Source: Cyanobium sp. C1_MAG_00004
GTDB lineage: Bacteria > Cyanobacteriota > Cyanobacteriia > PCC-6307 > Cyanobiaceae
Direction: 5' to 3'
Assembly: GCA_027486935.1 (NCBI GenBank)
Contig: JAIXOF010000227.1
Coordinates: 1 to 59,445 of the forward strand
DNA length: 59,445 bases
This document shows positions 1 through 59,445 of the stretch, one piece after another. The notes below the pieces were generated by a model that was not told where the DNA came from, ran no database searches, and was given only the letters and a program-made list of their open reading frames with translations. Made by a program: the position numbers and the translations under genes. Position 1 is the stretch's first letter, and each line of letters opens with the position of its first letter.

Positions 1-1843
1 AGCTGATCATGGCAAGCAATTTCGATGACAGTGCGGACTCATTGCCTTGATGCAGAGCTATCAGGCTTTCCACTGTCCCAAATTGTGATGACAGATGGAG
101 TCGCAATGTGTTGTCGGTGATCAAACGAACAGCAGCTGAGACATAGCTGGCCTCATCTATTGCAATTAACCATTCCGGTAGGCCTAGGCGCCGGTATAGG
201 GCCTGATCAATCGATTCAAACAAGTGTGTGCCCTGCATGCAGACACCAACTACGCCATTAAGGAGGACATCGACAATGCCGTTGCAATTGCCAAATGGGA
301 AAGGGTTGAGGCAAAGATCACAATTGGCGATCACCTGCATATAATCTGGATAGTCCAGGTGCGGATAGACACTACTAATATTAGGCAAGTAACCTGCGAC
401 AATTTTGCTGATTTGACGGTAGGTGATGCCAACACAACCTGCTATGAGAAAATTAAAATGGATCGGCACGTCTACCGCTTGAGCTATTCGCTTCAAGGTG
501 GCAAGGAAGGTTGGATTGAGTTTCATGGTTGAGGCGCAGATGGCAATATGCAGCACGCCCGTTCTTGGGTTGGCTTGCCGTTGATCCATGAATTGGCCCA
601 TGGCATCTGTGATTCGAAAGGGCATCTCATCGGGCTCAAGCCAGAGCAGATCTTCTGAAAAGAGGCTTGGATCTGGCACGAGATCACGCTCGCAAATGTA
701 GTAGTCAATAAAGTTGGAATGACTCGTGGCTGGATGACCCCAACTAGTCACCTGCAGCGGCGCCATCCGGAGGTTTGAGAGAAAAATATTTAACGGACTC
801 ATGCCAATACTGACCATGTAAATCACTGCTACATCATGGTGCTGGCAGATCTGCCTCACTGTCTGCAGTTGCTGGACCATGTCTACTTCACTGATCTCAT
901 TAAACTCATCGAAAACATGGCGCACCTGGTGATCCACACATTTTCCATAGCCCAGGCCAATGACATGAAAGTCGGCTTTCATGGCCTCTATTGTTTTGGA
1001 ATGGGTGCGATAAATCGAATGGTTGCCACCAAACCACTCCAGAGCCACCAGGGCAACCGGCTTACTCCCTTCAAGAGAAATCGGCAATTTCTGGCAAGGC
1101 AGATCAGCGAGGCCTTGTCCAACAATCCATTGCCGCACTAACCGGTTAATCGAGCCCTTGATTGCATGACGGTCGGCAGTGGTGGCATAGCTACAGTGCA
1201 TATAAACATCATGCAAGGTCTGGGTTGGGATCTCCTCCAACCGACCCAGTTGGTTAAGTTTGTCGGTAAGCCAAGGTAGAAGCTGATTGCGCTTTAGGTG
1301 GGCCGCGTCAGAGCCTAAAAAGCGGGGAGACAGCAGCACCATGGCCAAAGACACAGCCATCTCTGGGTAATGATGCCTGAGCAAATCTATGTTGAGAGGA
1401 ATCTGCGATTCTGGTGAATAGAGAAAGGCAAATTTAGGCAAATCCTCTAAATTCAAAGTATATTCAGTTGAGCCAGTCGACTCCGGCAGATTAAAAATTT
1501 CAAGGATATGATCAGTGGAATGAAAATCGCTAGCAGCGAAAATTGCGGATATCCAGCGCTGCCAACGCATCAACTCGCTAAATCCCAGGGCACTCAGTTG
1601 AAACCCCGGATCGGCAAATAGCGAGGTAATTGCCGCTGCCAGGCGATGAATGACATGATCAAAATAAACGTCGAGCTGGTAATTCTCAGGAACCTGGGGA
1701 TGAATACGGGCGTCAATCATGCCCGATAGGGAATCAAGGGTCGCGAGAATCGCTACCAGCTGCTTAACAGCTTGCTCAGAGTCGCGACGATAAACTAGTA
1801 GCTCAAATAGTTCTAGATTTGACTTCAATGCTCTATGGCTCAA
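1..1843 (-). CDS. HMW1C-like protein N-glycosyltransferase (GT41), 3' end cut by window edge
   Basis: Reading the minus strand by hand gives one uninterrupted frame of about 614 codons that leaves the window at base 1. It is closed upstream by TGA at 1844-1846. The frame has no ATG near its 5' end; TTG at 1843 or TTG at 1828 are the likely starts, and the first ATG is at 1720. The C-terminal part carries the HMW1C signature NPFPFGNCNGIVD (269-307) followed by VGVC and RLGLPEWLI. GHPATSHS lies near 725-745, MKLNP near 515-527, and YPHLDYPDY just before the signature. From recall these hold the counterparts of the UDP-binding/catalytic His, Lys, Asn and Asp of Actinobacillus NGT. That family is cytoplasmic and moves glucose or galactose from a UDP-sugar onto Asn in N-X-S/T of secreted adhesins. 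HMW1C is about 620 residues, so only about 20 residues are missing. Divergent partner: the sequon-rich autotransporter at 2260. Family call firm; substrate inferred. Confidence 0.86.
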   Translation of the reverse strand, partial: MSHRALKSNLELFELLVYRRDSEQAVKQLVAILATLDSLSGMIDARIHPQVPENYQLDVYFDHVIHRLAAAITSLFADPGFQLSALGFSELMRWQRWISAIFAASDFHSTDHILEIFNLPESTGSTEYTLNLEDLPKFAFLYSPESQIPLNIDLLRHHYPEMAVSLAMVLLSPRFLGSDAAHLKRNQLLPWLTDKLNQLGRLEEIPTQTLHDVYMHCSYATTADRHAIKGSINRLVRQWIVGQGLADLPCQKLPISLEGSKPVALVALEWFGGNHSIYRTHSKTIEAMKADFHVIGLGYGKCVDHQVRHVFDEFNEISEVDMVQQLQTVRQICQHHDVAVIYMVSIGMSPLNIFLSNLRMAPLQVTSWGHPATSHSNFIDYYICERDLVPDPSLFSEDLLWLEPDEMPFRITDAMGQFMDQRQANPRTGVLHIAICASTMKLNPTFLATLKRIAQAVDVPIHFNFLIAGCVGITYRQISKIVAGYLPNISSVYPHLDYPDYMQVIANCDLCLNPFPFGNCNGIVDVLLNGVVGVCMQGTHLFESIDQALYRRLGLPEWLIAIDEASYVSAAVRLITDNTLRLHLSSQFGTVESLIALHQGNESALSSKLLAMIS

Positions 1844-2259
1844 TCAGCCAAACTATACTGGGCTGCAGGCAAGCTGCCAGGCCTCTTTGGCTGGATAAAT
1901 GACAGCAGATGTGCAAAGCGATACATTTGGATGTCCTTGCCTCAGAGGCATTGATGTTGCAGTCTGCTCTCACAACGGCACCTCAAAAGCAGTGAGAGCA
2001 CCAAATAAAAGTCAGTTTGTTATGCAGCATGGCAGAAATAGCTTATTAAGCACAATCGCAAGACTCGATTCACGTTGCGGCCGGACAAGGAAGACCTAAT
2101 TCAGATACATCCAATAATTGGAGGGAGACAAAACGTTGCCCATGCTGAATTGACATGACCGACAATTCCGGATGCAGAAAATTATATAGACCATGGTCGA
2201 TAGACAGCAAAACTGCTGACGCGCTATTTTAAATAATATTTGTTTGGGTATTAACTGAG
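1844..2259. promoter_or_regulatory. Divergent intergenic region between N-glycosyltransferase and autotransporter
   Basis: This AT-rich spacer of about 416 bases must hold the promoters of both divergent genes. On the minus strand a TATAGT lies at 1852-1857, close to the TTG starts, which would give a very short or absent leader. On the plus strand TTGACA (2150-2155) and TATATA (2183-2188) are present but about 27 bases apart, so they do not make a canonical pair. TAATAT at 2234-2239 is another possible -10. A strong Shine-Dalgarno sequence GGAGGGA (2120-2126) precedes only a five-codon frame (2136-2153). A 66-codon plus-strand frame at 1899-2099 shows no recognisable features and I do not call it. 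Confidence 0.45.
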
Positions 2260-5200
2260 ATGACTAGTGAGCCAAGAATAGGTAATGCCTATGTCGGTAG
2301 CTCCCTCATCGCAACTAGAGCCGAAAATACAAGCAAGCCAAGCAACCGCAGCAGCACGGGTAACATCAAGTCAACTTTTAAGAAAAAAGTCACGCTAAAG
2401 CTATCGGCTGCAATCGCTGGCTCCGATAACCTGATCCTTGCTGATCGTAGTTACAGAAGTCCAAGTCACTGGCCTACTAAGGCTGACCGTTCACTGGGGG
2501 CTAAAACATCCGGCAAAGTAGAAAAAAAGAGCTGGGCTGAGCAATGCAAAGGCATAACTCAGCTATCTCACCAGATCGAGTTTCATCGCCAATCATGGTT
2601 TAGAAAAGTAACCCGAACTCCGACTCTTGCAATCAGTTCGGCAGCGATCAATGGCCTCCTGTTGGTGACCCCGCTGGCGAGCCATGCGCAAACAACAACA
2701 ATCTATGGAACTGGGGGGATTTCCAATACCTACAGTGGTGGCACCATCAATACCGGTGATAAGGTAATCCTCAATGATGGCGCCAGCGTCACGGGCGACA
2801 TCATTGATAATGGCACTCTGGAATTCAACCAGACCATAGACCTGGTGATCAATAACCTGATCTCAGGCACCGGCGCGCTATCGCTAATCAACTCGGGCCA
2901 ACTAATCCTCAGTGGCGCAAACACCTACACAGGCAACACCACCATTAACTCCGGCACTCTCGTCGTATCCGGTCTCCTAGCTGATAGCAGCAATGTCTAT
3001 GTGAACACGGGTGCCACTTATCAGGTGGACGAAACCGATACGATCGGCTCGATTGCTGGCAACGGTACGATTAAATTAAACGGCAGGAGCTTAACGGCCG
3101 GTGGATCGAATAGCACCACAACCTTCAGTGGCATGATAATAGAAGAGGGTTACCCATACACGGGGTCATTCACCAAGGCGGGCACAGGAACCCTCACCCT
3201 CAGCGGCAACAACACTTATACCAGCGGCACAACCCTGGCGGGCGGAACCCTGAGCCTGGGCTCAAACCAGGCCCTTGGCACGGTAGGCAACATTAGCTTC
3301 AGCGGTGGCAGCTTGCAATTCACGGCGAATAACACCACCGATTATTCAGCGCGCTTTAGCCAAGATCCTAACCAAGCCTATGCGATTGATACCAATGGCC
3401 AAAACATCAGCCTGGCCACTGGTTTAACCAGTGCCGGTGGCAGCCTCACCAAGCAAGGCACGGGCACCTTAACCCTCACCGGTAACAACACCTACACGGG
3501 ATCGACGACAATCGACGCTGGTACCCTGCGGATTGGTAACGGAAGCGGCAGCGTCTCCATTAGTAACTCATCCACTGGCTATCTCGGCCTTGTCAGTGGC
3601 AGCAACGGCACGGCAACGGTTTCCACGGGGGGGACGTGGACCACGACGGGCGACCTTTTTATCGGCTACGCGGGCAATGGCACCCTGACGGTGAGCGGAG
3701 GCACTGTTTCTAACGTCAATGGTGTGATTGGAAAAATAGCTGGAAATAACCTGGATCCCACCGACCCAGATTATATCGCTCGAAGCAATGGCATGGTCAC
3801 AATCTCTGGTGGCAATTGGACGAATACTGGCTATCTTTCCGTTGGCGACGGAGGCACTGGCACCCTAACGGTGAGCGGAGGCAATGTTTCTAGTGCCTCT
3901 GCCGGGATTGGGTACGACAGCACGGCAATAATCTCTGGCGGCAATTGGTCGAATTCCGGTGACTTTACCATAGCCAATCAATCCAATTCTAACTTAACAA
4001 TAAATGGTGGGCTTCTGACGGTAGGAGGGACGCTCACTAAGGGTGGTTCCGGCAAAATCAATCTCAACGAGGGAGGAACTCTTTCAATTGGTGGAGGCGG
4101 AACAAATGCAAAGCTAAATACCAATGGTAACTTCACCTACAACGGCACCCTCATCTTCAATACGACCAATACTGAAGCCTACCAAAACAGCTTTAGCGGC
4201 TCCGGCTCGTTAATCAAGGAAGGATCAAATACCTTGACACTCACGGGCAATAACACCTACACCGGCACCACTACAATCAACGGAGGTACTCTGCAAATCG
4301 GCAATGGAGCCAATAACGCCTCTATTAGTAGTGCGTCCAACATCATCAACAATGCCAACTTAGAGTTTAGAAGCAGTAATAACCAGACCTACGGAGGCCA
4401 GATCTCAGGCTCGGGTGCCCTTAATAAACGCCAAGGTGGCACTCTCACACTCAGCGGCAACAACACCTACACCGGCAACACCACGATCCATGCCGGCACC
4501 CTACAAATCGGTGCCGGTGGCACGTCAGGATCCCTGGTTTCTAATGTCAGCGGTGGCCCACTGGTCTTTAATCGCAGCGATTCTTCTACCTATGGGGGGG
4601 TGTTCTCGGGGTCGACCCTTACCAAACTCGGTGCAGGCACCCTCACCCTCACTGGCAACAATACCCACACAAGCGCAACCACCATCAGCGCCGGCACCCT
4701 GCAAATCGGCGACGGTGGCACTAGCGGCGCGATCACTAATTCATCGAGCATCGTCAACAATGCCAACCTGGCCTTTAATCGGAGCAATGACTATACTTAT
4801 GGTGGGATGATCTCGGGCAGCGGGAGCCTTACCAAGCTTGGTGCAGGCACACTCACCCTCAGCGGCTACAACACCTTCAACGGCACCACCACCATCAGCG
4901 CCGGCACCCTGCAAATCGGTGCCGGTGGCAATAGCGGCGCCATCAGTAATTCATCGAGCATCGTCAACAATGCCAACCTGGCCTTTAATCTCAGCAATGA
5001 CTATACCTATGGCGGACTGATCTCGGGTGGGGGGACCCTTACCCAGCTTGGTGCAGGCACCCTCACCCTCACCGGAAACAACACCTACACAGGTACCACT
5101 AACATCAGCGCCGGCGCCCTGCAGATCGGTGACGGCGGTACTAGCGGCGCGATCAGTAATTCATCCACTATCACCAATAATGCCAATCTGGCCTTTAGTC

Positions 5201-8106
5201 GCAGCGATGTCACCAGTTACACCGGCGCAATCACAGGCTCAGGCAACCTCACCCAGCTCGGGGAAGGCACCCTCACCCTCAGCGGCAACAACACTTACAC
5301 CGGCACCACCACCGTCAGCAACGGGACACTGAAAGCAGGCTCAACCTCGGCGCTCGGTATGAATTCAGAAGTCACACTTGCCAATGTTGCAGGTGTGACA
5401 CTTGATCTCAATAGCTACAACAACACCATCGGAGCTCTTACTGGTGGTGGGACCAGCGGCGGCAACGTCAATCTGGGTGGCGCAATACTCACCATAGGAT
5501 CTCTCAATACCAGTACAACTTATGGTGGTGTGATTAGTGGGACTGGTGGCCTCACCAAAACTGGCACTGGGGTTCTCACGCTGGATGGCGTGAGCACTTA
5601 CACGGGAGCAACAACAGTAACGACCGGAAGCACGCTTGCTGTGAATGGTTCCATTGCAAGTGCGTCAGGATTGAGCGTCAATTCAGGAGCAACACTTCAA
5701 GGCACTGGCATGCTGCCTGGGACGACTGTGCTTGCTGGGGGGATTTTGGCGCCAGGGAATTCAATTGGCACTCTCAATGTTCAAGGTAATCTGACCCTAG
5801 CCAGTGGTTCAATCAGTGCATTTGAAATTGGCGTTACAGATGCCGACAAGATCGTCGCCACAGGGAACATCTCACTTGGCGGAACGCTAAATCTCACTTT
5901 TGGAAGCTTAAATTATGCTTCCTCTTCGAATTACACGCTGTTTTCCGGTGCCTCGGTTGCTTCTTATTTTTCAACGGTTAACGGAATCAGCCTGCCATCT
6001 TCGTATACCTACACGATTCAATATACCAGCAATAGCGTGCTGCTCTCATTGGTCAAAGTCATGGCCCCCGGGACAACAACCGACATCACTGATGACAACA
6101 GCACGGCCTTCTCTGGTGGCACGCTAGTCGTGAATAGCTCAGGATCATATGCACAGAATTGGTCGCTCGGTCCCGAGGCTACTAACACAGTTAATTTGGA
6201 TGGCAATAGCTCAGTATTCAGCGGAGTCTTCTCTGACTCAACTCCAGGTCAGGCTGGCAACATCACGTTCTCCAATCCCGGATCTCTGGCTCTAACGGGT
6301 ATTAGTTCGTACACCGGCTTTACCGACGTAAGCAACGGTGCCAATGTCACAGTCAATGGCTCCATCGCCTCATCCTCTGGATTAACCGTCAATTCAGGCG
6401 GCACCATTGGCGGCACGGGCAGCTTGCCCCAGACCGACCTCGTCGCAGGCGCCACGATTGCTCCTGGCAATTCAATCGGCACGGTCACAGCCTTAGGCCT
6501 CAGCCTGAACGGCGGCACCATTGATGTTGAAATCCAAGGACCGCAGAACGACCGGATCAACGTGACTGGCCAAGTCACCAATTTCACCGGCAACGCCAAC
6601 CTGATCCCCTATGGCGGTGGCAGTCCCTGGCCGAACTTCAATTACACGATCATCTCGGCCACCAATAGCGCTGATTTTGCGAGCTCCAGCAGCCTTACCC
6701 TCGATCAGTCCGCTGTGACCAGTGCTCTGCTGCGCAGTGGCACCACGTTGATTCAGGAAGCCGACAACGACCCCAACACCTTTGATGTGCAGTGGCAGCC
6801 CACCAGTGGCACCGGTGCCACCACCTCTGCAATGCAGACCCTGGGCCAGAGCTCCAGCAACCAGCTGGCCACCGCTGGTGCGCTTGACAGTGTCTTCCGC
6901 ACGTTGGCCATCAGCGCGGCCAACAATGGCAACAACACCGGCACGCTGATTGGCAGCACTGGCTTTACGACAGGGCAGGCAGCAGCTGCGGGCATCACGG
7001 CTGAGTTCTTGAGCGGCACGTCTCAACTGCTCAGCCTCACCTCAACCAGCCAGCTCACGGCTGCCATCAATTCTCTCTCGCCCGAGTCCTACGCGGCATT
7101 TCAGAGCGTTGGTCTCGACACCCTCAAACGCCAGCGTGAACTGCTGCTCGGCCAGGCCGGCACCTGCACCAGCACCGGCTGGGTGGTGAATGCCCCCACT
7201 AGCAAACAAGGCAAGCAGCCCAAGCAGCCGCTCTGCGTGTTTGCCAAAGCTGCCAATGCCACCAGCTCGATCAACGGTCAAAACGGTCTGTCCTCCTACG
7301 ACTCCGGGATTTTCTCGACCTACTACGGCGTGGAGTACAAGCCCGCCAAGCCCTGGACGATTGGCGCGGCCTACGGCTACGGCAGCTCCACCCTCAACAC
7401 CATGAGCCTCACCAATGCGGTGGTGAGTTCAGCGGTGAACAGCGGCAGCATCTATGGGGTGTACAAGCCTTCTGAGGCCTGGACGATCCGGGCGCTGCTG
7501 GGTTACAGCAACTTCAATGGCACAGCCAGCCGCAATGTGGCCGCCATCGGCAATGGTTCGGCGATCAACGCCAGCCCGAGCGCCAACGGCTACACCGCGT
7601 CCATCAACGCCGACTACCTGATCTGGTTGACCCCGCCAACGGCCAAGACCGCGGCCTACCTCAAGCCCTTGCTGGGCATCGCCTGGGGCGGGTATCAGCA
7701 AGGTGGTTTTGCTGAATCGAGCAACGGTGCCTGGAACCTCAATGTCAACGGCCACACCGCCAACAGCCTGCTGGGCACGGTCGGGCTGGAGCTGGCGTTC
7801 TCGCCCATTGCCCTGAACCGCAGCAAGACCACCGCGATCAAGCCACGGCTGGCCATCGCCTACCAGGTCGATGCCCTGGGCAACGACTCAGGCGTCAAAT
7901 CATTGACCGCGTCCTTTGCCCAGGCTCCTGCCGCCGGTTCCTTCACCACCCAAGGGCAGAACCGCGGCGTCAATACCCTCACGATCGATGGCGGCATTGA
8001 CCTGCAAGTGGCGAGCAATGCCTCGCTCTACGCCAACGTCGGCTATGAAACCTTCTCCAGCGGCTCGCAGTTCACCTACGGGGGTGGACTCAAGGTCAAG
8101 TTCTGA
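2260..8106 (+). CDS. Giant autotransporter adhesin with PATR beta-helix passenger
   Basis: A 1948-residue type Va autotransporter. An unusual hydrophilic, basic extension (residues 1-115) precedes a signal-like hydrophobic stretch (about 118-143) ending ASHA before QTTT. Residues about 144-1450 form a Gly/Asn/Ser/Thr-rich beta-helix with about eleven passenger-associated transport repeats (PATR) centred on LTLSGNNTYTG. Six of them recur every 197-213 bases between 4234 and 5274. The C-terminal 260 residues form the autotransporter barrel, ending in the strand FTYGGGLKVKF with terminal Phe. I count about 60 N-X-S/T sequons in the passenger. The family is exported by Sec, inserted by Bam and displays the passenger on the cell surface. 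An in-frame TAA at 2230-2232 limits the start to 2260 or later; no clear ribosome site precedes it. The passenger is AT-richer than the barrel. The adhesion role is inferred from the family. Confidence 0.88.
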   Translation: MTSEPRIGNAYVGSSLIATRAENTSKPSNRSSTGNIKSTFKKKVTLKLSAAIAGSDNLILADRSYRSPSHWPTKADRSLGAKTSGKVEKKSWAEQCKGITQLSHQIEFHRQSWFRKVTRTPTLAISSAAINGLLLVTPLASHAQTTTIYGTGGISNTYSGGTINTGDKVILNDGASVTGDIIDNGTLEFNQTIDLVINNLISGTGALSLINSGQLILSGANTYTGNTTINSGTLVVSGLLADSSNVYVNTGATYQVDETDTIGSIAGNGTIKLNGRSLTAGGSNSTTTFSGMIIEEGYPYTGSFTKAGTGTLTLSGNNTYTSGTTLAGGTLSLGSNQALGTVGNISFSGGSLQFTANNTTDYSARFSQDPNQAYAIDTNGQNISLATGLTSAGGSLTKQGTGTLTLTGNNTYTGSTTIDAGTLRIGNGSGSVSISNSSTGYLGLVSGSNGTATVSTGGTWTTTGDLFIGYAGNGTLTVSGGTVSNVNGVIGKIAGNNLDPTDPDYIARSNGMVTISGGNWTNTGYLSVGDGGTGTLTVSGGNVSSASAGIGYDSTAIISGGNWSNSGDFTIANQSNSNLTINGGLLTVGGTLTKGGSGKINLNEGGTLSIGGGGTNAKLNTNGNFTYNGTLIFNTTNTEAYQNSFSGSGSLIKEGSNTLTLTGNNTYTGTTTINGGTLQIGNGANNASISSASNIINNANLEFRSSNNQTYGGQISGSGALNKRQGGTLTLSGNNTYTGNTTIHAGTLQIGAGGTSGSLVSNVSGGPLVFNRSDSSTYGGVFSGSTLTKLGAGTLTLTGNNTHTSATTISAGTLQIGDGGTSGAITNSSSIVNNANLAFNRSNDYTYGGMISGSGSLTKLGAGTLTLSGYNTFNGTTTISAGTLQIGAGGNSGAISNSSSIVNNANLAFNLSNDYTYGGLISGGGTLTQLGAGTLTLTGNNTYTGTTNISAGALQIGDGGTSGAISNSSTITNNANLAFSRSDVTSYTGAITGSGNLTQLGEGTLTLSGNNTYTGTTTVSNGTLKAGSTSALGMNSEVTLANVAGVTLDLNSYNNTIGALTGGGTSGGNVNLGGAILTIGSLNTSTTYGGVISGTGGLTKTGTGVLTLDGVSTYTGATTVTTGSTLAVNGSIASASGLSVNSGATLQGTGMLPGTTVLAGGILAPGNSIGTLNVQGNLTLASGSISAFEIGVTDADKIVATGNISLGGTLNLTFGSLNYASSSNYTLFSGASVASYFSTVNGISLPSSYTYTIQYTSNSVLLSLVKVMAPGTTTDITDDNSTAFSGGTLVVNSSGSYAQNWSLGPEATNTVNLDGNSSVFSGVFSDSTPGQAGNITFSNPGSLALTGISSYTGFTDVSNGANVTVNGSIASSSGLTVNSGGTIGGTGSLPQTDLVAGATIAPGNSIGTVTALGLSLNGGTIDVEIQGPQNDRINVTGQVTNFTGNANLIPYGGGSPWPNFNYTIISATNSADFASSSSLTLDQSAVTSALLRSGTTLIQEADNDPNTFDVQWQPTSGTGATTSAMQTLGQSSSNQLATAGALDSVFRTLAISAANNGNNTGTLIGSTGFTTGQAAAAGITAEFLSGTSQLLSLTSTSQLTAAINSLSPESYAAFQSVGLDTLKRQRELLLGQAGTCTSTGWVVNAPTSKQGKQPKQPLCVFAKAANATSSINGQNGLSSYDSGIFSTYYGVEYKPAKPWTIGAAYGYGSSTLNTMSLTNAVVSSAVNSGSIYGVYKPSEAWTIRALLGYSNFNGTASRNVAAIGNGSAINASPSANGYTASINADYLIWLTPPTAKTAAYLKPLLGIAWGGYQQGGFAESSNGAWNLNVNGHTANSLLGTVGLELAFSPIALNRSKTTAIKPRLAIAYQVDALGNDSGVKSLTASFAQAPAAGSFTTQGQNRGVNTLTIDGGIDLQVASNASLYANVGYETFSSGSQFTYGGGLKVKF
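2893..5600 (+). repeat. Tandem PATR repeats at DNA level inside the autotransporter
   Basis: Near-identical segments encoding L-T-L-x-G-N-N-T begin at about 3192, 3469, 4234, 4444, 4641, 4854, 5064 and 5274, with weaker copies near 2893 and 5575. The central six are spaced 210, 197, 213, 210 and 210 bases, so the unit is about 70 residues. Conservation extends through the following segment coding for T-I-S-A-G-T-L-Q-I-G, which suggests recent duplication or gene conversion. Such arrays readily change copy number. Confidence 0.85.
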
Positions 8107-8110
8107 TCGG

Positions 8111-8134
8111 GCCGGTCACTGACATCCGGCTTTT
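8111..8134 (+). terminator. Possible rho-independent terminator after the autotransporter
   Basis: GCCGG (8111-8115) pairs with CCGGC (8126-8130) across a 10-base loop and is followed directly by TTTT. It lies five bases past the stop codon. The stem is short, so this is a weak to moderate candidate. Confidence 0.4.
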
Positions 8135-8280
8135 GAGCAGGGGTGGCAGGTCAGTTCTTCGTTGGCATGGTTTCTGAGACGTTGGCTCAGAACGCCTGGC
8201 CGTGCTGTTGGATTGCCAGTCACTTGCATAGCCGCTGCCTTGAGGCCAGCACAGTGTGGCCGCTGATCTAGCAAGGTCAA

Positions 8281-9357
8281 TCAGAACCGGTAGTTCACAC
8301 CAGCCTGCAGGATTTGACTAGCAGCTGTATAGACATTACCTCCAAATGAGAGACCAGGTCGATAGCGGACATAGGCGCGCATTTTGGAATTGATGAGATA
8401 TCCAAAGTCCAAAAGACCGCCAAGGTTCGTTTGCAATTCACGACTCGCCGTTTGGACAAACTGGGGGCCAACTTCGACGGCAAAGGTAAAGGGATACCAG
8501 GTTTCTGACAGGCCCACGTAAGCCCGGGTCTGCACCTCTCTCAACTGTCCATTGGGACGGAAAAACCAAGCAGGCTCTACACGTGCATAAAATCCCTTTT
8601 CAGGCAGGTTAATCAGCTCGATAACATCAGGCACGATGCGACTTCCAGCAAATGAATAAACAACGCCTGCCCTGACTGTGTTTTCTAAACGCGTCTCACC
8701 CAACACATCAGCGCCGGCTAGCCCACGCCAATTCACATAAATGTTAAGGTCATCGCCACGACCGGGTGACAAGGTCGCTGACACATCCATTCTTAAAGGG
8801 GTGTCGTCATTACCAGGCACGTTGTAAGTGTGCTGGAACAAGGGGCCGAGCTGGGCCGACCAACTGAGCAGGTTATCTGTGCTGCCCCTGATGTTGCCTG
8901 AGACACCAAATCCAACAAACGTGGCACCGGCAGCGGGACCAGTTCCCCAGGCGGCCCCAGTACGCGGGAAGTCCCAAGCTGTCGTTTGCTCAACAATGGC
9001 AAAAAAGCCGGGCTTGGTGACCACGCCGTAGATACTGGGCTTGCCTTTTTTCTTGGCTGTTTCCTCAACCTTGTCATGTGTGCCAGGCCGTTCCTGAATG
9101 GCAGGACTCGCAGCGTGGGCCAAAGTTGGCTCAAGGGATGACTGACTGTCGACCTTGTCCACCAGAATGGACGGGGCAGGAGCAGAGTTTTGCTCAGCAG
9201 GCTTTGCTTGAAGAGGAGCCCAAGGAGCAGAAGCGAGCGCAACACTGGTCGAAAGGCCCACGCTGCAGGCACGGTCAACCAAGGCCCCGGAAAGACGAGG
9301 CTGAACAGAAGCCTGAGTCATCCGGCTGATTACAGCTGCCAAACAATGGCCGTTCAT
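8281..9357 (-). CDS. Predicted outer-membrane beta-barrel protein
   Basis: I do not recognise a named family. The frame opens at a TTG at 9417, but ATG at 9357 or 9321 is more likely; the latter puts a signal-like stretch (SVGLSTSVALASAPWA) near the N-terminus. A Pro/Ala/Lys-rich linker (about residues 50-110) leads to GKPSIYGVV. The rest reads as alternating aromatic/hydrophobic beta strands such as FYARVEPAWFF, TRAYVGLSETWYPF and MRAYVRYRPGLSF, and it ends LQAGVNYRF. A C-terminal Phe after an alternating last strand is the usual Bam recognition signal. It converges on the autotransporter and lies downstream of the peptidase gene on the same strand. It may belong to the same envelope module, but nothing in the sequence shows its substrate. 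Confidence 0.6.
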   Translation of the reverse strand: MNGHCLAAVISRMTQASVQPRLSGALVDRACSVGLSTSVALASAPWAPLQAKPAEQNSAPAPSILVDKVDSQSSLEPTLAHAASPAIQERPGTHDKVEETAKKKGKPSIYGVVTKPGFFAIVEQTTAWDFPRTGAAWGTGPAAGATFVGFGVSGNIRGSTDNLLSWSAQLGPLFQHTYNVPGNDDTPLRMDVSATLSPGRGDDLNIYVNWRGLAGADVLGETRLENTVRAGVVYSFAGSRIVPDVIELINLPEKGFYARVEPAWFFRPNGQLREVQTRAYVGLSETWYPFTFAVEVGPQFVQTASRELQTNLGGLLDFGYLINSKMRAYVRYRPGLSFGGNVYTAASQILQAGVNYRF

Positions 9358-9502
9358 TGGCAAATTCGCTGTTCTGAATCGGAGGTTTTTATCAGGATTC
9401 AATTGACTTGGCAACATTCGGTCGCGACTTCAGAACGAAATACAATGATGCGTTTTATGCCAAATCCCTGGCCGTCCTCAAACCGCCATGGTGCCAGTCC
9501 GA

Positions 9503-10918
9503 TCAACGGGTCGCGAGGGTGGGTTGCGACACACCTTCAACACCAGCCATGGCCAGGGTGGTGAGGAAGCTGAGCTGCACACCTTTGTAGGCGTTGGTCG
9601 GATTCCAGGTTTCATCAACGGCATGGAATCCACCGGCGGTGCCGCCAAAGCCGAGCACCAACGTGGGAATACCAGCCGCGAGTGGTATCGCCCCATCAGT
9701 GCTGCCGACTCCCAAGCCACGGGGCGTCATGCCTAGTTGTTGCGCAGCTGCCATCCAAGCGAAAACAATCGGATGGTCTGCCGGGGTCATTCCACCAAGC
9801 CTGGAAGCAAATTCCCTGACTGACATCGACAGCGACTTGACGCCCCAACGCCGATTTTCTTCATCAACTGCCTGGCGAGCATAAACCTGAACCCGCCTGG
9901 CAATGGTCTCAACATTTTGCCTGGAAACAGAACGAGTCTCCAGCTGGATTGAGGCACTGGGAGCAATTTTGCTGACATAATCGCCCCCTTTTGCAGTACC
10001 TACGTTGAATGTTGTCAGAGGTTGCGCCGGAATCGACATATCAGCCATCTTGGCAATCAAACGGCCCATGGCATTCACGGCACTGGGGACCTTGCCATAG
10101 TCAATATAGGCGTGCCCTCCGGGCCCCTTAAAAGTGACTTCAAGACGCAACGTGGCATTTTGGGCAATCAATGCATAAGGCGCTTGCAGTGGCTCCAGAA
10201 TGACAACCCCGGCAATCGTGCTGTAATCCTTAAAGAATTTCCTAGCTCCACGCAAATCACCCGCAGCTTCCTCACCGACAGTGGCCACAAAATACAGATC
10301 ACCAGGGGTGGCAATCTTGGCTTGATTCATGGCACGCAGCCAGCTCAGCATGGAAGCCAAGGCTGCCGAGTCATCAGCCAATCCCGGACCAGACAAAACA
10401 CTCCCTTTTCTCTTGACCTCAACGTCGGTCTTGGCATCAAACACTGTGTCGAGGTGGGCCACAACGGCGATCGCAGGCCCCTTGCCTGTTCCTTTGCGCA
10501 AACCGATTACATTATTGATCGAATCGATGCGAACATCAGTTAATCCATTCGCTTTCAACAGGGCTGCAAACGCCTGGGCTCGCTTGGCTTCTTGAAACGT
10601 TGGAGCGGGAATCTCAGAGATCTGGATTGATTCCTTCACAAAGCGCGCTTCATCACCCTTGATCAGCTCCATAGCCTGTTGCACCTGAGGAGCCTTGACG
10701 AGCTCGTTGACCAAGGATGCAATCTCAGGTTTCACTTGCTGTGGCAGCGGTGCCGCCAAAACCAACTGCAACGGGGCCCCAGTCGACACAGAAGCGGGTG
10801 CAGAGCTCTGCGCAAGCAGATGGCCTTGGCCGTGATCAGCCGCGATAACACGCGCAAACCCTGCTCCGACAACCAGAAACGCAGCAACCGGAACACAACG
10901 CCGTAACAAAGCAATCAT
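9503..10918 (-). CDS. Secreted M20-family metallopeptidase (PepT-like)
   Basis: The 471-residue protein begins with a basic segment and a hydrophobic stretch (about residues 8-27), indicating export or membrane anchoring. Zinc-peptidase motifs are present in order: VVAHLDTVFD (metal-binding H-x-D), GPGLADDSAAL (bridging Asp), VGEEAAGD (catalytic and ligand Glu pair) and, near the C-terminus, GGFHAVDE (final His ligand). A dimerisation domain lies between them, with GGHAYIDYGK. The order matches peptidase T/M20 exopeptidases of about 400 residues; the extra length is the N-terminal export region and linker. The family removes N-terminal residues from short peptides or acts on acylated amino acids. 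It is followed on the same strand by the outer-membrane protein gene, with 145 bases before that gene's likely start. Periplasmic scavenging is an inference. Confidence 0.85.
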   Translation of the reverse strand: MIALLRRCVPVAAFLVVGAGFARVIAADHGQGHLLAQSSAPASVSTGAPLQLVLAAPLPQQVKPEIASLVNELVKAPQVQQAMELIKGDEARFVKESIQISEIPAPTFQEAKRAQAFAALLKANGLTDVRIDSINNVIGLRKGTGKGPAIAVVAHLDTVFDAKTDVEVKRKGSVLSGPGLADDSAALASMLSWLRAMNQAKIATPGDLYFVATVGEEAAGDLRGARKFFKDYSTIAGVVILEPLQAPYALIAQNATLRLEVTFKGPGGHAYIDYGKVPSAVNAMGRLIAKMADMSIPAQPLTTFNVGTAKGGDYVSKIAPSASIQLETRSVSRQNVETIARRVQVYARQAVDEENRRWGVKSLSMSVREFASRLGGMTPADHPIVFAWMAAAQQLGMTPRGLGVGSTDGAIPLAAGIPTLVLGFGGTAGGFHAVDETWNPTNAYKGVQLSFLTTLAMAGVEGVSQPTLATR

Positions 10919-11200
10919 CCCTTCGACACCGAACCCGCCGAGCCTGAATTAACCAACTCAGACAGGAATCGATTATTAACAACAATTTAAAATATGATTG
11001 CTTTTCATGTCAGTGATGGTGTCATCCATCTTGTCAATAAACACGGTGTCACCCGGCACAACATTGCCGATTCAGCCAGCAGCAGCGAAGACCAAGCAGC
11101 TCGGCTGGGGCCCGATGCCCAGAGCCGGTGGTTGGGCACTTCGTTGTGGGACGGCGATATGCCAGACCTGGGTAGCATCCGGTCTATCGCGAGCAGGGTC

Positions 11201-11398
11201 ATGACCGACCAACAACCCAGCACAACCGACGACGCTGCGCCCCACCCCCACGACTTCGACGTGCAAAAGGCATTGCATCAGCAGATCCGCAACGACCCTG
11301 ACTACGACGACTGGGAGTACGGCACCGAGCCCCTGCCCCACGAGGCCTGGGTTCAGGGCCAGGGTCAGGCCTCACCGTCCGAGGAACCAAACCGGTAG
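11201..11398 (+). CDS. Small acidic hypothetical protein
   Basis: The longer open frame begins at 10994, but the plausible gene starts at the ATG at 11201, preceded by GAGCAGGG as a ribosome site. It encodes 65 residues, MTDQQPSTT through ASPSEEPNR, rich in Asp, Gln and Pro, with a central segment DPDYDDWEYGTEPLPHE that looks like a conserved motif. There is no membrane segment or cysteine. The last 34 bases overlap the 3' end of the convergent MFS gene. Function unknown. The 280 bases before it hold nothing else that I can identify. Confidence 0.5.
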   Translation: MTDQQPSTTDDAAPHPHDFDVQKALHQQIRNDPDYDDWEYGTEPLPHEAWVQGQGQASPSEEPNR

Positions 11399-12711
11399 AG
11401 CACCTCGGGGGTTGAGGCCTGTTGGTCCTGATCGTCCTGAGCGCCAGCCCCAGAACCGGTGAGAACAGCCAGCAGGCGCCGGTGCTGCAACCGCTCGATC
11501 CAACGAACCAGCCCCAGGCTGAGCGCTGTTGCTGCCGCCAGGCTGAACCAGACCCCGGCGCCATGCCCCTGCCCGTCCAGCAGGCGGCCGGCGACCAGGG
11601 GGGCGACAAAGGCGCTCAGTGCAAAGCACTGGGAGAACAGGGCCATCGCCAGCCCCTGCCGGGCCGGCGGGCTCAGCTCGACCACCGCTTCGGTGGCTGT
11701 CGGCAAAAAGGCCGCCAGGCCGATCGCCAGCGGCAGTTGGGCGAGCCACACCAGCGCCGGCCCCGCCACGGCGCTGAAACCGCTGCAGCCCAGCAGCAGG
11801 GCACCACCGCTGAAACACAGCAGGCTGAGCCGCAGACCGAGCTGCACGGGCCGATCGGCCAGCCAGCGGCCCACGGGCCACTGGATCAACAGCAGCAGGA
11901 CCAGCTGGCTGCCGACCAACAAGGCGCCCAGCGCTTCGTTCATGGGGGGGCGCTGCAGGCTGCCCCGCACCAGATCGAGGGGCAGGGCGCTCTGCATCAG
12001 CGCCGGCACCGCCGTCGCCACCAGCGACACCAGCAGGATCGGCAGCAGCGGCCGCAACCAGAGGCCCAGGGCCAGGGGCTGGTGTTGGATCTTGGTGGCC
12101 CAGGGGCGCGCCGCCGCCGGGAATGGGGCCCGCAGCAGCAGCCACGCCATCAGAACCAGGCAGCCAAGGTCGACAGCGTAGACCGCCCGGATCGGCCCCA
12201 GCGCCGCCAGCAGGGCCCCGAGCAGGGCACCCGCGGCGATGCCCACCGCATCGGCCGTGCGGGCCAGGGCGTAACCGCGGGGCGAGCCAACGCTGCCGGC
12301 TGTGAGCGCAACGGCCAGTTCGATCGCGGGCCAGTACAACCCCATGGCCAGCCCCAGCAGCAGCTGGCCGCGTCCATAGGCCGCCATGGTGTCGGCCAGG
12401 CCCAGCTGCAGATCGCCGGCCACAGCGCAGGCCACCGCCAGCAGCACCGGCAGCGAGCAGCGGCAGCCGCGATCCAGCAGGGCACCGCTGACAAAGCGCC
12501 CGATGGTGCCGGTCACAGCAGCCAGGGCCACCCCAAGGGTGACGTTGCTGGCCGAGAAGTCAGCCCGGTGAAACACCAAGGGGGTCAGGTAGAGCACGCC
12601 GCCGGCGCCGATCGAGCCCACCAGACGCACCATGGCCACCCGGCGCAATGACGCGGGAAACTGGCTCCACCAGGACGCCTGAGTTGCGGCCAACGCCTGT
12701 GCCTGCTTCAC
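11365..12711 (-). CDS. Major facilitator superfamily transporter
   Basis: The 448-residue protein is dominated by hydrophobic helices, about 12 in number, separated by short charged loops. One such loop, GRFVSGALLDRGCR after the second helix, resembles the MFS loop 2-3 signature. A central cytoplasmic loop with KIQHQPLALG divides the two halves. The C-terminus is a short hydrophilic tail. The substrate cannot be read from sequence; the family moves sugars, drugs or metabolites by proton coupling. The annotated start overlaps the divergent hydrolase gene by 64 bases. An internal ATG at 12633 (MVRLVGS) would remove much of this overlap but would also remove a plausible cytoplasmic N-terminus. 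Confidence 0.85.
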   Translation of the reverse strand: MKQAQALAATQASWWSQFPASLRRVAMVRLVGSIGAGGVLYLTPLVFHRADFSASNVTLGVALAAVTGTIGRFVSGALLDRGCRCSLPVLLAVACAVAGDLQLGLADTMAAYGRGQLLLGLAMGLYWPAIELAVALTAGSVGSPRGYALARTADAVGIAAGALLGALLAALGPIRAVYAVDLGCLVLMAWLLLRAPFPAAARPWATKIQHQPLALGLWLRPLLPILLVSLVATAVPALMQSALPLDLVRGSLQRPPMNEALGALLVGSQLVLLLLIQWPVGRWLADRPVQLGLRLSLLCFSGGALLLGCSGFSAVAGPALVWLAQLPLAIGLAAFLPTATEAVVELSPPARQGLAMALFSQCFALSAFVAPLVAGRLLDGQGHGAGVWFSLAAATALSLGLVRWIERLQHRRLLAVLTGSGAGAQDDQDQQASTPEVLYRFGSSDGEA

Positions 12712-14348
12712 ACTTCCGCCATCGATTGCCTGGGGTTGTCGTCAGTCTGCTGCTGGCGCTGCTGCCGCTGCTGCGGCCCATGCCGCTGCAGGCCGCATCG
12801 GTGCTCGAGCTGCAGCTCGACGGGCTGGCCCTGCCGATCGACCTGAAACAGCTCCAGGAGTGGAGCCGGGCGCCTGAGCAGAGCCGCGGCGAACTGGCGA
12901 GCTGGCTCAGCCTGCTCGATGCCCGCAGCCGCCGCGATCTGGTGCAGCTGCTGCGGGCCCCGCTACTACGGGACCGCAGTTTTGGCCAGCAGCTGCTGGC
13001 CAGCTGGACCGGCGAACAGCTGCTGCAGGAACTGGCAGGACTGCTGGATACCGGAGAGCGCGGGCCGGATGCCCGGGCCCGCTCGGCCGAGCTGCTGCGG
13101 CGCACGGTGGGCGAGCTGCTCGGCAGGCGGGGCGAGTTCAACAGCCTGGATCTGCTGCTGGCCCTGCCTCCCGAGCGGGTCAGCCTGCAGCTCGACGGCG
13201 TGATCGAGCTGGCCCAGCAGTGGCGCGACCAGCTGCTGCTGCAACGCCAGGCCCTGCAGCAGCTAAGTGGCCTGGGCCTGCCCCTGCGCCGCTCGACCCC
13301 GCTGCTGCTGAGCCAGCAGACGGGCCCCGTCAACGGCCTGCCGCTCAGGTTGGCGGTTGCCCACCGCCCCGGTGGTCTGCCGCTCGAGCTGTGGCCCGCC
13401 ACCGGCCAACCCCAGGGCACCTGGGTGGTGCTGATGCCCGGGCTGGGGGGCAGCGCCGGCCAGCTCAGCTGGTTGGCGGCGGCGCTGTCGCGCTGGGGTT
13501 GGCCTGTGGTGGTGCTCGACCATCCCGGCAGCGACGCCTCGGCACTGCAGGCATCACTGGTGGGGCGCCGGCCGCCACCCGATGCCACCAGCCTGGGCGA
13601 CCGACTGGCCGATATCGAGGCGGTGCTGCAGGCGCAACGGCAGGGCAACCTGGCCAGCCTTGGCGCCCGGCCCGGGACGCCGGCCGTGCTGATCGGCCAT
13701 TCGCTGGGGGGGCTGACGGCGCTGCTGGCCGCAGGCCAGCAGCCCGAACCCGGCCTGGGGCGCCGCTGCCGCCAGGCCCTGAGCCGCCTGCCGCTGACCA
13801 ACCTGTCGCGGCTGCTGCAGTGCCAGTTGCCCAGGCAGGGGCCTGGTGCTGCCCCGGCCTCGGCTGCGCCGATTGCTGCGGTGGTGGCGTACAACGGCTT
13901 CGGCAGCCTGCTGTGGCCGGCGGGGTTGCGGGGGCTGCGCCAGCCGGTGATGCTGGTCGGCGGCAGCCTCGACCTGATCACACCCCCGCTCAGCGAGCAG
14001 CTGGCGGTGTTCGGCCAGCAACGGCAGGGGCGCAGCCGGCTGGTGGTGGTCGAAGGGGGCAGTCACTTTTCGCCGGTGCGCGTGGGTTCGGGTGAACAGG
14101 CCCTGTTCCAGCTGGGCGATGACCTGGTCGGGGTGGATCCCCGCAAGGTTCAGGCCCTGTTGCTGCAACTCACGGTCGAATTTCTGCAGAGCCTGGAGCA
14201 GCCGCTGCTGCTCTCACCCCAGATCAGGGAGCTGGACGCCGTGCGTGCCCATGTGCTGGACGGTCCCCTGGTCCGGCGCTGGAACGGCCGGATCAAAACT
14301 CCAGCCGCGGATCCAGCCAGGCCAGCAACACATCGACCGCCACCGTGA
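12648..14348 (+). CDS. DUF1400-type exported alpha/beta hydrolase
   Basis: A 566-residue protein with a signal-like hydrophobic stretch (VVVSLLLALLPLLRP, about residues 30-45) before a cleavage-like QAAS. An all-alpha Leu/Gln-rich domain of about 150 residues follows, beginning with VLELQLDGLALPIDLKQL, as in the cyanobacterial DUF1400 family. The second half is an alpha/beta hydrolase with the nucleophile elbow GHSLGG, a preceding oxyanion segment MPGLGGSAG, Asp in GGSLDLITPP and His in EGGSHFSPV. Family members resemble chlorophyllase-, lipase- or acetylhydrolase-like enzymes; the substrate is unknown. Upstream starts overlap the MFS gene; a TTG at 12725 just before the signal peptide is an alternative. 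The 3' end overlaps the convergent permease gene by 56 bases. Confidence 0.82.
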   Translation: MTRETGSTRTPELRPTPVPASHFRHRLPGVVVSLLLALLPLLRPMPLQAASVLELQLDGLALPIDLKQLQEWSRAPEQSRGELASWLSLLDARSRRDLVQLLRAPLLRDRSFGQQLLASWTGEQLLQELAGLLDTGERGPDARARSAELLRRTVGELLGRRGEFNSLDLLLALPPERVSLQLDGVIELAQQWRDQLLLQRQALQQLSGLGLPLRRSTPLLLSQQTGPVNGLPLRLAVAHRPGGLPLELWPATGQPQGTWVVLMPGLGGSAGQLSWLAAALSRWGWPVVVLDHPGSDASALQASLVGRRPPPDATSLGDRLADIEAVLQAQRQGNLASLGARPGTPAVLIGHSLGGLTALLAAGQQPEPGLGRRCRQALSRLPLTNLSRLLQCQLPRQGPGAAPASAAPIAAVVAYNGFGSLLWPAGLRGLRQPVMLVGGSLDLITPPLSEQLAVFGQQRQGRSRLVVVEGGSHFSPVRVGSGEQALFQLGDDLVGVDPRKVQALLLQLTVEFLQSLEQPLLLSPQIRELDAVRAHVLDGPLVRRWNGRIKTPAADPARPATHRPPP

Positions 14349-15324
14349 CCATCACCACCAGCGCCGCCACCACCACCACGATGCCCTGCACCAGGGGGTA
14401 GTCCCGCTGGGCGATGGCCTCCTGCAGCCGCGCCGCCACCCCCGGCCACGAAAACGTGACCTCGATCAACAGCGCCCCCCCGATCAACGAGGCCACGGTG
14501 ATGCCGGTGATCGTCAGCACCGGCAGCAGGGCATTGGGCAGGGCATGGCGCAGGATCAGGCGCCGTTCGCTCAGACCGCGGCTGCGGGCTGCCTCGACGT
14601 AATCCGAGTCCATGGCACGCCTGAGGTTGAGCCGCAGCGCATTGGCAAAGATGCCGCTCAGCAGCACCGCCAGGGTGCCCGCCGGCAGCAGCAGATGGCG
14701 CAGGCTGCCGAGCAGGTTCTGCCACTGCCCATGCAGCAGACCATCGCCCAGGCTGTCGAGCAGGTAGAAACCCGTGCCGCTCGGCGGCAGCAGGGTGGGG
14801 GGAAAACGCCCGCCCACCGGCAACCACCCCAGCCAAACGGCAAACACCAGCTGGGCCATCATCGCCAGCCAGAACGACGGCAGGGCATAGGTGCCGATGC
14901 CATAGAGCCGGGCCCCCAGATCCCACCGGCTTTCGGCGCGGGCAATGCCGCTGAAGCCCACCGCCAACCCGACCGCCGCTGCCAGCAGCAGGGCCACCAC
15001 CCCCAGCTCGAGGCTGGCGGGCAGGGTCTGACCGATCACGGCGCGCACCGGCTGCTGATTGGTGAGCGACGTTCCAAGGTCGCCCTGCAGCAACCCGACC
15101 AGGAAATGGCCGTACTGCTGCAACAACGGTTGATCGAGACCCAGCTGGGCCCGCAGGGCGGCCCGGGCCGCCTCCGGGGCACGGGTACCCAACAGGGCAT
15201 CGATCGGATCCCCCGGTGCCAGCCGCAGCAGCAGGAACACCAGGCTGGCCAGCAGCCACAGCATCACCGGCGCCAGGGCCAGCCTGGCCCCCACGTAACG
15301 CAACAGCCGGTTGGCCCGACTCAT
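14293..15324 (-). CDS. Peptide-type ABC transporter permease (DppB/OppB family)
   Basis: A 343-residue inner-membrane protein with an N-terminal helix, the DppB-like segment RLAPGDPIDALLG, and a binding-protein-dependent transport domain of about five helices. The coupling-loop EAA motif reads DYVEAARSRGLSERRLILRHALPN (quoted only in part: YVEAARSRGLS). It overlaps the substrate-binding protein gene by four bases (ATGA), so the two are coupled. No second permease and no ATPase gene is adjacent, so the complex must draw these from elsewhere. The substrate is probably peptides or a related small molecule, an inference from family only. Confidence 0.9.
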   Translation of the reverse strand: MSRANRLLRYVGARLALAPVMLWLLASLVFLLLRLAPGDPIDALLGTRAPEAARAALRAQLGLDQPLLQQYGHFLVGLLQGDLGTSLTNQQPVRAVIGQTLPASLELGVVALLLAAAVGLAVGFSGIARAESRWDLGARLYGIGTYALPSFWLAMMAQLVFAVWLGWLPVGGRFPPTLLPPSGTGFYLLDSLGDGLLHGQWQNLLGSLRHLLLPAGTLAVLLSGIFANALRLNLRRAMDSDYVEAARSRGLSERRLILRHALPNALLPVLTITGITVASLIGGALLIEVTFSWPGVAARLQEAIAQRDYPLVQGIVVVVAALVVMVTVAVDVLLAWLDPRLEF

Positions 15325-16922
15325 GGCCGCCGCAGCTCCTGCAGCAGCACCCGGCCTGAGCCATCAAACCGCGGCTGATCCAGATCAGCACGCACCCAGA
15401 TGCGCGGTTGCACCTGCCACAACGGCAGGTAGGGGCTGGCCGCTGCGGTCTGGCGTTGAATGCGGCGCAGCAACGCCAGCCGCGGGGCGCCGCTGAGGCT
15501 GGCACTGCGCCTCAGCTCAGCCTCCAGCCCCGGCCGGGTCCAGAAGCTGCCACTGGCGGCACTGGCACCCTGCAGACAGCGGTTTCCGCTGGCCTTGTCG
15601 CATCCCAACACGGGCATCAGATAGTTGTCGGCATCGGGGAAGTCCCCCATCCAGTCGAGCACGATCAACTGAAATGCCCCATCGCCCAGCTGGCGGTAGG
15701 CCGTGGTCGATTCCATCCCCTGCACAGCCAGGGTCACGCAATCACCCAGATCCCGCTGCAGCAGGGCCTGCCAGGTGAGGGCAAACAGACGGTCGCTGGG
15801 AATGTTGGAGCGGAAGGTGAGCTCCAGGGGCAGCTGGCGGCCGGCGCAGTAGCCAGCCTGGCGGTACAGGCGACGCGCTTGCTGGGGGTTGTAGGCCGGC
15901 CAGGGCTCGGGGGTGCCGGCGGGTAACACCGGCGGCACCAACCCGCGCAGGGGCAGATTCAGACCCTGGCTGACCCGCTCCACCAGACGGCGGCGATCCA
16001 GGCTCAGGGCCAGGGCCCGGCGCAGTCGCACATCGTTGAGCGGTGGCTGGTCGGTGAGCAGGGTCAGATAGCCGATCTCCAGAGCTGGACCGGTGGCCTG
16101 ACGCAACAGTCCGCGGCGGGCCTGCTGGGCCAGGGCGGCCTGGTGATCCAGCTCCAGACTGGTCGACAGCAGCCCATCGACCTCGCCGCTCTGCAGGGCG
16201 CCGAACAGCGCGGTCGAATTGGAGAGGGCCACCAGATCCAGGCCCCGATTGGCCGGTGGGCGGCCCCAATAGCCGGCAAACGGCTCCAGGCGTTGCTGCT
16301 GGGGCGTAAAAAAGCTGAGCCGGTAGGGCCCGGTGCCGATGAAGCGGTCGCTCAGCTGGCGGCGGGCATGATTGCGATAGGCCGTTGGTGACAGCGGCGT
16401 CAGGTTGATCGCGCTGAGCAGCTGGCTGACGGCACCAAAGGGTCGCCTGAGCCGCAGCTCGATGCTGTGGCTGCCAGTGGCCCGCACCGACACCACCCGA
16501 TCGCCAATCAGGTAGCTGAGCTTGCCGATCGCCAGAAACCGCTCCAGGGTGAACACCATGGCCGCCGCATTAAACGGCGTGCCGTCGTGAAAGCGCACGC
16601 CGCGGCGCAGGCTCACCTGGATGCGCAGGCCATCGGCACTGATGCGGGGCAGGCCGGTGGCCAGGCGGGGTTCGATGCGGCCGTCCGTGCCGATCGCATA
16701 CAGCGGATCGCCGATGGCGCTCAGCAATTGCATCGCACCAACGGTGTAGGCCCCGGCCGGATCCACCGTGTCGATGCGATTGCGGCTGGCAACGATCAGG
16801 CGGGCTGGGTCGCGCCGCGGCTGGCAGGCCCCGAGGAACGGGAGCACCAGCAGGGCGACGGCGGCCCCAGCCAGGGCCTGGGCAGAGCGCTGACCTCGAC
16901 CAGCCAAGCGGCCCACGCTCAA
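15321..16922 (-). CDS. ABC transporter substrate-binding lipoprotein (family 5)
   Basis: The 533-residue protein carries a lipoprotein signal: hydrophobic LVLPFLGAC with Cys at about residue 33, so it is likely lipid-anchored outside the inner membrane. The rest matches the SBP_bac_5 fold, with TVDPAGAYTVGAMQ near the start, RISADGLRIQVSLRRGVRFHDG and ALSLDRRRLVERV in the hinge region. It lies directly upstream of, and overlaps by four bases, the DppB-type permease, and it overlaps homoserine dehydrogenase upstream by four bases. Family members bind di- or oligopeptides, nickel or sugars; the ligand is unknown here. Confidence 0.9.
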   Translation of the reverse strand: MSVGRLAGRGQRSAQALAGAAVALLVLPFLGACQPRRDPARLIVASRNRIDTVDPAGAYTVGAMQLLSAIGDPLYAIGTDGRIEPRLATGLPRISADGLRIQVSLRRGVRFHDGTPFNAAAMVFTLERFLAIGKLSYLIGDRVVSVRATGSHSIELRLRRPFGAVSQLLSAINLTPLSPTAYRNHARRQLSDRFIGTGPYRLSFFTPQQQRLEPFAGYWGRPPANRGLDLVALSNSTALFGALQSGEVDGLLSTSLELDHQAALAQQARRGLLRQATGPALEIGYLTLLTDQPPLNDVRLRRALALSLDRRRLVERVSQGLNLPLRGLVPPVLPAGTPEPWPAYNPQQARRLYRQAGYCAGRQLPLELTFRSNIPSDRLFALTWQALLQRDLGDCVTLAVQGMESTTAYRQLGDGAFQLIVLDWMGDFPDADNYLMPVLGCDKASGNRCLQGASAASGSFWTRPGLEAELRRSASLSGAPRLALLRRIQRQTAAASPYLPLWQVQPRIWVRADLDQPRFDGSGRVLLQELRRP

Positions 16923-18247
16923 AGGGTGCGCAGGCAGGCGGCGACGTGATCGACCACCGGCAGGGCTTCGATCGCCGCCATCGCCGTGCGGAAGGCGGCT
17001 TCGCTGACCTCGTGGGTGATCACAACGATCTCGGCCTGACCGCCATCGCCGCCCTGGGCCTGAAACTGCACGATCGATTGCAGCGACACGCCCGCATCGC
17101 CAAAGCAGGTGCCGATGCGACCGATCACGCCCGCCTGATCGGTGGTGCGCAGGCGCACATAGTTGCGGTGACGGGTCTGGGCGGGATCCACCAACCGGCA
17201 GGGGCGCCAGCTGCCCGCCGCCAGCAGGGGATCAAGGGGTGCCGGCTGGCCCTGCGAGGTCACCCCGCTCACCTGGCGGATGCCGGCGATGTTGAGAATG
17301 TCAGCCACCACCGCCGAGGCGGTGGGCCCGGCGCCGGCCCCGGGGCCGTAGAACATGACCCGGCCCACCGGATCGCCCTCGACCAGGATCGCGTTGTTGA
17401 CGCCGTTGACCCCGGCCAGAGGGTGGGCCCGCGGCACCAGGGTGGGATTGACGCTGACATCCAGCTCGGCGGCACCATCGGCCGCCAGACCGACCTGCTC
17501 GGCCACGGCCAGCAGCTTGACCCCGTAGCCCAGCTGCTCGGCATAGGCCACATCGCGGGCATCGAGCCGGTCGATGCCATTGGTGGGAATGGCCTGGCGC
17601 GGCACCGACCCGCCATAGGCCAGGGCCGCCAGGATCGCGATCTTGTCGGCCGCATCACCCCCCTGCACATCGGCGGCGGGGTCGGCCTCGGCGTAGCCGA
17701 GCCGCTGGGCATCGGCCAGCACCTCGCCATAGGCCGCCCCCTCGTCGGCCATGCGACTCAGGATGTAGTTGGTGGTGCCGTTGATGATGCCGCTGACCCT
17801 TTGAATGCGGTTGGCCCCCAGGGACTGCTTCAGCGGCTCGATGATCGGAATGCCGCCACCGACGGCGGCCTCAATCAGCACGTAGACCCCCCGCTGGGCA
17901 GCAGCGGCGGCGATCTCCTCGCCGTAGCGGGCGATGACGGCCTTGTTGGCCGTCACCACCGGTTTACCGGCAGCGATCGCCCGCAGGATCAACGAACGGG
18001 CCGGCTCCAGGCCGCCCATCACCTCGACCACGATCTCGACGGCCGGATCGTCGATGACCGCCTCCGGATCGGTGGTCAGCAGGGCCGAGTCGAGGTCGAT
18101 CGGCCGGGGCCGCTGCAGATCGCGCACCGCGACTCGACGCAGGGCCAGTTCGGCCACGAGCGGATGGCGCCCCTGGGGGCTGGCCAGGATCTGCGCCACT
18201 CCAGCGCCCACCGTGCCGAGGCCGAGCAAGCCGATGCCGATGGTCAT
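16919..18247 (-). CDS. hom: Homoserine dehydrogenase
   Basis: Catalyses NAD(P)H-dependent reduction of aspartate semialdehyde to homoserine, the branch point to threonine and methionine. The 442-residue protein starts with the Rossmann motif GLLGLGTVGAG. It contains TANKAVI with the conserved Lys, the active-site region EAAVGGGIPII and the family stretch INGTTNYILSRM. A C-terminal ACT domain (about residues 360-440, TDQAGVIGRIGTCFGDAGVSLQSI) indicates feedback control, typically by threonine. The length fits the stand-alone bacterial enzyme. The stop overlaps the start of the substrate-binding protein gene by four bases, an odd operon partner. Confidence 0.96.
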   Translation of the reverse strand: MTIGIGLLGLGTVGAGVAQILASPQGRHPLVAELALRRVAVRDLQRPRPIDLDSALLTTDPEAVIDDPAVEIVVEVMGGLEPARSLILRAIAAGKPVVTANKAVIARYGEEIAAAAAQRGVYVLIEAAVGGGIPIIEPLKQSLGANRIQRVSGIINGTTNYILSRMADEGAAYGEVLADAQRLGYAEADPAADVQGGDAADKIAILAALAYGGSVPRQAIPTNGIDRLDARDVAYAEQLGYGVKLLAVAEQVGLAADGAAELDVSVNPTLVPRAHPLAGVNGVNNAILVEGDPVGRVMFYGPGAGAGPTASAVVADILNIAGIRQVSGVTSQGQPAPLDPLLAAGSWRPCRLVDPAQTRHRNYVRLRTTDQAGVIGRIGTCFGDAGVSLQSIVQFQAQGGDGGQAEIVVITHEVSEAAFRTAMAAIEALPVVDHVAACLRTL

Positions 18248-18274
18248 GAAAGGGGGGCAGACATGGGGCCGATC

Positions 18275-18709
18275 CTAGAAATCGCCGGGCTGCTCACCGG
18301 CCAGGGCCTGGGCCTGGGCCTGCATCGACCTGAAGATGTTGATGAAACCGTTGGCCCGTGAGGGGGTCAGGCTGGCCTGCAGACCGGTCTGGGCGATGAA
18401 AGCGGGATCAACGGCAGCCGCCTGCTGGGGCGTCAGACCTTCAAGCCCCTTGATCAGCAACGCCAGCAGGCCCTTGGTGATGGCCGCATCAGAATCACCC
18501 TGCCAGTGCAGCCGGCCCTCGCTGAGCTGGCCCACCACATAGACCTGGGAGACACAGCCCTTGACCTTGAAGGCGTCCTGGCGAAAGTCGTCGGGTAGCG
18601 GCGCCAGACCCTTGGCGAGCCAGAGGACGTACTCGTAGCGGCGCTTGGGGTCGCTGGTGCCCGCCAGGCGTTGCACCATGGCGTCCAATTCAGGGCTGCC
18701 TGTGGCCAT
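18275..18709 (-). CDS. sufE: SufE-family cysteine desulfurase activator
   Basis: SufE accepts persulfide sulfur from the cysteine desulfurase SufS for Fe-S cluster assembly. The frame extends upstream to 18778, but the ATG at 18709 (MATGSPELDAM), two bases after the stop of the upstream gene, is the natural start and gives 144 residues, the family's usual size. The acceptor cysteine lies in VKGCVSQVYV, and LLALLIKGLEGLTPQQ and TPSRANGF are typical of the family. It lies 27 bases upstream of hom and is probably co-transcribed with it. Confidence 0.9.
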   Translation of the reverse strand: MATGSPELDAMVQRLAGTSDPKRRYEYVLWLAKGLAPLPDDFRQDAFKVKGCVSQVYVVGQLSEGRLHWQGDSDAAITKGLLALLIKGLEGLTPQQAAAVDPAFIAQTGLQASLTPSRANGFINIFRSMQAQAQALAGEQPGDF

Positions 18710-18711
18710 GG

Positions 18712-19188
18712 TCAGCGGCGGGAGCGGTGGGGCCGCCGCACCAGGAGTCCGACCAGCACCACAGCCGCACCACCCCACGCCAGGGACTGCAGGGGATGCC
18801 AGCGGTTGAGTCCTGGAGATGACAGAGCGGCCTTCTGATCAGCCGCAACCCCGGGAAGCTCCAGGTAATCGCGATGGCCAGGGCCCTGGTCCACCCGCAC
18901 CTCCCAGGAGCCATCGACCGCCTGAGGCAGCTGGAAGCGCAGTTGTCCGTGGACATCGGTACGGCCCAGGGCCACGGTCTGGCCGGCGGGAGCCACCAGG
19001 CTCACAGCAGCTCCGGCCGCTGGCACCCCCGTGCTGAACTGACTGGTCAGGGCAAAGGTTCGGTTCAGGTCGGCGACCCGCTCAAGGCTCGATTCGAGGC
19101 CGTGGGCCATGGCAGGGCCGGCAGCCAGGACGACCGCCGTGGACAGCAGGGACGCTGCAACAGAGACAGAGCGGCGCGGGTCGCACAT
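18712..19188 (-). CDS. NikL-like exported protein with C-terminal membrane anchor
   Basis: A 158-residue protein with a signal peptide (about residues 8-28) cut before HGLESSLERV, leaving an N-terminal His after the usual AHA/AHG-type site. An Ig-like beta domain follows, with PAAGAAVSLVAPAGQTVALGRTD, then GSWEVRVDQGPGHRDYLEL. This ordering (AHG, Gly-rich beta domain, D-x-G-x-GHR) resembles NikL-type extra components of nickel/cobalt ECF transporters. A C-terminal helix (WGGAAVVLVGLLVRR) with a basic tail anchors it in the membrane. No transporter genes adjoin it, so a metal role is only inference. It ends two bases before sufE. Confidence 0.6.
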   Translation of the reverse strand: MCDPRRSVSVAASLLSTAVVLAAGPAMAHGLESSLERVADLNRTFALTSQFSTGVPAAGAAVSLVAPAGQTVALGRTDVHGQLRFQLPQAVDGSWEVRVDQGPGHRDYLELPGVAADQKAALSSPGLNRWHPLQSLAWGGAAVVLVGLLVRRPHRSRR

Positions 19189-19195
19189 GGATCGA

Positions 19196-19396
19196 TCAGG
19201 AGGCGTGCCAACGGCTGTGGGGAGCTTTGCCGGCCTGCACCATGTGCACCATCGAGGTCACCATCATCGAGAGGGCACCATGGCCCTGGTCGCGGCCTTG
19301 GAGCTCGGCAGCCAGAACGCGCTCGGCGGCCGAGGGTGCCTGCTGAAGGCTGGTGGCAGGGATCTCAGCTGAGCGCTCGTGCACGTTTGGGTTCAT
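19196..19396 (-). CDS. Small hypothetical protein with Met/His-rich tail
   Basis: The ATG at 19396 follows a good ribosome site (GAGAGG) and overlaps the upstream cyclo-ligase stop in an ATGA. The 66-residue product starts [19 protein letters not shown] and has a helix-like middle, AAERVLAAELQGRDQGHG. It ends with SMMVTSMVHMVQAGKAPHS. No signal peptide, cysteine or known domain is seen. Its place between folate, RuvC and NikL-like genes does not suggest a function. The ribosome site and coupling argue that it is real. Confidence 0.6.
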   Translation of the reverse strand: MNPNVHERSAEIPATSLQQAPSAAERVLAAELQGRDQGHGALSMMVTSMVHMVQAGKAPHSRWHAS

Positions 19397-20049
19397 TGAT
19401 CCTCTCGGATCCTGGCAAAGCGTCTGCCCAGGTGCGGGGGCTGTGAACGGTTTGTCAAATCCGATGGGTGGCGATCCCGGTCGTCGATCCAATGGCAGCC
19501 GTGTTCATCCAGCCAGCCATCGAACGGCACATCCCAGGGATCATCCGGCAGCCGGTCGCACACGCAGGCCGCCGGCAGCACCACCAGGGCCGGCACCTGG
19601 CGCCAGGCAGGATCGGCCCGCAGCCGGTCGTACCAGCCGCCGCCGTAGCCCAGCCGCACCCCGCGGCGATCGACCGCCAGGGCCGGCACCAGCAGCAACA
19701 CCAGCTGCCCCGCCTCCAGGGGCGGCCCGGAAGCCACGGGGGCCGGGATGCCGCAGTCATCGGGGAACAAGGGCTGGTCAGGCTGCCAGCTCCGGTACAG
19801 CAAGCGGCCGCTGGCCACAGCCGGCAGGGCCAGGGGACGATCCAGGCCCTGCAACCAGGGCCGCAGGTCGGGCTCAGCGGCCAGGGGCCAGGTGAGACCC
19901 ACGACCCCGCCGGCCTGGTGCCTGCCCGACCACGGGGCCAGCATGGCCTCGAGATCGGCCCCAGAGAGCCGATCGAGACCCTGCTGCAACACCGGATGTT
20001 GCTGCTGGCGCAGGGCCTTGAAATGGGCGCGCAGCTGCCGTTTGTTCAC
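19393..20049 (-). CDS. 5-formyltetrahydrofolate cyclo-ligase
   Basis: Converts 5-formyl-THF to 5,10-methenyl-THF with ATP, returning stored folate to one-carbon metabolism. The C-terminal half has the family signature [27 protein letters not shown], quoted here only for its core [10 protein letters not shown] basic N-terminal [15 protein letters not shown] segment binds nucleotide phosphates in the family. The frame opens at TTG 20061, but GTG at 20049 gives a clean GTGA overlap with the ruvC stop and about 218 residues. A Gly-rich and aromatic C-terminus beyond the core is slightly longer than usual. It overlaps the small gene downstream by four bases. Confidence 0.9.
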
Positions 20050-20510
20050 CGCTGAAACCAACCCGTCAGGGCCGCAGCGAGGGCATCGGCGGCATCGTCA
20101 GGCTTGGGCGGCTCGGTGAGGTCCAGCTCCCGCATCACCGCCTCGAGCACCTCGTCCTTGCGCGCATGGCCCGAGCCAGCCAGGGCCAGCTTGATCTGCA
20201 TCGGCGGGTACTCGACCACCGGCACGCCAAAACGGGCCAGGGTCATCATCACCACCCCGCGGGCCTGCACCACCGCGATCGTGGTACTGGAGCGGTAAAA
20301 AAAGAATTTTTCCACCGACGCCAACTGGGGCCGCCACGTGCGCAGCAGCACCCGCAGATCACGGGCGATCTCGACCATGCGATCGCCCTCGCTACGGCCC
20401 GGATCGGTGCGAATGATGCCGCAATCGAGCAGCTGCTGCCGCCGTCCAGCCACCTCAATCACCCCATAGCCGACACGGGCCAGGCCGGGATCGATGCCGA
20501 GGATGCGCAT
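20046..20510 (-). CDS. ruvC: Crossover junction endodeoxyribonuclease RuvC
   Basis: RuvC cleaves Holliday junctions in recombination, acting with the RuvAB motor. The 154-residue length is typical. The RNase H-fold metal ligands are visible: D7 in [12 protein letters not shown], Glu in [13 protein letters not shown], and the Asp pair in [11 protein letters not shown] near the C-terminus. FFFYRSSTT also fits the aromatic base-stacking element. It leads a minus-strand run that continues into the cyclo-ligase by GTGA overlap. Confidence 0.97.
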
Positions 20511-20811
20511 CGACTCAGAGCTGATTGGGGTTCAGCACATCGGAATCGCGCACGGGGCCTGGGCGCATCGCCGACAAAATGATGGCCTCATCTTATGCCG
20601 TTCCATTCATCCAGCAGCGGCCAAACAATCTCGCCATGCAGCAGACAACCTCAAAACGCCTGCTGCCGGCGCAGCCGCCGGCACGGCAAGGCATCGCCCG
20701 CAACAGGGGCGCAACAGGGGCGCAATCCTGCATCAAAGCCGCAGCACTCTGACAGCTCGCCAGCAAAACAACCATCTTTCACACAACATGGCCCAATGAC
20801 CTCAAAAGACC
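20511..20811. other. Intergenic region between ruvC and glycosyltransferase
   Basis: About 300 bases between divergent genes. Short frames on both strands show no recognisable protein features. I see no tRNA, clear promoter pair or inverted repeats marking a mobile element. It must contain the ruvC promoter and that of the glycosyltransferase gene. Confidence 0.4.
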
Positions 20812-21798
20812 ATGGAATCCTGGGACAGGGCATCAATGCTATCGATTCCCTGCCAAGAAATTTCCGACTCTGCTGCGCTGTGCAAGAACCCACAGGCATC
20901 AGTCATCCTGATGACCAGGAATCACGCGCCATACATCAAACAGGCCGTTAAGAGCGTCATCAACCAATCCACAGACTTTGAATACGAAATATTACTCGGG
21001 GACGACTTTTCCAGCGATGACACACTCAAGACCTGCCGTGAACTGCAAGCAAAGAACCCCGACAAAATTCGCTTAATCACAGCGCCTTGCCAAGTTGGAA
21101 TAACCTCAAATTTCCTTCGCCTACAGGCACGCGCAAGGGCGTCCTTCTGCGCATTGCTCGAAGGAGATGATTACTGGACATCTGCAGACAAGCTGCAGAT
21201 GCAGCTCAATCTACTGACCGCGAATCCAGAATTCTCCTGGTGCGGAGCTCGCACAAGCAACCGCATTCATCCCTTACCCGCCAAGGAAAGCTACAACCTT
21301 TCGGATGCATGCCGCAGATTTCTTGTGCATACATCAACAATCATGTATCGAAGAAACTCGCTTGCACATTACCCACGCTTTCCAGACATGGTTGGCTGGA
21401 TCTCAATGGTATGCGTCGTACTGGCACAAGCGGGCCACTGTGGCTTTCTTGACACAGAGGTTTCCTATTACAGGCGACACGCTGGCGGACTTTACACCGG
21501 AGCCAATTGCAAAAGAAGAATCAAACTTGCCCATGATTTCACAGATATCATGCGCAACTACCTCGCCCATACCCATGATCGCGAGCTCTTTGAGCGTGAG
21601 CTATGGATCTGCAGATGGGAATTCAAATTTAACCCGTCAACCTTTTCACTCAGAACATGGCTGAGCCAGCTCTGGATCCTCCTGGCCCAGCAAGCGCCAA
21701 GGACGGCCCACATCGCACCGTTCGCCCTCCTGCAAATGAGCATCAATTTGTCAGCACACCCCCTGGCTTTTCTCTACTTCAAACTGCGGACCCTTTGA
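20812..21798 (+). CDS. Family 2 glycosyltransferase
   Basis: A 328-residue GT-A glycosyltransferase. ASVILMTRNHAPYIKQAVKSV is the N-terminal nucleotide-binding strand and helix (core VILMTRNHAPYI). ILLGDDFSSDDT supplies the first Asp pair and LLEGDDYW the D-x-D-type metal-binding motif. The stretch YYRRHAGGLYTG matches GT2 enzymes acting in surface polysaccharide or glycan modification. The C-terminus is hydrophobic and may be membrane-associated. The gene is AT-richer than its neighbours and is the only plus-strand gene among minus-strand housekeeping genes. The acceptor is unknown. An internal ATG at codon 9 is an alternative start. Confidence 0.85.
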   Translation: MESWDRASMLSIPCQEISDSAALCKNPQASVILMTRNHAPYIKQAVKSVINQSTDFEYEILLGDDFSSDDTLKTCRELQAKNPDKIRLITAPCQVGITSNFLRLQARARASFCALLEGDDYWTSADKLQMQLNLLTANPEFSWCGARTSNRIHPLPAKESYNLSDACRRFLVHTSTIMYRRNSLAHYPRFPDMVGWISMVCVVLAQAGHCGFLDTEVSYYRRHAGGLYTGANCKRRIKLAHDFTDIMRNYLAHTHDRELFERELWICRWEFKFNPSTFSLRTWLSQLWILLAQQAPRTAHIAPFALLQMSINLSAHPLAFLYFKLRTL

Positions 21799-21907
21799 GC
21801 CATCGCCCTCGAGCGAGGCTGATGCAATGGATCCTGCTCCTGCTGACGCGCCAGAAAACCTCGTCTTGCGCTGCTTGAAACCAACGTTGTGAGGTTGGCT
21901 CCAAAGG

Positions 21908-21928
21908 CTGAGGAGATGCAGTCCTCAG
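21908..21928 (-). terminator. Perfect hairpin at the 3' end of chlI
   Basis: CTGAGGA (21908-21914) and TCCTCAG (21922-21928) form a 7-bp stem with a 7-base loop across the chlI stop codon, between convergent genes. Only a short T run (CCTTTGG) follows in the minus direction, so intrinsic termination is uncertain. Confidence 0.35.
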
Positions 21929-23013
21929 GCAGCGAGGGCCAGCTCGAAGGAGCTGCGATCGCTCCCCTCGGGCCGCTCGAACACCTTGCAGAACACCTTG
22001 ACCACCCGGTCGCCCGAATCGATCTGCTCGAGCGGATCCTTGCGCAGGCGGTGGCGCAGGCAGCAGGCCGCCACCCGGGCCACGTCGTCCTCGGTGACCT
22101 CGGTTCGGCCCTCGAACGCGGCCAGGGCGCGGGCGGCGCGGTTGGTGACGATGTCGCCGCGCAGGCCGTCCACATCCAGCTCGCCGCAGATGGCGCTGAT
22201 GCGAATGCGCAGGTCGTCATCGATCTGCACCTGGGGCAACCGCTGCTGGGCCTCGACCACGCGGGCCTGCAGACCATCCTGGTTGGTCTGGACGGCGTTG
22301 TTGAAGCCGTCGGGATCGTTGTCAAAGGCGGTGCGCTGGTCCACGACCTGGACCCTGAGCTCGGGGTCGCGCACGGTGCGCACCTCGACGCTCATGCCGA
22401 AGCGGTCGAGCAACTGGGGCCGCAGTTCGCCCTCTTCGGGGTTGCCCGAACCGATCAGCACAAAACGGGCCGGGTGGCGCACGCTCACACCCTCGCGCTC
22501 GACCGTGTTCCAGCCCGAAGCGGCCGAGTCGAGCAGCACGTCGACCAGATGGTCGTCGAGCAGGTTGACCTCGTCGACGTACAGCAGCCCGCGGTTGGCC
22601 TTGGCCAGCAGACCGGGCTCAAAGGCGCGCACCCCCTCGCTCAGGGCCTTTTCGATGTCGATCGTGCCGCAGAGGCGATCTTCGGTGGCGCCCAGGGGCA
22701 GATCCACCATCGGCACCTGACGGGGCTCGGTGGACAGGGGTTCACCCTGCTCGAGCCGCTGACGCACCTCGGCGCTCTGCAGATCGGGATCGCTGGGTGA
22801 GCTGTTGTACGGATCACCAGCCACCACCTCGATTTCGGGCAACAGATCGGCCAGCGCCCGGATCGTGGTGCTCTTGCCCGTGCCGCGGTCACCCATGATC
22901 ATCACCCCGCCGATGCGGGGGTCGATCACGTTGAGCAGCAGGGCAAGCTTCATTTCCTCCTGGCCAACGATGGCGGTGAAGGGAAAGACCCGGCGCTTGC
23001 GGGCTTGCGTCAC
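21925..23013 (-). CDS. chlI: Magnesium chelatase ATPase subunit I
   Basis: ChlI is the AAA+ ATPase subunit that, with ChlD and ChlH, inserts Mg2+ into protoporphyrin IX, the first committed step of chlorophyll synthesis. The 362-residue protein has [18 protein letters not shown] at the start, Walker [10 protein letters not shown], Walker [17 protein letters not shown], and the sensor/arginine region [24 protein letters not shown]. Its GTG start overlaps the DUF3370 stop (GTGA), placing chlI last in a coupled minus-strand operon that starts at or above cytM. The length is normal. Confidence 0.98.
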
Positions 23014-24413
23014 GGCTGGCTTGTGGCAGGAGGTGTTGGCGATTGTTTCACAGGCAGCAGGCTCAGCACCTGGGGTGGGGTGGCATCGGCCGGGTAGATC
23101 AGCCGCACCCGCACGCTGCGCTCGGCCCCCGGGGCCAGGGTGATGGTGCCCAGGGCCGGGCCCTGCTGGCCGTTGCGCAGCACCAGATGAAAACCCTGAC
23201 GGCCGGCCGGCCGCGGGCCGGCACCGTCGAGGCCGCTGACCTCAACCGTGCCCCTGAACATCACCGCCTTGGCAGGGCTGGTGTTGAACCGCAGTCCGCC
23301 CTGGGCCGGGTCCGACTTGAGCGGCGACTCAACGGCCAACTGCACCGCCGCCGCCGCGGTGCCGGTGTTGCGCAGGGGCAGGGTCAGGTCGTACTCGACG
23401 CCATAGTTGCCATGGGCGGCCCAGGCAGTCCCTGGATAAATGGTCCTGAGCGCTGCGGTCTGGATCTGGCCGGTGCCCAGGGTGCCCCGCTCCAGGGCCG
23501 CGATCGGCCACGACACGGGGGTGCTGGGCAGGGCCAGGTAGGGCTTGCCTGGGTCGGTGATCCGGGCCGTCCAGGTGCTGCCCAGCTGCACGCCACTGAC
23601 CCGCGAATAGATCATCGGGCCGGGGGCGCCCTTGGGGCTGGCCCGGTGCTCCTTCGGGCTCAGCGGCCCATCCAGCAGCACTGCCCAGGTCTGCGGCGGC
23701 GGCGGCTGGCCGTTGGCCCCAAAGGCGGCCAGGGTCGCCACATCGACGGGACCGCTGCTCTGCAGACGCAGCTGCAGGTTGCGCCCATTGAGCAGGGGGT
23801 CCAGGCCGCGAACGGGCAAGGGCACCACCAGCAGGGTGCTGAGCTGGCCGGGGGGCAGGGTCCACTGGGCTGGCAGCAACGCCGAGCGCTGGCGGCCCAG
23901 CAGCTCGGTGGCCACCCGGCTGCCGGGGCCGGCATAGACAGGCTCAAGGCCCTGGGGCATCAGCTGGGGCAGGGGCAGAAAGGGCGCTCCCGGCTGGCTG
24001 GGATCAAGGGACTGGGACAGGGCAGTCGAGCCCGCCAGCACCCGCAGGGTCACCGGCGCGGCGCCGCGGGGCTGGGCCACCACCGCCAGCCACAGGGTCG
24101 AATCGAGGCTGTCCGCTTTGCCGGCATAGACGTGATGGCTGAACAGATCAAAACGACCGTCCAGGGGGGCATCGAGATGGGCTTCGGACACGCCGCGGCC
24201 CTTGCCTGCAAAGGTCGAGATCAGGATCCCTGCGGCGGTGATCAGCTCAGGGTTGTTGTCATTGACCAGAGGCACCCCATCGAGGCCTCCGGGCAGGGGG
24301 GCCACCCGCTGCGGCCGCAGCTCCACCGGCTGCGCCACCGCGGTGCCACCGGCAACCGGGACGGCCAGTGACGCCAGCGCAGCAACGCCATAGAACAGAC
24401 GCAGCAGAGACAT
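23010..24413 (-). CDS. DUF3370-domain exported protein
   Basis: A 467-residue protein with a signal peptide (MSLLRLFYGVAALASLAVPV, about residues 1-27). The family stretch VELRPQRVAPLPGGLDGVPLVNDNNPELI follows (core LPGGLDGVPLVNDN), characteristic of the cyanobacterial DUF3370 family. The middle is Pro/Gly/Leu-rich beta structure and the C-terminus ends in a Pro/Thr tail. It is likely in the periplasm or envelope; its function is unknown. The start overlaps the stop of the serine hydrolase by one base (TGATG) and its stop overlaps chlI by four, so it is translated as part of the operon. Confidence 0.85.
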   Translation of the reverse strand: MSLLRLFYGVAALASLAVPVAGGTAVAQPVELRPQRVAPLPGGLDGVPLVNDNNPELITAAGILISTFAGKGRGVSEAHLDAPLDGRFDLFSHHVYAGKADSLDSTLWLAVVAQPRGAAPVTLRVLAGSTALSQSLDPSQPGAPFLPLPQLMPQGLEPVYAGPGSRVATELLGRQRSALLPAQWTLPPGQLSTLLVVPLPVRGLDPLLNGRNLQLRLQSSGPVDVATLAAFGANGQPPPPQTWAVLLDGPLSPKEHRASPKGAPGPMIYSRVSGVQLGSTWTARITDPGKPYLALPSTPVSWPIAALERGTLGTGQIQTAALRTIYPGTAWAAHGNYGVEYDLTLPLRNTGTAAAAVQLAVESPLKSDPAQGGLRFNTSPAKAVMFRGTVEVSGLDGAGPRPAGRQGFHLVLRNGQQGPALGTITLAPGAERSVRVRLIYPADATPPQVLSLLPVKQSPTPPATSQP

Positions 24414-25540
24414 CAGCGACGTCCCACCAGGGTTTTGGACACTTCAGCCGCCATCGCGCGGATCAGATCGGTTGAGCGAGGGTCATTGAAGGGCCCTTTG
24501 ACCAGAAAGGCCAGCACGGCCCTCTGGCCGGTGGGCAGCTGCACCAGGGCACCGTCGGCGTAGGCGATACCGATGTCGCCGGTCTTGTTGTAAGCAGTGA
24601 TCCCGAATCCACGCAGCTCGGCATCGGGATCGGCTCCATCCCGGCCCAGGCCCTGCAGCAGACCCAGGGGGATCAGGGTGTTGGTGCGCGAGGTGCCAAG
24701 GATCTCGCGAAACAGATCACGCCCGCGGTTGTTGAGTTTCTCGCCTGTGTCAACCAGCGCGATCGTCCGCGCCAGGTCCCGGGCGCTGGTGGTGTTGGTG
24801 CCCTCAAGATCGGGAAGCCAGTTGTTGACCACCGTGGCCGAGAGGCCCTGGGCCGCAAACTGTTGATTGACCACCTGCTTGCCGCCAAGCCGCTTGATCA
24901 ACAGGTTGGTGGCCGTGTTGTCACTGACGCGGATCATCTCGGTGGCCGCCTCGAACACGGGGAAGCGGGTGCCCACCGGCCGGCTGGCCATCCAACCGGC
25001 CCCACCGCCCACCACCTCCTTGGTCATCGCCAGCGGTTCGCTCCAGCGCAGCTGCCCCGCGTCGAGAGCTTCGAGGGCCAGCAACAGGATCGGGGTCTTG
25101 ATCGAGCTGGCAGCGGGCAGGGGCAGTTCGCTCTGCAGCTGGGCAAAGCGGCCGTCGTCCAGCACCAGCAGAAAGCCTGACGCGGTCAGATCCTTGTGCG
25201 CTGCCGCCAGCTGTTGCCAGCGCTTCGACAGAGCGGTCAGCTCGGTTCGGGGCTCAAACCGACCCAGCGCGGCGCCAGGGGCGGCGGGGCGCGCCGTCGC
25301 CGTGCCGAACCCCGGTGCGGGCTCAGCACTGGTGTTCTGGCTGGAGGCCCCAAGGGCCAGCCGCGGAGCCAGCAGGCGCAGGCTGGTGCCGGCGATCACC
25401 CCCAGGCCCACCCCCATCACCAACAGCCGCAGCACCAGCAGCAGCGGTGCCATCCACGGACGTTTGGCGGGGCGTGACGAGCGGCCTGGTGGCACTGGTC
25501 TCTGAACAAGGACCCCGACGCTAAGAGGTTTGGCCGCCAC
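24413..25540 (-). CDS. Class A beta-lactamase-like serine hydrolase
   Basis: The 375-residue protein has an N-terminal membrane anchor (about residues 28-57) and a Pro/Ala linker. The penicillin-interacting serine-hydrolase fold carries S-x-x-K in PAASSIKTPILL, SDN in RVSDNTATN and K-T-G in YNKTGDIGIAYADG, in the correct order and spacing. An E166-like Glu region is not obvious (NNWLPDLEGTNT carries one Glu). Cyanobacterial members of this group are usually housekeeping peptidoglycan enzymes and not true resistance enzymes. It overlaps the methyltransferase gene by 20 bases and DUF3370 by one. Confidence 0.87.
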   Translation of the reverse strand: MAAKPLSVGVLVQRPVPPGRSSRPAKRPWMAPLLLVLRLLVMGVGLGVIAGTSLRLLAPRLALGASSQNTSAEPAPGFGTATARPAAPGAALGRFEPRTELTALSKRWQQLAAAHKDLTASGFLLVLDDGRFAQLQSELPLPAASSIKTPILLLALEALDAGQLRWSEPLAMTKEVVGGGAGWMASRPVGTRFPVFEAATEMIRVSDNTATNLLIKRLGGKQVVNQQFAAQGLSATVVNNWLPDLEGTNTTSARDLARTIALVDTGEKLNNRGRDLFREILGTSRTNTLIPLGLLQGLGRDGADPDAELRGFGITAYNKTGDIGIAYADGALVQLPTGQRAVLAFLVKGPFNDPRSTDLIRAMAAEVSKTLVGRR

Positions 25541-26285
25541 GTCCAGCCGCCCAACGGCTCTGGCGCACCATGCCCCGCAGCAGGGCTGTGTCCTCGGGGG
25601 TCAGGCCGGCGCGCTGCAACAGCCCCCGCAGGCGGGCCATGCGGGCCCCGGCCGTGTGGGGATAGAGAAACCCGATGTCCAGCAAGAGCGCTTCGGCATC
25701 CGCCAGCATCGCCTCGACCGCATCGCGGCGGGCCAGCAGCGGCGCGTCGCTGGCGACTGGCTGGTCGATGGCGAGCAGCTGGTGCAGATGGTGGAGCACC
25801 AGGGCCACCGCGTGCGACAGGTTGAGGGAGCGGTAGCCAGGCCCGGTGGCGATCTGCAGCAGGGCGCCGGCCTGGAGCAGCTCATCACTGCTCAGGCCCC
25901 GGTCTTCGCGGCCAAAGACCAGGGCGGCCCGCTGGCCAGCCGCGCTGCCAACGCGCGCGGTGCAGTGCTGCACCAGCCAGCCGAGCGCCCCAGCAAGCGG
26001 CAACGGCGGCAGCGGTTCGCCCTCGCCCCGACCGCTGGTGGCCACGACCACAGGGCAGTCGGCCACTGCCGCAGCCAGATCGCCATAAAGCTGGGCGGCC
26101 TCGAGCAGGGGGCGGCCATGAACGGCCATCTGCAGGGCCTCAGAACCCAGGTGGTCGCAACGGGGAGACACCAACCGCAGCCCCAGGCGCAGGGCCGGAC
26201 CGCTGAAATTGGCACACAAGCGGGCGACGCTGCCCACATTCAAGGGTCCCGCTGGCTCCACCAGCACCAGGGCCAGGTCGATCAC
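25521..26285 (-). CDS. TrmH/SpoU-family RNA 2'-O-methyltransferase (TrmJ-like)
   Basis: The frame continues upstream to 26462, but the added residues are low-complexity read-through of cytM. GTG at 26285 ([11 protein letters not shown]) overlaps the cytM stop as GTGA and yields 254 residues, near TrmJ size. SPOUT motifs are visible: EPAGPLNVGSVARLCANF (motif 1 with Asn and Arg), ALVFGREDRGLSSDEL (motif 2) and GYRSLNLSHAVALVLHHL (motif 3, SLNLSHA). The family methylates ribose 2'-OH in tRNA at position 32 or in rRNA using SAM, through a knotted dimer. The C-terminal helical extension fits TrmJ. Confidence 0.9.
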   Translation of the reverse strand: MIDLALVLVEPAGPLNVGSVARLCANFSGPALRLGLRLVSPRCDHLGSEALQMAVHGRPLLEAAQLYGDLAAAVADCPVVVATSGRGEGEPLPPLPLAGALGWLVQHCTARVGSAAGQRAALVFGREDRGLSSDELLQAGALLQIATGPGYRSLNLSHAVALVLHHLHQLLAIDQPVASDAPLLARRDAVEAMLADAEALLLDIGFLYPHTAGARMARLRGLLQRAGLTPEDTALLRGMVRQSRWAAGRGGQTS

Positions 26286-26668
26286 ACCAGGCTGTGCAGG
26301 TAGGCCAGCAGGTCGGCCATCGCCTGGGGCTCGGGTTGAAAGCGGGGCATGGGCGGCGTGCGGCCGCTGACGACCTGCTGAATCAGCTGGCGGTCGTTCT
26401 TGCGTTGGCCAACGCCATGCAGGTTGGGGCCCACCAGACCCTGGCCGGCGATGCCATGGCAACCGGCGCAGTTAAGCAGGAACAGGCGCCCACCGGTCTC
26501 AGCTGAACCGCTGTGCTCGAGGGTGCTGCGGGTGTAGGGATCGCTGCGGGCGCCGGGCAGCACCAGCAGCACCACAACGATGCAGGCCGTGGCAAAGGCC
26601 ACCACCAACGCCGTCACGAGGGTGCGGCGGTTGAGGGTGTTCAGCGCTGGAGCGGGGGGGCTGGTCAC
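26282..26668 (-). CDS. cytM: Cytochrome cM-like c-type cytochrome
   Basis: A 128-residue protein with an N-terminal hydrophobic segment ([21 protein letters not shown] cut to core [17 protein letters not shown]) that can act as signal or membrane anchor. The haem-binding motif CAGCH sits in [24 protein letters not shown], with the axial Met in TPPMPRF. Small size, an uncleaved-type N-terminus and a position beside petG support cytochrome cM, a low-abundance thylakoid or plasma-membrane cytochrome linked to balancing photosynthetic and respiratory electron flow. It starts with GTG and its stop overlaps the methyltransferase start. Confidence 0.85.
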
Positions 26669-26743
26669 AAAGTTGCAGGGGGACTCGCGACGCCAGCCCC
26701 AGGCGTGAAAGAATCGTGGCTCGGCACCACCATCAGCCCAACC

Positions 26744-26857
26744 ATGATCGAACCCCTGCTCTGCGGCATCGTGCTCGGTCTGATTCCCGTGACACTGCTG
26801 GGCCTCTTCGTCGCTGCCTGGAACCAGTATCGCCGCGGCAGCCTGCTCGACAGCTGA
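26744..26857 (+). CDS. petG: Cytochrome b6f complex subunit V (PetG)
   Basis: A 37-residue single-helix protein: [19 protein letters not shown], then [18 protein letters not shown]. The one membrane helix followed by AAWNQYRRG is diagnostic of PetG, needed for assembly and stability of the cytochrome b6f complex in the thylakoid. It is transcribed divergently from cytM with 75 bases between starts and ends four bases before the convergent rsmD stop. The gene is too small for most automated calls. Confidence 0.97.
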
Positions 26858-26860
26858 CCA

Positions 26861-27430
26861 TCATCCGCGTGTGAGCACCATCAGCGTGGTGGTGCCATAG
26901 CGGCGCTGGTCCTCCAGCTCCCAACCCTGGGGAACAGGGGGCATCGCAGCTGTCGCGCATTCCCACAGCATCAGACCATCTGGGGCGATCCAGTCGCCGC
27001 TCGCCACGGCGTCGGCCAGGTCCCCATACAGATCCGACCTGTAGGGCGGGTCGCAGTAAATCAGGTCAAAGACCGCGCTCCCATTGCTTTCTGACTGCGG
27101 TGGGCGCTGCAACCAGCGCAGAGCCTCCTGACAATGGAGCTGCCATTGCTCAGGGCCGCAGCCCAGCCCTGCAGCCACGGCGCTCAGGTTTTGGCGCGCC
27201 ACCTGGGCAATGCGCCGGTCCTGTTCGACGGCCACGACCTGGGCGGCGCCCCGCTGCAGCACCTCACAGGCCATCACCCCGCTGCCGCTGCACAGATCGA
27301 GCCAGCGGCTACCCGCCAACCGCGGCGCCAGCATGTTGAGCACCGCCTGGCGTACCCGTGCTGCGGTGGGACGGGCCCGGTCTCCGGGCGGGCTCTGCAG
27401 GCGCCGGCCGCCGCTGAGCCGCAGACTCAT
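26861..27430 (-). CDS. rsmD: 16S rRNA (guanine966-N2)-methyltransferase RsmD
   Basis: A 189-residue SAM-dependent methyltransferase. The start RLSGGRRLQSPPGDRARPT has the family basic segment. Motif I is WLDLCSGSGVMACE and motif IV, binding the target amine, is DLIYCDPPYRSDL (DPPY). Length and motifs match RsmD, which methylates G966 of 16S rRNA in the assembled small subunit. It overlaps hisH by four bases and converges on petG. Confidence 0.93.
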   Translation of the reverse strand: MSLRLSGGRRLQSPPGDRARPTAARVRQAVLNMLAPRLAGSRWLDLCSGSGVMACEVLQRGAAQVVAVEQDRRIAQVARQNLSAVAAGLGCGPEQWQLHCQEALRWLQRPPQSESNGSAVFDLIYCDPPYRSDLYGDLADAVASGDWIAPDGLMLWECATAAMPPVPQGWELEDQRRYGTTTLMVLTRG

Positions 27431-28074
27431 TGGCCCCTGCTCTGCTGCAACCAGGCCAGCCAGCGCCTGAGCATCGCCTCACCGCTGGGGCCCGACTTTT
27501 CAGGGTGAAACTGGCAGGCCCCCACCCGTCCCTGCCAGACCGCCGCGGTCAGAGGGTCGCCGGCAAAACTGACCTGGGCCGTGGTGCAGCGCGGGTCCGC
27601 CGGTTCGGCTGCATAGGAATGGACGAAATACATCCATGCCTCAGGGGCACCAGCGGGCAGCAGTGGACTGGGTTGGGCCGGCAGCAGCGGTTCCCAGCCC
27701 ATATGGGGGATGGGGTGACCGGGCCTGCGGGGCAGGGCCTTCACCCGGCCGGCCAGGATTCCGAGTCCCGCACGGGAGCCTTCGTCACTGCCCTCGAACA
27801 GCAGTTGCAGTCCCAGACAGATCCCCAACAGCGGACCGCCGCCCGCGCACCATTGGCGCAGGGGCTCCACCAGGGCTGCCTGCTCCAACTGCTCCATGGC
27901 TGGGTCAAACGCGCCAACCCCAGGCAGCACCAACGCCTGGCAGTCCTCCATGGCTGCGGCAGAGCCGACTGGCACCACAGAGGCACCCAACCGTTCAAAG
28001 GCCCGCTGCACCGAGTGCAGGTTGCCCATGCCGTAATCGACCAGACCGATCGATGACTGCTGAAGCTCAACCAC
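27427..28074 (-). CDS. hisH: Imidazole glycerol phosphate synthase glutaminase subunit HisH
   Basis: HisH hydrolyses glutamine and channels ammonia to HisF in histidine synthesis. The 215-residue class I glutaminase starts IGLVDYGMGNLHSVQRA. It shows the oxyanion PGVGAFDPAM, the nucleophile Cys in LLGICLGLQLLFEGS, and the catalytic His-Glu pair in ACQFHPEKSG, all in the family order. It overlaps rsmD by four bases and lies downstream of trxA on the same strand. Confidence 0.97.
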   Translation of the reverse strand: MVELQQSSIGLVDYGMGNLHSVQRAFERLGASVVPVGSAAAMEDCQALVLPGVGAFDPAMEQLEQAALVEPLRQWCAGGGPLLGICLGLQLLFEGSDEGSRAGLGILAGRVKALPRRPGHPIPHMGWEPLLPAQPSPLLPAGAPEAWMYFVHSYAAEPADPRCTTAQVSFAGDPLTAAVWQGRVGACQFHPEKSGPSGEAMLRRWLAWLQQSRGQ

Positions 28075-28107
28075 AGCGGTGACGCTGTCCCTGGACGGCG
28101 ATGGGCT

Positions 28108-28431
28108 TCAGAGGTATTTGGACAGGGTGCTGGAGAGGGTGGTCTTGGGCACGGCGCCGACGACGGTGTCCACCTTCTGGCCGCCCTTGAAGATCATCAG
28201 GGTGGGGATGCTGCGGATGCCGTACTGACTGGCGACATTGGGGTTCTCGTCGGTGTTCAGCTTGAACACCTTGATCTTGCCGTCGAACTCCTTGGCGATC
28301 TCGTCGACGATCGGAGCCACCATGCGGCAGGGACCGCACCAGGGGGCCCAGAAGTCGACCAGCACGGGCACATCGCTTTTGAGCACGTCTTGCTCAAAGG
28401 AGGCGTCGGTGACAGCGGTGGCGCTGGACAT
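28108..28431 (-). CDS. trxA: Thioredoxin
   Basis: A 107-residue thioredoxin with the active site [11 protein letters not shown], the cis-Pro loop [12 protein letters not shown] and the usual ordering of strands. The frame starts at GTG 28446, but ATG at 28431 ([16 protein letters not shown]) is the better start. It is the general protein-disulfide reductant, likely fed by ferredoxin- or NADPH-thioredoxin reductase in this organism. It is separated from guaB3 by a region with two strong hairpins. Confidence 0.97.
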
Positions 28432-28530
28432 CCTTGATGGGATCACGGTTCCGGGAATCTAGCAACGTTTGACCCGGAGACCAGCGGGGGCAACATCCCG
28501 TTGCAGGCAAGGGACGGCCGCCCAGAAGAC

Positions 28531-28551
28531 AAAAGGCCCGTTCGCCGGGCC
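28531..28551 (-). terminator. Rho-independent terminator downstream of guaB3
   Basis: On the minus strand GGCCCG (28551-28546) pairs with CGGGCC (28540-28535) over a five-base loop, followed by TTTTGTCTT. Stem plus T tract fit an intrinsic terminator, about 70 bases past the guaB3 stop. Confidence 0.75.
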
Positions 28552-28594
28552 GTGGGTGTGAGGAGTGTGAGTGCCGTAGCTCCCACACCTTCAG

Positions 28595-28627
28595 AATAGG
28601 GCTCGCCTGGGCGGGCGCTGCCCTATT
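28595..28627 (-). promoter_or_regulatory. Hairpin spanning the guaB3 stop codon
   Basis: AATAGGGC (28595-28602) and GCCCTATT (28620-28627) are perfect 8-base complements with a 17-base loop, and include the guaB3 stop. It could protect the mRNA 3' end or assist the terminator just downstream. Confidence 0.45.
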
Positions 28628-29810
28628 TGCCCATGCCCAACTGCTGGGCCTTCTGGTAGACCTTGCCCTCGGTCAGCAGCGAGGGGGCAACCACCACCTC
28701 GACCTGTTGCATCTCGGCCAGGTTGCGGGCCCCGAGGGTGCCCATCGAGGTCCTGATGCATCCCAGCAGGTTCTGGGTGCCGTCATCGAGCGAGGCAGGG
28801 CCCCGCAGAATTTTTTCAAGGCTGCCGGTGGTGCCCACCTTGATGCGGGTGCCGCGGGGCAGCACCGGGCTGGGGGTGGCCATGCCCCAGTGGAAACCCC
28901 GTCCAGGTGCCTCGGCAGCACGGGCGATGGGGGAGCCGATCATCACCGCATCGGCACCGCAGGCCAGGCACTTGCAGATGTCGCCACCATTGACGATGCC
29001 GCCGTCGGCCACGATCGGCACATACCGGCCGCTCTCAGCCAGATAGTCGGCACGGGCTGCGGCGCAGTCGGCCACGGAGGTGGCCTGGGGGATGCCGATG
29101 CCCAGCACACCGCGGCTGGTGCAGGCGGCACCGGGACCGATTCCAACCATCACGCCGGCGGCACCGGCCCGCATCAGCTTGAGGGCCACGTCATAGGTGA
29201 CGCAGTTGCCGATGATCACCGGCACCCCGAAGTCGCGGCACAGGGCCTCGAGATCGAGGCTCTCCTGACCCTGGGGGCCGATGTGCTCGGTGCTGACCAC
29301 CGTGGCCTGCACAAAGAACAGGTCGGCACCGGCCTCGGCGATGGCCTTGCCGAACTTCAGGGCTGCCACCGGCGTGGCGCTCACGGCGGCGATGCCGCCG
29401 GCCTGCTTGATCTCGGCGATGCGCTGCCGGATCAGGTCTTCGCGCACCGGCTGGCTGTAGAGCTCCTGCATCAACGGCACGAACGCGTCCTTGCCGACCG
29501 CGGCGATGCGATCAAGGACTGGGTTGGGGTCGTCGTAGCGGCACTGGACGCCCTCCAGATTGAGGACCCCCAGGGCCCCCAGCTTGGTCAGGGCCGCACA
29601 CATGCCGACATCGACCACACCATCCATGGCACTGGCGATGATCGGGATCTCAAAGGTGATGCCCCCCAGGCTCCAGCTGCTGTCGGTCACCGCAGGATCG
29701 ACGGTGCGCCCGCCGGGAACCAGGGCGATTTCATCAATGCCGTAGGCACGGCGAACGGTTCGGGAACGGCCGAGCTGAATGGTCACCGCGTCATGAAGCA
29801 TTCGGGCCAA
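28623..29810 (-). CDS. guaB3: GuaB3-family IMP dehydrogenase
   Basis: A 395-residue protein of the IMPDH/GMP reductase superfamily. It lacks CBS domains and is shorter than GuaB. It has ELGRSRTVRRAYGIDEIALVPG near the N-terminus (core RRAYGIDEIALVPG), the barrel segment IIASAMDGVVD, the loop GIGPGAACTSRGVLG with the catalytic Cys, and VADGGIVNGGDI for phosphate binding. The actinobacterial/cyanobacterial GuaB3 class fits this exactly; it oxidises IMP to XMP for guanine nucleotide synthesis. A terminator follows it. Confidence 0.92.
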   Translation of the reverse strand: MARMLHDAVTIQLGRSRTVRRAYGIDEIALVPGGRTVDPAVTDSSWSLGGITFEIPIIASAMDGVVDVGMCAALTKLGALGVLNLEGVQCRYDDPNPVLDRIAAVGKDAFVPLMQELYSQPVREDLIRQRIAEIKQAGGIAAVSATPVAALKFGKAIAEAGADLFFVQATVVSTEHIGPQGQESLDLEALCRDFGVPVIIGNCVTYDVALKLMRAGAAGVMVGIGPGAACTSRGVLGIGIPQATSVADCAAARADYLAESGRYVPIVADGGIVNGGDICKCLACGADAVMIGSPIARAAEAPGRGFHWGMATPSPVLPRGTRIKVGTTGSLEKILRGPASLDDGTQNLLGCIRTSMGTLGARNLAEMQQVEVVVAPSLLTEGKVYQKAQQLGMGK

Positions 29811-29847
29811 ACTATCAACGGGGCTGCCAGCACCCTTGAACGCGCGC

Positions 29848-30255
29848 TCAAGCAGAGCCCCGGAACGCCCGCCAGCGCTGGTTCAGGTCAGCCAGCAACC
29901 GCTGGCGCTCCTGGCTGCGCAGCACCCGCGGGAGGCCCTGGCGAAACACCCAGACCAGACCCACCAGCTCGAGCAGGCCGCCCAGCAGGGGCACGCTGCC
30001 GACGGCATCCAGAACCGCCGAACCGACCTGGAGCAGAGCCAGGACGATGAGCAGGCCCACCAACCACGTCAGGGGCTGTTTCGAGCGAAGCCACAGGGAC
30101 TGCAGCTCACCACTGGCCCACCAGGCATCCAGCTTGGAGCGCAGCAGCTGCCACTCGCCCCCTTCGAGCTGCGGATCGGGCGGAATCTCGAGCACATGGC
30201 TGACCCCTGCCCCCGGATCGAGCGGCGTCGGCCCTGGGCCTTGCAGATCAGCCAT
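29848..30255 (-). CDS. CAAD-domain thylakoid-type membrane protein
   Basis: A 135-residue protein with a hydrophilic, Pro-rich N-terminus, two closely spaced helices (LTWLVGLLIVLALLQVGSAVL, quoted to core GLLIVLALLQVGSAVL, and PLLGGLLELVGLVWVFR) and a basic C-terminal helix PRVLRSQERQRLLADLNQR. This is the cyanobacterial CAAD architecture, known both as a membrane anchor appended to aminoacyl-tRNA synthetases and as stand-alone thylakoid-curvature-like (CURT1) proteins. It is a stand-alone version here. The exact role is unknown. Confidence 0.8.
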   Translation of the reverse strand: MADLQGPGPTPLDPGAGVSHVLEIPPDPQLEGGEWQLLRSKLDAWWASGELQSLWLRSKQPLTWLVGLLIVLALLQVGSAVLDAVGSVPLLGGLLELVGLVWVFRQGLPRVLRSQERQRLLADLNQRWRAFRGSA

Positions 30256-30321
30256 GGCAACAGGGGCGAGCGGTCATCCGCAACGACGCCGGCGGAGCAT
30301 AAACCCGGTCCCAGGGCTGAC

Positions 30322-31500
30322 TCACAGGTCGAGGGGCAGCAGGGCCAAACGGTCGCTCAGGGGACGTAGCGGAGCCTGCAGCGGGAAGGTTCCCTCCCGC
30401 AGCATCGCCGCCAACCTGGCCCCGGCAGCGGCGGCCAGCCTGGGGCTGTGGGCCGGTGCGCAGCGCAGGGTCGACCCGTCCAGGGTCAGCACACCGCTGG
30501 CGAGTTCGGCATAGGTGACGTCGGCCAGGCGGGGCTTGACCCGCCGCGGAATCCCCAGATCCAGGACGGGCACCTGCAGGGCCTGGGGACCGATGGCCGC
30601 CTGCTGGGCAATGGTGCCGTTCAGCAGCGGCACCGGCGCCGCCACCGGCACCAGCAGGGCTGCGCCATGCCCCTCGAGAAAGCAGCTGCGCACCTGGAGT
30701 GGATCGAGCTGGTCCAGATCAACGGTCACCGCCAGGGCGGCCCCCGGGCCGCAGGCATGGCCCAAAGGCTGACGCCGGGGCGCCGGGTTGTGGCCGCTGC
30801 CGGCTCCCAGAACCCAGCCCAGTCCGCCCCCCACCAGCAGCGGCGAGCCAGGCCCCAGCAGCGACAGCGCCGGCATCGTCAGGCCGATGCTGCCGGCGCC
30901 GCCGGCGGTGACCAGCGCCGACTGCAACGGCCCCAGCAGGGGGCCATGGGGCGTGCGCAGCAGGCCTTCGGCACTGCTGACGGCGACGATGCCGTTCTCG
31001 ACCACGGCCCGCTGCAGCAGCAACCGCCCGGCCGGCACCTGGGCGAGGCCAAGGTTGCCGCTCAGCTCGAGGCGGGGTTGCAGCGCCGTCGGCTCACCCA
31101 GAGCCGACAGCGCCAATGGGTGGCCGCCCAGAAGTTCGCTCAGAACCTGGGCCCCACTGCGGCGGCCTGGACCCGTGAGTCCCCCCCCCAGGGGCAGGAC
31201 CAGATCCCCTGAACCACCGCCCACCAGGGCATTGACCCCTGCGAGCTGGACCTCCCGCAGCCGGATCGGTGGATCGCTGGGGCCCAGGCTCAGCAGCAGG
31301 GCGCCCTGGTCGGTCCAGGTCGCATCGGCGGCCACGACCACATCGGTCTGGTCGTAGGCCTGCTGCAGGCCCACGCCCTCGACCAGCGCCCGGTAGTCGG
31401 CGGCACCCAGCACCCGCAGATCGCCGCCGGCCTGACGGCGCTGCAGCTCAGCGTGCGAGCGGGGGGCCAGATCAGCGACCTCGGGGCGACGGGGGGCCAT
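30322..31500 (-). CDS. HcyBio (DUF39) homocysteine-biosynthesis family protein
   Basis: A 392-residue protein with the family layout: LRVLGAADYRALVEGVGL, DVVVAADATW, then LGPSDPPIRLREVQLAGVNAL with the typical SDPPI stretch. GHACGPGAALAVTVDLDQLDP carries a Cys near the middle, and the C-terminal VPVLDLGIPRRVKPRLADVTYAEL is also typical. DUF39 proteins in methanogens insert sulfide to make homocysteine from aspartate semialdehyde; cyanobacterial members are less well defined. The N-terminus lacks the Cys-rich CSSG loop I remember from archaeal members, and no ferredoxin domain is attached. It is divergent from gyrA. Confidence 0.78.
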   Translation of the reverse strand: MAPRRPEVADLAPRSHAELQRRQAGGDLRVLGAADYRALVEGVGLQQAYDQTDVVVAADATWTDQGALLLSLGPSDPPIRLREVQLAGVNALVGGGSGDLVLPLGGGLTGPGRRSGAQVLSELLGGHPLALSALGEPTALQPRLELSGNLGLAQVPAGRLLLQRAVVENGIVAVSSAEGLLRTPHGPLLGPLQSALVTAGGAGSIGLTMPALSLLGPGSPLLVGGGLGWVLGAGSGHNPAPRRQPLGHACGPGAALAVTVDLDQLDPLQVRSCFLEGHGAALLVPVAAPVPLLNGTIAQQAAIGPQALQVPVLDLGIPRRVKPRLADVTYAELASGVLTLDGSTLRCAPAHSPRLAAAAGARLAAMLREGTFPLQAPLRPLSDRLALLPLDL

Positions 31501-31545
31501 GTCTCAGGGTTTGGATAGACTTGGCTCTAATGAAGGCTGTCTTGC

Positions 31546-34185
31546 ATGGCGGATCCAACCGGACCTGCTTCTTCCGGGGATTCCGGCAGCACTCCTGAAT
31601 CCAGGGTCATCCAGACAGACCTGCGCAACGAGATGTCGCGCTCCTATCTGGAGTACGCGATGAGCGTGATCGTGGGCAGGGCCCTGCCCGATGCGCGCGA
31701 TGGACTCAAGCCTGTGCATCGACGCATTCTCTATGCGATGTACGAACTGGGGCTGACCAGCGATCGCCCCTACCGCAAATGCGCCCGTGTGGTCGGTGAG
31801 GTGCTGGGTAAGTACCACCCCCATGGTGACACCGCGGTTTATGACGCCCTGGTGCGCATGGCCCAGGACTTTTCGATGCGCATGCCCTTGATTGATGGGC
31901 ACGGCAACTTCGGCTCGGTGGACAACGACCCGCCGGCCGCCATGCGATACACCGAATCGCGGCTGCAGGCCCTGACCACCGACAGCCTGCTCGAGGACAT
32001 CGAGGCCGAGACCGTCGATTTTGTCGACAACTTCGACGGCTCCCAGCAGGAACCGACGGTGATGCCGGCGCGGATTCCCCAGTTGCTGCTCAACGGCTCG
32101 TCGGGCATCGCCGTGGGGATGGCGACCAACATCCCACCCCACAACCTGGGCGAGCTGATCGACGGATTGCTGGCCCTGATCGCCAACCCGGAGCTGTCGG
32201 ACCGGGAGTTGATGGCGATCATTCCCGGACCCGATTTCCCGACGGGCGGGCAGATCCTGGGTCGCCGTGGCATTCGCGAGACCTACACCACCGGACGCGG
32301 GTCGGTGACGATGCGCGGTGTGGCAGGGATTGAAACCATCGAGGCCCCGGGTCGCCCTGACCGCGATGCGGTGATCATCACCCAGCTGCCCTACCAGACC
32401 AACAAGGCGGCGCTGATCGAGCGCATCGCCGAAATGGTCAATGACAAGAAGTTGGAGGGAATCGCTGACATCCGCGACGAATCGGACCGCGATGGCATGC
32501 GCATCGTGATCGAGCTGCGCCGTGATGCCTACCCGCAGGTTGTGCTGAACAACCTCTTCAAGCTGACACCGCTGCAGAACAACTTCAGCGCTTACATGCT
32601 GGCGCTTGTCAACGGCGAGCCGATTCTGCTCACCCTGCGCAAGATGCTCGAGGTCTTTCTCGATTTCAGGATCGAGACGATCGAACGGCGCACCCGTTAC
32701 TTCTTGCGCAAGGCCGAAGAGCGCGATCACATCCTGCTGGGCCTGCTGCTGGCGCTCGATCAGCTCGACCCGATTATCGCCCTGATCCGGGCGGCGTCGG
32801 ACACGGCAACCGCGCGTACCCAGCTGCAGGAACGCCATGGACTGAGCGAGATCCAGGCGGACGCCATCCTGCAGATGCAGTTGCGTCGCCTGACCGCTCT
32901 GGAGGCCGACAAGATTCGCCTCGAGCACGAGGATCTTGTTGCCAAGATCGCGGATTACAAGGACATCCTTGGGCGGCGCGAACGGGTTCTCGGTCTGATC
33001 ACCGACGAACTGGGAGCGATCCGCACCCGTTTCGACTCGCCCCGGCGCACCGAGATTCTTGACATCGAGGGCGGGCTCGAAGACATCGACCTGATCGCCA
33101 ATGAGCGCTCGGTCGTGCTGTTGACCGAAAACGGCTATCTCAAGCGGATGCCGGTCAACGAATTCGAGTCCACCAGTCGCGGCACCCGAGGCAAGGCCGG
33201 AACCCGCAGCCAGGGCGAAGAGGCCGTGCGGTTGTTCATCAGCTGCAACGACCACGACAGCCTGCTGTTGTTCTCGGATCGGGGCGTGGTCTACACGGTG
33301 CCGGCCTACCGGGTGCCGCTGTGCAGCCGCAGCGCCAAAGGCACGCCGATCGTGCAACTGCTGCCGATCCCCCGCGAGGAGCAGATCACCTCGCTGCTGG
33401 CCGTCAGCGAATTCTCCGAAGAGGGGGTGCTGGTGATGCTGACCAGCAAGGGGTTCGTCAAGCGCACACGCCTGTCGGCCTTTGCCAACATCCGCTCCAA
33501 TGGCCTGATCGCCATCTCTCTCGAGGAGGGCGACGCCCTGAGCTGGGTGCGGCTGGCCCAACCCGGCGACAGCGTGCTGATCGGCTCGCGCAATGGGATG
33601 ACCATCCACTTCAGGCTCAACGACGAGGAGCTCAGGCCCCTGGGCCGCAGCGCCCGCGGCGTACGGGCGATGAACCTGCGCGCTGGCGATCAGCTGGTCA
33701 GCATGGATGTGTTGCCGGTTGAGCTGGCCGACCGGGTCGAGATCAGCGCCGCGGCCGATCTGGGCGAAGGTGACGGCGAGAGCGAAACCGACGAGCTGCC
33801 CATCAGCGACGGGCCCTGGGTGTTGGTGGCCAGCGCCAGTGGCCTGGGCAAACGGGTTCCGGTGGATCAGTTCCGCCTCCAGAAACGGGCGGGCATGGGC
33901 CTGCGGGCGATGAAGTTCCGCCGTGATGGCGATGTGCTGGTGGGCCTCAAGGTGCTCGGAGCCGGCGAAGAACTGCTGCTGGTCAGTGAACGGGGGGTGA
34001 TTGTGCGCATGAAGGCCGATGCCATTCCCCAGCAGTCCCGCGCGGCCACCGGGGTTCGCCTGCAGAAGCTCGACAGCGGTGATCGGCTGGCCGAGGTGGT
34101 GCTGGTTCCCCCGGCTCCGGATGAAGAGGACAGCCTCGAAGGCATCGACAACACCGAAGCCGAACAGGACGAACCGCAGGCCTGA
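31546..34185 (+). CDS. gyrA: DNA gyrase subunit A
   Basis: An 879-residue type IIA topoisomerase subunit. The breakage domain begins [24 protein letters not shown]. The catalytic Tyr is in [11 protein letters not shown] and the quinolone-region helix reads [20 protein letters not shown], with Thr at the position of E. coli Ser83 and Asp at Asp87. The C-terminal beta-pinwheel (about residues 500-850) contains repeated blades such as [12 protein letters not shown] and [11 protein letters not shown]. The GyrA box is degenerate (SRGTRGKAG instead of QRRGGKG), which leaves some doubt between gyrase and a ParC-like role. In this lineage the position before the lycopene cyclase gene supports gyrA. 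It introduces negative supercoils with GyrB. Confidence 0.93.
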
Positions 34186-34209
34186 TCCATCACCATCGCC
34201 AACGCAGCC

Positions 34210-35385
34210 ATGGCCCAACCGTCCAAGGCCACAGCTGATCTCTGGATCGCCAACACGGTCAGCGACCTGGTTCAGGGTGATGTGCGCGAACACCTGCCGC
34301 TCGAGCGCATCCCCCTGCAGGGGGACGTGCTCGGCCTGGGCACCACCACCAGCCTGGACAACGGCGAACTGAGCTTTCTGCTCAAGGGTGATGGCAACAC
34401 CGCCATCTGGAAATGTCAGGCCAGTGATGGCTCCATCCGTGAACTGCAGCCGGGCGATGGCAGCGGGCATTTCCCCTATGTCTGCTTCAGCGGTGACGCC
34501 ACAAACCTGCGCAGGCCCGTCGATCTGACCCTGCTGGGACCCAGCCGCGGCCGGCCCCTGCAGGAGCTGGTGGGCGAGGCCATCGCGCTGCTGCGCAGCA
34601 GCGGTGAACTAGCCGAAGCACCGATCTACGGCCTGCGGTTGGTGGCCCGCTGGCAGTCCCTGATCATCACCGTGGCCTCCAAGCTCTGCATGGGGCAGCA
34701 GCGGCGCAACAGCAGCCTTGTCAGCAACAGCCTTGTCAGCAGCAGCCCTGCCAGCAGCGCAGGCGCAGCCAGGGCGGCCGAGCGCTCGATCTATGACCAT
34801 CTGCAGCACTATCGTCTGGCCGAAACGGACAACGGCAACAGCACCGATCCGATCCGCTTTCTGGGACGCTCATTGCAGTGGGACTGCTGTGGCTTCTGGG
34901 ACACCGATCCCTGCCAGGGACGGGTCACGGTGCCGGGCGCCGCTAACCATCTGCACCTGCACGGCTGCAGCACCGACCTGCTCCATGGCGGCCACCTGCA
35001 TCACGAGCATCCCGGGACGGCATTGCTCGAGCTCGAGCGGTTGACCCTGTATCCGCTGCAACGATTGCATCAACTGGGCAGTGATCTGACCATCGAACAG
35101 CTCCGCTATGACGACGGAGAGGTCCGGTTCGTCGTCGTCAACCGCGGCAGCCTCGATGTGAGCGATGTCGGCGTGGCCGTCGTGATCGACGATTGCTACA
35201 GCAGCCATCGCTACCTGCGGCTGCCATGGATGGAAGCTGGCGCCACCGAAGATTTTGCGCTTCCCCTGAATCTCACGGCCGGCAACAGGTGCATCGCGGT
35301 GATCGCCGACCCCGAGCACGACATCCTTGAGCAAGACAACGGCCGCCGCAACAACCAAGCCGTTCTGAACCTGACAGTGGCATGA
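34210..35385 (+). CDS. Acetolactate decarboxylase-like domain fused to a CARDB-like domain
   Basis: A 391-residue protein without a signal peptide. Residues about 8-250 follow the alpha-acetolactate decarboxylase plan: a short helix, LGLGTTTSLDNGELSFLLKGD with the conserved L-D-x-G-E-L, then FPYVCFSG. Near residues 235-265, VPGAANHLHLHGCSTDLLHGGH matches the family zinc motif H-x-H...GGH (core HLHLHGCSTDLLHGGH). Residues about 290-390 (FVVVNRGSLDVSDVGVAVVI and HDILEQDNGRRNNQAV) look like a CARDB cell-adhesion-type beta domain. A low-complexity Ser/Asn/Leu linker encoded by a 15-base tandem repeat sits in the first domain. It sits 24 bases after gyrA and overlaps crtL by four bases. Activity is uncertain. 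Confidence 0.62.
   Translation: MAQPSKATADLWIANTVSDLVQGDVREHLPLERIPLQGDVLGLGTTTSLDNGELSFLLKGDGNTAIWKCQASDGSIRELQPGDGSGHFPYVCFSGDATNLRRPVDLTLLGPSRGRPLQELVGEAIALLRSSGELAEAPIYGLRLVARWQSLIITVASKLCMGQQRRNSSLVSNSLVSSSPASSAGAARAAERSIYDHLQHYRLAETDNGNSTDPIRFLGRSLQWDCCGFWDTDPCQGRVTVPGAANHLHLHGCSTDLLHGGHLHHEHPGTALLELERLTLYPLQRLHQLGSDLTIEQLRYDDGEVRFVVVNRGSLDVSDVGVAVVIDDCYSSHRYLRLPWMEAGATEDFALPLNLTAGNRCIAVIADPEHDILEQDNGRRNNQAVLNLTVA
34711..34755 (+). repeat. Three 15-base in-frame tandem repeats
   Basis: Units 34711-34725, 34726-34740 and 34741-34755 differ at one to three positions (consensus agcagccttgtcagc). They encode a Ser/Leu/Asn-rich loop inside the decarboxylase-like domain. Being a multiple of three, copy changes keep the frame. 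Confidence 0.8.
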
Positions 35386-36713
35386 CGGGGAACACCAGCA
35401 GCGCCTTCCACAGCGCCATTCACAGCGACGTCCTGGTGATCGGCGGCGGACCGGCCGCGTTGAGCATTGCCGCTGCCCTGGCAGCAGAGGATCTGCAGGT
35501 GACCCTGCTCTGTCCCCAGGGGATGCCCACCACCTGGGCCAACACCTATGGCATCTGGGCAGAGGAAGTGGACAGCCTGGGACTGGGTCATCTGCTCGGC
35601 CATCGCTGGCAAAACACCATCAGTCGCTTTGGACCGGGAGACGACGATCCAACGGCAGACGCCAACCGCGTGGTTGTTCACAGGCGCGACTACGGGTTGT
35701 TTGATCGACAACTGCTCCAGCAGCACTGGCTCGAGATCTGCCATCGCCACCGCGTGTCCATCCGCACCGATGGGGCCGTAACGATCAGCCATGACCCCTT
35801 CAGCTCGACCGTGACCACCGCCAAGGGCGAGACGGTTCAGGCCCGGCTGGTGATCGATGCCACGGGCCACAAACCGTTGTTCGTGACCCAACTCAGCAGC
35901 GGGCTCGTGGCAGCTCAGGCGGCCTATGGCGTGGTGGCGCGCTTTGAACGGCCACCGATCGACAGCGAGCAGTTCGTGTTCATGGACTACCGGTGCCATC
36001 ACCTGTCAGCGGAACAGAGGCGCGAACCGCCCACCTTCCTCTATGCCATGCATCTGGGTGAAGACCGGTACTTCGTCGAGGAAACCTCCCTCGCCTTGGC
36101 ACCGGCGGTGCCGTTCGCCGTGCTGCAGCAGCGTCTGGCCCAGCGGCTCGAGCGGCAGGGGGCTGCCATCACTGCGATCGAGCACGAAGAGTTCTGCCTG
36201 TTTCCGATGAACCCGCCCCTGCCAGCGCTCAACCAACGGGTGGTGGGCTTTGGCGGGTCGGCAGGCATGGTGCACCCGGCTTCAGGCTTCATGGTCGGAA
36301 GCCTGCTGCGCCGCGGGCCCCAGCTGGCACAAACGATCGCCAAAGCTCTGGCTGAAAGCCAGAACGGCCCTGGAGGGATCAGCGGCTCTGAGCTGGCCCA
36401 GCGGGCCTGGACTGCACTCTGGCCCGCCGAAGAACAGGCCAGACGGGCGTTTTACCGTTTTGGTCTGCAAAAGCTGATGGGCTTTGATCAAGCCCGGCTA
36501 CGCCATCACTTCGAAGCTTTTTTTCAATTGCCCGACCACGATTGGTATGGCTTTCTGACCAACACCCTTAACCTGGCCGAGCTCGGTGCCGCCATGGCCA
36601 AGCTGTTCGCTCTTGCGCCCTGGGATGTGCGCGCAGGGTTGCTGCTGCCCGCCCGGTCAGCACCGACCTGGTCCATGGCGTCCAACACTGATGCAGTCCC
36701 AATTGATCACTAA
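35382..36713 (+). CDS. crtL: Lycopene cyclase (CrtL type)
   Basis: A 443-residue FAD/NAD(P)H-dependent cyclase. The N-terminal dinucleotide motif is LVIGGGPAALSIAAAL. It is followed by the CrtL stretch TTWANTYGIWAEEVDSLGLG, the Asp/Arg segment VVVHRRDYGLFDRQLL and the C-terminal cyclase motif FGGSAGMVHPASGFMVG. It cyclises the ends of lycopene toward beta-carotene in the membrane. Picocyanobacteria carry beta- and epsilon-type paralogues; the gyrA-side position favours the beta type (crtL-b) but the residues deciding this cannot be read with certainty. It overlaps the upstream gene by four bases. Confidence 0.93.
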   Translation: MTGNTSSAFHSAIHSDVLVIGGGPAALSIAAALAAEDLQVTLLCPQGMPTTWANTYGIWAEEVDSLGLGHLLGHRWQNTISRFGPGDDDPTADANRVVVHRRDYGLFDRQLLQQHWLEICHRHRVSIRTDGAVTISHDPFSSTVTTAKGETVQARLVIDATGHKPLFVTQLSSGLVAAQAAYGVVARFERPPIDSEQFVFMDYRCHHLSAEQRREPPTFLYAMHLGEDRYFVEETSLALAPAVPFAVLQQRLAQRLERQGAAITAIEHEEFCLFPMNPPLPALNQRVVGFGGSAGMVHPASGFMVGSLLRRGPQLAQTIAKALAESQNGPGGISGSELAQRAWTALWPAEEQARRAFYRFGLQKLMGFDQARLRHHFEAFFQLPDHDWYGFLTNTLNLAELGAAMAKLFALAPWDVRAGLLLPARSAPTWSMASNTDAVPIDH

Positions 36714-36725
36714 TTGGACGCCAGC

Positions 36726-38900
36726 ATGAAACGGCTGCTTCAACTCTGGCCAAGCCAGATCGGCAACCAGTGCCTGGTGATGCTGGCGGCCGGCACGCTG
36801 TTCGGTTGGCTCGCCCCGGGACAGACCCCCTGGTTGAAGCCCCTGGCGACCGTGTTTCTGCAGGCCTCCCAGATCGTGGTGATGCCCTTCTTGATCTGCG
36901 AACTGATTGTGAGCTTCGGCCGCCTCAGGCCTGGGGCACTGGAGGTCCTGGCCCGCCGCGGCGGCCTGGTGCTCCTGGGACTGTGGCTGGCCGGCTCGCT
37001 GGTGGTGGTCGGCCTGCCCCAGTTCCTGCCGCCACTGGTCACGTCAGAGTTCTTTAATGCGGGGATCTTTGAGCGCACCGAGCCGGCAAATCTGCTCACC
37101 ACTTACCTGCCCGACAACATCTTTGGCGCCATGGCTGCCGACAACTTTCCGGCCGTGGTGCTGTTCAGCTGCCTGCTGGGCATCCTGCTGCAAACCATCG
37201 ACGAACGGGATCACCTGCTGGCTCCGCTGGAGGTGATCCGCCAGCTGTTCGGCCGCCTGAACAAACTGGTGGTGAAGCTGATTCCCTACGGAATCTTTGC
37301 CTTGATCGCCATCAATGTGGCGAGTCTCAACGGCGATCAGTTCATTCGCATGCAGGGATTCATCGCCCTGTGCGCCATTGCCTTTGTGCTGCTCAGCATC
37401 GCCGCCGCGCTCTGCCTGCTGACCCTGACACCCCTGAGCCTGGCAGCGATCTGGCGGCTGATCAAAGGGCCCCTGGCCCTAACTGCCAGCAGCGCCAACC
37501 TGCTGATCGCCCTGCCGATGTTGGTCAGCAATTTGCAGGAGCAGCTCCCCAAGGAACTGGCGCTGGATTCCGGTCGCACAGTGTCCGGCCGCAGCCCCGA
37601 TCCAGGCACCGTTGACGAAGTCGGCGACGAGCTGGCGCCCCTGGTGTCACTGGGGTATGCGCTGCCCACGCTGGGCCAGGTCGCCTCCCTGCTGTTCATT
37701 CCGTTTGCGGGCTGGTACGTGGACCGCAGCCTCGAACCGGGGGCCACCGCCCGCATGCTGCTGAGCGGGATTCCCGCCTCGGTGTCGGGGATCAGGGCGG
37801 TGATGCGGCAGGAGCTGCTGCAGCTCGGGCTGCCGATCGATCTGCTGCAGCTGGTGTACATCAACAGCCAATGGTTGTACCGCTTCGAAAAGGTGCTCTC
37901 GCTCGAGGGCCTGGTGGTGCTGGCGGTCCTGGTCTATGCCCGCGCGGTCGGGGCGTGGCGCTATAGGCCCGGCCGGGCACTGGCGGGGGTGGCCCTGCTG
38001 CTGGGGCTGACCTCGTTGCTGGGGGGAGCCACCCGGTCAGCACTGGCCAACGCCCTGCAGGGCAGCTACCGCAATGACGAACGGCTGCTGAGCCTGACCT
38101 CGACCGATACCGGACCAGCACCTCGGGACGTGCAGGGCCCCCAACCGCCCCAGCCGGTCAATCTCAAGGCGATCAAGGCCCGCGGCGTGCTGCGGGCCGG
38201 GCTGCGCAGCGACGGTCTGCCCTGGGCTTATCGCAACAACAAAGGTCAGCTGGTGGGGTTTGACATCGATCTGTTGCGCAAACTGGCCGCTGACCTCGAG
38301 GTCGGGCTGCAGATCCAGGAAGCTCCGATGCCCCAGCTGGAGCGCTGGCTGGCCCAGGGCCGGGTGGACCTGGTGGCTGGTGGCATCCAGGGCAGCCCCA
38401 GCCGGGCCATCCAGAACGAACTGAGCCGCAGCTACCTGCAGGTGCACCTGGCCCTGGTGGTTCCCGATGACAAGCTCAGGACGCTGCAGCCGGGCAGCGG
38501 TGTGCGCCGTACATCACCGATCGTGCTGGCGGTGCGCGACGAAGAGCTGATCAGCCCCGACATTGAGCGACGGATCAGCCGCTACCTCAGCCAAGGCGGT
38601 CCACCCGTGCGGGTTGTGATCGAGACCATCCCCAACAAGGCAGCCTTCTTTTCAAGTGCTGGGCAACAACGGTTTGACGGCCTGCTGACCTCGGCCGAGT
38701 CCGGAGCGTCCTGGGCCGTGGTCTATCCGCGCACCTCGCTGATCACACCGTTCAGCAACAACCTCAACAGTGACTTGGTGCTGTTGATCGCCGGTCAGGA
38801 TGCCAGTCTGCGGCGCTACGTCAACGGCTTCCTGAGCCGCGAGCAGGCCCAGGGCGGCATCGAGACCCTTTACAACCACTGGATCCTGCTCAAGGACTAG
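36726..38900 (+). CDS. Dicarboxylate/cation symporter fused to a periplasmic solute-binding domain
   Basis: A 724-residue fusion. The open frame begins with TTG at 36714, but ATG at 36726 is the likely start. Residues 1-430 form a DAACS-type symporter (GltP/DctA family) with GTLFGWLAPGQTP and multiple helices. A hairpin-like NLLIALPMLVSNLQEQL and a substrate-site segment AGWYVDRSL fit the family loosely. After a last helix (about residue 435) comes a solute-binding protein family 3 domain: VLRAGLRSDGLPWAYRNNKG, VGFDIDLLRKLAADLEVGLQ and VDLVAGGIQGSPSR. Fusing a binding domain to a secondary carrier mimics TRAP or ABC capture of amino acids or dicarboxylates. The substrate is unknown. Confidence 0.85.
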   Translation: MKRLLQLWPSQIGNQCLVMLAAGTLFGWLAPGQTPWLKPLATVFLQASQIVVMPFLICELIVSFGRLRPGALEVLARRGGLVLLGLWLAGSLVVVGLPQFLPPLVTSEFFNAGIFERTEPANLLTTYLPDNIFGAMAADNFPAVVLFSCLLGILLQTIDERDHLLAPLEVIRQLFGRLNKLVVKLIPYGIFALIAINVASLNGDQFIRMQGFIALCAIAFVLLSIAAALCLLTLTPLSLAAIWRLIKGPLALTASSANLLIALPMLVSNLQEQLPKELALDSGRTVSGRSPDPGTVDEVGDELAPLVSLGYALPTLGQVASLLFIPFAGWYVDRSLEPGATARMLLSGIPASVSGIRAVMRQELLQLGLPIDLLQLVYINSQWLYRFEKVLSLEGLVVLAVLVYARAVGAWRYRPGRALAGVALLLGLTSLLGGATRSALANALQGSYRNDERLLSLTSTDTGPAPRDVQGPQPPQPVNLKAIKARGVLRAGLRSDGLPWAYRNNKGQLVGFDIDLLRKLAADLEVGLQIQEAPMPQLERWLAQGRVDLVAGGIQGSPSRAIQNELSRSYLQVHLALVVPDDKLRTLQPGSGVRRTSPIVLAVRDEELISPDIERRISRYLSQGGPPVRVVIETIPNKAAFFSSAGQQRFDGLLTSAESGASWAVVYPRTSLITPFSNNLNSDLVLLIAGQDASLRRYVNGFLSREQAQGGIETLYNHWILLKD

Positions 38901-38935
38901 GACAGAGTGGCATTGCAGGACGACGGGTCGCTCGA

Positions 38936-40501
38936 TCAGGGGCGCGTGACCCAGTCGGCGGCATTGAGGAGGGGGAACAGGCCGTCATCGCGTTGCATCG
39001 CCTGCAGCCATCCGTCGGGCAAGGGTGTGCCGTTGTTGATCGCATCCATCAGACGCCAGAAGCGATCGAGATGGCGCTCGATCCGCTCCTTGGCCAGATC
39101 GGTGGTCGTGCCTGCCCGAAGAATGAAGCTCCAGTCAGAGCTCTGGGCCAGCAGCAGTTCACGCCCTGCCTGCGTGAGCAGCTCCCGTTGGGCAGCGCTG
39201 CCAACGCCGCGGTTGACCCGGCGCACCATGGCGGCCGAAGCCCGCTGCCACTCGATCACCACCCAGGCATTGGTGTCGTTGAGCCAATAATCGTGATAGC
39301 CCCCCTGGCCCCAGCTGCTGGGTGAGGGGCGGCAGACCTGTAGGGGCTGGTCATCGGCCAGCACGGCCCGCAGGTGGGTGAAACGCACCCCCTGGGCGGG
39401 GCCCTGTCGAAACAGCTCGGCCAGGAACGACGGTCCCTCGTACCACCAGTGACCGAACAGTTCGGCATCGAACGGCGCCACCAGCAGGGGCGGTCGCTCC
39501 ATCACCGCGCTCAGGTTCTGCAGCTCGGCCGAGCGCCCCTGCAGATAGTGCTGGGCATCGGCAACCACGCTCGCCAGGGCCATGGCCGGTTCGTAGGGCT
39601 GCTTCTGATCGAGCGAGGCAGCCTGACTGGTGACCCGGTGCAGCTTGAGCCCCAGCGGCCGGCGGCTGCTGATCCCGGCCTCGTCGAGCAGCTCCTGGGG
39701 CAGGTCCCAGCCCAGATCGCGGTGAAACTCCCGATAGGAGCCATGGCCTGGGTAGCCATCACGGGCACTCCAGACCGGCAGGGTCGAGGTGCTGTCCCGG
39801 CCAAAGAAGGCCACACCCCCCGACGAGCAGATCGGTGCATAGACCCCATACCGGGGGCGCGGCAGGGCATGCAACAGGCCATGGCCATCAAGAATCGAGT
39901 AGCGCAGCCCAGAAGCCAACAGCTGCTGATCGAGACCCTCGTAATAGGCGCATTCAGGCAACCAGATCCCCAGGGGGCGCTCACCCAGCAAGCGTTCGTG
40001 CTCGCGCACCGCCGTCAGCAGCTGGGCCCTCACCGCTTCGGGGGTGTGGCGCAGCAGCGGCAGGTAACCGTGGGTGGCACAACAGGTGATCAGGTCGAGA
40101 ACCCCCTGTTGCTGCAGCCGTCTGAAGCGCCCGATCAGGTTGCCGTCCAGCTGACGCCACTGGGCCAGGGTCCCGTGCAGCTGGGCAGCCTGAGCTGCTG
40201 CAGCCTGGTGCTGCTCGGCCGGCGCGTGGACCAGCAGGGCCAGGCGAACCTCAAGCCAGGGAACGAAACGTTGGTTTAGGGCCTGGTCGCTGAGCAGGGA
40301 CAACAGCGTCGGCGACAGGCCCAGGGTCAGCCGTGGGGACTGGGCAGGGTCGGCAGCTGCCGCTTCGAGCACCGCCAGCAGCGGTAGGTAGCACTCCTGC
40401 AGGGCCTGGAAATACCAGTCCTCTTCGAGGGTTCCCGGCTCGCTCGAGCGCACGTAGGGAAGGTGCGCATGCAAGACCAGGGCCAGCTCGCCAGGGGGCA
40501 T
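38936..40501 (-). CDS. Glycoside hydrolase family 57 glucan-branching-type enzyme
   Basis: A 521-residue GH57 protein. It starts ALVLHAHLPYVRSSEPG with the H-x-H motif. The family nucleophile region is LGIWLPECAYYEGLD with Glu, and the acid/base Asp sits in VAPFDAELFGHWWYEG. A C-terminal helical domain with LTQAGRELLLAQSSDWSF and a DUF1957-like part matches 1,4-alpha-glucan branching enzymes of about 520-560 residues. It would act on cytoplasmic glycogen. Its ATG at 40501 is preceded by about 490 non-coding bases. The exact reaction (branching or amylase) is not proven by the sequence. Confidence 0.9.
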   Translation of the reverse strand: MPPGELALVLHAHLPYVRSSEPGTLEEDWYFQALQECYLPLLAVLEAAAADPAQSPRLTLGLSPTLLSLLSDQALNQRFVPWLEVRLALLVHAPAEQHQAAAAQAAQLHGTLAQWRQLDGNLIGRFRRLQQQGVLDLITCCATHGYLPLLRHTPEAVRAQLLTAVREHERLLGERPLGIWLPECAYYEGLDQQLLASGLRYSILDGHGLLHALPRPRYGVYAPICSSGGVAFFGRDSTSTLPVWSARDGYPGHGSYREFHRDLGWDLPQELLDEAGISSRRPLGLKLHRVTSQAASLDQKQPYEPAMALASVVADAQHYLQGRSAELQNLSAVMERPPLLVAPFDAELFGHWWYEGPSFLAELFRQGPAQGVRFTHLRAVLADDQPLQVCRPSPSSWGQGGYHDYWLNDTNAWVVIEWQRASAAMVRRVNRGVGSAAQRELLTQAGRELLLAQSSDWSFILRAGTTTDLAKERIERHLDRFWRLMDAINNGTPLPDGWLQAMQRDDGLFPLLNAADWVTRP

Positions 40502-40993
40502 GGGCCTACTACAGACATATCACTCTACGCCAAATCACGAATCAAAGCCGAAATGGAAGCCTATACGCCACAACCACGGCAGGACAAATAGCGATAGGCG
40601 CATCAATCACCACACAGCAAAGCAAGCCGTCCATGTCGACAAAAAGCGCTTTCAAGCCACCCAGAACAGAAAACAATAAACACCCTCAAGCAGCCAGCAA
40701 CACAATTACCCACACGAGGTGATTAGCCGAACGACAAGCAGGCCTGCTGTTCGACACACTGAGCAACACAACAAAGGACGACTTGGCCATACCATAACCC
40801 CTCGTTTGACAGTCACAGCATCACGCGAGCAGCTTCAGGCACCAGGCGAATTAAAGAAGCAATTTTCGGCCACACGCATTCACACACGCTTGCCTGAAAA
40901 CAAAGCAGAAAAGTTATTTGTCCTCATGATGCTGGGCGATGTTCGCGCAATCAAGGCCGTCTCCATCGCAGACAAGCGACAGCGACGGACCAC
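40502..40993. other. Non-coding region upstream of the GH57 gene
   Basis: About 490 bases, AT-richer than neighbours, between the stop of the broken deaminase gene and the start of the GH57 gene, both on the minus strand. Plus-strand frames here resemble no known protein. I see no tRNA, strong hairpin or transposase remnant. It presumably holds the GH57 promoter. Confidence 0.4.
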
Positions 40994-42595
40994 TCAGGGT
41001 TGACGCCACTGGGGCAGGGCTTCAAACGCGGCGAACTCTGCCTCCAGTCGCCATTGCGCCTGAGCTCGATCGCTAGCCGCAAGAAAGGCGGCACAACCGC
41101 GCGATGGGCTCCGGGCCCCCAGTCGATCGCTGGCACAGCTTGAAGCCATCCGCTTGAAGGCATTGCCCTGCCACAGGCTCGGCCCGGCCAGAAAGCTGTA
41201 TTCCAGGCTGTTGCGGGCGAGGTGTTTCAGATCCGCATACCGCAGTCGGTAGCGCTGCAAAGCCAACTGGTATTCGTGAGTGAGATCAATGCGCGATACC
41301 CCTTCGTCATCGCTGGCCAGAGTGACCGGCACCCCATGGCTGCGATAAAGGCTGAATGGATGGGCCGAGCCCCGCACATTCAAGATCGTCTCATTGCTGG
41401 TGAGGCAGATCTCCACCAGGGTTCGGCGTTGCCGCATCGTTTGCAACAGGCCGAGTGCATCGTCTTCGTAGGCGATCGCCACTCCATGGCCGATGCGTTC
41501 TGCCCCGGCGACCTCGACCGCCTGGCGGATGTGGGACCTCAGGCGCTCCGGTGGGACCAGGCCCAGGGCCAACTCCCCGGCGTGCAACGACACCTTGACG
41601 CGGGGATAGAGCGGCCGCAGGAACTTGATCATCGCCATGTGCAGTCCATAGTCCCGAAGCGCGACCGGGTCGTCCTCTGGTGCCACCAGGTTCACGCCCA
41701 CAACCCGTGGATCGGCAGTCGCGAGTTCAAAGGCATAGACCAGCTGGGCAAACACTTGAGCCGGCGCTTGGGTGCGGTTGGTTTGCTGTTGATAGCGAAT
41801 GATGACCTAGCAGGCAGGCTGGTTCGCGTTGCTGACGCAGCCCAGGATGAGAGCCTTCTGCGCTTCCATCTGGGTCAACGCGTGCGAGCCTTCACCGACC
41901 AGAGTTGCCAGACCATTGTTCAAGAGTTGACGGCGCATCTCGGCCAAATCGCCGTTCCACCGCAGGGCCAGGGCCATGGCTTTGACCGGGGCGCCCTGGC
42001 TGGTATGCAGCAATTCCAGGTAGGTGATCACCTGCGCTGCGGCACGGTTGGCCACATCAGCCAGCATGTCGCCCCCACGATTGGGAGCCGAAGCGAGCAG
42101 ATCGAAGCCGGCAAAGGCATCGAAGAACTGGTCATGACCAGGCCGGCCCGCGAAGGCCAAGTTGCGCAGCGACCAGCGATCGATCAAAGCCTGATAGACG
42201 CTCTTGTGCGCGCTCTGAAGGAGATCGGCGGCGGGAAAAGTTGTGCTTGTTTTGCCGCAATCCTTGGGTGCCACCACCTGCACCGTCTTGGCATCGACGC
42301 AGTAGCCATCGGCCATCGCCCAGTCCAGATAACGCTCGGCGTAGACCGCCCCGCTGAGATGGGTATGGATATCGCCGCCCTTTGGGAAGCGCTGTAGGAA
42401 CACCCGCAGCGCCGCGGGCTGGTCAAGGTGGCGGTCCAACCAAGCCGCTGCAGGCGGTTGATGGAGGTCGACGGAAGCAGTCTGCGGCCCGCCCGGATCA
42501 GCATGCCCTGGCACAGGCGCCAGAGTGGCGCCGAGCAAGATCGCAACACCAACCAGTCGCAGGCGCAGCGACGGATGAACAAAACGAGGTGTCAC
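40994..42595 (-). pseudogene. Exported adenosine deaminase-like gene interrupted by one in-frame TAG
   Basis: Two minus-strand segments lie in the same frame, separated only by TAG at 41807-41809. The first (GTG at 42595) has a signal peptide ending PVPGHA and the metal-binding HTHLSGA in GGDIHTHLSGAVYAERY. It stops after NANQPAC. The second resumes at once with VIIRYQQQTNRT, VVGVNLVAPEDDP, VSLHAGELALG, AERIGHGVAIAYEDD and VTLASDDEGVSR, the remaining zinc and catalytic motifs of the deaminase family. The full length of about 533 codons fits exported ADGF-like enzymes. Family members normally read through AC-x-V-x-IRY here, so a sense codon was replaced. The gene is a recent nonsense pseudogene, a suppressed gene or a sequencing error. 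The product would deaminate adenosine to inosine in the periplasm. Confidence 0.85.
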
Positions 42596-42634
42596 GGATG
42601 AAAGCCTGCTCTGCAGCGACGACCCAAACGTAGG

Positions 42635-42658
42635 AAGCCCTGCAACAACCCAGGGCTT
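42635..42658. terminator. Perfect 8-bp inverted repeat between two nucleoside genes
   Basis: AAGCCCTG (42635-42642) and CAGGGCTT (42651-42658) pair across eight bases, with TTTC following on the plus strand. It lies between divergent starts, so it may be an operator or a remnant terminator. Confidence 0.35.
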
Positions 42659-42670
42659 TCATCAACACTA

Positions 42671-42710
42671 AATACGACATCAAGTCCCGTTATACGACGT
42701 CAAGCCCCGT
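42671..42710. repeat. Imperfect 20-base direct repeat pair
   Basis: Two adjacent 20-base units (42671-42690 and 42691-42710, core tacgac-tcaag-cccgt) differ at three positions. They lie between the divergent nucleoside-metabolism remnants; a regulator site or a replication-slippage product would both fit. Confidence 0.6.
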
Positions 42711-42738
42711 TCCTGATCACGCGGCAATCCTGTTATCC

Positions 42739-43050
42739 ATGCGAAAACTTTAACAACGCTTTCAGCATTGGTGTCTCACTTTGGTGGCCGCAGTGACGGT
42801 TGTTCAAGGCCTTGGCCTGCGTGACGCCGTCGCAGCACCCTGGCTCATCGACACCGACATGGGCACCGATGACTGGATCGCCATTCTTGACAGCGCAGCC
42901 CAACTCAAAGGCGACCTCAAGGCCATCACGGTCGTTGGCAATGGACTGTCCCTGCAAAGGGCGCAGCCAACAGCCCCTATTGAACTGGCAGGGGAAGCCA
43001 AGCTGATCGAAGGGTTCCAGCCCCAGCCCCGGGGCGGGCAGGCACCGTAG
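42739..43050 (+). pseudogene. Truncated nucleoside hydrolase remnant
   Basis: ATG at 42739 reads M-R-K-L and then TAA (42751-42753). The same frame stays open from there to 43050. It continues through a signal-like LVAAVTVVQGLGLRDAVAA into PWLIDTDMGTDDWIAILDSA and AITVVGNGLS. DTDMGTDDW is the calcium-binding Asp cluster of inosine-uridine nucleoside hydrolases, and the VVGN turn fits as well. The rest of the roughly 300-residue enzyme is missing; the frame runs into unrelated Pro/Gly-rich sequence just before leuA. An early stop plus loss of the C-terminal two thirds make this a pseudogene. It neighbours the interrupted adenosine deaminase, pointing to a lost nucleoside-scavenging locus. Confidence 0.75.
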
Positions 43051-43100
43051 ACTGGAGCCAACTCATACTCGCTCCGCATAAGGAAGCAGGGAAGCCGACC

Positions 43101-44744
43101 ATGGCCCGCGATCCCGGCCGCGTTCTGATCTTTGACACCACCCTGCGCGACGGCGAGCAATCGCCCGGCGCCAGCCTCAACCTGGAGGAGAAGCTGGCGA
43201 TCGCCCAGCAGCTGGCGCGCCTGGGGGTCGACATCATCGAGGCCGGCTTCCCCTTTGCCAGCCCCGGCGACTTCAACGCCGTGCAGCGCATCGCCGGCAA
43301 CGTCGGCACCCCGGACGGCCCGATCATCTGTGGCCTGGCACGGGCCGCGGCCGGTGACATCAAGGCCTGCGCCGATGCGGTGGCACCGGCCGCCAACAGG
43401 CGCATCCACACCTTCATCGCCACCAGCGACATTCACCTGGAGCACAAGCTGCGCAAGAGCCGCGCCGAGGTCCTGGCGATCACCGCCGAGATGGTGGCCT
43501 ACGCCCGCTCGCTGGTGGACGACATCGAGTTCAGCTGCGAAGACGCCGGCCGCAGCGACCCGGAATTCATGTACCAGGTGATCGAGGCCGCCATCAAGGC
43601 CGGCGCCACCACAGTGAACATTCCCGACACCGTCGGCTATGCGACGCCTGCCGAGTTCGGCGAACTGATCGCCGGCATCAATGCCCACGTGCCCAACATC
43701 GATCAGGCCGTGATTTCGGTGCACGGCCACAACGACCTGGGCCTGGCCGTGGCCAACTTCTTGGAGGCGGTCAAGAACGGCGCCCGCCAGCTCGAATGCA
43801 CGATCAATGGCATCGGCGAGCGGGCCGGCAACGCCTCGCTCGAAGAGCTGGTGATGGCGCTGCACGTCCGCCGCAGCTACTTCAATCCGTTCCTGGGCAG
43901 GCCCGCAGACAGCACCGAGCCCCTGACCGGCGTGCGCACCGAAGAGATCACCAAGACCTCGCGCCTGGTGAGCAACCTCACCGGCATGGCCGTGCAGCCC
44001 AACAAGGCGATCGTCGGAGCCAACGCCTTTGCCCACGAAAGCGGCATTCACCAGGACGGGGTGCTCAAGAACCGCCTCACCTACGAGATCATCGATGCCC
44101 GCACCGTGGGCCTGGCCGACAACCGCATCTCGTTGGGCAAGCTCAGCGGCCGCAGCGCCTTTCGGGCGCGGCTCGAAGAGTTGGGCTATCAGCTTGAGCG
44201 CGATGCCCTCGACGACGCCTTCGCCCGCTTCAAGGAGCTGGCCGATCGCAAGCGGGAGATCAGTGACCGCGACCTTGAAGCAATCGTCAGCGAGCAGGTG
44301 CAGCAGGCCGATGGGGCCCGCTTCAGTCTCAAGAGCGTGCAGGTGAGCTGCGGCACCGGCCTGCAGCCCACCGCCACGATCACCCTGACCACGGCCGACG
44401 GGGCCGAGCTGACCGAGGCGGCGATCGGCACCGGCCCGGTTGATGCGGTCTGCCAGGCCCTCAACCGCCTAGCCCAGGTGCCCAATGAACTGGTGGAGTT
44501 CAGCGTCAAGAGCGTCACCGAAGGCATCGATGCCATGGGAGAGGTCACCATCCGCCTGCGCGCCGCCGGGGTGCTGTACTCGGGCCATGCCGCTGACACC
44601 GACATCGTCGTGGCCGCGGCCCAGGCCTTTGTGAACGCCCTCAACCGGCTGATCGCCGGCGGCCGCAGCCAGCCCCTACACCCCCAGAAAGGGCCCCTGC
44701 CGGTGGTGGGCGATCTGCCCCTGGCCGAGCGGCCCCGGGTCTGA
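43101..44744 (+). CDS. leuA: 2-isopropylmalate synthase
   Basis: The first step of leucine synthesis, condensing acetyl-CoA with 2-ketoisovalerate. The 547-residue protein starts with the DRE-TIM barrel signature [17 protein letters not shown], has the metal ligands H-x-H in [15 protein letters not shown] and [42 protein letters not shown] follows (core [11 protein letters not shown]). Residues about 390-520 form the leucine-binding regulatory domain. GGAAGC-type ribosome sequence (AAGGAAGCAGGGAAG) lies just before the ATG. The length fits the bacterial long form with feedback inhibition. Confidence 0.97.
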
Positions 44745-44822
44745 GGCATCAGGACGGGGCTGGTCAGCGGCTGCCGCGGGCCAGCGCCAGGGGCTGGGAG
44801 GTTTCTGAAGGTTGTATCGACA

Positions 44823-45752
44823 ATGTCTCGACAACGCCGGCAACCCTCTGCGGGATCTGCCGCGATGATGGCTGGGCCCAATCCAGCACAGCCCCCACTG
44901 CCCATGGCTGATCCGAGCTCCATGAGGCGGTTCTCGAGAGCCACAGCAGGGCTGCAGCTGACGCTGCTGCTGCTGCTGGCCCTGGCGATGCTGCTGCCGT
45001 TGCTGTGGCTGGTCAGCACCTCACTCAAGGGACCGGCCGAGAACATCTTTGCCAGCCCGCCGGCCCTGCTGCCGGCCCAGCCCAGCTTTGAGGCCTACGG
45101 ACGCCTGTTCGCCGGCAGCCCGATGAGCACCTACCTGCTCAACAGTGCCATCGTCAGTGGTCTGGCGGTGGCCTGCAACCTGCTGTTCTGTTCACTGGCG
45201 GCCTATCCCCTGGCGCGGTTGCGGTTTGCCGGCCGGGGACTGGTGCTGGCCCTGGTGGTGGCGACGATCCTGATCCCGTTTCAGGTGGTGATGATTCCGC
45301 TGTACCTGTTGATGGTGCAGCTGGGCCTGCGCAACACCCTGGCGGCTCTGGTGATTCCGCAAGCGGCCACCGCCTTCGGCATCTTCCTGCTGCGGCAAAG
45401 CTTTGTCGGTGTTCCGGCCGAGCTGGAAGAAGCCGCCCGCTGCGACGGCTGCACACCCGTGGGGGAATGGTGGAACGTGATGCTGCCGGCGGCCAAGGCC
45501 GATCTGATCACCCTGGCGATGTTCGTGTTCATCGGCACCTGGAGCGATTTTCTCTGGCCCCTGGTGATTCTTGATGAACCCCGGCTTTACACCCTGCCCC
45601 TGGGGTTGCAGCAACTGGCCAGCAGCTTTTCGCTGGACTGGCGGTTGGTGGCCGCAGGCTCGGTGATCTCGATCCTGCCGGTGCTGGCGCTGTTCATCGG
45701 CCTGCAGCGCCACATCCTGCCCAGCGCCAGCGGTGATGCCGTCAAAGGCTGA
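44823..45752 (+). CDS. Sugar ABC transporter permease (MalG/UgpE type)
   Basis: A 309-residue inner-membrane permease with six helices. Start uncertain: the ATG at 44823 adds a low-complexity leader, while ATGs at 44904 and 44922 (MRRFSRATAG) fit the family better. LLPLLWLVSTSLKGPAENIF is the typical MalG N-terminus, and the EAA loop reads ELEEAARCDGCTPVGEWWNVMLPAAK (core ELEEAARCDGCTP). The family takes up sugars, glycerol phosphate or glucosylglycerol. No MalF-type partner, binding protein or ATPase is adjacent, so the complex must be assembled from other loci. Confidence 0.9.
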   Translation: MSRQRRQPSAGSAAMMAGPNPAQPPLPMADPSSMRRFSRATAGLQLTLLLLLALAMLLPLLWLVSTSLKGPAENIFASPPALLPAQPSFEAYGRLFAGSPMSTYLLNSAIVSGLAVACNLLFCSLAAYPLARLRFAGRGLVLALVVATILIPFQVVMIPLYLLMVQLGLRNTLAALVIPQAATAFGIFLLRQSFVGVPAELEEAARCDGCTPVGEWWNVMLPAAKADLITLAMFVFIGTWSDFLWPLVILDEPRLYTLPLGLQQLASSFSLDWRLVAAGSVISILPVLALFIGLQRHILPSASGDAVKG

Positions 45753-45766
45753 TCAGGCTTGGTTGA

Positions 45767-46183
45767 TCAAGGCTTGATCGGGGGCAGGGGAGCAATGGCA
45801 TCGTCGACCGGGGGCTGGCCGGACGGCCTGGGGGCCGGGCCCTCACCCCCCTGCAACTCCTGCCGCAGCCGGCTGTTTTCGGTCGCGAGACCCGAGATCT
45901 GGGCCCCCATGCGCTCGAGGGCCTGCAGGCGCTCGGCGGTGGTCCGCAACTGATCCTCGATCGCCGTGGTGCGATCCAGGGCCCTGCTGTTTTCAATGCC
46001 GGCGATCTTGTCCTGCAACTGCTGGATCGACACGCTCTGCTGGCGGGTCTTGACCAGCATCACCACGAACAGCACCGCCAGGGTGGTGCTGAGCCCCAGC
46101 TGCAGCCAGACCAACCAGGCCGGAATCACAATCTCCCCCTCAAAGGGCTCGGGCCGGGGTTCAGAAGCAGACGCCACGGGCAT
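45767..46183 (-). CDS. Single-helix membrane protein with coiled coil
   Basis: The frame opens at 46255, but ATG at 46183 (MPVASASEP) fits better. The 138-residue product has an acidic N-terminus, one helix (PAWLVWLQLGLSTTLAVLFVVMLV, core LSTTLAVLFVVMLV) and a heptad-like coiled coil SVSIQQLQDKIAGIENSRALD to ENSRLRQELQGG. It ends in a Pro-rich tail. No named domain is recognised. The layout resembles small scaffolding or division-associated proteins, but nothing here proves this. It converges on the sugar permease gene with 14 bases between stops. Confidence 0.6.
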   Translation of the reverse strand: MPVASASEPRPEPFEGEIVIPAWLVWLQLGLSTTLAVLFVVMLVKTRQQSVSIQQLQDKIAGIENSRALDRTTAIEDQLRTTAERLQALERMGAQISGLATENSRLRQELQGGEGPAPRPSGQPPVDDAIAPLPPIKP

Positions 46184-46263
46184 GAATGACACCGGCAAGG
46201 GGCATGAACTGATCCTGCCTGCTGAAGCTCCGCCTGACCACTCCTTCATGGTCAAGGATCACC

Positions 46264-46734
46264 CTAACGATCGAAAATCACCTTGCCGTCGCTGCGCTTG
46301 CGGCTGTGGCGGCGCGCCTCGCGGCGGGTGTATTCGCTGACGGTGGGATTGGACACCAGCGGATCCACATGGGCGACCTGCTGCCAGAGCTCCCGGGGCG
46401 CCCATCGCACCGTGTGCTGGATGCGGTCCTGCTTGATCACATGGCACCAGCGGGACATGCCACAGGCAGGGCAGAACAGCTCCTCGAGCCACTCGTTGCT
46501 GAGAACCAGCACCGGGTAGGCCTGGATCACCAGTTTGGCCTTCTTCTCGTTCATGCCCCGCTCCTTGAGCTGCTCGGGGGTCAGCAGGTGCAGGAAGTAC
46601 TTCTGACCATTGCCCTCGACCCGTTGCTCGGGGTGGGCGGGGCACCAGAGTTCACGCTTCTTGGGGCGGCGGTTGCGACGCGGGGCATCGGTCACCGGCA
46701 AGCTCGAGATCACTCCCCCTGAACTTATCGCCAT
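46264..46734 (-). CDS. Conserved cyanobacterial protein with Cys-pair zinc-ribbon-like sites
   Basis: A 156-residue basic protein. After a variable N-terminus comes NRRPKKRELWCPAHPEQRVEG, then a helix-rich HLLTPEQLKERGMNEKKAKLVIQ segment (core LTPEQLKERGM). LFCPACGMSRWCHV follows, and then KVIF at the end. The four Cys and nearby His in CPAH, CPAC and WCH could bind zinc. I recognise it only as a cyanobacterial hypothetical family. The ATG at 46734 overlaps, head to head, the ATG of the SemiSWEET gene; a downstream GTG start in the leader would relieve this. Confidence 0.6.
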   Translation of the reverse strand: MAISSGGVISSLPVTDAPRRNRRPKKRELWCPAHPEQRVEGNGQKYFLHLLTPEQLKERGMNEKKAKLVIQAYPVLVLSNEWLEELFCPACGMSRWCHVIKQDRIQHTVRWAPRELWQQVAHVDPLVSNPTVSEYTRREARRHSRKRSDGKVIFDR

Positions 46735-46999
46735 GGGCGATCCCCAGGTGCGCCTGCTGGGCTATGCCGCCGCCACCCTGACCACGGCCAGCTTCTTTCC
46801 CCAGGCGATCAAGACCCTGCGCAGCGGCGACACCCGCGGCATCTCGCTGCGGATGTATCTGCTGTTCACCCTGGGAATCGCCGCCTGGGCCCTCTACGGG
46901 CTGCTGCAGCGCGACGGGCCGGTGCTGATCGCCAACCTGGTGACCCTGGTGCCGGCCGGCGTGGTGCTGGAACGCAAGTTGCGGTCGCTCAGGCGCTGA
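46733..46999 (+). CDS. SemiSWEET-type sugar transporter
   Basis: An 88-residue protein with three helices. LLGYAAATLTTASFFPQAIKTLRSGD contains the PQ-loop Pro-Gln (FFPQ) after helix 1, and GISLRMYLLFTLGIAAWALYGLL (core YLLFTLGIAAWALYG) is helix 2. A third helix LIANLVTLVPAGVVL and a basic end complete it. The length and topology match bacterial SemiSWEETs, which dimerise to pass sugars such as sucrose or glucose by facilitated diffusion. The true start is the ATG at 46733, not the longer upstream frame. It converges on the HD gene, overlapping by 11 bases. Confidence 0.88.
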   Translation: MGDPQVRLLGYAAATLTTASFFPQAIKTLRSGDTRGISLRMYLLFTLGIAAWALYGLLQRDGPVLIANLVTLVPAGVVLERKLRSLRR

Positions 47000-49049
47000 A
47001 GGCCCGCCGCGGCGCGATCGGATAAGGGATGCGCCGGTGGCGCATCCGCCGCCAGATCCGCACAAAGGCGCGGATCACCAGCTCCAGTTCCGAACGGGTC
47101 AGGCCGCTCAGGGCCAGCTGACCATCACCAAGGCGCGCCTCGATCAGCCGTCTGACCATCTCACGGGCCTGCTGGTCGCTGGTGTCCGGCGGCAGCGAGC
47201 GCAGGGCCGCCTCACAGCCATCGGCCAGCATCAGGATCGCGGTCTCGCGGCTGCGGGGCCGGGGTCCGTGATAGCGAAAGACGCTCTCGGGAATCGCTGG
47301 GTCCCGCTCGCGGGCCTGGTGCAGGAAGAACCCCATCTTCAGGGTTCCCTGGTGCTCAGGGATGAAATCGGCCAGGGGCCTGGGCAGGCGATAGCGCCGG
47401 GCCAACCTGAGGCCCTCGTCGACATGGGCCTGCAGGATCTTGGCGCTGGCCTGGGGGTCGTCCAGCCGGTCGTGGGGGTTCTCGCCACCGGTCTGGTTTT
47501 CGATGAACCACTGCGGACCGTGCAGCTTGCCGACGTCGTGATACAGCGAGCCTGTGCGGACCAGATCGACGTCGGCCCCGATCGCCCGGGCGCCTTCTTC
47601 AGCGAGACCGGCGATCATCAACGTGTGCTCAAACGTGCCAGGGGCCTCGCAGGACAGGCGGCGCAGCAAGGGCCGCTCCAGGTCGGCCAGCTCCAGCAGG
47701 CGCGAACGGGTCAGCAGGCCGAACAGCTGCTCGACCAGGGGGGCCAGCAGCAGGCCGGCCATCAACAGGCCCCCCAGCACAAAGGCCTCACCCAGCAGGT
47801 CCACCTGGGCCAGCTGGCCCCTGCCCTGCAGCAACAGGGCCTGCAGCAACACCGCGCCGCTGGGCAACAGCACCGCCAGCTGCAACAGCTCAGCACGGCT
47901 GCGCTGGCGTCCGGCGGCGACGGCACCGGCGGCGGCCACCGCGGCGGCCAACAGCAGGCGCAGGTCGGCGACACCGCCTAACGACAGGGGCAGCAACAGG
48001 CACGAAACAGCCAGCCAGCTGAGACCCGCTGCCGTACCCAGGCCCTGGGCCAGCAGCAGGGTCGGCGGCACCAGCAGCACCAGGGGACTGGCCAGGGGAC
48101 CCAGCCACAGGCTGACCGCCTGGGCGATCAGCAGCACCCCCAGGGCCAGCAGGGCCTGGCGGGGTTCCAGGCAGGCCCGCCAGCGCCGAAGCAACAGCAC
48201 CATCACCGCCGCCGCCGCCAAGCCCTGGCCAAAGGCCGCCAGCCAGGCCAGGGGCCTTGGACGGCGGTTGACCAGCCCGAAGTAATCGAGCACATCGAGG
48301 GCCTGGGGACTGACGGGTTCGCCCTGGCGGGTGATCAGATCCCCTTGGTTGACCTGCAGGGTCGGAATGCCCTGCTGGGTGATCAGGGCCTCGATGCGCC
48401 GCTGGCTCAGGGCAGGATCCGAGCGCAGGTTGGCCTGGCCCAGCAGCGAACGGGTCAACAGCCGGGCACCCAGGTCCCGGCCCGCCGGCGGCAGGGTCTC
48501 GAGCTGCAGGCTGGCGGCATTGAGCAATTGCCCTTCGGCCAGGCCACCGCTGAGTCCCTGGCTCAACATGCGCAGCTGGGCCTGACGCAACTCCCGTTCC
48601 CAGCCGGCCCGCCGATCTGGATCAAGAGCCTGCAGCCAGACCTGCTCGGCAGGGGTCAGGGGCACGGGCGGCAGGGCCGAGCCCGGCCTGGGTCCCAGCT
48701 GCTGCAGCTGGGCCAGGCTGGTGTTGAGGCGCTCCTGCAGCACCAGGTTGGCCTGGTGATCCACCACCTGCACGGTGGTGCGGGGCAGCAGTTGCAGGCG
48801 CCGCTCTTCGAGCGCGGTGCTGTCGACGACGGTGGCGGCCTTGGGAGCCCGGGCCGTGAACGGCGCCGGCATGCCGGCGCGAATGCTCGGCTCCACCAGC
48901 AGCGGCCAACTGGCCAGCAACGCCACCAGCGCGCAGACCAGCACCACAGCAAAGCTGTCCTGGGGCCGCCACACCGCCGCTTGCTGGCGTGGCCGCTCCA
49001 GACGCAGCAACTGCCGCCACAGAACTTTGGGCTGGCGCCATCGCATCAT
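46989..49049 (-). CDS. 7TM-HD family phosphodiesterase (PgpH-like)
   Basis: A 686-residue membrane protein. An N-terminal helix (about 31-52) precedes an extracytoplasmic 7TMR-HD domain (about 55-270). Several helices follow (about 280-460), then a cytoplasmic HD domain. The HD metal site reads [34 protein letters not shown] and [10 protein letters not shown], with a final [10 protein letters not shown]. PgpH-type proteins degrade c-di-AMP, a regulator of potassium and cell-wall homeostasis. It is shorter than many homologues, and it is divergent from folD with 33 bases between starts. Confidence 0.9.
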
Positions 49050-49082
49050 GAAACGCTAGCCCTTCTGTTCACCGCAGCGCCC

Positions 49083-49964
49083 ATGGCCACCCTGCTGGAC
49101 GGCCGCCTGCTGGCAGCCCGGATCGAAACACGCCTCGCCGAGGCCATCGGCGCTGGGTTGGCCCAGGCCGGCAGGCCCCCCGGGCTGGCGGTGCTGCGGG
49201 TGGGCGATGACCCCGCCAGCGGTGTGTATGTGGCGAACAAGGAAAAGGCCTGCAGCAGGGTCGGCATCACCAACCTGGGGGCCCACCTGGCGGCCGACAC
49301 GCCAGCTGCTGAGGTTCTGGCCACGATCGAGCGGCTCAACGCCGATCCGGCGGTGGACGGCATCCTGCTGCAGCTGCCCCTGCCGGCCGGCCTGGACGAA
49401 GGCCCCCTGCTGGCGGCGATCGACCCCGCCAAGGATGCCGATGGCCTGCACACCCTCAACCTGGGCCGGCTGCTCAAGGGGGAACCCGGCCCCCGCAGCT
49501 GCACCCCCGCCGGCGTGATGGCCCTGCTGGCCGCCGCCGGCGTGGAGCCGGCCGGCAAGCGGGCCGTGGTGGTGGGCCGCAGCATCCTGGTGGGTCAGCC
49601 GATGGCCCTGATGCTGCAGGCCGCCAACGCCACCGTGACCGTGGCCCACTCGCGCACCGGTGATCTGGCGGCGCTCACCCGCCAGGCCGATGTGCTGGTG
49701 GTGGCCGCCGGCAGGCCCGGCATGATCGGCGCCGAACACGTCCAACCGGGGGCGGTCGTGGTGGATGTGGGCATTCACCGCAGACCCGAGGGCGGCCTGT
49801 GCGGCGATGTGCGCTTTGACGAGGTGGAGCCGATCGCCAGCGCCATCAGCCCCGTGCCGGGCGGCGTTGGACCGATGACGGTGACGATGCTCCTGGTCAA
49901 CACCGTGACCGGCTGGTGCGGGCGCTGCGGCCTGACCAACCCCCTGACCGATCTGCTGCCCTGA
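49083..49964 (+). CDS. folD: Bifunctional methylene-THF dehydrogenase/cyclohydrolase FolD
   Basis: A 293-residue FolD. The catalytic Tyr-Lys pair is in [12 protein letters not shown], the substrate loop in [12 protein letters not shown], and the NADP-binding motif in [16 protein letters not shown]. The active-site Asp is in [13 protein letters not shown] and the C-terminal VDVGIHR...[14 protein letters not shown] matches the family. It interconverts 5,10-methylene-, methenyl- and 10-formyl-THF in the cytoplasm. An upstream frame extension is only antisense read-through of the HD gene. Its stop overlaps the crtE start (TGATG). Confidence 0.97.
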
Positions 49965-50965
49965 TGGGTGAATCACGCCCTGGCCTGAGAGAATCCGCCG
50001 CAGCGATGGCCCCAGGCCCAGCCCCCATGTCCGCGGCCGTCAGCAGCTCAGGCACCAGTTCCAACTCAGGGGGACAGGCCGTCGGCTTTGACTTTGGCGC
50101 CTATCTCGAAGCCGCGCGCCAGCAGGTCGAGGCCGCCCTCGATGCCTCGCTGGGGCCGGAGCGGCCCGAGAGCCTGCGCGACGCGATGCGCTACTCGCTG
50201 CTGGCGGGTGGCAAGCGGCTGCGGCCGATCCTTTGCCTGGCGGCCTGCGAGCTGGCGGGGGGTGATCCGGCCCTGGCGATGCCGACAGCGGTGGCCCTGG
50301 AAATGGTCCACACCATGTCCCTGATCCATGACGACCTGCCGGCCATGGACAACGACGACCTGCGCCGCGGCCGGCCCACCAACCACAAGGTCTATGGCGA
50401 GGCCAACGCGATCCTGGCCGGTGATGCCCTGCTGACCCGGGCCTTTGAGATGGTGGCCCTGCGCAGCCCGGGCGTGCCGGCCGAGCGATTGCTGGCGGTG
50501 GTGGGCGAACTGAGCCTCGCCTCGGGGGCCCCGGGACTGGTGGGCGGCCAGGTGGTCGATCTGGAGTGCGAGGGCAAGAGCGTCGATCTGGACACGCTCG
50601 AGTACATCCACCTGCACAAGACCGGCGCCCTGCTGCGGTCCTGCGTGCTCTGCGGCGCCCTGATCGCCGGCGCCGGCACCGACCTGCTGGAAGCCCTGGG
50701 CACCTACGCCCGTGGCATCGGCCTGGCCTTTCAGATCATCGATGACATCCTCGATGTCACCGCCAGCAGCGAGGTGCTGGGCAAAACCGCCGGCAAGGAT
50801 CTCACCGCCGACAAGACCACCTACCCCAAGCTGCTGGGCCTGGAGGAGTCCCGCCGGCGCGCCGAGGCTCTGGTGGCCGAGGCCAAAGGCGTCCTGGCCC
50901 CCTGGGCCGACAACGCCGCGCCGCTGCTGGCGCTGGCGGATTACATCACCAGCCGCGACCGATGA
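49964..50965 (+). CDS. crtE: Geranylgeranyl diphosphate synthase
   Basis: Chain elongation of isoprenoids to C20 for carotenoids, chlorophyll phytol and quinones. The trans-prenyltransferase has the first Asp-rich motif [20 protein letters not shown] (core [11 protein letters not shown]) and the second [12 protein letters not shown], with [10 protein letters not shown] and VGGQVVDLE as expected. The mature fold begins about residue 40 ([15 protein letters not shown]). ATGs at 49964 (overlapping the folD stop), 50006 and 50027 are all possible; the choice affects only a low-complexity leader. It overlaps the DUF212 gene by four bases. Confidence 0.95.
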
Positions 50966-51435
50966 TGGACTTTCTCGACAACGGCGTGCTCTGGTGGGGT
51001 CTGGCGGCCTGCGGCATCGCCCAGCTGTCCAAATTGGTGATCGAGCTGGTCGTCCATCGGCGCTGGAATCCGCGGGTGTTGATCGAAACCGGCGGCATGC
51101 CCTCGAGCCACTCGGCCCTGATGACCGGTTGTGCCGCCGGCATCGGCTGGCAGCTGGGCTTTGACGGGCCCCTGTTCGCCCTGGCGGCGACGCTCTGCTT
51201 TGTGGTGCTGTACGACGCCAGCGGCGTGCGCCGCGCTGCCGGCATCACCGCCGCCCGGGTCAACAGCCTGAGCGAACCAGGTCAAAATCCCCTCAAGGAG
51301 AACCTGGGCCACACCCGGCTCGAGGTGCTGATCGGCAGCCTGATCGGTCCGGCCGTCGCCCTGCCCGGCCTGGTGCTGGTGGGATCACCCCTGCAGCTGG
51401 CAATCAGCTGGGGACTGTTGCCCCCGCTCGGATGA
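50962..51435 (+). CDS. Divergent PAP2 family (DUF212) membrane protein
   Basis: A 157-residue protein with four to five helices. The family stretch [31 protein letters not shown] (core [19 protein letters not shown]) carries the PAP2-like Ser-His. A further signature, [13 protein letters not shown] with Asp and Arg, and [15 protein letters not shown] complete it. It is thought to be a phosphatase-like or haloperoxidase-related membrane protein acting on lipid phosphates, possibly polyprenyl phosphates given its coupling to crtE. It overlaps crtE and the helicase gene by four bases each. Confidence 0.88.
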
Positions 51436-52913
51436 ACACCGGAGCGGTTGCGCTCACCTCTCACCAACAGCAGGCCGAGGCGGCGTTCGCCGCCTGGCTG
51501 GGGGAGCCGGCCCGGGGCATCCCGTTCGTGCTCAGCGGCTATGCGGGGACCGGTAAGACCTTTCTGTCGATGCGGTTGTTGGCCGCCGCCGAAGCGGCGG
51601 GCCTGTGCTGGACCGTGGCCGCCCCCACCCACAAGGCGGTGGGGGTGCTGCGCACCCACCTGAGCGCGGCGGGTCTGCGCCCCACCTGGTATCCGGCCAC
51701 CGTGCACCGGCTGCTGCGGCTCAAGCTCAAACGGCAGGGGGATCTGGAGCGCTGTGAGGAAACCGCCCAGACCGCAGGGGCGCTCGAACACCTGGGGCTG
51801 GTGCTGATCGACGAAGCCTCGATGGTCGACAGCAACCTGCTGGAGATCACCCTGCGCTGCGCCCAACCCTTTGGCACCCGCCTGGTGTTCGTGGGCGATC
51901 CAGCCCAGTTGCCGCCGGTGGGTGAACCCCGCAGCCCGGTGTTCGCCATGGGCCGCCACCAGGGGGCAAAGCTGCGGGATGTGGTCCGTCATCAGGGGCC
52001 GGTGCTGCAGCTGGCCACCGGCATTCGCAGCGGAGCGCTGCCCTGCCGCCAGCCGCCGCCGCTGCCACCGATCCGCAGCCCGCAGGGCCAGGTCGCCTGC
52101 CTCGAGCGCCAGGCCTGGCTGGCGGCCGCCCAGGCGGCCCTGCGGCGCAGCGTCGAGCTCGACAACCCCGACCACGCCAGGATTCTCTGCTACACCAACC
52201 GCTCACTGGAGCGGTTGGTGCCCCTGGCACGGCGCGCCCTGCATGGCGACATGGCCGACCAGTTGCCGGTGCTGCCGGGCGAGGTGCTGATCACCCGCAC
52301 GGCGGTGATGGCGCCGGCCTGCACCGCCGGCGAGGAGGCCGCCGAAGCCGTGGCCGAAGAACCCGACATGGTGCTGGGCTCCAACCGGGAGGTGGTGGTG
52401 CGCGACGTCGAACCGGTGCGCTTTGACCTGGCCGAGCTGGGCCTCAGCGGCGCCGATCTGGGCGGCACCCTGGCGGTGCCGGTGATCGAGACCCTCAAAG
52501 CGGTGGTCGACGCCGGCGAAAACCAGCTGGCACTGCGGCTGCTGCCGCCCGCCGGCAGCAGCCAGCGGCAACGGCTGGACGCGGTGCTGCAGCTGCTGCG
52601 CCAAGGGGCCCGCGAGGCTGGCAACGACGGGCCGCGGTCGGCCGGCAAAGCCCTCTGGCGCCGGTACTTTCTGCTGCGGGATGCCTTTGCCTCCCTGGGG
52701 CCGGCGGCCGTCCTGAGCGTGCACCGCAGCCAGGGCAGCACCTTCGGTGAGGTGTTCATCGACGGGGATGTGTTCTGGCCCGCCGACCAACAGCTGCGCC
52801 AACAGCTGCTGTACGTGGCGGTGAGCCGGGCCAGCCAGGCCGTGACGTTGCTGGCCGCCCCTGGCAACAGCACCGATCGTCAGACCTGGCAACGCTGGTT
52901 CACCCCAACCTGA
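51432..52913 (+). CDS. AAA/UvrD-like ATP-dependent DNA helicase (RecD2-like)
   Basis: A 493-residue superfamily 1 helicase. Walker A is LSGYAGTGKTFLSM, motif Ia TVAAPTHKAVGVL, and motif II LVLIDEASMVD. Motif III is FVGDPAQLPPVG and motif VI QLLYVAVSRASQAV, preceded by SVHRSQGSTFGEVF. There is no N-terminal HhH domain, so it is a short RecD2/UvrD-C group helicase. The 3' end overlaps the convergent GAP-family gene by 14 bases. The four plus-strand genes folD-crtE-DUF212-helicase are joined by 1-4-base overlaps and form one operon. Likely role: DNA repair. Confidence 0.9.
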   Translation: MNTGAVALTSHQQQAEAAFAAWLGEPARGIPFVLSGYAGTGKTFLSMRLLAAAEAAGLCWTVAAPTHKAVGVLRTHLSAAGLRPTWYPATVHRLLRLKLKRQGDLERCEETAQTAGALEHLGLVLIDEASMVDSNLLEITLRCAQPFGTRLVFVGDPAQLPPVGEPRSPVFAMGRHQGAKLRDVVRHQGPVLQLATGIRSGALPCRQPPPLPPIRSPQGQVACLERQAWLAAAQAALRRSVELDNPDHARILCYTNRSLERLVPLARRALHGDMADQLPVLPGEVLITRTAVMAPACTAGEEAAEAVAEEPDMVLGSNREVVVRDVEPVRFDLAELGLSGADLGGTLAVPVIETLKAVVDAGENQLALRLLPPAGSSQRQRLDAVLQLLRQGAREAGNDGPRSAGKALWRRYFLLRDAFASLGPAAVLSVHRSQGSTFGEVFIDGDVFWPADQQLRQQLLYVAVSRASQAVTLLAAPGNSTDRQTWQRWFTPT

Positions 52914-53580
52914 GACCGGCGATGCCCTGGGAGCCCAGATACACCGCCAGGGCAATGCCCATCAGCCCCACCAGCAGATCCCCGCGGCCCAGCAGCCACT
53001 GCTTGCCGGCCTGCAGCACCGGCAGCACCCGCTGCTGGCCCAGCAGCACCAGGGCCAGCAGCGGAACCAAGAGCAGCACAGCACTGATGATGCCGAACAA
53101 CAGGGCCAGCAGCAGCTCCTGGGCCCGGCCCAGGTGGGCCGCCAGCAGGCTGCCGGCCGACTTGGCGAACAGGAACAGGTCGTCCGGGCTGGCCACCTCG
53201 AGCAGGGCACTGATCCCCAGCAGCGGCGCCAGGGCCATGGCGCAGAACCCATCCAGCCGCGCTGCCCAGCCCGGCAGTTCGCCCCGCTCCTGACGGCTGG
53301 CCAGCAACTCCTTGAGCCCCAGGGCCAGCAGGGCCCCGGCAGCGAGCAGATCGAGCCCGGTGCGATGGCTGTCGCCCTTGTCCATGGTCAGCAGTAAGCC
53401 GTGGCCCAGGGTCAGCAGCAGCAGCAGGACAGTGGCAGCGGTGATGATCCAGCCCAGCACAAACAGGCTGCCGCGGCGCAGGGGGTCAGGCCCCAGCAAC
53501 AGCAGCAGCAGCAGCACGATGTGCAGCGGCGAAAACCCGATCGCCAGGGCAAAGGCCCCCAGCTCGGTCAGCAGTGCCAT
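52900..53580 (-). CDS. GAP-family (Sap-like) membrane transporter
   Basis: A 226-residue protein with about six helices. ALAIGFSPLHIVLLLLLLLG, TAATVLLLLLTLGHGLLL and a late cluster of hydrophobic segments fit the GAP/Sap (sulfolipid-addressing) or LysE-like superfamily. A hydrophilic mid-loop contains RQERGELPGWAARLDGF. The ATG at 53580 follows a GTG in frame at 53583. The family has been linked to lipid or small-molecule export; the substrate is unknown. It overlaps the convergent helicase gene by 14 bases and lies downstream of the phosphatase gene. Confidence 0.75.
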   Translation of the reverse strand: MALLTELGAFALAIGFSPLHIVLLLLLLLGPDPLRRGSLFVLGWIITAATVLLLLLTLGHGLLLTMDKGDSHRTGLDLLAAGALLALGLKELLASRQERGELPGWAARLDGFCAMALAPLLGISALLEVASPDDLFLFAKSAGSLLAAHLGRAQELLLALLFGIISAVLLLVPLLALVLLGQQRVLPVLQAGKQWLLGRGDLLVGLMGIALAVYLGSQGIAGLRLG

Positions 53581-53596
53581 CACAACCCCACCCGGA

Positions 53597-54184
53597 TCAA
53601 GCGACCGGGCTATTCCAGCGCAGGATCACCCGCTGCTCCCGCTCGAACCCCAGCACGCTGATGGTGGCGGTCGACAGGGTCAACAGCGAGCCGCCTGCCG
53701 CCCCCAGTCCCAGCCAGGTGCCGGCCAGGGCCCGCAGCAGATGGCCATGGGCCACCAGCGCCACCCGCGGCGCCGGCGCAACAGCCAACGCCCTGGCGAT
53801 CACCGCCTCACACCGCTGCTGCACTTGGGCGGCCACCTCTCCCCCGGGACAACCATCCCGCCACAGGTTCCAACCAGGCCGTTCGGCGCGGATCTGGGCG
53901 GTGGTGATGCCCTCGTAATCGCCGTAATCCCACTCGCACAGATCCGGGCACAACGCGGCGGCCGGCCCCAGTCCGGCCAGCTCGGCGGTGCGCCGGGCCC
54001 GCTGCAGCGGGCTCACCAGCACGGCGTCAAACCCCAGTCCGGCCAGGGCCGGAACCAGGGCCACGGCCTCGGCCTCGCCCTCGGCCAGCAAGGGCAGGTC
54101 GGTGCGACCGGTATGGCGGCCGTTGCGGGCCCATTCGGTGGCGCCGTGGCGCAGCAGCCACAGTTCAGGAGCAGGTTGGGCCAT
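53597..54184 (-). CDS. Histidine phosphatase family protein
   Basis: A 195-residue protein of the phosphoglycerate mutase-like superfamily. The catalytic LLRHGATEW is at the N-terminus, RARRTAELAGL holds the Arg, CEWDYGDYEGIT is typical, and the second catalytic His is in VALVAHGHLLRALAG. The start at 54184 (MAQPAPELW) excludes a short upstream leader. Members include alpha-ribazole and sugar phosphatases; its nearness to cobyrinate synthase hints at a cobalamin CobC-like role, but this is inference. It sits 16 bases upstream of the GAP-family gene. Confidence 0.88.
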   Translation of the reverse strand: MAQPAPELWLLRHGATEWARNGRHTGRTDLPLLAEGEAEAVALVPALAGLGFDAVLVSPLQRARRTAELAGLGPAAALCPDLCEWDYGDYEGITTAQIRAERPGWNLWRDGCPGGEVAAQVQQRCEAVIARALAVAPAPRVALVAHGHLLRALAGTWLGLGAAGGSLLTLSTATISVLGFEREQRVILRWNSPVA

Positions 54185-54188
54185 GGCT

Positions 54189-54563
54189 TCAGCGCAGGAT
54201 CTCAAACCAGTCGGCGCCGGTGGCGGCGGTCTGGCTGGTGGTCACCCGCTGCACCAGGGCCGCTTCAGGACCCCGTTCACACCAGAGGCGCAGATCGTTG
54301 AGGGCACTGACCGGCCCCTCGGCCTCGACCAGGACGCTGCCGTCAGGGTTGTTGCGCACCCAGCCCCCCAGCCCCAGGGCCTGGGCTTCGCGCAGGGTGG
54401 CCTGCCGGTACCCGACCCCCTGGACCCGGCCACTCACGCACAGACGCCAGCGCTCGCACTGGGGTGACTGGCGGGGCTCGCTGGGCTGCAGAAAGCGCCG
54501 GCTGGCTGCGGCCAGTCGCCGGTCGCGGCTGCGGCGACCAGGCGACGGGGAATCTCCGGGCAT
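54189..54563 (-). CDS. Acylphosphatase (start uncertain)
   Basis: The C-terminal 90 residues are a complete acylphosphatase: RWRLCVSGRVQGVGYRQAT with the catalytic Arg in GVGYR, GGWVRNNPDGSVLVEAEG with the catalytic Asn, and FEILR at the end. It hydrolyses acyl phosphates in the cytoplasm. No ATG is placed just before the domain. ATG at 54563 adds a basic leader overlapping the cobyrinate synthase gene by 130 bases; GTG at 54437 overlaps the cobyrinate synthase stop as GTGA but would cut off the first beta strand. The open frame reaches 54641. The domain is certain, the start is not. Confidence 0.8.
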   Translation of the reverse strand: MPGDSPSPGRRSRDRRLAAASRRFLQPSEPRQSPQCERWRLCVSGRVQGVGYRQATLREAQALGLGGWVRNNPDGSVLVEAEGPVSALNDLRLWCERGPEAALVQRVTTSQTAATGADWFEILR

Positions 54564-55939
54564 CCAGCCCAATGGAGATGAAGCCAACTGGCGTGCACGT
54601 TTGGCGCTGTCCATCCCTCCTCGCGCGGTGAGCATCCCCATCCTTCAAGCTGCCACAGCCCGGGCGATGCGGCCACAGGCGGCGGCTCCGGCGGCGCCCA
54701 GGGCTCCAGTTGCCAGCGGTGAAACTCATGGCCCCAGCGGCGCTCGCCGGCACGGGTCAGCAACCCATCCACGCGGCTCAGGGTCTGGCGATAGCCCAGG
54801 CTGAGGCTGCCGCGGGCCGCCCTGAACGGCAGCAGGCCGGCCATTGGGTGCCAGCGGCCGTCAGCATCGGCCAGGGCCTGACCCAACAGCAGCAGCCCAC
54901 CGCATTCGGCCAGCAGGGGGATCCCCTGGGCCACCGCCTGACGCAGGCTGCCGATGGCGCGGCTGGCGGCCGCCAGCTCGGCGGCCGCCAGCTCGGGGTA
55001 GCCCCCGGGCAGCAGCACCGCCCGGGTGCCTGCCGGCAGGGGTTCGTCGGCCAGGGGACTCCAGGGCCGGGGCTGGGCGCCCAGGGCGCACAACAGTTCG
55101 CTGACCTCCGGGTAGCAGAACTGAAAGGCCCGATCGCTGGCGATCGCCACCGGCACAGGCTCAGGCAGGGGGCTGGGCAGGGCACCGGCCTGCTGCAGCA
55201 GCCACGGCACCGGATCGTCAGCAGCACCCCCCGGCCAAGGGCCCCCCGGCACCAGGCTGGGCACCGGCTCGAGCAACGGCCAGAGGCGTTCCAGGTCGAG
55301 ATGGGCCTCGGCCAGCGCGGCCCAGTGGGGCAGCCGATGGGGCAGGTCATCCAGTTCGGCCGCGCTCAGCAGCCCCAGATGGCGCGATGGCAGATCCAAC
55401 ACCTCGGCCGGGGGCAACACCCCCAGCAGCGGCACCGCGATCGCCGCCAGAGCTTCGGCCAGCAGGGCCCGGTGCCGGTCGCTGCCGACCTTGTTGAGCA
55501 CAACCCCGGCCAACCGCACAGGGGGGGGGCCATGGTCGCGGAATCCCCGCACCAGGGCCGCCAGAGAACCCGCCTGGCGGGAGGCCTCCACCACCAGCAC
55601 CACCGGCAGATCGAGCAGCGCGGCCACCTCGGCACTGCTGCCTTCGGAGCTGGCCCCGCGGCCATCAAACAGGCCCATGACCCCCTCGACCAGGGCCAGA
55701 TCTGCGCGGCCGGCGTGCCAGGCAAAACTGCGCCGCACCCAGGCGGGCCCACACAGCAGGGTGTCCAGGTTGCGGCAGGGGCGGCCGGCCACCCGGCCCA
55801 GCAGCTGGGGGTCCAGATAATCGGGACCCACCTTGAACGGCTGCAGGCTCTGGCCCCGCCGGCATGCCAGGGCCGTCAGCATCAGGCTCAGCAGGGTCTT
55901 GCCACTGCCACTGCTGGGCGCCGCGATCAGACAGGCCAC
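54434..55939 (-). CDS. cbiA: Cobyrinate a,c-diamide synthase
   Basis: Amidates cobyrinic acid side chains a and c with glutamine and ATP in cobalamin synthesis; the organism probably uses the anaerobic-type pathway to pseudocobalamin. The 501-residue protein has the P-loop IAAPSSGSGKT, KVGPDYLDPQLLGRVAG, VEGVMGLFDGRGASSEGS and a C-terminal class I glutaminase domain. That domain carries the nucleophile Cys in LLAECGGLLLLGQAL and His in ASWLHLHWAGCPE. Length is typical. It is on the same strand as opcA and zwf. Confidence 0.95.
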   Translation of the reverse strand: MACLIAAPSSGSGKTLLSLMLTALACRRGQSLQPFKVGPDYLDPQLLGRVAGRPCRNLDTLLCGPAWVRRSFAWHAGRADLALVEGVMGLFDGRGASSEGSSAEVAALLDLPVVLVVEASRQAGSLAALVRGFRDHGPPPVRLAGVVLNKVGSDRHRALLAEALAAIAVPLLGVLPPAEVLDLPSRHLGLLSAAELDDLPHRLPHWAALAEAHLDLERLWPLLEPVPSLVPGGPWPGGAADDPVPWLLQQAGALPSPLPEPVPVAIASDRAFQFCYPEVSELLCALGAQPRPWSPLADEPLPAGTRAVLLPGGYPELAAAELAAASRAIGSLRQAVAQGIPLLAECGGLLLLGQALADADGRWHPMAGLLPFRAARGSLSLGYRQTLSRVDGLLTRAGERRWGHEFHRWQLEPWAPPEPPPVAASPGLWQLEGWGCSPREEGWTAPNVHASWLHLHWAGCPEIPRRLVAAAATGDWPQPAGAFCSPASPASHPSASAGVCA

Positions 55940-55985
55940 AGGGGACTGCGACTGAGGAGCAGCTTGTCAGGCCGGCGTCAGCGGC

Positions 55986-57287
55986 TCAGGCCGGTAGCAG
56001 GCGGGCGGCCACCGGTGCGGCGGCGGCCAGCAGGGGGTTGGTGGTGTCATGGCCGCCGCCCAGCAACCGGGCCAGCTCCATCTCCTCGCTTTCGTCGGGG
56101 ACGGGCACCACCTCTTCCAGCAGCTCCATGCTGGCCATGCCGCCGGCCTCGAGGCGCATGCAACCGCCCGATTCCGAGCACAGAATCACGCACAACGCCG
56201 TCCGTCCGGGGGGCGCACAGATCAGCCGCAGGCCGACCATCGCCCCTGGATGGGTGCGGGGCACCCCCACCGGCACGGGCATCAACCGGAACTGCACGGT
56301 CGCGCCATCGGTGCGCTGAAACTCGGCGCCGACACCGCTGCCGGCTCCGTCGCCATCGACGGCAAAGCTGTTGATCAGGTGCCAGCCGAGCCGATCGGCA
56401 ATCCAGGCCGCCAGCAGCAGCCCCTTGAGGGTGTGATCGCCCTCGACGTCAATGTCGAGCTGGACCACATGGTCGAGGGCCTCGCGCCGGGACGGGGGGT
56501 CAAACACCATCGCCAGGGATTCACGCCAGGTGCGCAACCGCATCCAGTTGAGGTCGTTGACGGCCTGCCCCGATTGGATGCGCTCGACCAGCAGGTCGAT
56601 GCAGCGCCGGGGGGCGCCCAGGGAACTGTCGACCACCAGGCGGCGGCCGGGCCGGGCCAGAGCGTCCAGCAGCTCGGGCGCCTCATCAAGGGAACTGTTC
56701 CACCAGACCCAACAGGGCAGCCCCTGATCCACCAAGGGATCCACCAGGGGCAGGCCCTGCTGCAGGGACCCCAGACCGCCGCGCAACACCACCACATCCC
56801 CGCAGGCCTGGGCAGCGCCCGCCCCCTCGTCGACCAGGGGGCAGAAGGCGGCCACCCGCGCCTCCAGGGGCAGCGACGCATCCAGGGTCGGCGCCAGGGT
56901 GATCAGGCGCCGCGGCATGTGCTCGCTGATGGCGGTGTCGACAAACTGGCCGCGCAGGTCCTCGGGCTGATGCTGGCCGGGATGCTGGCCCAGGGCCCAG
57001 GCCAGACGCTGATCCATCGCCGCCGTGCTCAGCGGCAGGCCGCAGTCGGCAACGGCCTGCCTGGCCTGTTCGATCAGGGAGCGGTCGAGCAGACCGGTGA
57101 TCGGCCCATCCAGCCGGCCCGTGCGGATCAGCTGCTGCTGCAGCCACGAGGCCTCGTAGATCACCAGGGTGAAGGTGGAGGCGCCGGCAGCCCCCTGCAG
57201 ATCGGTGCTCCAGAGGCGTTGCAGATAGGGCTGCACCTCGGCCGGGGGCAGGGCCAGGGGAGCCTGAAGGGTGAGCTGGGCAGCCAT
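55986..57287 (-). CDS. opcA: Glucose-6-phosphate dehydrogenase assembly protein OpcA
   Basis: OpcA activates Zwf by promoting its active oligomer, redox-tuned by thioredoxin in cyanobacteria. The 433-residue protein starts MAAQLTLQAPLALPPAEVQPYLQRLW (core PPAEVQPYLQRLW) and follows the family pattern with WVWWNSSLDEAPELLDALARPG, LDWMRLRTWRESLAMVFD-like NDLNWMRLRTWRES, and LLLAAWIADRLGW. Cysteines including CVILCSESGGC in the C-terminal part are candidates for redox control. It lies 33 bases downstream of zwf on the same strand, the canonical order. Confidence 0.95.
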   Translation of the reverse strand: MAAQLTLQAPLALPPAEVQPYLQRLWSTDLQGAAGASTFTLVIYEASWLQQQLIRTGRLDGPITGLLDRSLIEQARQAVADCGLPLSTAAMDQRLAWALGQHPGQHQPEDLRGQFVDTAISEHMPRRLITLAPTLDASLPLEARVAAFCPLVDEGAGAAQACGDVVVLRGGLGSLQQGLPLVDPLVDQGLPCWVWWNSSLDEAPELLDALARPGRRLVVDSSLGAPRRCIDLLVERIQSGQAVNDLNWMRLRTWRESLAMVFDPPSRREALDHVVQLDIDVEGDHTLKGLLLAAWIADRLGWHLINSFAVDGDGAGSGVGAEFQRTDGATVQFRLMPVPVGVPRTHPGAMVGLRLICAPPGRTALCVILCSESGGCMRLEAGGMASMELLEEVVPVPDESEEMELARLLGGGHDTTNPLLAAAAPVAARLLPA

Positions 57288-57320
57288 GGGATCAGGGAAA
57301 CGCGGTGAACAACTCGGTCG

Positions 57321-58853
57321 TCAGGGGCGCCGCCAGGCCAGGCCGTCCTCGGCCAGCAGGTTGTCCGCAGCGGCAGGCCCCCAGGTGCGGGCCTCGTAGG
57401 GGTGCACCGGGACCTGCTCGGGCGACTCCTCCATCAGCTCGATCAACGGCGTGTACAGACGCCAGGCGGCCTCCACCTCGTCGCTGCGGGTGTACAGGGT
57501 GGGATCACCCAGCATGGCGTCAGCCAGCAGGCGGACATAGCCCTCATCCGACGGTTCGCCGAAGCTCTCGTCGTAGCTGAAGGCCATGTCGACGGGGCGG
57601 CTGCGCATGCCCGACCCCGGAGCCTTGACCTCGAAGCGGATGTCGGCACCCTCATCGGGCTGAATCCGCAGGATCAGCTGGTTGGGGGTGGGAGCCCCGC
57701 CAGCGGCATCAAACAGGTGGACCGGCGCCTCGCGAAAGGTGAGCACCACCTCCGACAGGCGCTTCGGCAACCGCTTGCCGGTGCGGATGTAAAAGGGCAC
57801 CCCCTGCCAGCGCCAGTTGTTGATGAACAGCTTGGTGGCGACGTAGGTCTCGGTGGTGCTCTGGGGGTTGACCCCCGGCTCTTGGCGGTAGCCGGCGATC
57901 GGGCGCTCGGCCGAGCCACCCGGTCCGTACTGGCCGCGCACGCAGCACTTCCAGGGTTCCTCGGGGGTGGCCAGACGGGCGGCCTGCAGCACCTTGGCCT
58001 TCTCGTTGCGCATCGATTCGGGATCGAAACGCCCCGGGGGCTCCATCGCCGTCAACGCCAGGATCTGGGTGAGATGGTTCTGCACCATGTCGCGCAGGGC
58101 ACCACTGGTTTCGTAGTACCCGGCCCGCTCTTCAACGCCGACCGTCTCGGCCGCAGTGATCTGAACGTTGGCGATGTAATTGCGGTTCCAGATCGGCTCG
58201 AAGATCGTGTTGGCGAACCGCAGCACCAAGATGTTCTGGACTGTTTCCTTGCCCAGGTAGTGGTCGATGCGGAAGATCTGGTTTTCCTGGGCACAGGCCT
58301 GCACCACCTTGTTGAGGGCCTGGGCACTGGCGTAATCGGTGCCGAAGGGTTTTTCGATCACCACCCGGCTGCGGGCCGGATCGCTGAGCAGACCGGCGGC
58401 CGCCAGAGCCCTGCAACCGCTGCCGTAGAACGCAGGCGAGACCGACAGATAAAAGGTCCTGTTGCCGCGGGTGGCCCGCTGACGATCGATCAGATCCAGG
58501 CGCTCCCCCAGCCGCACCACGGTCGGGGGATCCTGCAGGTCGACCGGTTCGTAATGAAGACAGGCCGAAAACTGCTCCCAGGCACTGCTGTGCTGGGCGA
58601 TGTCGTCGGCCATGGCCTCGGCCATGCGCTGCCTGAACTCCTCGTCACTCCAGGGCCTGCGGGCACAGCCGAGGACGGCGAATTCACTGGGCAGACGCCG
58701 TTGCCTGAACAACTCGAACAGAGCTGGGATCAGCTTGCGATGGGTGAGGTCCCCGCTGGCCCCGAAGATCACCAGGCATTGGGGGCTGACCACCCGCTCC
58801 TGCCGTAGACCCACCCGCAGAGGGTTGGTGAGCACCTCGCTCATCGCTGCCAT
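57321..58853 (-). CDS. zwf: Glucose-6-phosphate 1-dehydrogenase
   Basis: The first step of the oxidative pentose phosphate pathway, forming NADPH in darkness. The 510-residue protein has IFGASGDLTHRKLIPALFEL for NADP binding, the active-site RIDHYLGKETVQNI with its catalytic His, and IEKPFGTDYASAQ. A C-terminal region with WRWQGVPFYIRTGKRLPKR completes the family. M1 (58853) or M4 (58844) can start it. A perfect 8-bp hairpin lies just before the start. It is preceded by petH and followed by opcA. Confidence 0.97.
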   Translation of the reverse strand: MAAMSEVLTNPLRVGLRQERVVSPQCLVIFGASGDLTHRKLIPALFELFRQRRLPSEFAVLGCARRPWSDEEFRQRMAEAMADDIAQHSSAWEQFSACLHYEPVDLQDPPTVVRLGERLDLIDRQRATRGNRTFYLSVSPAFYGSGCRALAAAGLLSDPARSRVVIEKPFGTDYASAQALNKVVQACAQENQIFRIDHYLGKETVQNILVLRFANTIFEPIWNRNYIANVQITAAETVGVEERAGYYETSGALRDMVQNHLTQILALTAMEPPGRFDPESMRNEKAKVLQAARLATPEEPWKCCVRGQYGPGGSAERPIAGYRQEPGVNPQSTTETYVATKLFINNWRWQGVPFYIRTGKRLPKRLSEVVLTFREAPVHLFDAAGGAPTPNQLILRIQPDEGADIRFEVKAPGSGMRSRPVDMAFSYDESFGEPSDEGYVRLLADAMLGDPTLYTRSDEVEAAWRLYTPLIELMEESPEQVPVHPYEARTWGPAAADNLLAEDGLAWRRP

Positions 58854-58860
58854 GGCGTGT

Positions 58861-58886
58861 GCCCCTGGTTTAACGACTCCAGGGGC
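58861..58886 (-). promoter_or_regulatory. Strong hairpin immediately upstream of zwf
   Basis: GCCCCTGG (58861-58868) and CCAGGGGC (58879-58886) pair perfectly over a 10-base loop, ending seven bases before the zwf start in the minus direction. No T tract follows, so it is not an obvious terminator for petH. It lies where the ribosome site should be. Confidence 0.5.
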
Positions 58887-58952
58887 CTTAACCCAGCAGT
58901 TGCCTGAATTGTGACGAACCTGTGTGAGCGTTCAGAGACCCTGGCCCGAAGG

Positions 58953-59445
<493 letters not shown>

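Follow-up and report, generated by a model that had tools for sequence, protein, structure and literature searches.

Background

A 2014 review sorted HMW1C-like enzymes into two groups, one encoded next to tpsA/tpsB and one without an evident target in the neighbourhood, and named Pasteurellaceae, Enterobacteriaceae, Neisseriaceae and Burkholderiaceae as the families in which the type is prevalent (PMC3983070). Both classical and trimeric autotransporters are known targets of the N-glycosyltransferases (NGTs) of this type (PMC8151025, PMC5303269). In the enzyme of Aggregatibacter aphrophilus (AaNGT), R177 and D215, both essential (the variants R177A and D215A have no activity), read the Thr at position +2 of the sequon, H214 contributes to sequon reading, and the donor or product is contacted by H276, S277, R280, H370, K440, H494, Y500, N520 and D524 (PMC10507012). 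HMW1C-type glycosylation has so far been studied mainly in pathogens.

Here we describe a locus of a freshwater-type picocyanobacterium that belongs to the same family as the Synechococcus sp. UW140 MAGs. The window, i.e. the whole stretch of 59,445 bases that was analysed, is a single contig (G000:C222) of a 2.98 Mb assembly in 239 contigs. At its left edge lies the gene for an HMW1C-like enzyme, head to head with the gene for a large autotransporter (Table 1). We consider it quite probable that the two constitute a system for protein N-glycosylation in the cytoplasm without a lipid carrier, by which the autotransporter is N-hexosylated before secretion.

The gene pair and its flanks

Table 1. 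Features of the enzyme-autotransporter locus (positions in the window)
Feature	Position	Strand	Details
HMW1C-like (GT41) N-glycosyltransferase	2..1843	-	614 aa; PF18071, PF18254, PF13844, NF049992
Divergent intergenic region	1844..2259		416 bp, 44.5% GC
PATR-type classical autotransporter, probable substrate	2260..8106	+	1948 aa, 69 N-X-S/T; PF12951, TIGR02601
Hydrophobic signal-peptide-like segment	2605..2691	+	residues ~116-144, ...TLAISSAAINGLLLVTPLASHAQ; follows long N-terminal extension
PATR repeat span	2893..5643	+	PF12951 matches; GxNT cores mostly GNNT, i.e. a sequon
C-terminal translocator region	6937..8103	+	beta-barrel domain about 7237-8040; PF03797; terminal F

The initial annotation had described a minus-strand frame of HMW1C/NGT type, open to the left edge, facing a PATR autotransporter. 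Both descriptions were borne out, the first by domain and profile matches to the 614-codon frame and the second by the PATR repeats and a PF03797 barrel. The intergenic region holds four promoter-like sites against 1.1 expected, one of them (CTGGCA-17-TATAGT) immediately upstream of the enzyme gene; these sites are no evidence of function.

The GC content of the enzyme gene (48.6%) and of the autotransporter gene (55.3%) is low compared to that of the remaining window (66.7%), which fits either an origin elsewhere or a constraint on composition. These values would also suit two genes that are merely carried together on a low-GC island with no functional link, but relatives retain both genes at different loci, and we give this explanation a slender chance. 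The autotransporter gene is adjoined, in convergent orientation, by a gene (8281-9417, minus strand) encoding a predicted outer-membrane beta-barrel of 378 aa without any sequon and with a weak match to PF24653 (cyanophage outer membrane protein-like).

The enzyme is of the HMW1C/NGT class

At the contig edge the coding strand of the enzyme gene ends with ATC AGC T where the three nearest relatives have ATC AGC TGA, and the coding sequence is therefore complete except for two bases of the stop codon. A continuation to the left into a domain other than GT41, which would have spoken against the initial annotation, is thereby ruled out, as the stop is expected two bases past the contig end. Translation may start at the TTG at 1843 or at an in-frame TTG five codons on, which is ATG in two relatives.

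The Pfam domains HMW1_D2 (E 8.6e-23), HMW1C_N (2.4e-22) and GT41 (4.1e-7) were all found over their cut-offs. A less sensitive whole-genome search with PF13844 missed the enzyme, whereas the protein scanned alone scored over the cut-off, and this miss was not used. The NCBIfam model NF049992 (UDP-glucose:protein N-beta-glucosyltransferase) covers residues 8-612 (E 1.9e-172) with 575 bits, below the equivalog cut-off of 1000, so that the family is shared but the curated equivalog group is not reached. The closest solved structures are those of AaNGT and of ApNGT from Actinobacillus pleuropneumoniae (E about 1e-137; 6.5e-138 for PDB 3q3e). An AlphaFold model built on 28 aligned sequences (pLDDT 89) matched the AaNGT and ApNGT crystal structures (8p0o, 3q3e) with a TM of 0.92 in Foldseek, with O-GlcNAc transferases far behind at about 0.5-0.6. 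The protein has the N-terminal all-alpha domain, the GT-B catalytic domain of GT41 and the length (about 620 aa) of an NGT, and its assignment to the HMW1C/NGT class from sequence and predicted fold is, in our judgement, close to certain.

Compared with the AaNGT structures, the residues for sequon reading and for the donor site are present, including the catalytic Lys, His, Asn and Asp that the initial annotation had singled out. R174, H211 and D212 correspond to R177, H214 and D215 of AaNGT and are invariant across 28 homologues, as are H275, S276, R279, G369, H370, K441, Y501, N521, G522 and D525. The UDP-sugar site of AaNGT is matched throughout (H275, S276, R279, H370, K441, H495, Y501, N521 and D525); the uracil-stacking His, H495, is Gln in the three cyanobacterial relatives.

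An HMW1C-like GT41 protein might have acquired a changed activity, acting on another acceptor or extending a glycan, and be no Asn glycosyltransferase at all. The identity of about 39% to the characterised enzymes, the score below the equivalog cut-off, the deep cyanobacterial branch described below and the replacement of AaNGT S495 by Leu and T519 by Cys would all fit such a change. Against this, the Arg/Asp dyad is kept, H276, S277, R280, H370, K440, N520 and D524 of AaNGT are unchanged and the predicted fold is that of the NGTs, which makes the change of activity highly improbable.

Distribution of the enzyme

A full-length enzyme was found in four of 400 genomes of the family, i.e. that of the window (G000) and G397, G472 and G487, three uncultured Synechococcus MAGs of the genus g154, two of them labelled UW140. 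Their enzymes are 79-81% identical to that of the window. Another g154 genome (G435) yielded only a match of 61 residues at a contig end, and samples across the phylum (386 and 354 genomes) gave zero additional strong matches. A quick tree of 78 sequences placed the four proteins from cyanobacteria in a single clade (support 99), separate from the 69 rows that represent Proteobacteria, Chlorobiota and Bacteroidota; the tree is midpoint-rooted and leaves the direction unproven.

Further GT41 proteins of Cyanobiaceae and other cyanobacteria (G573, G674, G129, G172) were rejected as extra examples, as the Arg of the sequon dyad is absent in all five of these distant proteins, from four genomes, that were compared. 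Two GT41 proteins without this Arg are encoded together in G172 (L044:4400-6178 and 7660-9441); they are weakly similar to the enzyme of the window and flank a 445-aa gene, with a 2185-aa protein encoded further downstream. Several plasmid-borne HMW1C homologues, in Caballeronia (NZ_CP084253.1), Salmonella (NZ_CP092862.1) and E. coli, are apparently misannotated, as 'peptide transporter' or 'cobalt ABC transporter permease'.

Architecture of the autotransporter

The protein facing the enzyme combines a passenger with PATR repeats (PF12951, E 8.3e-71, 11 repeats; also a match to TIGR02601) and a barrel on one chain, the organisation of a type Va autotransporter. Its C-terminal 389 residues scanned alone matched PF03797 with an E of 4.7e-37 over residues 101-368 of that segment. 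The same beta-domain was present in 19 of 19 aligned sequences, and the last residue of the window protein is Phe. After an unusually long N-terminal extension, a hydrophobic segment (residues 120-144) ends with ASHAQ and is conserved in the autotransporters of G397, G472 and G487; residues ~116-144 are, judged by eye, a putative Sec signal peptide. The barrel family occurs in 48 of the 400 family genomes and is thus a cyanobacterial family far commoner than the enzyme. An open frame of 20,437 residues with many PATR repeats lies in a related picocyanobacterium (G370:C1, about 870000-918000).

Co-occurrence and gene neighbourhoods

With the N-terminal 203 residues of the autotransporter as a query, 25 genomes were tested. 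Homologues of the N-terminus, starting from the signal-peptide region, were found outside G000 only in G397 (C44), G472 (C186) and G487 (C60), i.e. in the same four genomes that have a full-length enzyme. In 19 further genomes, including the own genus of the window, the matches started at query residue 53 or later, which is the repeat region. The N-terminal extension and signal region are common to the four autotransporters in the alignment.

The arrangement of the two genes is less stable. The autotransporters of G397, G472 and G487 are encoded away from the enzyme, and these copies end at a contig break or have no recognised barrel on their contig. In G397 a barrel remnant (L038:8344-8799; 47% identity over 113 columns) adjoins the HMW1C gene in the same divergent orientation as in the window, which suggests an old adjacency. 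The enzyme gene of G472 and G487 lies among different genes (for acetolactate decarboxylase/synthase, a LuxR-type regulator and a protein of 729-734 aa), and the enzyme-autotransporter cassette is therefore not conserved. The expectation that the gene pair is conserved in relatives thus held for co-occurrence but not for the intact head-to-head arrangement, and conserved adjacency was discarded as evidence of a link, as it is absent in two of the three relatives.

The 729-734 aa protein (L037:3448-5637, L039:6972-9176) is encoded divergently from HMW1C in G472 and G487, at the place of the autotransporter in the window; it is conserved, has no significant Pfam match and contains almost no sequons. 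The gene for the LuxR-type response regulator (L037:8215-8976, L039:11594-12301) lies directly downstream of HMW1C in both relatives, a position whose equivalent falls off the contig of the window.

We also inspected 77 HMW1C loci from outside the cyanobacteria. Long sequon-rich exoproteins were frequent, one of them with a confirmed TPS domain, and no PATR proteins were found near these loci with a home-made PATR profile. Four beta-proteobacterial HMW1C neighbours (L102:3-6743, L139:1-4200, L149:1-9879 and L103:3-7808) have 12-14 sequons per 100 aa, the densest N-X-S/T in this analysis; those of L102 and L139 are without a Pfam match, and the L102 protein is made of repeats such as GNGSTNITG.

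Sequon enrichment

Sequons were counted as N-X-S/T with X not Pro, and expectations were derived from composition-preserving shuffles. The initial annotation had put their number in the autotransporter at about 60; the full-length protein has 69, of which 60 lie in residues 146-1560. In the latter region the shuffled sequences gave 42.7 +/- 5.3, so that the number exceeds what the Asn, Ser and Thr content predicts; it is also above that of matched controls. The 1,559 residues ahead of the barrel query hold 61 (43.1 expected) and the barrel segment 7 (5.3 expected). Among 212 ORFs of at least 200 aa, taken from a 383-kb sample of the same genome as background, the autotransporter ranked first with 3.54 sequons per 100 aa, the runner-up having 2.35 and the ORFs overall 0.31.

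Among 41 PATR/autotransporter proteins, the four partner autotransporters, three of which (G397, G472, G487) are contig-broken, had the highest densities (3.57-4.31 per 100 aa), compared to a median of 1.33 and a maximum of 2.93 for the passengers of the 37 others. The enrichment z was 3.1-5.8 for the partners and had a median of 0.8 for the others (rank test p 1e-4, a value that overstates independence, as the four partners are homologous and come from two related genera).

The sequons could also be a mere by-product of an Asn/Gly/Thr-rich PATR beta-helix, with the enzyme modifying something else. The PATR core itself is often GNNT, and raised counts occur in genomes without the enzyme: a 2114-aa PATR protein of G596, a genome in which no HMW1C was detected (C81, L190:1142-7486; z 4.1, density 2.9, N-X-S more frequent than N-X-T), is an exception to the association between enzyme and enrichment, and a PATR/autotransporter protein of G566 reaches z 3.4. 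Nevertheless, the enrichment persists when the GxNT core is masked (54 sequons against 36.2 expected, z 3.8), and it is specific to offset +2, where Ser/Thr follows Asn 1.45 times as frequently as at +3 to +8. Enrichment is also absent from the majority of the 37 comparison proteins, and we regard a by-product as unlikely.

A more serious alternative, although in our opinion a doubtful one, is that the enzyme N-glycosylates exported proteins in the cytoplasm generally, the autotransporter being just one of several targets and encoded next to it by coincidence. The enzymes ApNGT and those of Kingella and A. aphrophilus are indeed encoded away from their targets (PMC5303269, PMC3983070), G472 and G487 have lost the adjacency, and two more of the sampled ORFs are relatively rich in sequons (2.0-2.4 per 100 aa). 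On the other hand, 69 of the 318 sequons across the sampled ORFs sit in the autotransporter alone, and the other PATR/autotransporter proteins of the enzyme-bearing genomes (G000:C14, G397:C54, G472:C129 and G472:C1) are not clearly enriched (z -0.0 to 1.8). The first of these, a 1616-aa CHAT-domain PATR protein with no recognised barrel (L036:1177-6027), was considered as a further substrate and rejected for lack of sequon enrichment.

A model for the locus

In the reading that we prefer, a dedicated system, the enzyme would transfer hexose units singly (probably glucose, with UDP-glucose as the donor) to the Asn of N-X-S/T in the newly made autotransporter. The glycosylated passenger would then cross the inner membrane by Sec, pass the outer membrane via its own C-terminal barrel and be displayed on the surface as a glycosylated beta-helix, with possible roles in adhesion, aggregation or protection. 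In this model the catalytic activity, the donor sugar and the order of events are predicted, and the autotransporter is the probable main substrate.

The initial annotation, which read the locus as an HMW1C enzyme with a sequon-rich partner, is supported on the whole. It had named four outcomes that would count against it (a left extension unlike GT41, missing catalytic residues, a sequon number explained by composition and a pair that does not occur together in relatives), none of which was found; the link between enzyme and substrate was drawn from sequence only.

Evenly poised, in our view, is a wider proposal, namely that a cyanobacterial HMW1C lineage, apart from the sampled proteobacterial ones, co-evolved with one dedicated classical autotransporter, the passenger of which accumulated sequons for N-linked hexose to yield a densely glycosylated surface fibre on planktonic picocyanobacteria.

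If the pairing is real, lipid-free protein N-glycosylation would extend to a photosynthetic, free-living and non-host-associated lineage, suggesting that HMW1C-type glycosylation serves more than host adhesion. Glycoengineering, and studies on site choice by such enzymes, would also gain a naturally matched enzyme with a classical autotransporter as its substrate. A usable test of such pairings is whether the sequon enrichment of the partner tracks the presence of the enzyme.

Comparison with known systems

In open-access full texts we found no report that brings HMW1C, autotransporters and cyanobacteria together, although a search of this kind is weak evidence of absence; judged by title and abstract, the open-access literature on HMW1C with Synechococcus held nothing on cyanobacterial glycosylation. 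No TPS partner as in HMW1-type tpsA/tpsB loci was seen among the genes examined beside the enzyme, the left flank of which is off the contig.

ApNGT (ApHMW1C) and AaNGT resemble the enzyme of the window in domain architecture, length and predicted fold, and have the sequon-reading dyad and most donor-site residues in common with it, but the window enzyme belongs to a separate cyanobacterial clade. ApNGT is encoded in a rimO-ngt-agt operon at a distance from its adhesins, while the gene in the window is divergent from that of a PATR autotransporter. In HMW1A-HMW1B-HMW1C of Haemophilus and EtpBAC of E. coli, the gene for a dedicated cytoplasmic N-glycosyltransferase also adjoins that for a large sequon-rich exoprotein; those exoproteins, however, are exported by two-partner secretion through a separate TpsB pore, while the neighbour in the window has its own barrel. 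The heptosyltransferases Aah and TibC, acting with AIDA-I, TibA and Ag43, likewise tag classical autotransporters with sugar in the cytoplasm before export (PMC8151025), but they belong to an unrelated enzyme family and attach heptose to Ser/Thr. Since NGTs were already shown to modify classical and trimeric autotransporters, both the chemistry and the substrate class were known before; what is new is that the enzyme comes from a cyanobacterial lineage and that its gene lies divergently beside that of a PATR autotransporter.
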